A stretch of DNA of 32,134 nucleotides. Source: Dictyobacter arantiisoli. Its GTDB lineage: Bacteria; Chloroflexota; Ktedonobacteria; Ktedonobacterales; Ktedonobacteraceae. Both the position numbers and the translations under genes were made by a program. The notes beneath the pieces are model-generated. The model made no database searches, was not told the origin of the DNA, and saw only the letters and a list, made by a program, of their open reading frames with translations. Shown in pieces: positions 1 to 32,134 of this stretch (within the stretch, counting starts at the first letter, position 1; every line of letters begins with the position of its first letter). The stretch covers positions 1-32,134 of the forward strand of contig NZ_BIXY01000088.1 in assembly GCF_008326305.1 (NCBI RefSeq), given 5' to 3'.

Positions 1-11
1 TGCACCCGTGA

Positions 12-737
12 GTGCATGAAACGCTTCTGGACATCGGACCGCTACTCTCCAGGAGCAATCCTGCTGAGCAAGTCGGATGGTGGAAAGAAGAATCCCCCGG
101 ATTTATCCGGGTGGAGTGTCAAACACGTATCCAAAAGGAAGGAGGCAGCGGTACGGAGATCCTGCGACGGATGGGCGCTCTCGCGCTCTCCACTCCTACG
201 GTGGCAGAGGCGAAGCGCCGAGAAGTGATTGTCTCACGGCTCCCGGTGCATCGCTGGCCTCAGGCGCGACTGGAGATCGTGACGGTTGATGCATTCAGCG
301 GCGAGCGGATCGTTTTCAATCGTGCGTCTGGTGTGGACCTGGTTGATGCCGTGGGGGCAAGTAGCGCATTGCCTGGTGTCTGGCCACCAGTGACTATCGA
401 GAAACATCGCTATATCGATGGCGGCTGCTACTCGATGGCGAATGCGGACCTGGCCGCTGGCTTCGACAGAGTGCTGGTCCTCCAGCCCGATGTTCCTCCT
501 CTTTTAGTCGTGGAAAGCATGGACGAGCAAATAGAGCGGTTGCGACGGAATGGAACACAGGTCGAGGTGATCACTCCCGATGAGGCGATGAAGGTGGCGC
601 TGGCCTCCGCAGGCGGCAATGCGCTTGATCCTTCTCTGCTGGGAATCGCAGCCAGAGTAGGACGTGAGCAGGCGCGGCGTGAGATTGCACGCGTTGCTGC
701 ATTCTGGGGAGCTGGCGGCCAGCATGCTCAATTCTGA
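12..737 (+). pseudogene. Patatin-like phospholipase, C-terminal part (5' end lost or frameshifted)
   Basis: Seen: the open frame carries the C-terminal half of a bacterial patatin-like protein. It has the stretch ALPGVWPPV followed by YIDGG, the DGG motif that supplies the catalytic aspartate, then NADLAAG and RVLVLQP. Known: patatins act as lipid acyl hydrolases through a Ser-Asp dyad, with the serine in a GxSxG motif well upstream. That motif is absent. A TGA lies in frame at 9-11, directly before the only possible start (GTG at 12), so the frame does not simply continue off the left edge. Inference: this is a 5'-truncated or frameshifted remnant. A sequencing error near the edge, or a non-catalytic short version, cannot be excluded. 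The next gene is convergent on the other strand. Confidence 0.6.
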
Positions 738-1189
738 CACTCTCAACGGGATACCAGTGGCCCCACGCGCATCAATGTCAGGAGTTGCCCTTTCCGCCTC
801 CTGATGGTGACTACACCCGTGCTCTGCCGGTGAACGCTTGATCCCAAATAGCTGCCTTAATCTGACTAATGTTTGTTGCTGTTGACTGCATGGGCAACTG
901 TTTCCGTGTTGGATGGGATGAGCCGATCCAGGAACGGTAAGTCAGGCGACTTATCGTTCCTGATAGCTCCAGGCGCATGCCTGCGCCGTTGTCTAGCGGT
1001 CGATCATAGACATGACGGTCGGGTTGTAGCGCGGCCCGGAGATCTTCTCCGGTTCATGAAGCGGTATGGTAGTGTACGCAAAAAAACGCATGCAAGCACG
1101 CCAGGATTTCCGCCTCAATGTACTAGTGGTTTCATCCCAGTGTGAAGAGCCAGGTCCACCCGACTCGACACACCTGGGAGGAATGGCTG
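738..1189. other. Intergenic region with three hairpins
   Basis: No convincing gene is seen; the longest frame (873-1145, 90 codons) has no recognisable motif and no clear ribosome site. The stretch holds three consecutive stem-loops: 931-960 (13-bp stem with one mismatch, loop AGGC), 972-987 (GGCGCA/TGCGCC, loop TGCC) and 1036-1052 (CCGGAGA/TCTCCGG, loop TCT). The last is followed by a copy of the TGAAGCGGTAT repeat at 1057-1067. They lie between two convergent genes, so they could be terminators, a structured RNA, or decayed mobile DNA. Confidence 0.5.
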
Positions 1190-1825
1190 TTAGTAAGCGA
1201 CACTGAAGCGCTGGCGAACGAAGCGAGGCTGCTCAAGCTCGTCGAGCAAGGCCACGGCATAATCTTCGGCTGAGATGCGGCACTCCCCTTGTGCATTCAT
1301 GACCAGTTGATCGATGCCAAGGCGATAGGTGCCGGTGCGCTCGCCTGGCTCAATGAAGACGGGAGGACTGAAATAGGTCCAGTCTAGATCACTGTTCTTG
1401 CGATAGATCTCCCACTCTTCCATTTTAGCCATCACCTCAGGTTTCCATTCCTCTGGAATTGGGACGACGTCCAAGGCCCGCACGCCGGGCGCAACATTCA
1501 TAGTTCCTGCGCCACCAACCACAAGCAGACGCTTCACCCCAGCACGTTTCACCCCCTCTAACAGAGACTGCGCGGCTTCTGCCACAGCGGACAAAGGCTG
1601 CTTCTCAGAAGGTTTGATGGCGCTCACCACCACGTCATATCCTGCAACCAGCTGTGTCACGCTCTCTGGATTGAGGGCGTTTCCCTCTTTGAGCGTCAAC
1701 TGTGGATGGCGGAACTGGATGCGAGCTGGATTACGCACGATAGCCGTCACCTCGTGTCCTCTGCTGAGCGCTTCCTGGGCGACACGCTGTCCAATCATAC
1801 CGCTGCCAAACAATGCAATTTTCAT
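1190..1825 (-). CDS. NAD(P)-binding Rossmann-fold reductase (NmrA/BVR-B-like)
   Basis: A 211-aa protein with an N-terminal dinucleotide-binding motif GSGMIGQR at residues 8-15 and a following basic residue cluster (RNPAR) suited to NADP. Later signature-like stretches are VVVSAIKP and LLVVGGAGTM, and the C-terminal SAEDYAVALLDEL is typical of atypical SDR NAD(P)H-binding proteins. Its size fits the single-domain family (200-220 aa). The ATG at 1825 is preceded by AAGGAGT at good spacing. It is the last gene of a same-strand row (MarR, small ORF, NmrA-like, LLM oxidoreductase), which suggests a shared redox or detoxification role. The substrate cannot be predicted. Confidence 0.85.
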   Translation of the reverse strand: MKIALFGSGMIGQRVAQEALSRGHEVTAIVRNPARIQFRHPQLTLKEGNALNPESVTQLVAGYDVVVSAIKPSEKQPLSAVAEAAQSLLEGVKRAGVKRLLVVGGAGTMNVAPGVRALDVVPIPEEWKPEVMAKMEEWEIYRKNSDLDWTYFSPPVFIEPGERTGTYRLGIDQLVMNAQGECRISAEDYAVALLDELEQPRFVRQRFSVAY

Positions 1826-1898
1826 GTCTTTTGTACTCCTTTTCCTTTTTGGGATTCACTTTTCAATGACGGATTCTGCCGGTTGGATGGCGCGTCAT

Positions 1899-1929
1899 GG
1901 TGGTAACCACCTGCTCGCGGCACGTGCCG
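1899..1929. repeat. Two adjacent palindromes between minus-strand genes
   Basis: GGTGG-TAA-CCACC at 1899-1911 and the perfect 12-bp palindrome CGGCACGTGCCG at 1918-1929 lie just past the stop of the LLM oxidoreductase and before the next gene. There is no T-run, so a classic intrinsic terminator is not supported. They may attenuate read-through or stabilise the upstream mRNA. Confidence 0.4.
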
Positions 1930-1938
1930 TCAGAACCT

Positions 1939-2889
1939 TTAGAGCTGGCCCATCAACCGCGCCAGGCGCACTTGCTCCTGCACAGGATCTGAGACCCCTA
2001 TAAGGCTGATTGCCAATTCATCAATCTCTGTCGCGAGCAGTTTCTGCAAGTGATCTTTTATCTTGCTCTCGCTGCCAAAGACCATAAGCTTCTCAACAAA
2101 GCTATCTGCAACGGTATCGACCTCCCGCTCCGAAAAACCGGCCCCCAGGAACATGGTGCGGTAGTCTCTGGCGGCAAAGCTCAGTGTCTGCCGCCCGGCC
2201 TCTAAGGCGATCGCACGATCCTCTGTGAAGGCAACTGACACCTGACCGACGAGCGGTGGTCGCAGTCGGCTGGCCGCTGCTGCTCCCGCGTTCATCGCGG
2301 GCAGAGCCGTATTGAGGAGATAGGGGATGGGACAGGCATAGGGGAGGGCGCCGTCGGCGACCTCACCGGCCACCCGGAACGCCTGTGGTCCTAACGCAGA
2401 GATAAACACAGGAATGTGTGCGGAAGCGTGCAAAGAAGCATCAGCCGTAAAAAAGTGCCCCTGATGATGCACTTCTCCCTGGTGCAAGACCTGACGCAAC
2501 ACCTGCACATACTCACGTAAATAGGCGAGTTGAGGCGTTACTTCTCTCCCGTAAAGCTGCTTTGCCAGCGCTGGCGAGCCGGTCCCGACGCCTAGCAGCA
2601 GTCTATCGGGAGCAATGGCCTGAAAGCTCAGGGCTTGCTGAGCCAGGAAGACAGGATGACGCGCTGGGGCATGGAGAATATACGTTCCAAACTTCAAGCG
2701 CGAGGTGTGACCAGCCGCCACGGCCAGCGTGGTGAGCAGATCAGGATTGAACGGGGGGCCAGAGGATATCCAGACGTGATCGACGCCTGCATCCTCGACC
2801 TGGACCAGCGTATCAATCATCTGCGGATGAGGATAAAGATGCAGTCCAACGCGTTCGCGCGGGGAGTGCTTCTCTTGTTTCTGTGTCAA
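1939..2889 (-). CDS. LLM class flavin-dependent oxidoreductase (luciferase-like)
   Basis: A 316-aa protein with the luciferase-like TIM-barrel pattern: VGLHLYPHPQ at the start, DHVWISSGPP, then the family hallmark GTYILHAPARHP, LLLGVGTGSP and FISALGPQAFRVAGEVADG. Known: this superfamily uses reduced FMN or coenzyme F420 for monooxygenation or hydride transfer; the TGSP-type signature is common in F420-using members. Start: a TTG at 2889 with AGGTGA six bases upstream; no ATG with a comparable ribosome site is in frame. It lies between an NmrA-like gene and an NAD(P)-binding reductase on the same strand, suggesting co-transcription. The exact cofactor and substrate are undetermined. Confidence 0.88.
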   Translation of the reverse strand: MTQKQEKHSPRERVGLHLYPHPQMIDTLVQVEDAGVDHVWISSGPPFNPDLLTTLAVAAGHTSRLKFGTYILHAPARHPVFLAQQALSFQAIAPDRLLLGVGTGSPALAKQLYGREVTPQLAYLREYVQVLRQVLHQGEVHHQGHFFTADASLHASAHIPVFISALGPQAFRVAGEVADGALPYACPIPYLLNTALPAMNAGAAAASRLRPPLVGQVSVAFTEDRAIALEAGRQTLSFAARDYRTMFLGAGFSEREVDTVADSFVEKLMVFGSESKIKDHLQKLLATEIDELAISLIGVSDPVQEQVRLARLMGQL

Positions 2890-2950
2890 TGTTGGTCACC
2901 TTTCTCTCCAGGAATAATCTGCAATCTAGATGGTCCCAGTATCCATTTGC

Positions 2951-2993
2951 GAATGAAATGGACGAATTGTTAAGAATTGTAAGAATGAAATGG
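2951..2993. promoter_or_regulatory. Nested direct repeats upstream of the LLM gene
   Basis: GAATGAAATGG occurs at 2951-2961 and 2983-2993 in the same orientation, flanking a tandem GAATTGTTAA/GAATTGTAAG pair (2964-2983). The block sits 60-105 bases upstream of the TTG start at 2889, where a promoter or regulator-binding site would be expected. No palindrome is present, so a dimeric repressor of the usual kind is not obviously implied. Confidence 0.35.
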
Positions 2994-3050
2994 GAGAGCA
3001 AACAATCAACATGAAGCGCGCAACATGCTGTCCATGGTCATGCCGCCGAC

Positions 3051-3932
3051 TCATTCAAATGCCTCCCGATGTGTTCTGATATATGTCTCAAGGTCCATTG
3101 GCGGCTGACCCGTAATCTGCTCAATCACTTCATCTGTGCCAGAGAAAATGTTTGCTGCATGGTCTTTGGCAACTTCTACGAGATGCTGCCCAACGAAGGG
3201 CTGGCCCGCCATCACCCATTGCTCGTGGAACGCTTCAAGGGATATTCTTTCATACGTGATTTTATGTCCCAAGATCTGCGAGATCTTCTCGAATGCCTCA
3301 GCGTAGGTGTACTCTTTGAGACCAAATACTCGATAGATTTTCCCAGTATGCGCTGATGGATTTTCTAAAATGGTTGCGATGAGACGTGCTTGATCCTCCG
3401 CCACGATGGGGGCATGCTTGCTTTCGCCAAACGGCAATTGCACCAAACCGTTTTTGACATTTTGCGCCTGGTAGAGAGCCACGAAACTTTCGGCAAAAAA
3501 CGTCGGGTGCAGATGGGTGACAGCGAGACCAGACCAATCAAACACTCGTTCTGCCATCCAGTGATTGAACGCCGCGTGACTCCTGGCTTCGCGTCTTGCT
3601 GAGATTTGCGACATATTCACGATGGCTGGCACATTGGCCTCTTTGGCGGCTTGAGCAAAGGAAGCGGTTGCCTCGATGAGGCCGGGAGCAATGGGATACA
3701 CGAAGTAGGCTCCCCCAACACCTTCAAGGGCAGGCCGAATCGTAGTGAAATCGAGCAAATCTCCCACGACGATCTCGACGCCTTGTTGTTCTAGTTGGGC
3801 ACTACGTTCATCATACTGATGAACGAATGCCCTTACATGATGGCCTCGCTCAAGAAGCAATTCGGCGGTTTTTCTGCCGGTTGCTCCTACTGTTCCTGTT
3901 GCTCCTGTAATCAAAAACTGTTTTGAACTCAT
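3051..3932 (-). CDS. NmrA-like NAD(P)-binding protein (atypical SDR)
   Basis: A 293-aa protein with ITGATGTVG near residue 10, a glycine-rich dinucleotide site. LLERGHHVRAFVHQ, VVGDLLD and VNMSQISARR follow in NmrA/HSCARG order, and the C-terminal half (HLHPTFFAESF, APIVAEDQARLIA) is characteristic of NmrA-type proteins. Known: such proteins act as redox sensors or reductases. Start: two adjacent ATGs (3935 and 3932); GGAGG lies only three bases before the first and six before the second, so the second is chosen. The gene follows a 39-codon ORF by 12 bases and is downstream of the MarR-type operator at 4086-4105, so it is probably under MarR control. Confidence 0.88.
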   Translation of the reverse strand: MSSKQFLITGATGTVGATGRKTAELLLERGHHVRAFVHQYDERSAQLEQQGVEIVVGDLLDFTTIRPALEGVGGAYFVYPIAPGLIEATASFAQAAKEANVPAIVNMSQISARREARSHAAFNHWMAERVFDWSGLAVTHLHPTFFAESFVALYQAQNVKNGLVQLPFGESKHAPIVAEDQARLIATILENPSAHTGKIYRVFGLKEYTYAEAFEKISQILGHKITYERISLEAFHEQWVMAGQPFVGQHLVEVAKDHAANIFSGTDEVIEQITGQPPMDLETYIRTHREAFE

Positions 3933-3944
3933 CATCTTCCTCCA

Positions 3945-4064
3945 TTATGAACCCGACTCTACAGGCCATGACCAGCAGAGAGGCATACAAAACAGAACGA
4001 AGATGGAAAAGGCCACGCAACCAGGCTCCAATCTATCGACACACGAGAACTCGCCAGACTTCAT
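3945..4064 (-). CDS. Small ORF, 39 aa, possible membrane or leader peptide
   Basis: Starting at an ATG at 4064, an open frame of 39 codons begins MKSGEFSCVDRLEPG, runs through a hydrophobic stretch (VAFSIFVLFCMPLCW) and stops with TAA at 3947-3945. AAGGAG lies seven bases before the ATG, a better ribosome site than many large genes here have. The ORF begins 22 bases past the 20-bp operator palindrome and stops 12 bases before the NmrA-like start, so it would be the first cistron under the operator. No family is recognised. It could be a small membrane protein, an uORF influencing nmrA-like translation, or chance; coding is not proven. Confidence 0.4.
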   Translation of the reverse strand: MKSGEFSCVDRLEPGCVAFSIFVLFCMPLCWSWPVESGS

Positions 4065-4085
4065 GGCTGAACTCCTTCTTGCCCA

Positions 4086-4105
4086 ATGCGGGTATATACC
4101 CGCAT
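4086..4105. promoter_or_regulatory. MarR-type operator, perfect 20-bp palindrome
   Basis: ATGCGGGTATATACCCGCAT is its own reverse complement over 20 bases. It lies between the stop of the MarR gene (4119) and the start of the small ORF (4064). A 17/20 copy overlaps the marR promoter (4543-4562). Two copies flanking a MarR gene, one over its own promoter, is the usual pattern for an autoregulated MarR repressor. Confidence 0.75.
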
Positions 4106-4118
4106 CACGCCAAAAAAA

Positions 4119-4541
4119 TTAGATGCTCATCTCTTCCAATTGAGAAAGCAGCGCCTTCAGCATGGTCAGCTGATCCGATCCGAGTGTATCTGCAACTGCG
4201 GTCTGTGCCTTTTGCCACAAGGGATTGGCGAGAGAAACAGTTTCACGTCCCTTCTTGGTGACGTATACAGTATGCTCTCGTCGGTCGCTTCCTCTGCTCA
4301 GAGAGACCAACCCGTCGCGCACAAGAATATGCACATTCCTTCCAATGGTCGAACGATCACTTCCCAGCTTTTGGGCCAGGTCGGTAATGCTTTGCTCGGC
4401 TTCATCCTCAAGAATGCTTTCCAGAAGCACATATTGAGTCACCTTGAGACCACTGGGCGCAAGGACTCGATCATAGACCTCGGTGAGCGTTTGCGCTGCG
4501 TAGCGCAGAGTTGTGCAGTGACAGGGAAACGTCCTTTTCAT
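4119..4541 (-). CDS. MarR family transcriptional regulator
   Basis: A 140-aa protein, normal size for MarR. The N-terminal CHCTTLRYAAQTLTEVYD helix resembles the cysteine-containing start of many MarR proteins. The winged helix follows: SITDLAQKLGSDRSTIGRNV as helix-turn-helix and LSRGSDRREHTVYVT as the wing with the conserved DRR. Start: a longer frame reaches back to 4664, but ATG at 4541 begins the conserved sequence and lies six bases from a near-consensus -10, so the message is probably leaderless. The likely targets are its own promoter and the small ORF/NmrA-like genes downstream, both carrying the same palindrome. The ligand is unknown; redox control through the Cys pair is possible but only inferred. 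Confidence 0.9.
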   Translation of the reverse strand: MKRTFPCHCTTLRYAAQTLTEVYDRVLAPSGLKVTQYVLLESILEDEAEQSITDLAQKLGSDRSTIGRNVHILVRDGLVSLSRGSDRREHTVYVTKKGRETVSLANPLWQKAQTAVADTLGSDQLTMLKALLSQLEEMSI

Positions 4542-4542
4542 G

Positions 4543-4576
4543 ATGTAAGTATATACCCGCATTTGACAGATGTCAA
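4543..4576 (-). promoter_or_regulatory. marR promoter overlapped by its operator; leaderless layout
   Basis: On the minus strand TTGACA (4576-4571), a 17-base spacer and TATACT (4553-4548) form a near-perfect sigma-70-type promoter. The operator copy ATGTAAGTATATACCCGCAT (4543-4562) covers the -10 and most of the spacer. Only six bases separate the -10 from the ATG at 4541, so the transcript should begin at or next to the start codon, and no Shine-Dalgarno sequence is present there. Confidence 0.7.
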
Positions 4577-4626
4577 GAGAGAAAATGAGAAGAGTCCTCG
4601 CGTATCGAGAACGCATGGCGTTTATC

Positions 4627-5214
4627 TCAAGACCTTGTCTGGGCACGCTCAAGTTGTAGATCAATCAAATGAGCAGCGATCGTTTTGAGTTGATGCGCTG
4701 GGGAAGCTTCGCCGAAGAGTGAGGCGGAAGCAAGCGCTCCGTTGACAACCAGCAGGAGTTGATCAGCCAGCTGTTCGGGATCGCGCGCACCCGCCTGTCG
4801 GCTGAGCTGAGCCAGGCGATCTCGTAAGGCTCGTTCGTGCTGGACTGCATGTTGATATGCCGGATGCTCCGTCTCAGCAATTTCCGTCATCGCGTTCAAG
4901 AAAGGGCATCCACGAAACCCTGGCTCCTTGATGCGCTGATCGCAAGCCTCGAACCATGTCAACAAATGTTCCTTTGGCGAACGATCAGATGCGATGATTT
5001 CTTCAAACCACTGCTGATGAGCTCGGTCCTCTTCTGCAATATAGGCGGCAATCAAATCATCTTTGGTGGGGAAATGCCGGTAGAGGGTGGCCTTTCCCAC
5101 ACCAGATCGCTCGACGATGGTATCGACTCCAATGGCACGAATCCCTTCTCGATAAAACAACTCGCTCGCCGTCTCCAGAAGACGTTGGCGCGCCGATGAG
5201 TGTTTTGTTGTCAT
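4627..5214 (-). CDS. TetR/AcrR family transcriptional repressor
   Basis: A 195-aa protein, standard for TetR. The N-terminal domain runs LLETASELFYREGIRAIGVDTI, then the helix-turn-helix VERSGVGKATLYRHFPTKDDL (about residues 33-54) with the family-typical LYRHF. The C-terminal ligand domain has FRGCPFLNAM and LLLVVNGALASASL, which resemble the TetR_C-type regulators near short-chain dehydrogenases. Start: ATG at 5214 with AAGGTGG upstream; longer frames to 5445 would run through the operators. It diverges from the SDR gene at 5422, and three copies of one operator lie between them, so it most likely represses itself and the SDR-led catabolic set. Confidence 0.92.
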   Translation of the reverse strand: MTTKHSSARQRLLETASELFYREGIRAIGVDTIVERSGVGKATLYRHFPTKDDLIAAYIAEEDRAHQQWFEEIIASDRSPKEHLLTWFEACDQRIKEPGFRGCPFLNAMTEIAETEHPAYQHAVQHERALRDRLAQLSRQAGARDPEQLADQLLLVVNGALASASLFGEASPAHQLKTIAAHLIDLQLERAQTRS

Positions 5215-5237
5215 TTCTTCCCACCTTTCGTTCTTGA

Positions 5238-5286
5238 ACAGAACAGTTCTGTGTCTCAGTATAGCACGAAGATCCGTCTTCTGCAA
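5238..5286 (-). promoter_or_regulatory. tetR promoter with TetR operator O1
   Basis: On the minus strand TTGCAG (5286-5281), 17 bases, TATACT (5263-5258). The operator ACAGAACAGTTCTGT (5238-5252), a 15-bp palindrome around a central base, lies just downstream of the -10, over the expected transcription start, consistent with autorepression. Confidence 0.7.
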
Positions 5287-5332
5287 GAGAGGGAAATTGC
5301 CAGGCGTAAGTTTCAACGATGTTCCAGATCTC

Positions 5333-5400
5333 TTGACAAAGAACAGAACTGTTCTGTATACTCTCAAAGAGAAGAATAGAACAGAACTGTTCTGTATAAT
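5333..5400 (+). promoter_or_regulatory. SDR operon promoter with TetR operators O2 and O3
   Basis: TTGACA (5333-5338), 18-base spacer, TATACT (5357-5362). Operator O2 ACAGAACTGTTCTGT (5343-5357) fills the spacer and touches the -10. O3 is an identical 15-mer (5381-5395) in the untranslated leader and runs directly into TATAAT (5395-5400), which could serve as a second -10. O1, O2 and O3 are the same palindrome with only the central base swapped, and O2-O3 are 38 bases apart. Confidence 0.75.
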
Positions 5401-5421
5401 ACGGAGAAGAAAGAAGGGTGT

Positions 5422-6189
5422 ATGGACCAAAAGATCAACACACAAAGCTTATACGGCAAGAATGTCGTCGTCGTAGGAGGTAGTAAAGGTGTGGGACGCG
5501 CTATTGTTGCCGCAACCCACGCACAAGGCGCGCAGGTGCTTGCCGTCGCGCGGCAGGAAGAGCCGCTCAAAAAGCTCGCTGATGCATTTCCAGGCGTTCG
5601 CTTACTCGCGCTTGATGCCAGCGACGAACGCGCTCCTGCAACGGTGTTTGCCACACTTTTGCCCGATATCCTGGTTATCAGTGCGGGCGCTATCCCATAT
5701 GCGGCACCACTTGTAGAGCAAACCTTCGAGCAGTTCTCGCGCAACTGGAATAGCGAGGTCAAGATGTCGTTGCTCTTCGCTCAGGCCGCGCTGACCACCC
5801 CGCTTTCCTCTGGGGCGACCATTATCCTGATTTCCAGTGGTGCAGCCATTGGTGGTTCACCGCTTTCCGGTGGCTACGCTGGCTCAAAGCGAACACAGAT
5901 GTTTATCGCCCATTACGCCCAGCAAGAAGCTGAGCGCTTGCAGCTCGATATGCGCTTCCTTGCGCTTGCACCAGGGGGCATGATGCCAGAAACAGAACTG
6001 GGAAAAGCTGCGGTCGAGGCGTACGCTTCCTCTGTCGGTCTTTCAGCTACTGATTTCATCAAAAGGAGGGGATCGTCGCAAACACCGGAAGATGTTGCAA
6101 ATGCGGTCGTCGAGTTGGCAAGTCATCCCAGGAATCGAGAGGGAAACGTCTTCATGATTTCCAAGAAAGGCATTGAAGCGTTGCCATAG
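5422..6189 (+). CDS. SDR family oxidoreductase
   Basis: A 255-aa classical short-chain dehydrogenase. It has the nucleotide site VVGGSKGVGRAI (residues 17-28), SAGA (87-90) in place of NNAG, a serine in ILISSGAA (138-139) and the catalytic YAGSK (Tyr152, Lys156). These oxidise or reduce alcohol and carbonyl groups with NAD(P)(H). ATG at 5422 has AGAAGGG just upstream. It is the first gene after the TetR-controlled promoter and is followed on the same strand by a flavin monooxygenase, its reductase and a hydrolase, which suggests a step in the same breakdown route. The substrate is unknown. Confidence 0.9.
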   Translation: MDQKINTQSLYGKNVVVVGGSKGVGRAIVAATHAQGAQVLAVARQEEPLKKLADAFPGVRLLALDASDERAPATVFATLLPDILVISAGAIPYAAPLVEQTFEQFSRNWNSEVKMSLLFAQAALTTPLSSGATIILISSGAAIGGSPLSGGYAGSKRTQMFIAHYAQQEAERLQLDMRFLALAPGGMMPETELGKAAVEAYASSVGLSATDFIKRRGSSQTPEDVANAVVELASHPRNREGNVFMISKKGIEALP

Positions 6190-6315
6190 GTCTGCTGAGA
6201 GAAGAGAAGCAAAGGACCTGATCTTGATCTGGGGACAGCTAAAGCCTTCTCGATGACCATTGAGAAAAGTGCACACCTGTTGACACAACGAATTATGACT
6301 CGTTTCAAGGAGAAT

Positions 6316-7500
6316 ATGATGACAACTACTTCCATTTCCACCCAAACAGAACTGGTGCGCCGTGCATCAGAAATTGTACCCACACTTCAGAAGCATGCGT
6401 CCTGGAATGAACAACATCGGCGTCTTCATGACGAAGTGCTCCAGGCGCTGGAGCAGGCTGGTGTCTTCAGGTTGCGCCTGCCCAAACGTTATGGTGGCTA
6501 CGAGGCCGACATGCGCACCCTGGTCGAGGTGCTGGCCGAACTTGGACAGGGGGACGGCTCAACCGCATGGGTCGCCTGGGTACTGGCCTCCAACACGTGG
6601 TTGCTGGGCCTGTTTCCCGACACTGTGCAGGACGAGGTCTTTGCCAATCCCAATGTCCGGGTAAGTGGGACCCTGGCTCCGACTGGCAAGGTGGAACGTC
6701 GTGATGGCGGTTTCATCTTGAGCGGACAGTGGCACTTCCACTCAGGTTCATTGCACAGTCAGTGGAGCTTGATGGCGGCGATGTCTACAACCCCAGAAGG
6801 GGGACTAGCGCCGGTCGCCGTTCTTACTCCCACGAAGGAGCTTGAGGTGATTGATGACTGGGATACCGCAGGTCTGAGTGGGACGGGCAGCGTCAGCAGC
6901 AGAGCGAAGGAGATTTTCGTTCCGGCAGAACACGTTATCTCGGTGATTTCCTTGCTCCAGGGGCAGTCTGCCTCGACACAGAATAGTGATGTGCCGATCT
7001 ACCGAACGCCCATGGTTCCGACCATCGCCGCTGCTGCCAGCGGGGCTCCACTGGGTTTGGCCAAGGCCGCTCTAACCAACTTTTTCCAGCGGCTTCCGGG
7101 GCGAGGCATCGCCTACACGACGTATCCCAAACAGGCTGAGGCCCCAATCACCCACCTGCAGGTGGCCGAGGCGACCATGAAGATCGACGAGGCCGAGTTT
7201 CATGCACTCCGTGCAGCAAGCCTGGTGGATACCAAGTCGGTGAACGGCGAGGAATGGACGCTCGAAGAGCGCGCCCGTGTGCGAATGGACGCTGGGATGG
7301 TGGCCCGGCTGGCGAAGGAGGCCATCGACATCCTCAACACGGCCAGTGGGGGATCGTCGATCTACAAGAGTGTACCCATGCAACAGATCGAACGAGATAT
7401 CCAGGCCGCGAACCTGCAAGGGATGATCCATCCGAACACCAATCTCGAACTCTATGGGCGTATTCGCTGCGGCCTCGAACCCAACACGGTCAACATCTAG
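6316..7500 (+). CDS. Acyl-CoA-dehydrogenase-fold flavin monooxygenase, oxygenase component
   Basis: A 394-aa protein. The N-terminal helix domain is RASEIVPTLQKHA, then FRLRLPKRYGGYEADMRTLVEVLAELG and GDGSTAWVAWV. The middle barrel has LSGQWHFHSGS and WDTAGLSGTGS, and the C-terminal helices end ERDIQAANLQGMIHPNTNLE. This is the acyl-CoA dehydrogenase type-2 pattern of group D two-component monooxygenases such as HsaA and DszC-like enzymes, which use reduced flavin and O2 rather than dehydrogenating a CoA thioester. Start: ATG at 6316 with AAGGAG three bases before it (ATG at 6319 is equally possible); a longer frame from 6253 lacks this. The flavin reductase encoded next supports the oxygenase reading. 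The substrate may be aromatic or a sulfur heterocycle; this is not resolved. Confidence 0.85.
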   Translation: MMTTTSISTQTELVRRASEIVPTLQKHASWNEQHRRLHDEVLQALEQAGVFRLRLPKRYGGYEADMRTLVEVLAELGQGDGSTAWVAWVLASNTWLLGLFPDTVQDEVFANPNVRVSGTLAPTGKVERRDGGFILSGQWHFHSGSLHSQWSLMAAMSTTPEGGLAPVAVLTPTKELEVIDDWDTAGLSGTGSVSSRAKEIFVPAEHVISVISLLQGQSASTQNSDVPIYRTPMVPTIAAAASGAPLGLAKAALTNFFQRLPGRGIAYTTYPKQAEAPITHLQVAEATMKIDEAEFHALRAASLVDTKSVNGEEWTLEERARVRMDAGMVARLAKEAIDILNTASGGSSIYKSVPMQQIERDIQAANLQGMIHPNTNLELYGRIRCGLEPNTVNI

Positions 7501-7666
7501 CGTTCACATGGGCCTCAGGTCCTTGCACCGTTCGTACTCTGAAACAGGAGCATGGCCGAGAAAGCTCACCCACAGTCGATATGGATATCCTGTACCGACT
7601 ATGGGTGGGCTAGCAGAAGGCGTGGATGCCTGCTTCAAGCTTTGTCCCACGCATGCAGGAGGAAAC

Positions 7667-8236
7667 ATGGAACCCATAACTTCCAAAACCGAGCAGCACC
7701 ATCATCACCTGGTGGACCGAGAACGCTTTCGGAGCGTGATGAGTCACTTCGCCAGCGGCGTCACGATCATTAGCACGCGCCACGAGGGAATTGATTACGG
7801 ACTCACAGCCAGTGCCGTTAGTTCGCTGTCACTTGACCCACCGATGCTGCTCATCTGTGTTAACAAAACCTCGAATACACGAAATGCCATCGAAGCGTCT
7901 GGTGTCTTTGCTGTGAACATCTTACAGGAGAGTCAAAGCGAAGTGGCCCGGAAATTCGCCACGTCTCGCGCCGACAAGTTCACTGGCCTGAGCGTCTCGT
8001 ATGGAGATTTGGGCGTGCCTCTGCTGGACAACATGTTGGCTACGATCGAGTGTCGCGTCGTAGAGAGCGTTTCGGGTGGGACGCACACAGTGTTCCTTGC
8101 CGAAGTCGAAGCCGCCCAGGCAACAGAAGGGATGCCGCTGACCTATTTCCGGGGAAGGATGGGTCACTTTACACCCATACATGGTGAAAAAGGAGCATCT
8201 CTCTGGAGAAACATGCAATGGGAGGATGTCGCATGA
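7667..8236 (+). CDS. Flavin reductase (HpaC/ActVB-like), reductase component
   Basis: A 189-aa protein with the flavin-reductase-domain order: FRSVMSHFASGVTIIST, YGLTASAVSSLSLDPPMLLICVNK, FAVNILQESQSEVARKFA, KFTGLSV, then LLDNMLATIECRVVESVSGGTHTVFLAEVEA and PLTYFRGRMG. Known: such enzymes reduce FMN or FAD with NAD(P)H and supply it to an oxygenase partner. Start: ATG at 7667 with a perfect AGGAGG four bases upstream; the frame is open back to 7454 but the conserved part begins here. A 166-base gap follows the oxygenase gene, so an internal signal is possible. A natural run of four histidines follows residue 10. Confidence 0.9.
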   Translation: MEPITSKTEQHHHHLVDRERFRSVMSHFASGVTIISTRHEGIDYGLTASAVSSLSLDPPMLLICVNKTSNTRNAIEASGVFAVNILQESQSEVARKFATSRADKFTGLSVSYGDLGVPLLDNMLATIECRVVESVSGGTHTVFLAEVEAAQATEGMPLTYFRGRMGHFTPIHGEKGASLWRNMQWEDVA

Positions 8237-8308
8237 CTAAAACGTCAACGTGTTCGACGACGGATCAATAACAAACCACCCACACATGTATTGGAGGAGT
8301 TTTCTCTC

Positions 8309-9181
8309 ATGAATGCATCGCAGCCCTACAGTGAACATCTGGTCTCACATCAGGCGTCCAACATCTCCGTCCGCCATTATGCGGGAACGGGTCCCGCATT
8401 CGTCTTGATGCACGGCTTCCCTGACAATTTGCACATCTACGATCGCCTCATTCCAGCCCTGCATGGGCGAGAGATCATCACCTTTGACTTTCTCGGCTGG
8501 GGAGCATCTGACAAGCCAGTGGATCACGCCTATACCTCGAAGCAGCAAGAGGAGGAACTGCACGCGGTGCTCGCAGCCTTGCAGGTTGACCAGGTGGTCC
8601 CGGTCGCTCATGACGCGTCTGGCCCTGTGGCGATCAACTGGGCTCTGGACCACTCGGAACGCGTGTCTGCGCTTGTTTTACTCAATACGTACTATGGATA
8701 CACTCCCACGTTGCGCTTTCCAGAATGGATCAGCCTCTTCGCTGATCCAGCCTATGCTGCTCTGGCCGGCGCTATCACGGAGGATCTCATGGTGGCGGAG
8801 TGGCTTTTCAGGTGGCAGGGGCGTCAGTTCAATCAAGGTTCCGCAGGGGTGCCAGAGGGATTCTTGCAGATGATCTGGCCGCAATTTGCCGGAACGCCAG
8901 GTACTTTCCCAGCGGTGCTCAGTCTGACGAGTGATCTGCATGCAACCTTGCGGGCCAATATGCAACGCATGCCTGATCTCAAGAGGTTTAATCGCCCCGT
9001 GCGGATCATCTTCGGGGCAGAGGACCCCTATCTGAACACTGGCGTTGCCCGCTCTTTGCACGAGGCCTTTCCGACTTCAGACCTCTCGCTCCTGCCGAAG
9101 AAGGGGCATTGGCCCCAACTGGATGGTGCCTCTGAGGTGGCGCAGCTCCTGCTCTCTCTACCAGAAGCGACGCCTGCGTAA
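8309..9181 (+). CDS. Alpha/beta hydrolase with Asp nucleophile (dehalogenase/epoxide-hydrolase-like)
   Basis: A 290-aa alpha/beta hydrolase. Seen: oxyanion-hole motif MHGFPD (34-39), FDFLGWGASDKP (59-70), nucleophile elbow VAHDASGPVAI (99-109) with Asp102 where esterases have Ser, acid Asp239 in FGAEDPY, and base His267 in KKGHWPQ. Known: Asp nucleophiles occur in haloalkane dehalogenases and epoxide hydrolases, usually followed by Trp (HDWG); here Ala103 replaces that Trp, so halide binding of the classic sort is doubtful. Start: ATG at 8309 with GGAGGAG upstream. As the last gene of the TetR-controlled set it may open a product of the monooxygenase such as an epoxide or lactone; this is inference. 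Confidence 0.85.
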   Translation: MNASQPYSEHLVSHQASNISVRHYAGTGPAFVLMHGFPDNLHIYDRLIPALHGREIITFDFLGWGASDKPVDHAYTSKQQEEELHAVLAALQVDQVVPVAHDASGPVAINWALDHSERVSALVLLNTYYGYTPTLRFPEWISLFADPAYAALAGAITEDLMVAEWLFRWQGRQFNQGSAGVPEGFLQMIWPQFAGTPGTFPAVLSLTSDLHATLRANMQRMPDLKRFNRPVRIIFGAEDPYLNTGVARSLHEAFPTSDLSLLPKKGHWPQLDGASEVAQLLLSLPEATPA

Positions 9182-9193
9182 GATCTCACCCTC

Positions 9194-9250
9194 CAAGGAG
9201 ATGGCCACCAGCATGTGAGAGTGTTCAACAGCAGGCATGCTGTCTCCTTG
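9194..9250. other. Imperfect inverted repeat after the hydrolase gene
   Basis: CAAGGAGA (9194-9201) pairs with TCTCCTTG (9243-9250), and inside them AGCATG (9210-9215) pairs with CATGCT (9236-9241). No T-run follows, so it is not a textbook terminator. It lies between the plus-strand hydrolase and the convergent response regulator; nothing else is seen in this gap. Confidence 0.3.
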
Positions 9251-9366
9251 CCACATCCCGTGTTCTCGCCAAACAGCGACCGGACTTCCCGTGAAGGATA
9301 ATTGCATAGACAACATGAACATGGTCCTCTTGATGAATCTCATATTCGGGCTTTATTTATTTGTTT

Positions 9367-10125
9367 TTAGGGGAGGGTTTTGTCGCTGTCGGAGGGGGGG
9401 ACGTAGTAGCCGACTCCGAGTTCGTTGCGCAGGAAGCGGGGTTGAGCGGGATCTGGTTCGAGTTTGCGGCGCAGATGGCGCATGAAGGTGCGTAAGTAGG
9501 TGTTTTCACCACTATAGTCGGGTCCCCAGACACGTTGCAGGAGTTCGCGGTGTGTGAGGACTTTGCCAGCGTTACGGGTAAGCTCGCTGAGCAGGTCGTA
9601 TTCGGTGGGAGTGAGGTGGACTTCGTTGCCACCGGCGGTGACCTGGCGATGGGCGAAGTCGACGGTCAGTCCTTGCGCGCCCCCACAGCGATAGAAGGGG
9701 TGCAGGCGTTCATGGCCGCTGACGCTGTTGCGCAGGTGTTCGATCTCTTCGGCACGTCGCAATGCGACACGGAGCCGTGCCAGGAGCTCGTTGATGCTAA
9801 ATGGTTTGGTGAGATAATCGTCGGCACCGAGGTCGAGGGCTTTGATCTTTATTGGTTCTTCATCATGTGCGGACAGCACGATTACGGGCGCGGGACTCCA
9901 TTCACGGAAGTGTTTGAGGAAGGTGAGGCCGTCGAGCGTGGGGAGTGAGAGGTCGAGCAGGACGAGGTGCGGCTGGAAGATGGCGGCCAGATCGACGGCC
10001 TGCGCGCCATCTCGTACGGCCTGGCTTTGATAGCCACGCGCCTTGAGCTGGGCGAGCAGGAAGGTGCGCATCTGCGCATCGTCTTCAACACAAAGGATGC
10101 GTGCTTTTTTCTCAGTGGTAGACAT
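9367..10125 (-). CDS. OmpR/KdpE-type response regulator
   Basis: A 252-aa two-domain regulator. Receiver: acidic pair Asp15/Asp16 (CVEDD), phosphoacceptor Asp58 (LLDLSLP), Lys107 in YLTKPF. An output winged helix follows after about residue 145, with LTPTEYDLLSELTRNAGKVLTHRELLQRVWG and YLRTFMRHLRRKLEPDPAQPRFL ending VGYYV, the OmpR/PhoB DNA-binding signature; the RHLRRKLE stretch is typical of KdpE relatives. The start ATG is five bases after the histidine kinase stop, and GAAGGGGA lies across that stop, so the two are co-translated. It would bind DNA after phosphorylation by the kinase. No kdp genes are nearby, so potassium control is not implied. Confidence 0.92.
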   Translation of the reverse strand: MSTTEKKARILCVEDDAQMRTFLLAQLKARGYQSQAVRDGAQAVDLAAIFQPHLVLLDLSLPTLDGLTFLKHFREWSPAPVIVLSAHDEEPIKIKALDLGADDYLTKPFSINELLARLRVALRRAEEIEHLRNSVSGHERLHPFYRCGGAQGLTVDFAHRQVTAGGNEVHLTPTEYDLLSELTRNAGKVLTHRELLQRVWGPDYSGENTYLRTFMRHLRRKLEPDPAQPRFLRNELGVGYYVPPSDSDKTLP

Positions 10126-10130
10126 AGCGC

Positions 10131-12935
10131 TTAATCCCCTTCGATAAGTAATGCGGTTGGCGACGTTACCGGGCGCGCTTGACGCCGCTTCCCACGATAA
10201 ATGGGAAGGGTAAAGGCGAAGGTCGCTCCCTGACCTGGATTGCTGGTGAGTTCGAGTTGGCTACCATGCGCTTCAATAATACCATGACTGATGTAGAGGC
10301 CGAGGCCGGTGGCGGGACTCCAGCGGGTGGCTTTTTGTCTGTGCGCACGCTCGGCAAGTAGATCTTGCTCACTGCTGGGTCGCGTCATGGCGGCAAAGGT
10401 CGTGAAGCGCGTAAACAATTGAACCTGCTGCTCTTTGCTGATGCCGGGACCATGATCGGTGACGCTGATACGAACGCTGTGCGGTCGCTGTTTGGGATGA
10501 TCGCTGATCAGGCTGGCAGTGAGCTGGACCGCATCTCCATCGGGCGCGTAGCGGAAGGCGTTGCTGAGCAGGTTGGTGAGTACGCTGAGCAGATGCTCGT
10601 AATCCCCCCGCACGGCTGGTAAGGATTCTGGGATGTTGATCTGGAGGGTGCATTGCGCGGAGGTCATTAAGGCCTCCAGGCGTTCTTGTACCTCTTCAAA
10701 GAGTTCTGGTAGCAGGATTGGTTCCAATTCCAGGCGCAATGCACCGGCCTCGACACGGAATGCATCCAGGAAATGATTGATCATGCCAACCAGTCGATCC
10801 ACCTGTTCATCGGCAGTCTGTAGATAGTCGAACTGCTCCTCGCGGCTGAGCTCGATATCCCGCGCCAGCAGAGCGCTGAGGTGGGCGCGAATATTTGCCA
10901 GCGGCGTCTTGAGCTCATGAGCCATGGTGGTAAAGAAGTCCTCGCGCACACGCTCAAGCTGTTTGAGCCGGGTGATCTCTTGATAGACCAGGATGGCGCT
11001 CTCGATACTGCCATCGGGGGCGCGTAGCGGCGCGGCATTGGCGAGGATATAAAGGACCTGCCCATCGTTGAGGCGGATTTGTAGTTCGGCCTCGCTACTC
11101 ACTCCTAGCTTTAGCGCGGCGTAGAGGGGATGTTCCTCATACGACAGGAGCGAGCCGGTGAGACTATGGTGGTCGATGGAGCGCAATATCAGCTCTAGAT
11201 CCTGATCGGTGGCGCAACTGACCGCCTCCGGGCGATCATCGTCGGGTATAAAGTCTGCTCCCATTCTTTGCAGCAGATCAATCGCCTGCTGATTAATCAC
11301 CGTAATCCGGTTGTCCTGCGCCTCGACCAGGATCACGCCGCTGGGCAGGCGTTCGAGCAGCAGGGCCATGCGGGCGCTGGTCGTGGATTGCGCGATCTGG
11401 GCCGCTTGCAGAGCTTGATTGCGCTGTTTCAGTTCGGCTGTGCGCGCCACGACCTCGGCCTCGATGCGCTTGTGGGCCGCAACCTGTTTGGTAATATCGT
11501 GATAGATCACAATGAAGGCAAAGATGTCGCCCACTTCATCTCGAATCGGGGTATAGGTCACCTGGATACTGTAGGCGCGGCCAGCCATACTGATCACCTT
11601 GAAGCTGTCACTACTGCCAGAGAGGGCGCGTTGCTCAATCTCAGCCGTAGGATTCTCCTGCATGAGCAAGTTATCCTGGATGATGGCCGGACTGTGCCGC
11701 AAGGCTTCAATATAGTCCTGTCCCCGGATCGTCTCATCCCAACCCATCAGGTTACAGGCCGCTGGATTGATATCCGCCACACGCCAGCGCGGATCGACAA
11801 TCACCACACCATCGGGCATGGCCTGCATAATATTATCTTTTTGACGCGCCATGCGGCTGGCCGTGCGGGCCAGGCGATCAATACGCCGGAAGAGGCGCGC
11901 ATTCTGAATCGCCAATCCCGCCTGCTGCGCGAACTGTTCGAGGAGCGCAACCTCTTCCGCCGGAAAACCACGGGCGCGCAGATGATAGACCTCGATAGTA
12001 CCAAAGACCGTCTTCTGATCTCCATCCAGGCCCAGACCCGCATCCAACGCCACATTGAGGGATTGATTGGGTTGTGGCTCAAAAATGGGGACACAGAGCA
12101 CCGAGCCGGGCCGGTGCGGCTCTCCCTGATGTTCCAGGTAGGGGAAGACGAGCTGCGGCGTCGTACTGGTATCGGTGATGATCTGGCTACGATGCTCGCG
12201 TGCCACCGTGCCCAGCAGGATACTCTCATCCACGGCGGCATGCCAGTCGCGAGAGATCTGATGAATGCCCAGTTGGGCCACCAGACGCTCCACCTGTGGG
12301 GTACCCGCCGTCTCGTCGCTACTACTCTCCTCTAAATCCGCCAGATGCGTCTCCACGGCGGGCAGAGAATGGTCCAGCAGGAAGATCGCGCAGCGTTTGG
12401 AGCCAAACATCTGTCGCAACACATGCAGGATGCGTTCCAGTACCAGCGGCAGCGAGGAAGGTCCGGCCAGTGCCGAGGAAATGGCATGAATAGCCTGTAG
12501 TTGGAGGCGTGCCCGCACCGCGTTCGTGTTATCTTCAAGCGTGATCATCAACATTTCAGTCGTCTCAGGCGTTTCCGTGAGATTGGAGATGATCGAGGAT
12601 GCAGGAGTATGCAATTCCAGCGTAATATGCCAGTAGGTGCGTCCACGTTCCTCCAGAAAGCCCTCAAAGGGAACCTCGGCCCACTCCATCCGCTGGCGGG
12701 ACTCCCTGGCCTGCAGCAGGAGCGGCTGAATGGTTGTATAGAAGGGGGCGGGCAGAATTTGTGCTATGGTCTGTCCAACCATGGGCGCGGACTGCCAGAG
12801 CGCTGCACCGGCGGTCGCCAGGTAGGGGTTGACATAGCGAATCGTGAGCGTATCTGCATCTAGCAGTGCAACGCCAGCCGAGAGGGTATTTAGAATATAT
12901 TCGAGGTGTGTTGTGTATCCAGCATTCATCAGCAT
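10131..12935 (-). CDS. Soluble PAS-GAF-PAS-PAS sensor histidine kinase
   Basis: A 934-aa protein without any membrane segment, so a cytosolic sensor. Domains (numbered from a TTG one codon earlier): PAS about 12-140 (LLDADTLTIRYVNPYL), GAF about 150-350, PAS about 370-490 (DGVVIVDPRWRVADINPAACNL, IYHDITKQ), a short coiled coil, PAS about 525-660, HisKA with His674 in MAHELKTPLANIRAH, and an ATPase domain with N-box LTNLLSNAFRYAP, G1 DHGPGIS and G2 TGLGLYISHGIIEAHG. Start: the ATG at 12935 is chosen, with 12929 as an alternative, because the frame begins with TTG at 12938 and the ribosome site is weak. The kinase is the first gene of the pair. Three PAS domains plus GAF suggest small-molecule, redox or light input; no ligand residue can be named. 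Confidence 0.92.
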   Translation of the reverse strand: MLMNAGYTTHLEYILNTLSAGVALLDADTLTIRYVNPYLATAGAALWQSAPMVGQTIAQILPAPFYTTIQPLLLQARESRQRMEWAEVPFEGFLEERGRTYWHITLELHTPASSIISNLTETPETTEMLMITLEDNTNAVRARLQLQAIHAISSALAGPSSLPLVLERILHVLRQMFGSKRCAIFLLDHSLPAVETHLADLEESSSDETAGTPQVERLVAQLGIHQISRDWHAAVDESILLGTVAREHRSQIITDTSTTPQLVFPYLEHQGEPHRPGSVLCVPIFEPQPNQSLNVALDAGLGLDGDQKTVFGTIEVYHLRARGFPAEEVALLEQFAQQAGLAIQNARLFRRIDRLARTASRMARQKDNIMQAMPDGVVIVDPRWRVADINPAACNLMGWDETIRGQDYIEALRHSPAIIQDNLLMQENPTAEIEQRALSGSSDSFKVISMAGRAYSIQVTYTPIRDEVGDIFAFIVIYHDITKQVAAHKRIEAEVVARTAELKQRNQALQAAQIAQSTTSARMALLLERLPSGVILVEAQDNRITVINQQAIDLLQRMGADFIPDDDRPEAVSCATDQDLELILRSIDHHSLTGSLLSYEEHPLYAALKLGVSSEAELQIRLNDGQVLYILANAAPLRAPDGSIESAILVYQEITRLKQLERVREDFFTTMAHELKTPLANIRAHLSALLARDIELSREEQFDYLQTADEQVDRLVGMINHFLDAFRVEAGALRLELEPILLPELFEEVQERLEALMTSAQCTLQINIPESLPAVRGDYEHLLSVLTNLLSNAFRYAPDGDAVQLTASLISDHPKQRPHSVRISVTDHGPGISKEQQVQLFTRFTTFAAMTRPSSEQDLLAERAHRQKATRWSPATGLGLYISHGIIEAHGSQLELTSNPGQGATFAFTLPIYRGKRRQARPVTSPTALLIEGD

Positions 12936-13037
12936 CAACTTCTTTTCTACGTATCTATGACTATATAAGAGAGAAACGACAGAAAGTTTGTGGACTCACC
13001 AGAACAATGCAAACGTGTTTTCGTTCGTGTACTCAAC

Positions 13038-13066
13038 ATTATACCGCGTTTTGAAACGGCTGTCTC
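13038..13066 (-). promoter_or_regulatory. Candidate promoter of the kinase/regulator pair
   Basis: On the minus strand GAGACA (13066-13061), 17 bases, TATAAT (13043-13038). It is about 100 bases upstream of the kinase start and only 39 bases from the left tip of the IS4 element, so the insertion lies immediately beyond the -35. The -35 is weak. Confidence 0.4.
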
Positions 13067-13104
13067 TGGGCATTCCGCCCATGGGACAGAGAGTCGGGGA
13101 GCGA

Positions 13105-14634
13105 TGTAGGTGCGTGCCGAGGTCCACCCATACGCATTAAGGTAAGAAAGGATGAGATAAAAAAGAGGGGTGACAAAAAAAGCTCCATCTGTCATCATAG
13201 AAAAAAAACAGAGTTCGTGATGGCAAAAAGGAGCAACTAAGAATGAGTGTAACACAGACGATGGAGGAGTTTCAATCGATTTTAGAAAACGAGGTTCCCA
13301 CCCTGGCACGCGAGACAGGAGCCGTCAAAAGAAAGAGGAAAGAGGGACTCGATAGCGTGACCTTGGTGATGACGGTGATCTTTGGCTTCTGGCAAATCCC
13401 TGATCTGCGCTTGAGTGGACTCGCTCAAATGATGGGTCGCCGGGCGGTGAAAGTGAGCGCATCGGCCATTTGTCAACGGTTCACCGCCCCAACGGCCGAG
13501 CTGTTCCGGCGTGTGTTGCAACGCTTTGCTCAGGTCCGTTTGCAAAGTGACAAGGTGGAGATTGCCTTGTTCCAAACGTTTCGCGCCGTGATCGTCGAAG
13601 ACAGCAGTACCATTCACTTGCCAGCCTGTTTGGCGGGGATGTGGCAAGGATGTGGCGGAAACGCGGGGAGAGGCGAGGCGGCCCTCAAGATCTTTGTGCG
13701 TTGGAATGTGTTAACCGGACAGGTTCTGGGGCCAGAACTGACGAACGCGCGAACGAGTGATCATCGCGGTCCCTTTCACGAAGAAGACCTGGTGCCCGGA
13801 TGTCTTTATCTCGCGGATCTGGGCTTCTTTGCAATCAAGCGCTTGCAAACCATCGCCCGAGGAAGCAAAGGCAGCTTCACGAAAGCAGAAAAACGCTTCT
13901 TTGTGACGCGCTGGCAGCCCAGGACGATCTTGTACACCCGCAGTGGCCATCGCCTTGATTTGAAAGGCCTTCTTCCCCAGCAGGTGGGCCAGGTCCGGGA
14001 ACTGGGGGTCGTCCTGGGAAAACACGACCCTCTGGCGATTCGTTTGATTGTCGTGAAGGTTCCTGAAGACGTGGCCAACGAGCGTCGAGAACGGATGAAG
14101 GAGACCGCTCAGAAACACGGTCGTCAACCAGGCGAAGACGTGCTCTTTTTTGCCGGATGGAGCATTGTGCTGACCAATATCGCCCGCACGACTGCCGATT
14201 TCTCGCAGATACTGGTGTTGCTGCGACTGCGCTGGCAAATCGAACGGCTTTTCCGTCTTTGGAAGGAAGATGGCAAAATTGATGAATGGCGCAGCAAGAA
14301 TCCGTCTCGTCAGCTCAGTGAGTTCTCTGCCAAATTGTGTGCGATGATCATGCAGCAAGCCCTCATGCAAGAAGGGTGCTGGCTGGATCCCTATCGCAGC
14401 ATTGTCAAAGCCGCAGCCTGCATACGCCATGAAATAAACCGGTTAATGATCGCCTTTTGTGAAGGAGGGGTGCACAAAACGGTGCTGTCCATTTTGTGCT
14501 GTTTCCGTTCAGGATGCCAATTGGATCGACGAGCTGCTCATCCAAGCACGGCCCAATTATTGGTCAATGGCTTGGATTGGGAACTCGAATTACTCTTAAC
14601 TTAATGCTTATGGGTGCCTCGGCACGCACCTACA
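13105..14634 (+). mobile_element. IS4-family insertion sequence, complete
   Basis: About 1.53 kb bounded by near-identical inverted repeats: left 13105-13141 begins TGTAGGTGCGTGCCGAGG, right 14600-14634 is the reverse complement of the same tip. The arms differ by two inserted bases (GGTCCACCC versus GGCACCC) and one substitution. The right repeat overlaps the transposase stop codon. One intact transposase gene lies between the repeats. No target duplication is evident. The exact boundary is uncertain because the first bases beyond the right end are also shared with another repeat (see findings). Confidence 0.85.
13243..14604 (+). CDS. IS4-family DDE transposase
   Basis: A 453-aa transposase. 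The catalytic triad is placed at Asp120 (VIVEDSSTIHLP), Asp192 (LYLADLGFFAI) and Glu334 in LRLRWQIERLFRLWKEDGK. The IS4 signature Y(2)R(3)E(6)K is present except that Tyr is Leu: Leu327, Arg330, Glu334, Lys341. The ATG at 13243 has AAAGGAG about nine bases upstream. Length and intact frame suggest a working gene. It belongs to the insertion sequence bounded at 13105 and 14634. It is a separate lineage from the remnant at 30425, which has the canonical tyrosine. Confidence 0.92.
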   Translation: MSVTQTMEEFQSILENEVPTLARETGAVKRKRKEGLDSVTLVMTVIFGFWQIPDLRLSGLAQMMGRRAVKVSASAICQRFTAPTAELFRRVLQRFAQVRLQSDKVEIALFQTFRAVIVEDSSTIHLPACLAGMWQGCGGNAGRGEAALKIFVRWNVLTGQVLGPELTNARTSDHRGPFHEEDLVPGCLYLADLGFFAIKRLQTIARGSKGSFTKAEKRFFVTRWQPRTILYTRSGHRLDLKGLLPQQVGQVRELGVVLGKHDPLAIRLIVVKVPEDVANERRERMKETAQKHGRQPGEDVLFFAGWSIVLTNIARTTADFSQILVLLRLRWQIERLFRLWKEDGKIDEWRSKNPSRQLSEFSAKLCAMIMQQALMQEGCWLDPYRSIVKAAACIRHEINRLMIAFCEGGVHKTVLSILCCFRSGCQLDRRAAHPSTAQLLVNGLDWELELLLT

Positions 14635-14658
14635 TTTCTCCATCATGATTCTCGTTAT

Positions 14659-14683
14659 TGAAGCGGTATTGCCCATGAAGGGT
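14659..14683 (+). repeat. Dispersed repeat TGAAGCGGTATTG, copy 2
   Basis: TGAAGCGGTATTGCCCATGA, 24 bases outside the right end of the IS4 element. Other copies: 1057-1067, 18664-18676 and 25410-25422; 18664 continues with GCCCGTGAAGGATGG. Confidence 0.6.
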
Positions 14684-14692
14684 GGCCGCGAT

Positions 14693-14721
14693 TTGTGTCG
14701 GGGGATGCATTCTGCTATGAT
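14693..14721 (+). promoter_or_regulatory. Candidate murD promoter
   Basis: TTGTGT (14693-14698), 17 bases, TATGAT (14716-14721), about 40 bases before the murD start. It lies outside the IS element, so murD need not depend on read-through from the transposase. Confidence 0.4.
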
Positions 14722-14760
14722 GGGGGAAATTGAAGATTGTGTGAAGCGAGGTTTTTCTGT

Positions 14761-16125
14761 ATGGATTTGCGTGGAAAACGAGTTCTGGTGATGGGTCTGG
14801 GTCTGCAAGGATCTGGGATGGCGTCGGCACGCTATGCGGCTCAGCAAGGGGCTCAGGTGCGGGTGACGGATATGGGATCGCCTGAGGTGCTGGCTCCCAG
14901 CGTGCGTTCTCTGGCTGGCTTGCCGATTGAGTTTATTCTAGGTGAGCACCGCGAGGAGGATTTTCTGTGGGCCGAGATCGTGATCCGCAATCCGGGTGTG
15001 CCGTGGACCTCACCATACATCCAACTGGCACAGGCGCATGGGGCGCAGATTGAGATGGAGATTGGCCTGTTCTTCCTGGCCTGTCCCGGTCGCATTATTG
15101 GGATTACCGGGACGCGCGGCAAGACGACGACGACGAGCCTGATCTATGAGATTCTACGGGCCAGCGGCGCGCCGACACTGATCGGTGGCAATGTGGCGGG
15201 CGTGGAAACGTTGTCCCTGCTCCCACACATCACACCTGAGACGCTGGTCGTGCTTGAGCTATCGAGCTGGCAACTGGAGGGATTAGCGCCGCATAAAATC
15301 AGTCCCTCGGTCGCAGTGATGACTAATATCTATCCCGACCACCTGAATACCTATAGCGGCATGGAGGCGTACGCGGAGGCCAAGGCCAACATCTTCCGCC
15401 ATCAAAAAGCCGGGGATATCGCTATCTTCAATTATGATAATCCCTGGACGCGGCGCTTTGGCGCGCAAGCCCCGGCCCAGAGCTACTATACCAGCCTGGA
15501 GCGCGGCGGCAGCTTTCCCCGCGCAGAAGCTGAAAGCACGCAACTCACTCCCTTTATCTTTAGCGACACCCCGCTGGCCGGTCGCCATAATCTCGAAAAC
15601 ATCCTGCTCGCCACCACGACCGCCCGCCTGCTCGGTATCCCGGATCAGATTATCGCCGAGACGGTGCGCCGCTTCCATGGCGTCGAGCATCGCCTGGCCG
15701 ACGTGCGTAAACTGAACGGCGTACGTTATATCAACGACAGTACCAGCACCACACCCATCGCCGGACAGGTCGCCCTCGAAGCCTTTAAAGATCCAATTGT
15801 CCTGATCGCAGGAGGAAACACCAAGCATCTGCCCTTAGAGCAATGGCCCGAACGTATCGTCGAGCGCTGCCGAGAGGTAATCCTTTTGTCTGGTAGTGGG
15901 ACCGACGAACTCCTGCCCGCCATCCAGCGTGCCGCCGAGCGTGCGGGAAGAGAGAATCCTGTGCGCGGCGTCTTCAATGATTATCGTGAGGCATGGGATC
16001 GCGCCGTCCAGCTTGCACAGCCAGGGGATATCCTGCTGCTCTCGCCCGGCTTCACCAGCTTCGGCATGTTCCTCAATGAATTTGATCGTGGCGACAAATT
16101 CGTCGTCTACGTCCAGGCATTATAG
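14761..16125 (+). CDS. murD: UDP-N-acetylmuramoyl-L-alanine--D-glutamate ligase
   Basis: A 454-aa Mur ligase of normal MurD length. It adds D-glutamate to UDP-MurNAc-L-alanine in peptidoglycan precursor synthesis in the cytoplasm. Seen: N-terminal Rossmann-like VLVMGLGLQGSG, IRNPGVPWTSP, ATP P-loop ITGTRGKTTTTS, ELSSWQLEG, MTNIYPDHLNTYSGMEAYAEAK with the Mur DHL-type motif, FHGVEHRLADV, YINDSTSTTP and IAGG. The P-loop has Arg where most Mur ligases have Asn (TGTNGK). The start is placed at ATG 14761, where homology begins, with GAGG nine bases upstream; the frame extends to 14737. The gene stands alone, away from any cell-wall cluster, and is followed by a strong terminator. Confidence 0.93.
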   Translation: MDLRGKRVLVMGLGLQGSGMASARYAAQQGAQVRVTDMGSPEVLAPSVRSLAGLPIEFILGEHREEDFLWAEIVIRNPGVPWTSPYIQLAQAHGAQIEMEIGLFFLACPGRIIGITGTRGKTTTTSLIYEILRASGAPTLIGGNVAGVETLSLLPHITPETLVVLELSSWQLEGLAPHKISPSVAVMTNIYPDHLNTYSGMEAYAEAKANIFRHQKAGDIAIFNYDNPWTRRFGAQAPAQSYYTSLERGGSFPRAEAESTQLTPFIFSDTPLAGRHNLENILLATTTARLLGIPDQIIAETVRRFHGVEHRLADVRKLNGVRYINDSTSTTPIAGQVALEAFKDPIVLIAGGNTKHLPLEQWPERIVERCREVILLSGSGTDELLPAIQRAAERAGRENPVRGVFNDYREAWDRAVQLAQPGDILLLSPGFTSFGMFLNEFDRGDKFVVYVQAL

Positions 16126-16135
16126 GCTCCATAGC

Positions 16136-16163
16136 GAAAGCCCGACCGAAATGTCGGGCTTTC
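16136..16163 (+). terminator. Intrinsic terminator after murD
   Basis: GAAAGCCCGA (16136-16145), 8-base loop, TCGGGCTTTC (16154-16163): a perfect 10-bp stem ending in a T-rich tail, starting 10 bases past the murD stop. It may also serve the convergent alpha-galactosidase gene because the stem has A and T runs on both sides. Confidence 0.85.
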
Positions 16164-16199
16164 TTGCTCGCACTAGTACTCTGTTACCGTTCATTTAGG

Positions 16200-17861
16200 T
16201 TAGACCTGGACGATGCTCCACTGCTGGTTGGCAGCGCCACTGTCGGTCCATTGGATGACGTTCGTACCATCGGCGGTTGAGGCTCCGCTGACGTCGAGAG
16301 CTTTGCCGCTATTGACGCTGATCAGCTTATAGTAGCCGCTGCCGACGGAAACGATATTCCATTGCTGGTTGGTGGTGCTGCTGTCGGGCCATTGGTCGAT
16401 CTGGGCCCCGTTCGCCGTGGATCGGTTGTAGACATCGAGGGCCTGACCGCTGTTGTGATTGAGCAGCTTATAGTTGTTACCGACGGCGATGATGCTCCAC
16501 TGCTGGTTGGTAGCGCCACTGTCGGTCCATTGAATGACATTGGCACCATTGGCGGTCGAGGCACCTGAGACATCCAGTACTTTGCCACTGTTGCGATTGA
16601 CCAGTTTGTAATGAGCGTTGGGATCGAAGCTGCCGCCACCTCCTGTGCTGCCGCTGGCCGCGATCGTGAGCATGACGACGCCATGGCCCGCGACGTTGGC
16701 AGTATAACTATTGCTGAAGGTGCCGACGTTGCTGTGTGACCAGAGATCGCGTACGCTGGCGCTGCCTGAGAGGCCGACACTGCTCCAGTTGACGGTAATG
16801 TTGGATGCCGAGCTATTGCGGTTGAGTAGCACGACGGCAACAGTATTTGTGCTCTGGAGCTTCTTGGACCAGACTTGCAAGCCATTGCTATCGCTGACTT
16901 TGGTACCCTGAATGCCCAATGCGTCCTGATCGACGGCGATCACATCGCTATTGGTGAGAATAGATTTGGTGCTGGCCGACATGTTGGTCAGATCGGTTCC
17001 GGTGATCAGTGGTGCGGCCGAGATGGCCCAGAGGCTAAAGTGAGTCTGATATTCGGTCGCGCTCATGCCTCCATTGCCGACTTCGAGCATGTCAGGATCG
17101 TTCCAGCCACCGGGTCCGGCGTAGGAGGCGTGGGCGGAATTGGAATCGAAGTTGTTGATCATGCTGGACCAGTTATCGCTGATATCTCCGGTGGTGCGCC
17201 AGAGATGGGCGATTGAGGCACCCCAGAGCCAGGGACTGCCCTGTCCCCAGCTACAGAGGCTGAAGACAATGGCCCGACCCGTGTTCGCCAGAGCATTATG
17301 AATGTTGGTGTACTGCGTCTGGGCATTGAGGCCGGAGGTATTACACCAATCAACCTTGATATAATCGATGCCCCAGGAAGCATACTGATTGGCATCCTGC
17401 TGCTCATGTCCGTACATACCGGGATAGCCAGCGCAGGTTTTTGTGCCTGCATCATTATAAATACCCAGCTTCAAGCCCTTGCTATGGACATAATCGGCCA
17501 CCGCTTTGATGCCATTGGGGAACTTGTTGGGATCAGCGACCAGATTGCCACTGCTATCCCGGCTGGACGTTTCCCAGCAGTCATCAATATTGATGTACTT
17601 ATAGCCCGCTGCCTGCATGCCGCTACTGACCATGGCGTCGGCCTGCTTGCGGACCAGAGAATCGCTAATTGAACAGCCATATTTGTTCCAGTCATTCCAG
17701 CCCATAGGCGGCGTCGAGGCCAATCCATTGTTTATCGTTACTATCGTGCTCGTTGCGCTTGCAGCATGAGCCTGTGAAAGATTGGTTCCCACCGTCAAGA
17801 CTGCCAGCAGGAGTAGCAGGGGAACAACAGTGATCACTAGCCGTAATCGCTTGGATTGCAT
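16200..17861 (-). CDS. Secreted GH27 alpha-galactosidase with C-terminal ricin-type (CBM13) domain
   Basis: A 553-aa secreted glycosidase. Signal peptide: basic start, hydrophobic core LLLLLAVL, cleavage near AHA-A about residue 34. Catalytic domain: PPMGWNDWNKYGC (51-63), YINIDDCW (89-96), nucleophile Asp171 in YIKVDWCN and GPGGWNDPDMLEVGNGG with Asp257 as likely acid/base; then a beta-sandwich near 320-400. A GSTGGGG linker leads to about 138 residues with three QxW repeats (NQQWSI, NQQWNI, NQQWSI), a ricin B-type lectin fold. Known: GH27 removes terminal alpha-galactose, and CBM13 binds galactosides or xylan. Start: ATG at 17861 with AAGGAGG six bases upstream. It acts outside the cell, probably on plant galactomannan or raffinose-type sugars (inference). 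Confidence 0.93.
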   Translation of the reverse strand: MQSKRLRLVITVVPLLLLLAVLTVGTNLSQAHAASATSTIVTINNGLASTPPMGWNDWNKYGCSISDSLVRKQADAMVSSGMQAAGYKYINIDDCWETSSRDSSGNLVADPNKFPNGIKAVADYVHSKGLKLGIYNDAGTKTCAGYPGMYGHEQQDANQYASWGIDYIKVDWCNTSGLNAQTQYTNIHNALANTGRAIVFSLCSWGQGSPWLWGASIAHLWRTTGDISDNWSSMINNFDSNSAHASYAGPGGWNDPDMLEVGNGGMSATEYQTHFSLWAISAAPLITGTDLTNMSASTKSILTNSDVIAVDQDALGIQGTKVSDSNGLQVWSKKLQSTNTVAVVLLNRNSSASNITVNWSSVGLSGSASVRDLWSHSNVGTFSNSYTANVAGHGVVMLTIAASGSTGGGGSFDPNAHYKLVNRNSGKVLDVSGASTANGANVIQWTDSGATNQQWSIIAVGNNYKLLNHNSGQALDVYNRSTANGAQIDQWPDSSTTNQQWNIVSVGSGYYKLISVNSGKALDVSGASTADGTNVIQWTDSGAANQQWSIVQV

Positions 17862-17978
17862 TCATAACCTCCTTGTTGATGCATGCGTGTCGTCCGGCGT
17901 AAATAATGACCTGCATACAAAAGAGAGAAAAGGTGAGGATCATCCACATCCTTGCAGACGGTCCTCATCATGAGAGTA

Positions 17979-17996
17979 GCCCGCATCCTTGCGGGC
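17979..17996. repeat. GC-rich hairpin upstream of the alpha-galactosidase
   Basis: GCCCGCA (17979-17985), loop TCCT, TGCGGGC (17990-17996). CATCCTTGC also occurs at 17948-17956, so this may be a decayed tandem repeat. Its role is unknown. Confidence 0.4.
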
Positions 17997-18292
17997 CAGG
18001 ATACTATTTCTTAGAAATTACTTCAAAGAGAGCAAATGGTTTTTGAGGCCAACGCCGATCATAATTAAGAGAGCCCGCAGCTTTGGCGGGAGCGCGTGTG
18101 GAGAAGGTTCCAAATTATTCTTGATGAAATTTCATTGTATACAGATAAAAAATCATCAAATGCTCATTGGGATATATACCATTTTGGCAGTGAAGTTGTC
18201 AACATGTTTGATCGAGAAAGAGCATGTGCGAAAGAAGTGATGAAAAAGTGAACAAAAAGTGACTATTTTTTACGAGAATCATGATGGAGAAA

Positions 18293-18473
18293 TGTCGGTG
18301 CGTGCCAAGGTCGCAACCGAGGTGCGCTTACCCGTACACGTATCACCATCTCGCTTCAACGCTCTCTCTTGTTCCCTGGCACCGCTGTCGGGGTACGGAT
18401 GAGCCTACGGGCGAGCATATCATACGATGATGAGGAAAGCGCACCTCGGTTGCGACCTCGGCACGCACCTACT
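18293..18473. mobile_element. MITE-like element, slightly degenerate
   Basis: About 181 bases with inverted ends. Left tip TGTCGGTGCGTGCCAAGGTC (two changes from the family consensus) then GCAACCGAGGTGCGCTT; right end AAAGCGCACCTCGG then TTGCGACCTCGGCACGCACC. No coding frame. The inner part (CAACGCTCT, GGGGTACGGATGAGCCTACGGGC) matches the inner part of the element at 30075-30225. The 20 bases to its left equal the 20 bases beyond the right end of the IS4 element. Confidence 0.75.
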
Positions 18474-18518
18474 CCAACAAATGAATGGAAAGAGGGAGCA
18501 TGGGGAACGCCGATGCTT

Positions 18519-18635
18519 CCGTAGGAGCCACCCTTCACGGGTGAAGGGGAATGGCCATTGCGCCCCAAAGCCGCCCCAGAGCAGGCGAGTGCGAGAGGGT
18601 CGTGGCCCTCCACCCGTGAAGGGTGGTTCCTACGG
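18519..18635. mobile_element. Second inverted-repeat element (117 bp)
   Basis: Arms 18519-18543 and 18611-18635 are 25 bases with one mismatch, starting CCGTAGGAGCCACCCTTCAC; the left arm contains its own CCCTTCAC-GG-GTGAAGGG hairpin (18531-18548). The sequence differs from the TGTAGGTGCGTGCC family, so this is a separate element type. CCCGTGAAGG and CTACGG recur just downstream, at 18677-18703, as a partial copy. Confidence 0.65.
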
Positions 18636-18663
18636 ATGGCTCCACGCGCCTTCATTCCTCTTC

Positions 18664-18676
18664 ATGAAGCGGTATT
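18664..18676 (+). repeat. Dispersed repeat TGAAGCGGTATTG, copy 3
   Basis: Identical 13-mer to the copies at 14659 and 25410, followed by CCCGTGAAGGATGG. It sits about 30 bases past the second inverted-repeat element. Confidence 0.6.
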
Positions 18677-19050
18677 GCCCGTGAAGGATGGGGTTTCTAC
18701 GGTGGTTTGGTGATAGAAAGGTCCTGTTTGGGGGTATGGTTGAGTTGGCGCTTGAGATCATAGATGGTACAATATGTTCTATGGCAAGCAGGAGTGTTGG
18801 TTCACTGATAGTGGCAAGCTCTTACTAACCGCACGAAATGCAATTGTACTGTTTTTTCTGTTATCGGTATCCTTATCGTGTGTGTCAATGTGATGCAGTT
18901 TTTCTGGATCGATGGGGCTTGTCGGCTATTTGGATGAGTTGAGTGCCTGCTTCCGGGGAATGCGCTGTTAGAGGCTCCGTGTTGAGCTTCTCCCCAGTGT
19001 TGTGAACGGCGTGCTTAGCATTGGGAATATCCCCAGAGGAGAATGGGCTG

Positions 19051-20634
19051 ATGACGATGATGATGAGCCGGAAGGCTTTGGAAGACTATGGGTTGGTCAA
19101 TCTGGGTACTATCCATTGGAATCTTTCCCCAGGTGTATTGATCGAACATGCGCTGGCACGGCAGGAGGGTAAACTGGCTGCCAATGGTGTCTTGAGCGCG
19201 ACAACAGGCTCCCATACGGGTCGCTCGCCAAAAGATAAGTTTATTGTGTCCAATGAGGAGTCGACCGAGCGTATCTGGTGGGGTGAGAATAATCATCCAA
19301 TGACACCTGATACGTTTGAGATTGTGCGGCGCAGCCTCGCGGATTATTTGCAGGGCCGCGATGTCTATGTGCTGGATGCAGCGGCGGGGGCAGATCCTCA
19401 GTATCGTATGCCAATCCAGGTGATTACCGAACTGGCATGGCATAATCTCTTTGCCCGGCAGTTGTTCTTGCGTGCCACAGAAAGCGATCAGACAAGTGAC
19501 CAGCCAGGCTTTACTATCCTGTGTGTTCCGCATTTTCGGACCAATCCCCGCACGCATGGGACGCGCTCGGATGCGGCGATTATTATTGACTTCAAAGAGC
19601 GCCTGGTACTGATCGCGGGCACCGAATACGCAGGTGAGATGAAGAAGGCCATCTTCACGGTCCTGAACTTTATCCTGCCAGCGCGTGGTGTGCTGCCGAT
19701 GCATTGCTCGGCGAATGTCGGTGTGAATGGAGATGTCGCACTCTTCTTTGGCCTCTCCGGGACCGGGAAGACCAGTCTGTCCGCCGATAGCAGTCGACGC
19801 TTGATCGGGGATGATGAGCATGGCTGGGGTGAGAATGGAGTCTTTAATTTTGAGGGCGGTTGCTATGCCAAGTGCATCAATCTGTCCGAGAAATATGAGC
19901 CTCAGATCTGGAACGCCGTCCGCTTCGGAGCGGTCTATGAAAACGTCGTGCTGGACGAGAAGACACGCCAGCCGGATTACGCAGACGACTCGCTGACAGA
20001 AAATACCCGCGCAGCCTATCCCATCGATTATATCGATAATGTGGTCATGGATGGTATGGGCGGTCAACCTGAAGCCGTGATCTTCCTGTCCGCCGACTCC
20101 TTTGGTGTCCTGCCGCCGATCTCACGGCTCACCACCGAGCAGGCGATGTATTATTTCCTGTCCGGCTATACCAGCAAGCTGGCGGGTACCGAGGCTGGTG
20201 TAACCACGCCTCAGGCCACCTTTAGCTCCTGTTTTGGTGCAGCCTTCCTGCCGCGCCGACCCGGCGAGTATGCCAACCTGTTGCGTGAGCGTATCGAGAA
20301 GCATCATGTCCGCTGCTACCTGATCAATACTGGCTGGACCGGCGGGCCATATGGGATTGGAGCACGCATCAATATCAACTACACGCGTGCCATGGTGCGG
20401 GCAGCGATCAGCGGAGAGATCGATAAAGCCAACGTCACTATTGATCCCATCTTCGGTCTGCACGTGCCAGCCTTCTGTCCCGACGTTCCCAGCTCCATCC
20501 TCGCGCCCCGTGGCACCTGGAGCGATCCCGCAGCCTATGATCAGCAGGCGCAGCAACTCGCCGAACGCTTCAAAAAGAACTTCGCACAGTTCGACCTGGT
20601 AGACGACAGTATCCGGCAAGCCGGGCCACACTAA
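19051..20634 (+). CDS. pckA: ATP-dependent phosphoenolpyruvate carboxykinase
   Basis: A 527-aa enzyme converting oxaloacetate and ATP to phosphoenolpyruvate, ADP and CO2, the entry step of gluconeogenesis, in the cytoplasm. Seen: TTGSHTGRSPKDKFIV near the start, HNLFARQLFLR, NPRTHGTRSDAAIIIDF, EYAGEMKKAIFTVLNF, P-loop GLSGTGKT (234-241) followed by SLSADSSRRLIGDDEHGW, NFEGGCYAKCINL and the Arg-rich C-terminus GGPYGIGARI. All are standard for the ATP-type family, and the length is normal. Start: ATG at 19051 with GAGGAG nine bases upstream; the ATG triplets at 19057, 19060 and 19063 are alternatives. It stands alone, ending 107 bases before a strong palindrome. Confidence 0.95.
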   Translation: MTMMMSRKALEDYGLVNLGTIHWNLSPGVLIEHALARQEGKLAANGVLSATTGSHTGRSPKDKFIVSNEESTERIWWGENNHPMTPDTFEIVRRSLADYLQGRDVYVLDAAAGADPQYRMPIQVITELAWHNLFARQLFLRATESDQTSDQPGFTILCVPHFRTNPRTHGTRSDAAIIIDFKERLVLIAGTEYAGEMKKAIFTVLNFILPARGVLPMHCSANVGVNGDVALFFGLSGTGKTSLSADSSRRLIGDDEHGWGENGVFNFEGGCYAKCINLSEKYEPQIWNAVRFGAVYENVVLDEKTRQPDYADDSLTENTRAAYPIDYIDNVVMDGMGGQPEAVIFLSADSFGVLPPISRLTTEQAMYYFLSGYTSKLAGTEAGVTTPQATFSSCFGAAFLPRRPGEYANLLRERIEKHHVRCYLINTGWTGGPYGIGARININYTRAMVRAAISGEIDKANVTIDPIFGLHVPAFCPDVPSSILAPRGTWSDPAAYDQQAQQLAERFKKNFAQFDLVDDSIRQAGPH

Positions 20635-20741
20635 TCTCCAACAGGAATACTGCACGAAATATCGTTTATAAGAGAGTGTCAGCCTCCCAGTACCACCGGG
20701 ATCTTGCTGCTGGCTGGCTGGCGCTTGCGCGCCTACGCCCT

Positions 20742-20798
20742 TTTTAGTGTGTGGTGCAGGATATGTGCGAAGCACATATCCTGCACCACACACTAAAA
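20742..20798. terminator. 57-nt perfect hairpin, bidirectional terminator candidate
   Basis: A perfect 27-bp stem (20742-20768 with 20772-20798) and loop GAA. It is bounded by TTTT and AAAA, so both strands would read a stem followed by a T-run. It lies between convergent genes (pckA ending 20634, Ddn-like ending 20862). The stem is far longer than ordinary terminators, so a role beyond termination is possible. Smaller hairpins flank it (GCGCTTGCGC near 20722; GCACCGCAGGTGC near 20807). Confidence 0.7.
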
Positions 20799-20861
20799 CC
20801 TTTTGAGCACCGCAGGTGCGAAAAAGCATGCACAGAGATCGTGGAGAGATTGGGCTCGCGT

Positions 20862-21272
20862 CTACTTCTTAGGCCGGTCGAGCGCGATCACAGGGATCTC
20901 GCGATCCGTTTTTGTCTTATATTCGGCATAAGGTGGAAATACCTTCTCCGCCTTTGCATATGCCTCTGCGCGCTCCTCGCCCGTCAGAATCCTGGCGACC
21001 GTCTCGAACTTCTCGGTGCCAACCTCAACCGTCACATCGGGATTGACCAGCAGGTTCTTATACCAGACCGGATGGGTGGGATAGCCGCCCTTTGAGGCCA
21101 CGGCTAAGATACGGTCCCCATCGGGCACATACATCAGGGGAGTAACATAGCGTTTACCAGTTTTAGCACCCTTGATCGTCAAAAGGATCAACTGTGCCCA
21201 TCCTTCTACTTTACCGCCATTGGCGTGGAATTCAGCGATAACTTTATCATTGCGTTCTTGCCATTCGCTCAT
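20862..21272 (-). CDS. Ddn-like deazaflavin-dependent nitroreductase family protein
   Basis: A 136-aa split-barrel protein. Seen: LLTIKGAKTGKRYVTPLMYVPDGDRILAVASKGGYPTHPVWYKNLLVNPDVTVEVG, the signature of the F420-dependent nitroreductase family (Ddn, DUF385), then AEKVFPPYAEYKTKT. Known members reduce quinones or nitro compounds with coenzyme F420H2, often at the membrane. F420 use fits the LLM-class gene at 1939, though F420 itself is not shown here. ATG at 21272 has AAAAGGA upstream at slightly long spacing. An inverted repeat with probable promoter lies upstream, so control by an unknown repressor is likely. Confidence 0.88.
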   Translation of the reverse strand: MSEWQERNDKVIAEFHANGGKVEGWAQLILLTIKGAKTGKRYVTPLMYVPDGDRILAVASKGGYPTHPVWYKNLLVNPDVTVEVGTEKFETVARILTGEERAEAYAKAEKVFPPYAEYKTKTDREIPVIALDRPKK

Positions 21273-21299
21273 AGTTCTTTTTTCCTTTTCTCAGTCTCA

Positions 21300-21338
21300 C
21301 ACTTAAATGTAGACCAATAATTGTGTAGGACAATTATT
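21300..21338 (-). promoter_or_regulatory. Promoter with operator-like inverted repeat upstream of the Ddn-like gene
   Basis: AATAATTGT (21316-21324), GTAGG, ACAATTATT (21330-21338): a perfect 9-bp inverted repeat about 44 bases upstream of the ATG at 21272. On the minus strand TTGTCC (in the repeat), 16 bases, TACATT form a plausible promoter, so the repeat would cover the -35 and spacer. Confidence 0.5.
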
Positions 21339-21419
21339 CCTACCCTTTCAGTCTAGCATGTTGTCGACACCATGTTCAAGCGAAGAGCTTATCCATCCAG
21401 AGCTTTCCAGTTCTCATGC

Positions 21420-21531
21420 GCACGCACCTACAGCCCAATGGGGGAGATGGTGGTACGATAAACGGGAAAGCGCACCTCGGTTGCGACCTCGGCACGCACC
21501 TACAGCCCAATGGGGGAGATGGTGGTACGAT
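21420..21531. repeat. MITE-derived tandem repeat (40-bp unit, 72-bp period)
   Basis: A 40-base block beginning GCACGCACCTACAGCCC and ending GGTGGTACGAT lies at 21420-21459 and again at 21492-21531. Between them is AAAGCGCACCTCGG and TTGCGACCTCGG, the arm of the MITE family. It looks like a MITE end duplicated in tandem, with no opposite end nearby. The region 21273-21557 holds no gene. Confidence 0.7.
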
Positions 21532-21557
21532 GAAGACGAGCATTTGTGTCTTCTCAT

Positions 21558-23216
21558 CTATTCAGATTGATAGACGAGATAGCCGCTGGTGGCGAAGCGG
21601 TAATGGTATCCTTTGCGCTGTAGGGCGCTGGCGCATTTTGTGTTGCCGTCGAGCAGGTAGGCGGCATTGGGATCGCGCCGGGCTTGCTCGTAATAGGGTG
21701 GGTAGCGGTTATGCATTCCTGATTGGAGCGAGCAGCCGCCCGCCAGGACGCCGCAGGTGATGCGTTCAGCGCTTTGAAAGGCCAGCCGATAACAGGTCCA
21801 GTAATCCGTATAGACATGCTGGATGCCGTGTTGTGCTAAGGAGGCGATGAGCTTCTCTTCCCAGGCATAGGCGGCCCGCGCCTGCGGTATCTCGCTCAGC
21901 GTTTCAATGCTGCCATAGCTCATAATGATGACTGTGCTCAGAAGCGCTATGCCTGCCAGGATCGTGCGTGGCCCTGGGATTGCACAGATGCGTTGCGCGC
22001 TTTTCCAGAGGGGCCAGAGCAGCACGGGCGTGGCGATCCAGAGGCAGATCAGATAGCGGGCGTAGACCGAGGCTCCATCCAGCGGGGCGTGACTGCGAAT
22101 AAATGAATACAGGGTTAACGCGGCCTGGATTGCCATTGCAAGCCCCACAGCCGCACGGATAAACTCGGTGGATAGCCTTCTTTTCAATCTATCCTTGCGC
22201 CAGCCCAAAAGGTGCGTGCGGACCTGGATGATCTGCCATCCGATTACGCAGAGGAGCAGGCAAAGATAGACGCATGACCAGCCAACCCTGATGGTGATGC
22301 AAGTGGAACTCATCGCCTGCACCGGTTCAAAGCCCAGGAATTTTAAGCCTGCCATGTCATCCGTATGGCAGACGGGATTCCCGGTGATGGCGGGCAGGCT
22401 ATAGAGCATGGTCCGGCTGACCTGCTGCGCGATACTGCTGATGGAAAAGGCGGGCGCACCCTGCATGTTTATCAGGACCGACCAGGAATCCTGGCCGGGA
22501 GCGGCATGCAGATTATGGAGGATCAACGGGAACGCACCGATGAGCATTCCCAGCAGCAGCAGCAGCAGCGCTCCCCGCCTCAAGTCCTGCCAGCAGAAGC
22601 AGAGGAGAACCAGACCAGAGCACAGGATGGTTGGTAGCAGCAGCAGATCGCTCCAGAGGCCGATGCCAACAACGATACCCCAACAGGTATAGCCCATCCA
22701 ACGCCAGAAGGATCGGGGAGGCGCATGGGTAGTTGTGTCAGCAAGCCAGAGGGCGAGCAGAAACGAGAGCATCCCACACAGCAAAATCTCCATATACCCA
22801 CCCAGCGCGTTGAGCTGGCGTGAAAGGACCACATTCGATCCCAGGCTGAGCAGCAAAAGGATAAAGAGTCCAAAGCGCCTGGTATACAGGCGAGCCGTTA
22901 ACAAATACAGGCAGAGGAGAAAGAACAGATACAACAGGATTAATCCCAAACGCAGCGAAAAAGCAGAACGACCAGATAAAAAGAAAAGACCTGCTCCAAG
23001 ATACGCCTCTAACGCTCCCATATAAGCCTGTCCATAGAAAAAGACAGGATGCTCTCCCTTTTGTATATGCAGGGCCATAATGCCCATCGTACCCTCATCC
23101 GCGTTGAGCAAGGGCCAGTTGTTTGAGGCCAGCAGGATACGCAGTAATGCCGCGCAGGCAAGCAACAGGCTCGCGCAGATACCGTATCGATATGCCCATA
23201 CATATGTTTTTATCAC
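21558..23216 (-). CDS. GT-C type membrane glycosyltransferase (GT39-like), putative
   Basis: A 552-aa polytopic protein with about ten hydrophobic segments (LLLACAALLRILLA, LGLILLYLFFLLCLYLLTA, LFILLLLSL, LLLLLGMLIGAFPLIL and others). After the first segment comes NADEGTMG (about residues 38-45), an acidic loop like the DxD/DE site of GT-C dolichyl- or undecaprenyl-phosphate-sugar transferases. Known: such proteins move sugars from lipid carriers onto lipids or proteins at the outer face of the membrane. Start: GTG at 23216 with AGGAAAG upstream. The C-terminal part (from about residue 440, TDYWTCYRLAFQSAERITC) is a soluble tail. Donor and acceptor are unknown; the family call is by architecture. 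Confidence 0.72.
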   Translation of the reverse strand: MIKTYVWAYRYGICASLLLACAALLRILLASNNWPLLNADEGTMGIMALHIQKGEHPVFFYGQAYMGALEAYLGAGLFFLSGRSAFSLRLGLILLYLFFLLCLYLLTARLYTRRFGLFILLLLSLGSNVVLSRQLNALGGYMEILLCGMLSFLLALWLADTTTHAPPRSFWRWMGYTCWGIVVGIGLWSDLLLLPTILCSGLVLLCFCWQDLRRGALLLLLLGMLIGAFPLILHNLHAAPGQDSWSVLINMQGAPAFSISSIAQQVSRTMLYSLPAITGNPVCHTDDMAGLKFLGFEPVQAMSSTCITIRVGWSCVYLCLLLCVIGWQIIQVRTHLLGWRKDRLKRRLSTEFIRAAVGLAMAIQAALTLYSFIRSHAPLDGASVYARYLICLWIATPVLLWPLWKSAQRICAIPGPRTILAGIALLSTVIIMSYGSIETLSEIPQARAAYAWEEKLIASLAQHGIQHVYTDYWTCYRLAFQSAERITCGVLAGGCSLQSGMHNRYPPYYEQARRDPNAAYLLDGNTKCASALQRKGYHYRFATSGYLVYQSE

Positions 23217-23344
23217 ATACTTTCCTATCTTCTACTTATTATTGCAACCAACAGACTGCTTTTTGAGTTATTATATAGTCGAGTATGTATTTTTTTTCTC
23301 GAATGTTTGTAGCAGATGATTATTTTAGCAGAAAGAGGTATTCT

Positions 23345-24196
23345 ATGGCTGATCAGAATATGCAGGGGAAGGTGTGTCTGGTGACGGGCGCGAATGGCGG
23401 AATCGGGCTGGCGACGGCCCGGGAGCTGGCACGACAGGGGGCGCATGTGGTGATGGTGTGTCGCAATCGCGCGAAAGGCGAGGCAGCTCAGGCCGAGATC
23501 AAATCTGTCAGCGGCAACCAGCAGGTCGATCTTTTGATCGCGGACATATCATCCCTGGCGTCGGTGCGTCAGCTGGCGCAGGAGGTGCGCGAGCGCTATC
23601 CACACATCCATGTCCTGATCAATAACGCGGGTGGGATGTTTAACCAGCGCGTTGAGACGGCTGATGGCCTGGAGACGACGTGGGCCTTAAACTATATTGG
23701 CCCTGTTCTGCTCACCAATTCTCTTTTAGATATACTCAAGGCCAGCGCGCCTGCACGTATTATCAATGTCAGCTCGACTGCCCATCGCTTCGGTCGTATC
23801 GATTTTGATGATTTGCAGAGCAAGCAGCGCTATCGTGGGATGCGCGCCTATGGATCTGCCAAGCTGGCGTTGATCCTCTATACCTATGAGCTGGCGAGTC
23901 AGCTGGAGGGAAGTGGTGTCACGGCCAACTGCCTGCATCCAGGAGTGGTTGCGACGAACTTCTTTCAGCTTGGTCTGCTGAACTGGCTCGGCCGACTGGT
24001 CTTCTTAACGCCGGAGCAGGGCGCGCAGACCACGCTCTATCTGGCAACCTCGCCGGAGGTCGCGCAGGTGAATGGAAAATACTTCACCAAAAGCAAGGCC
24101 GTCTCAAGCACGAAGGACACCTATGACGAGGCCACTCGTAAACGCCTCTGGCAAAGCACCGAAACCTTGTTGTCTGAGCAGCCAGCCGAAGTCTAA
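23345..24196 (+). CDS. SDR family oxidoreductase (retinol-dehydrogenase-like)
   Basis: A 283-aa classical SDR. NADP site VTGANGGIGLATA (13-25), CRNRAKGE favouring NADP, NNAGG (93-97), VSSTAH with the catalytic Ser143 and YGSAK (Tyr169, Lys173). The late motif NCLHPGVVATNF resembles retinol dehydrogenase/WWOX-like SDRs, which are often longer than average, as here. Start: ATG at 23345 with AGAGG upstream; the frame is open to 23285 but with no other good start. It ends one base into the first possible start of the next hydrolase gene, so the two are probably co-transcribed. The substrate is unknown. Confidence 0.9.
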   Translation: MADQNMQGKVCLVTGANGGIGLATARELARQGAHVVMVCRNRAKGEAAQAEIKSVSGNQQVDLLIADISSLASVRQLAQEVRERYPHIHVLINNAGGMFNQRVETADGLETTWALNYIGPVLLTNSLLDILKASAPARIINVSSTAHRFGRIDFDDLQSKQRYRGMRAYGSAKLALILYTYELASQLEGSGVTANCLHPGVVATNFFQLGLLNWLGRLVFLTPEQGAQTTLYLATSPEVAQVNGKYFTKSKAVSSTKDTYDEATRKRLWQSTETLLSEQPAEV

Positions 24197-24264
24197 TGCT
24201 GATGGATGGTGAGCGCTGCTTTGCCGCGCCCACAACGCCTGTGTTATGGATTGAAAGGATGTGC

Positions 24265-25116
24265 ATGGACGCCGAAACGCTGCTCCTGGAGAATGGTCTT
24301 TCGCTGGCCTATGAGCGCTGTGGGACAGGACCGACGCTGCTTCTGCTGCATGCTGGTATGGCGGATCGACGCATGTGGGATGCGCAGGTGGAGGCGTTCG
24401 CACAGCAGTATCAGGTGATCCGCTACGATTTGCAGGGCTATGGGACCTCTGGACTGGGCGGTGGTCTGATCAGACATTATGAGGACCTGTATGGCCTGCT
24501 CAAGGGACTTGGTATCGCCCATGCCTTTCTGCTGGGTTGTGCTCTGGGTGGCGCGGTCTGTCTCGATTTCGCCCTGTTGTATCCTGAGATGGTGGATGGT
24601 TTGATTCTGGTCGCGGCGCTGCCCGGTGGCTATCCTGTGACTGGAACGCAGCTCCTGGAGGTGGATGCCAGAGAGAAGCAGCGGGAGCAGATAGCGGCGA
24701 TCAAGGCTGGCAATTTTGCGCTGGCCTCTGAAATCGAGGTTGATCATTGGTTAGTTGGACAGCAGCGTGTCCGGGCGCAGCTTGATCCTGTTGTCTGGCA
24801 GCGCGTGTATGACATGACACTGCTGACCCTCCAGCGCAGGATCGCCAGCTATGGCAATGAGCGTATTTTGGAACCGCCCGCCTACCAGAGACTTTCCGAG
24901 ATCCAGACATCCACCCTGCTCATCAACGGCACCCTGGACGATCCCATGATTGGACAGGCAGGTGACTGGCTGGCAGCTCATCTGCCGAACGTACAAACGG
25001 TCCAGATGCCCGAGACGGCCCATTTCCCGAATATAGAATGCCCGGCCGCCTTCAATCACCACGTGCTGACATTTTTGTCCCGCTGGTTGCCTGGCCCTCT
25101 CCCTGGTACGGCATGA
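24265..25116 (+). CDS. Alpha/beta hydrolase fold protein with Ala at the nucleophile position
   Basis: A 283-aa alpha/beta hydrolase. Seen: oxyanion-hole HAGM (29-32), RYDLQGYGTSG (53-63), elbow FLLGCALGG (88-96) and TLLINGTLDDPMIG plus PETAHFPNIE for acid and His. The elbow should read GxSxGG but has Ala93 (codon GCT, one change from the serine codon TCT), so ordinary Ser-dependent hydrolysis is not expected. It may be a non-catalytic member, a different chemistry, or an inactivated gene. Start: ATG at 24265 with GAAAGG six bases upstream; ATG 24259 and a longer start at 24196 (overlapping the SDR stop) are alternatives. The frame is intact throughout. Confidence 0.85.
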   Translation: MDAETLLLENGLSLAYERCGTGPTLLLLHAGMADRRMWDAQVEAFAQQYQVIRYDLQGYGTSGLGGGLIRHYEDLYGLLKGLGIAHAFLLGCALGGAVCLDFALLYPEMVDGLILVAALPGGYPVTGTQLLEVDAREKQREQIAAIKAGNFALASEIEVDHWLVGQQRVRAQLDPVVWQRVYDMTLLTLQRRIASYGNERILEPPAYQRLSEIQTSTLLINGTLDDPMIGQAGDWLAAHLPNVQTVQMPETAHFPNIECPAAFNHHVLTFLSRWLPGPLPGTA

Positions 25117-25218
25117 CCAATACCACCCACGCGATCCATCTGGACACAACCGACCATCCCTGACCGGCAATACCGCTCAAATAAAGAGCATGACGAAGCG
25201 TAGAATGACGAAGGGAAG

Positions 25219-25386
25219 TGTAGGTGCGTGCCGAGGTCGCAACCGAGGTGCGCTTACCCGTTCATGGTACGATGCCCTAGACCGTAGGCATATCAGTCCA
25301 GCATCATGCCAGAGGGCGTTGGGGCGAGATGGTCGTACGAGCAAGGGGAAAGCGCACCTCGGCTGCGGCCTCGGCACGCACCTACA
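25219..25386. mobile_element. Complete MITE-like element (168 bp)
   Basis: Left TGTAGGTGCGTGCCGAGGTC then GCAACCGAGGTGCGCTTACC; right end is the inverse with three changes, closing at CCTACA. No gene inside; the interior is GC-rich and partly matches other copies. The tip equals the IS4 terminal repeat (13105). There is no clear target duplication. It lies in the gap between the hydrolase and the DinB-like gene; the remaining gap bases hold no gene. Confidence 0.85.
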
Positions 25387-25409
25387 GAATTCGTCGAGAT
25401 TGCTCTTGT

Positions 25410-25422
25410 TGAAGCGGTATTG
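25410..25422 (+). repeat. Dispersed repeat TGAAGCGGTATTG, copy 4
   Basis: Identical 13-mer starting 24 bases beyond the right end of the MITE at 25386. The spacing equals that at the right end of the IS4 element (14659), and the bases between are partly similar. Confidence 0.65.
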
Positions 25423-25524
25423 TTCCTGACCGGTGCAGTGATATCATAAAGGGACAAAAATGACTGTATGCTCGCGTCGTGTCGCGTACACTTTGCCGAG
25501 CAAAGAAAGAGGAGAGCTAGCTAG

Positions 25525-26001
25525 ATGGAAACTGTATTTCGGGATGAGGTGGTATCGCTGGTACAACATATGGCGGCCCTGCCTGATCGGCTGGTACGAG
25601 CGACGAGTGGCAAGACGCCCGCGCAACTTGGTGGACGACCAGGACCAGATGAATGGTCAGTGATCGAGATCTTCGCCCATATGCGCGCCGTGGACGATAT
25701 TGTCACCTCGCGTATCTACATGCTACTGGCGCGTGATCATGCGCCGCTGGTAGACTTTGACGAGCGGCGTTGGGCCGAGATTGCCCACTATGTCAACCGT
25801 GACCTGCATCAATCCCTGACACTTTTTACCTTGCGACGCATCGAAGTCGTCATGGTCTTACGGCAACTCTTTGCGCAAGACTGGCAGCGCACCGGCCAGC
25901 ACGAAACCGCCGGACCACAATCCCTGCTCGCCATCGTCCGCTCGCTGGTCGCCCATGAAGAAGAGCACTGCGCCCAGATCGAAAAATTGCTCTCTGCCTA
26001 A
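25525..26001 (+). CDS. DinB-like (DUF664-type) four-helix protein
   Basis: A 158-aa helical protein with the DinB pattern: LVRATSGKTPAQLGGRPGPDEWSVIEIFAHMRAVDD, with His52, and LVAHEEEHCAQIEKLL, with His144 and His148. The three histidines form the usual metal site. Known: DinB-fold proteins are often metal-dependent thiol transferases (bacillithiol, mycothiol or others), and some are damage-induced; the particular role here is unknown. ATG at 25525 has GAGGAG about ten bases upstream. It is a single gene between a MITE and a gene-poor stretch. Confidence 0.85.
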   Translation: METVFRDEVVSLVQHMAALPDRLVRATSGKTPAQLGGRPGPDEWSVIEIFAHMRAVDDIVTSRIYMLLARDHAPLVDFDERRWAEIAHYVNRDLHQSLTLFTLRRIEVVMVLRQLFAQDWQRTGQHETAGPQSLLAIVRSLVAHEEEHCAQIEKLLSA

Positions 26002-26667
26002 TGATTTTTGACAAATAAAAACGGTACAAAAATGAAAAGGGAAAAATCATAAAGCGGGTCTCTTCTTTCGTCATCGCTCATCGTGAAGATTTGTAGGATT
26101 TGCCAATCATTTTCCACAATCATTCTACCACCCTGTACTTCAGGGCATCTATATAATATCCTCTGTGGTTCTGATACAGCAACATATTGCTCTGTCAAGC
26201 TTCATTTGAAGGGACCAGAGCGGGGATGCAAGGGGCGGCAGCTCCTTGACTGGGGGCTTGGGGGTTGGGCCCCCAATTTCTCCCCCTCTCCTCTGCCGCC
26301 GAAGGCATTTTGCCCACCCTTAAAACCTCTTCTGTCCACTCAATACCTTTATGATTAAAAAATCTCCATCCCTGATTAAAAATCTCCATGAAAAAGTGCT
26401 TGCGTGCTTGTATATTCGTAAATTTAGACATTGGTCAATTTGGTATCGGCAGTATCATATATAAGGATGCAGTAATTCGTGTTTTTGATGTCCTACCGAG
26501 CGATCAGGTAGCAGAGGACAAAGTTGTCCCGGATGAGAAGAGCTGTGTTCAGGATTCCATCCTGGCTATGCATAGAAATAGTTTATGGCGGAGCCAATGA
26601 ATTACACGGAAAGATTTCGGACCTCCTGATTGGAGCGACGAAGAACATGCAGAAAGGAAATGCCAGC
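26002..26667. other. Gene-poor stretch before the replication-like gene
   Basis: No gene is supported. Short frames (26388-26600, 26524-26847) overlap each other and lack a ribosome site. A GC-rich hairpin TTGGGGG-TTGGG-CCCCCAA lies at 26258-26276, followed by TTTCTCC. The base composition swings from AT-rich (26000-26200) to GC-rich (26220-26300). Confidence 0.5.
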
Positions 26668-26847
26668 ATGAGCACTTGTCTTATTCCTATCAAATCTCCT
26701 ACTGACATATCACCGATAAAAAATATAGCATTGCCCCTTTTTATCGTCAAGGACAATTCTGTCCGCGCAATGGCCTCTGTATCTTCTCTGTTGATTGTAT
26801 GTGATGGACATAAAGTACCCTGTGTAGCAAGTGTGGAGGAGTTTTAG
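26668..26847 (+). CDS. Small ORF, 59 aa, coupled to the replication-like gene
   Basis: Begins MSTCLIPIKSPTD and ends VPCVASVEEF, stopping two bases before the next start codon; the VEEF codons encode the GGAGGAG ribosome site of the next gene. ATG at 26668 has AAAGGAA nine bases upstream. No family is recognised. The tight junction suggests translational coupling, as with small control proteins or leader peptides of rep genes, but coding is not proven. Confidence 0.4.
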   Translation: MSTCLIPIKSPTDISPIKNIALPLFIVKDNSVRAMASVSSLLIVCDGHKVPCVASVEEF

Positions 26848-26849
26848 CC

Positions 26850-28796
26850 ATGAATTCAATCATTCCATTTGTCAGTTTAAAATCTATGATGAACCATGGG
26901 CAGCGCTGTATCCGGGATTGGTTTAGCTGCTATGGTGAAGCGGTTCTGATGCCGGGTATGGTTGCATTGCCATATGCGATTGAAATCTTTTATCCCCAAA
27001 CTCCGATTACAGAATGGGAAATGGGGGTTGTACGCATGATCCTCTTCAATAATCAATATGCGGAGCCGCTGGCCTGTCTGAGCATCGATGTCTTTTGTGA
27101 CCGCTTCCACCTGGGGGGGCGTCAGATCCAACGCAAGCTTAAAGTAATGGAAAACAAAGGACTGCTCAAAATCACCCCATACTACAGCGAGGACGGCAAG
27201 AAAACACCCTACAAGCTCTACGACTGCTATCCTTTCCTGAAGTTGATTGCCGACCTGGTGATACAAGACATGAAGCGTCATAAGGAGCTGGCAAAGCAGA
27301 AGGTACAGCTTGCCGCAGAGCATGCTCTGTCAAATGTGAGCAATATGACAGAAATGTCCGGCGCGACATCCCCATCCACGATGACAGAAATGTCCGGCGC
27401 GACAGAAATGTCCCATCCAAACGGCATACCCATCATCACAGAAATGTCCCCGGCGACCTATCCGCCCCTGTCCGGCGCGACAAACCTGTCGCCAGTGACA
27501 GAAATGTCAGCGGCGACACATTTGTCCCAGCAAAATGGCAGCTTCAATGTGACAGAAATGTCAGCGGCGACACATTTGTCCCAGCAAAATGGCAGCTTCA
27601 ATGTGACAGAAATGTCAGCGGCGATACATTTGTCCACCGGGGGAAGCGTGTCGAATCAGGTCCCATGTGAGCTCGAACAACGCATTCCTGAGCTTGCAAC
27701 CCTGTCGCGGACAGAAATGTCGCAGATAGCGGCGGACGGAAACGAATATTCGAAAAATTCGAATTCGAATATTATCAATAATACAAGTATTATTAATAAT
27801 ATTTATACTTCGAATTCGAATAATACGAATAAGAAAAAACTTAAAGAAAATGATGGGTACGAATGCATCCCTGCGGTCTGCCCGGAGGGGTCAATAGCAA
27901 CCAACCAGTGTGTTGAGGATAATGCCCCGGAAACATCTTCCATGTTTGACAAGAAGCAAGCAAGCTTTGAACAATGGGTCCAGGATGCCGTCGAGCAGGC
28001 GAATGCGGAAAGCGAGCAGGCAGAGCAGGTCACAGCAAGCAGTCAGTCAGGACAGCAAGCAAAGGCTGTTCGTGAGGCCAGCCCGCGCATCGAGCAGATG
28101 TTGGAGATAGAGTCATCGAACGAGCAGCCAGCCAAAATTTGCAAGATGGGATCGCTGGCTGAGACGGCGCTGCAGCGTATCTCCCGTGATCTGAATGACG
28201 TCTGGCCGCGCTCATCGCTGACGCAGGCCAACAAGCTCTACCAGCAACTCATGCAGATCAATCAGGTCGAGGACCGACACACGCTCAGCGATCCAGACCA
28301 GTTTTTTGCCGACATGATGGAGTTGATCTGTGTCAAGCTCAGCGGAATCAAGATCATGCGTGTCAATGCGCATGGACAGAGCAACGGGATGCCATTATTC
28401 TTCAAGACCCTGCGCCAGGAGGTGGAGAGCGAGGTGCAGCGTGTGCAGGACATGCGTGAGAAGGTTGAGCGCACCACAGCCGCCAGTGAGCGCTATCATG
28501 CCCGTCAGGCGCGCACCTGGGGTCCTGACTCACTCGGCGCGAAAATGGCTTCGGAGCATCACATCTCCCTCACCGAGAGTCATGCCATCTCGCAAGAAAT
28601 CGCCGCTATCCCGCTGTCCCCCGAACAGATTCTCTCCGAGGGACGCCGCCTCAACGTCGAGTATCTCGAAGATTACGCCGACGCCATGCTTGACGGCACC
28701 ATCAAGCCCTATCAGCGCGAAATGATCGAGTCCGGCGTACGCCTCAGCCTCTACTACGAGAAACTCGACGGTTACGCCTACAAAGCTGGCTACTAG
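26850..28796 (+). CDS. Replication-initiator-like winged-helix protein with TEMS repeats
   Basis: A 648-aa protein. Residues 1 to about 115 have a winged-helix-like pattern: TPITEWEMGVVRMILF, LSIDVFCDRFHLGGRQIQRKLKVMENKGLLKITPYYSE, as in replisome organisers and plasmid Rep proteins (helix-turn-helix then a beta wing). Residues about 166-291 contain TEMSGAT/TEMSAAT-type units, eight or more, with an 18-residue repeat twice. Residues about 298-335 are Asn/Ser-rich (NSNSNIINNTSIINN). The C-terminal part (440-648) is helical and charged, with no match recognised. ATG at 26850 has GGAGGAG upstream. Inference: a rep or phage replication protein with an internal origin-like DNA segment. It is not certain that it replicates anything now. 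Confidence 0.65.
   Translation: MNSIIPFVSLKSMMNHGQRCIRDWFSCYGEAVLMPGMVALPYAIEIFYPQTPITEWEMGVVRMILFNNQYAEPLACLSIDVFCDRFHLGGRQIQRKLKVMENKGLLKITPYYSEDGKKTPYKLYDCYPFLKLIADLVIQDMKRHKELAKQKVQLAAEHALSNVSNMTEMSGATSPSTMTEMSGATEMSHPNGIPIITEMSPATYPPLSGATNLSPVTEMSAATHLSQQNGSFNVTEMSAATHLSQQNGSFNVTEMSAAIHLSTGGSVSNQVPCELEQRIPELATLSRTEMSQIAADGNEYSKNSNSNIINNTSIINNIYTSNSNNTNKKKLKENDGYECIPAVCPEGSIATNQCVEDNAPETSSMFDKKQASFEQWVQDAVEQANAESEQAEQVTASSQSGQQAKAVREASPRIEQMLEIESSNEQPAKICKMGSLAETALQRISRDLNDVWPRSSLTQANKLYQQLMQINQVEDRHTLSDPDQFFADMMELICVKLSGIKIMRVNAHGQSNGMPLFFKTLRQEVESEVQRVQDMREKVERTTAASERYHARQARTWGPDSLGAKMASEHHISLTESHAISQEIAAIPLSPEQILSEGRRLNVEYLEDYADAMLDGTIKPYQREMIESGVRLSLYYEKLDGYAYKAGY
27347..27721. repeat. 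Eight ACAGAAATGTC boxes (iteron-like)
   Basis: The box occurs near 27347, 27383, 27401, 27437, 27497, 27551, 27605 and 27710, seven times as GACAGAAATGTC and once as CACAGAAATGTC. Each encodes TEMS in the same frame. Each box has the inverted arms GACA/TGTC, which protein coding does not require. The first seven starts are 18, 36, 54 or 60 bases apart, all multiples of six. Confidence 0.75.
27495..27602. repeat. 54-bp tandem repeat (18 codons)
   Basis: Two identical copies, 27495-27548 and 27549-27602, each starting GTGACAGAAATGTCAGCGGC; a third diverging copy begins at 27603. This is a recent duplication within the box region. Confidence 0.85.
27744..27840. other. AT-rich palindromic segment, possible unwinding element
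   Basis: A strongly AT-biased stretch contrasting with its flanks. It has GAATATTC (27744-27751), ATTCGAATTCGAAT (27757-27770), AATAATAC-AA-GTATTATT (27777-27794) and TTCGAATTCGAA (27809-27820). It directly follows the last box, the order found in many replication origins. Confidence 0.6.
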
Positions 28797-28815
28797 CGGC
28801 TTCCCTGCTGAGAAA

Positions 28816-28855
28816 CTGGCGTTGAGGCAAGCGATTACGCTTGCCTCAACGCCAG
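28816..28855. terminator. 18-bp perfect hairpin after the rep-like gene
   Basis: CTGGCGTTGAGGCAAGCG (28816-28833), loop ATTA, perfect complement (28838-28855), 20 bases past the stop. No T-run follows, so termination is uncertain; it may instead be a structure used in replication or mRNA stability. Confidence 0.5.
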
Positions 28856-28917
28856 GACTCGGCCCCATTTGGAGCGACGTTGATCCTGGTGTGTGCTCAG
28901 GCATGATGGGAGCATGT

Positions 28918-28957
28918 GGTGAGAGGATGCATAAGTGCACAATGCATCCTCCTCACC
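28918..28957. repeat. Second hairpin after the rep-like gene
   Basis: GGTGAGAGGATGCAT pairs with ATGCATCCTCCTCACC across a nine-base loop, with one bulged base. The 28797-29113 gap contains no gene. Confidence 0.5.
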
Positions 28958-29113
28958 GCCAGAGCCCGCCATCCAGCCAGCTATGCAGTTATCCCGCCCA
29001 AAAGGCAGAAAGACGCAGGCGTGGCACGAAGTGCCCATGCTGACCCAAAGGAAACTAGCGTACCTTAACAAAAGAATAGAGCAAGCCAGCGGAGTAGCCC
29101 TGAGCTACAACGG

Positions 29114-29917
29114 CTACAGCGTAGGAGGATGCTGGCGGATGACGGTATTGGCGATGACGAGGGCGATGGTGATGAGGGGAATGCAGACCGAGAGGGTGGG
29201 CAGATAGAGGGTAGCGGCCCCGCCGAGGACGGCACCCAGCAGATAGACGAGCCAGGTGCTGGCCTGGCGGATGATATCGTGTTTTTGTGACGCGGTGAGC
29301 GCAGCATGGGAGATATAGGGATACTGGCGCTGGTAGTGGGCGGGACGCAGCCAGTTGCCCAGATTGCCCATCAAACTGGTCAGGGTGCCGGTGATATAGG
29401 TAGTCACGATGCCTGGGAAGCCCAGCATCATGACGGTCGCACTCTGTATCCCCATCGCGAGTGAGGCCAGCAGGATCAGCAGGATGGTGATGCCCAATGT
29501 AGGGAATGTCGCCTGAGTGAAGAGCCAGAGCAGCGTGAAGAGGAACAGCAGTATCCACTCAAGACCGAATAGACGCACAACCTGGCTTGTCCACACGCCG
29601 GGCCGCTGCTCTTTGAGTAGCAGGGTTGTCAGCAGCGCGCCCAGACAGAAGCCAAGCACCGCGCTCACCGTCAGCAGGGCGTCCTCCCACATCCCCTTGC
29701 CCAGCGCGATACCCAGCAGCACCGTATTGCCCGTCATATTGGCCGGAAACACACGTTGCAGGCCCAGATAACAGAGCGCATCGAAATAGCCAGCCGTCCC
29801 CGACAGCAAAAGGATATCCTTATTCTCAGCCGGCACCGGAGGCGGCTCATCCCCTTGATCCCTGCTCGCAGTATTCAACATCGGCATTCTACACTCATCC
29901 TGCATACTATCCTGCAT
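29114..29917 (-). CDS. DUF1275 (YoaK-like) membrane protein
   Basis: A 267-aa integral membrane protein. Seen: GTAGYFDALCYLGLQRVFPANMTGNTVLLG, the DUF1275 signature, and GIQSATVMMLGFPGIVTTYITGTLTSL in the second half, with about six hydrophobic segments. No biochemical function is established for the family. Start: ATG at 29917 (MQDSMQDECRMPM), with 29905 and 29887 equally possible because ribosome sites are weak. It lies convergent to the rep-like gene, apparently as cargo or chromosomal neighbour. No partner gene is adjacent. Confidence 0.88.
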   Translation of the reverse strand: MQDSMQDECRMPMLNTASRDQGDEPPPVPAENKDILLLSGTAGYFDALCYLGLQRVFPANMTGNTVLLGIALGKGMWEDALLTVSAVLGFCLGALLTTLLLKEQRPGVWTSQVVRLFGLEWILLFLFTLLWLFTQATFPTLGITILLILLASLAMGIQSATVMMLGFPGIVTTYITGTLTSLMGNLGNWLRPAHYQRQYPYISHAALTASQKHDIIRQASTWLVYLLGAVLGGAATLYLPTLSVCIPLITIALVIANTVIRQHPPTL

Positions 29918-30074
29918 CCCTTGCCCATAGCCAGCTCAGCAATGGAACAGTCCTATCAACACAGAGCCTCTCTTTACAAGATCGAACCATCGCCACAAAA
30001 AACAAGCCCTTGTTCTCTCCATTTTTACAGTACTTTTGATTGTCTGGCTGGTGATTTGTTTGGGTTGGATATAA

Positions 30075-30225
30075 TGCGCTTTCCCCTTGCTCGTCCCCTC
30101 TCTCACTCCAACGCTCTGTCGCATGCCTGGGCACCATTGCTGGGGACGGATGAGCCTGCGGGCGGGATTGCTCGTACGATGAAAGGGAAAGCGCACCTCG
30201 GTTGCGACCTCGGCACGCACCTACA
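30075..30225. mobile_element. MITE-like element lacking its left tip
   Basis: The right end is intact (GGAAAGCGCACCTCGG, then TTGCGACCTCGGCACGCACC, closing CTACA at 30225). The left begins only at GCGCTTTCCCCTTGC, missing the first 30 or so tip bases. The inside (CAACGCTCTG, GGGGACGGATGAGCCTGCGGG) matches the 18293 element. A gap of about 500 bases (29918-30424) otherwise holds no gene. Confidence 0.7.
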
Positions 30226-30424
30226 TCGCTGCCCAATCCCGGTCTGTGTCCATCCAATCTCGTTTTTGGGGTGGTATAGCATAGTTCTCTCCCCGACACT
30301 TTTTTGGCGTAGCTAAAGCGCAAAACAGAGGAAAAGGTGGAATACAGGAGCACTCTCGAGAGAGGGAAAGGCTTCACTAGCCTCTTTAGAAACGAGGAGA
30401 AAGAAAAGAAAAAGGAGATCGTTC

Positions 30425-30690
30425 TTGGAGGATTGCGAGGCCAAAGTCCCCAGTATTGAGCGGCGTTTAGAGCGATTTTTGAGCAACAAACGCATCGAAA
30501 CAGAGAACATGTGGAAGTCATTCCTTGCTGTCATCATGCCGCATTTTCAAAAAAGCCGCTACTGGTTATCTCTAATCGACCTGCCTGTCGAAGACGTATT
30601 GGAGAATATAAAGAGCGCTTTAAAGTAGAATCAATGTTTCAAGATATGAAAAGTAGGGGATGGGATTGGGAAGGAAGTCGAGTGACGGAA
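30425..30690 (+). pseudogene. Decayed IS4-family transposase (internal deletion and frameshift)
   Basis: Frame one gives IERRLERFLSNKRIETENMW then KSFLAVIMPHFQKSRYW, the N-terminal part of an IS4-type transposase. A second frame gives ISNRPACRRRIGEYKERF then KVESMFQDMKSRGWDWE, which has an exact Y(2)R(3)E(6)K signature (Tyr, Arg, Glu, Lys of the C-terminal catalytic region). The two halves meet near 30570 with most of the catalytic middle lost and the frame shifted. It is a different lineage from the intact IS at 13105. Confidence 0.7.
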
Positions 30691-30809
30691 AAATTACATA
30701 AAAAAAAGTGTCGGAGAGAGAACGCCAGAGCATGGGTGAACGACAAGGGAGCCCGACGTTCGTCGTAGCGTCCCTTTGTCGTGTCAGGTCCTGGTTAGCG
30801 CTCGTTCTG

Positions 30810-32134
30810 TTACTCTCCGTCACTCTGATAGGCAGCGCTGTCACTCTGATAGGCAGCGCTGTCACTCTGATAGGCAGCGCTGTCACTCTGATAGGCAGCG
30901 CTGTCACTCTGATAGGCATCGCCGTCACTCTGATAGTCAGCGCCTTGTTCCTTAAACAGCGCGGCATTGCGTAGGGATTTCTTTTGGTCGTTTGTCAGAT
31001 AGGTGAGCTTCGGGACATTTTCCATTCCTGCATCTTTTCTCTTTTGTAACACCTTAGGGACCTCCCTCAACACACTTGCAGCCGTCAGCAATCTCAGCTT
31101 TTTGCCATCTTTACCTGTTCGCTCACTTATAGTTGTAAGATATGGATACTTTGTGCCTTCTTTGCCTTCTTTGCCTTCTTTTAGATCACGCGGGCGGAGG
31201 TGGTGTTCGTTAATGTACTTTCGAAGCATGGCTGCTCGCTCTCGCCTCCGCTTTCGCTTATCTGCAGGGGTCTCATCCTCGTCACTCCTCTGATCGGCAT
31301 TGCTGTCCTTCTCAAGCTGCGCGAACTGCTCGGCCTGTCGTAGGGCTTCCTCTTTGTTGCCTGTCAGATGGGCGAGGTTCGGGACATCTTTCATTCCTGC
31401 ATCTCTTCTCGCTTGTAACACCTTATCGACCTCCCTCAACACAGGTCCAGGCGCCCGGAATTCCTCCGTTTTGCCATTCTCTTTTCGCGTTTTTGGAATA
31501 TATGGATACTTTTTGCCTTCTTTGCCTTCTTTTTTATCAAGCGGGCGGAGGATGTGTTTGTTAAAGTAATTTCGAAGCATGGTTGCTCGATCTCGCGTCT
31601 GTTGAATTTTTCTAGCGGAGTCTGCACGTGCCTTCGCCTCCGCCTGTTGCTCATCTGCAGACAGCTTGAGCCTGGGGTTATTAAAGCGGTGTAAAGAGGA
31701 ACCCGGCCCCTCCTGAGGCAGCTCAAGGTTATGAGGGGCTGCATTTTGTGGTCTAAAGGTGCTGTTTGAAGAGGAACCTGGCCCTGATCGGTCACTGGTC
31801 TGATCCCCGTGTGGCGGCTGGTAGTGGGCATTTTGCGCCTCTGGCTGTGCATAGGAGGAGAGGGCGGCAGGCAGCCCTGAAGAGGAATCTTGCCATGATA
31901 GGCTACTGGTCTGATCCCCGTGTGCCTGGTTGTATTGAGCGCTTGTGACATCATACGCAGCAGTGAGAAGATCGTATGGACCACCAGCCGGCGTGTGTTC
32001 GATGAATGTCGGATCCCCGTGTGCCTGGTTGTATTGAGCGCTTGTGACATCATACGCAGCAGTGAGAAGATCGTATGGACCACCAGCCGGCGTGTGTTCG
32101 ATGAATGTCGGATCCCCGTGTGCCTGGTTGTATT
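30810..32134 (-). CDS. Unrecognised modular repeat protein, open at the window edge
   Basis: About 440 codons run without a stop from the right edge to TAA/TAG at 30810; the true start is beyond the window. Order, N to C: perfect 33-aa repeats (PTFIEHTPAGGPYDLL, TAAYDVTSAQYNQ), about 2.2 copies visible; a Gln/Ser/Pro-rich linker (31920-31660); module A from MLRNYFNKHILRPLDKKEG to EEALRQAEQFAQ (about 31580-31317) and its duplicate module B from MLRKYINEHHLRPRDLKEG to KKSLRNAALFK (about 31229-30966); then six AYQSDSA-type heptapeptides. Both modules share YPY, VLREV, KVLQ, R(D/K)AGM, VP and LT. I recognise no family. It is missed if only ATG starts in the visible part are considered. Localisation cannot be inferred. 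Confidence 0.65.
   Translation of the reverse strand, partial: YNQAHGDPTFIEHTPAGGPYDLLTAAYDVTSAQYNQAHGDPTFIEHTPAGGPYDLLTAAYDVTSAQYNQAHGDQTSSLSWQDSSSGLPAALSSYAQPEAQNAHYQPPHGDQTSDRSGPGSSSNSTFRPQNAAPHNLELPQEGPGSSLHRFNNPRLKLSADEQQAEAKARADSARKIQQTRDRATMLRNYFNKHILRPLDKKEGKEGKKYPYIPKTRKENGKTEEFRAPGPVLREVDKVLQARRDAGMKDVPNLAHLTGNKEEALRQAEQFAQLEKDSNADQRSDEDETPADKRKRRRERAAMLRKYINEHHLRPRDLKEGKEGKEGTKYPYLTTISERTGKDGKKLRLLTAASVLREVPKVLQKRKDAGMENVPKLTYLTNDQKKSLRNAALFKEQGADYQSDGDAYQSDSAAYQSDSAAYQSDSAAYQSDSAAYQSDGE
30813..30938 (-). repeat. 21-bp tandem repeat encoding AYQSDSA
   Basis: Six units of 21 bases (CTCTGATAGGCAGCGCTGTCA on the plus strand), the middle four identical, giving the C-terminal tail. Confidence 0.85.
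31921..32134 (-). repeat. 99-bp perfect tandem repeat
   Basis: Units start at 31921, 32020 and 32119, all identical in visible bases. The period is 33 codons, so the protein stays in frame. The array continues beyond the window edge. Confidence 0.9.

Follow-up and report, generated by a model that had tools for sequence, protein, structure and literature searches.

Within a rep-like gene of Dictyobacter arantiisoli, a run of palindromic boxes is followed by a sharply AT-rich stretch. This locus raises the question whether selection acts on the DNA itself or on the encoded peptide and, if on the DNA, whether the segment is a replication origin lying inside the gene of its own initiator. The window, i.e. 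the whole stretch of DNA analyzed here, comprises 32,134 nucleotides (contig NZ_BIXY01000088.1) and belongs, as a single contig, to a draft genome of 7.2 Mb (G000); the comparison set consisted of five Dictyobacter genomes. Around the module, by which we mean the boxes together with the AT core and its flanks, metabolic genes are found, and neither parA nor parB was detected among the window proteins scanned.

Box array and AT core

The features of the locus are as follows.

26850 to 28796, plus strand: rep-like ORF of 648 amino acids (P0001) with a winged-helix N domain, a disordered linker and a helical C domain, as predicted from the AlphaFold model and homologues
26967 to 27329, plus strand: DnaD_N-like winged-helix N domain, residues about 40–160 (Pfam, PDB profile, Foldseek and the confident part of the AlphaFold model)
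28137 to 28469, plus strand: conserved helical C-terminal domain, residues about 430–540, with the motif NGMPLFF (alignment and model)
27347 to 27721: array of ten palindromic GACA-N4-TGTC boxes, starting at 27347, 27383, 27401, 27479, 27497, 27515, 27551, 27569, 27605 and 27710
27437 and 27623: degenerate GACA-N4-TGTC boxes in the array
27668 to 27673: TGAGCT/AGCTCA element preceding the AT core
27758 to 27769: left flank palindrome of the AT core, TTCGAATTCGAA
27770 to 27808: AT core, a candidate unwinding element, near-perfect inverted repeat AATATTATCAATAATAC-AA-GTATTATTAATAATATT
27809 to 27820: right flank palindrome of the AT core, TTCGAATTCGAA
26517 to 26528: additional GACA-N4-TGTC box 5' of the gene, which may be an operator
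26752 to 26763: extra GACA-N4-TGTC box about 90 bp 5' of the start codon, possible operator

The first-pass annotation had described eight ACAGAAATGTC boxes followed by an AT-rich palindromic segment. This description is confirmed, as ACAGAAATGTC occurs exactly eight times in the entire window, each time within 27347–27721, and it can be extended by the flanked core and by the wider palindrome GACA-N4-TGTC, which has ten exact sites in the same interval. The repeat unit is this wider palindrome with a variable middle (CATT and AACC occur too) rather than ACAGAAATGTC. Dinucleotide shuffling of the surrounding 1.36 kb yielded a mean of 0.01 boxes and a maximum of one, and a chance origin of the array is excluded. 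The box copies are not all independent, since two or three of them stem from a recent 54-bp tandem duplication (27497–27604). In the complete draft genome GACAGAAATGTC has 11 sites, seven of which are located in the array. The AT-rich segment (27747–27840) has a G+C content of 19%, falling to about 10% in the core (27770–27808). These 39 bp are themselves a near-perfect palindrome that none of 200 shuffles equaled.

Selection on DNA

All boxes of the window array share one reading frame and encode the peptides TEMS, THLS and TNLS. A protein repeat selected for the TEMS peptide is nevertheless ruled out, because the homologues use different peptides and frames. Within a single gene of D. aurantiacus (G003), and likewise of G001, the boxes occupy two frames, resulting in TxxS and DxxV peptides, and congeneric homologues have lost TEMS and retained the DNA boxes. 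Synonymous-codon shuffling of the window ORF (1000 shuffles) gave a mean of 1.4 and a maximum of five boxes compared to the ten observed. In four homologues the observed numbers of 6, 4, 4 and 2 compare with 0.4, 0.3, 0.75 and 0.18 after shuffling, and TCGAATTCGA palindromes are found two to three times against about 0.06 expected in this way. The homologues within the genus share 22–32% identity with the window protein, and each of them keeps the boxes and the paired TCGAATTCGA.

Selection on DNA had been suggested at first pass, together with a survey of synonymous variation across homologues. The suggestion is borne out: the boxes exceed the shuffle expectation in the window ORF and all four homologues, and they are kept without TEMS and even without an ORF (see below). 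Retention of TEMS with loss of the boxes had been named as the outcome that would speak against it, and the reverse was observed. Selection targets the DNA, not the peptide.

Distribution of the module and copies without a gene

The module is present twice in each of four of the five Dictyobacter genomes; the fifth, G002, contains neither a module nor the syntenic gene. The eight modules comprise 38 boxes in total, and their GACA/TGTC half-sites number 20–34 compared to 9–16 expected, i.e. two to three times the expectation. An AGCTCA word precedes the core by 40–90 bp in seven of the eight, the flank palindromes are spaced 35–50 bp apart (mostly 44 bp), and boxes flank the core on a single side or on both, varying by module. 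A single weak DnaA box was found near the modules. The core is AT-rich in all eight copies, but its palindromy is clearly above that of shuffles in only four, which counts against the origin reading.

One of the two loci, locus B, is flanked by genes for an O-acetylhomoserine sulfhydrylase, a CoA-binding protein and an NAD kinase. An intact coding copy is located there in the genome of the window (C91) and in G001 (C3). D. aurantiacus and D. kobayashii have the same neighbors at this locus on their secondary replicons, but there the ORF is absent and the module is non-coding; no remnant of the protein was detected by tblastn at these two sites. The intergenic DNA of locus B aligns between the two species in short stretches only, the AT-core part of the module being among them. 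In the chromosomal copy of D. kobayashii (locus A), the ORF appears broken with the module intact; this counts against the origin reading, as no particular protein is evident as the one that would act there. Since the module is kept in related species although the surrounding gene is lost or broken, the DNA itself matters. The window module exemplifies an origin-like DNA element that outlives its host gene, and it illustrates cleanly that selection at the DNA level can operate both inside a coding sequence and outside of one.

An integrated plasmid origin surviving as a relic, or a low-complexity repeat peptide, in either case lacking any present function, would agree with the fast evolution of the protein, with the recent 54-bp duplications and with a chromosomal place that has no skew signal. 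We consider this very improbable, because boxes and core persist in place while the protein and the intergenic DNA have diverged or vanished, and because synonymous sites are constrained.

Additional GACA-N4-TGTC boxes are found downstream of the C91 copy (L022:10063-10857), two of them in a stretch that extends the gene of the CoA-binding protein at its N-terminal end. A third, partial array (L062:100-490, G000:C173), with eight GACA-N4-TGTC boxes and TTCGAATTCGAATTCGAA, is non-coding and located upstream of a HAD hydrolase gene; it has no AT core.

Among 42 other genomes of the order, no AT-cored boxed copy was found, and G011 alone shows the flank pattern, but its gap is not AT-rich. In a collection-wide scan for paired TCGAATTCGA, three of the matches listed have both boxes and an AT-rich gap (one of them from D. 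vulcani W12); the remaining listed matches look like chance. Pairs of GACAACGATGTC in other genera (G008, G011, G025) have a fixed middle and probably represent a different operator. A viral or phage origin of the gene was rejected, as neither matches in phages nor relatives on viral contigs were found. PLSDB contained no plasmid relative, with matches to known plasmids being just low-complexity ones in Priestia, and a search of genome contigs for loci related to P0001 gave no match.

The encoded protein

The gene had been called rep-like, and the DnaD_N-type winged helix supports this designation. Pfam DnaD_N matches two of the five family members (best E-value 1.1e-9). The DnaD structure 2v79 from the PDB gave a profile match with E=1e-4 and was the top Foldseek hit, with a weak E-value of 0.011. 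According to the AlphaFold model, residues 161–373 are predicted to be disordered, and this is the part encoded by the module. The arrangement therefore matches the RepA_N-type intragenic origin proposed at first pass, whereas strict membership of that family is not supported, since PF06970 (RepA_N) matched none of the five members at E<=1. Rep_3 or any other Rep domain was likewise not matched in Pfam, and NCBIfam gave no match at all. The N domain is likely the binder of the boxes.

Winged-helix proteins are frequently regulators, and many MarR-like folds appear in the Foldseek list. Hence, the boxes could form an operator array through which the protein controls its own gene and the neighboring ones, and the two boxes upstream of the gene (26517 and 26752) would fit such a role. 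Most boxes, however, are found 0.5–0.9 kb into the gene, where they are linked with a flanked AT core, and the gene directly following the ORF-less modules differs from that following the coding ones. An operator function of the array is therefore improbable.

Position relative to replication origins

In both finished two-replicon genomes, D. aurantiacus and D. kobayashii, chromosome and chromid carry one module each. GC skew was sampled from 20-kb stretches rather than computed for whole replicons. In D. aurantiacus the modules are located at 5.33 of 6.13 Mb (chromosome C1) and at 0.868 of 2.75 Mb (chromid C2), whereas the skew switches at about 2.6 Mb and about 1.25 Mb, respectively. The module positions in D. 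kobayashii are similar; on its C2 the module is found at 0.841 Mb and the skew switch at about 1.57 Mb. Modules and skew switches are 0.4–3 Mb apart in the finished relatives. The window module is not at a skew switch either, and because of this separation the module is not the main origin now. Moreover, the same box word on both replicons of one cell would normally lead to incompatibility if both modules were replicon-specific origins. With one box type on both replicons and a location off the origins, the module more likely serves in accessory initiation or in coordinating the two replicons than as a main origin.

Palindrome arrays are typical of partition sites, and with one module per replicon the module could be considered a centromere-like site for segregation to which the winged-helix protein binds. 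The chromosomes, however, carry parAB and the chromids parA near their origins (PMC13289182), a partner ATPase was not seen near the modules, and the AT core would be left unexplained. We regard a segregation site as highly unlikely. Operator and centromere are both possible readings that account less well for the flanked AT core.

The replicons of D. aurantiacus are linear, and their shared terminal inverted repeats have been published (PMC13289182). All four ends of its chromosome and chromid (L110, L130, L063, L131) share at least 10.9 kb of identical sequence, and the two right ends of chromosome and chromid are identical over 20 kb or more.

A chromid gene with an intragenic array

At the skew switch of the D. 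aurantiacus chromid, near parA, an ORF of 751 amino acids is located (L297:16011-18266; G003:C2:1252014-1254266, minus strand). It contains 23 GTCTAC/GTAGAC boxes, and its AT core is flanked by ACGTAAC and GTTACGT repeats, an arrangement like that of the window module. Homologues are present in D. kobayashii (at 1.567 Mb), the genome of the window, D. vulcani, G002 (at 0.813 Mb) and four further genera, and in three species the gene is located at the skew switch. A repeat-word array with a flanked AT core was found in all 16 loci of this gene examined, mostly of the AGTCTACC type. In the nine genes computed, AGTCTAC occurs 11–24 times compared to 1–4 expected, i.e. four to 11 times the synonymous expectation. 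The 751-aa ORF has no Pfam match, its structure model gave no reliable fold match, and hhalign detected no homology between its product and the window protein. The single contig of G002 (8.88 Mb) has two skew switches, as expected from a chromosome-chromid fusion or a misjoin, and its 751-aa ORF is located at the first of them.

In a 2026 study on the chromids of Ktedonobacteria, Pfam revealed no Rep initiator (PMC13289182). The 751-aa gene with its intragenic array is a candidate for the missing initiator and origin of these chromids. This candidate, whose putative origin is intragenic and coincides with the skew switch of the chromid, was reached through the design seen in the window, and it bears on the published absence of a recognized Rep. 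Within this group of bacteria, a flanked AT core combined with an array inside a gene likely marks a real origin, and the 751-aa array and core at the skew switch are the main reason for the origin-type reading of the window module.

Several peculiarities were noted at these sites. Beside the chromid parA (L297:9761-15700) a long GTACGTGTACGT-like low-complexity tract is readable as VYVYVY or RVRLRL, and an ORF for a group II intron-type reverse transcriptase overlaps the same parA region. Upstream of the 751-aa gene CCCCACCAGGGTTCGG repeats are found. The left end of G002:C1 (L135:1-5598) is a perfect 5.6-kb fold-back palindrome, which fits a hairpin end or a fold-back assembly artifact.

Interpretation of the module

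Since the module is located off the skew switch, among metabolic genes and on both chromosome and chromid, an accessory or control site of plasmid descent is most likely. Specifically, the window module may be an intragenic origin module of plasmid type that lies in its presumed initiator's gene and has been retained as a site of accessory initiation or replication control; from the sequence comparisons we rate this reading as about evenly balanced between right and wrong. The N domain would bind GACA half-sites as dimers, cooperative filling of the array would strain and then open the AT core, and the C domain would recruit the replication machinery, in the manner of RepA_N plasmid initiators.

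Alternatively, the module could be a replicon-coordination or titration site comparable to Vibrio crtS or the RctB titration locus. The protein would then bind the chromosomal and chromid modules and time or limit replication of one or both replicons, and the AT core would be left from an older origin. This would explain a single module per replicon at syntenic non-origin places in both finished two-replicon genomes, identical half-sites on both replicons and the retention of the chromid module without an ORF. It would also agree with the lack of module and syntenic gene in G002, whose single contig with two skew switches looks like a fusion, but this correlation comprises one genome. A binding or titration site, however, does not need an AT core between palindromes, and the chromid initiator candidate has a different box (AGTCTACC), so that no shared initiator is evident. 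On balance, we consider pure coordination or titration unlikely, although it deserves attention.

A plasmid-derived initiator gene could have given rise to a frame-independent DNA module on a linear chromosome and a linear chromid, with one protein reading both and coordinating their replication. This proposal is speculative and rather doubtful. With the elements described here, replication of the giant linear multi-replicon genomes of Chloroflexota becomes directly testable.

Comparison with known systems

Streptomyces linear plasmid replicons such as pSLA2 are linear as well, and origin iterons within the rep gene have been reported for them; Streptomyces belongs to another phylum.

In the RepA_N plasmid pSK41, Rep boxes are located within rep, the linker encoded by the origin is dispensable and the initiator has DnaD-like domains (PMC5703833). 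The window protein resembles RepA_N initiators of the pSK41 and pSK1 type in its DnaD-like winged-helix N domain and its separate helical C domain (PMC5703833). In both cases the boxes are located in the rep gene, and box array and AT-rich DNA encode the central disordered part, which is predicted here. In contrast, the window protein has no PF06970 match, and its module consists of many 12-bp palindromes with a palindrome-flanked AT core. It is also present on a linear chromosome and a chromid, off the skew origin, and can exist without an ORF.

The RctB/ori2/crtS system of Vibrio likewise combines a large initiator without sequence relatives with iterons and an AT-rich segment, and crtS, located on the main chromosome at a distance from that chromosome's origin, is important for the second replicon (PMC6090056). 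The protein family is not the same, and crtS has no homology to the RctB sites of ori2, whereas both Dictyobacter replicons bear one box type. The off-origin location of the module and its presence on both replicons are only compatible with a crtS-like site.
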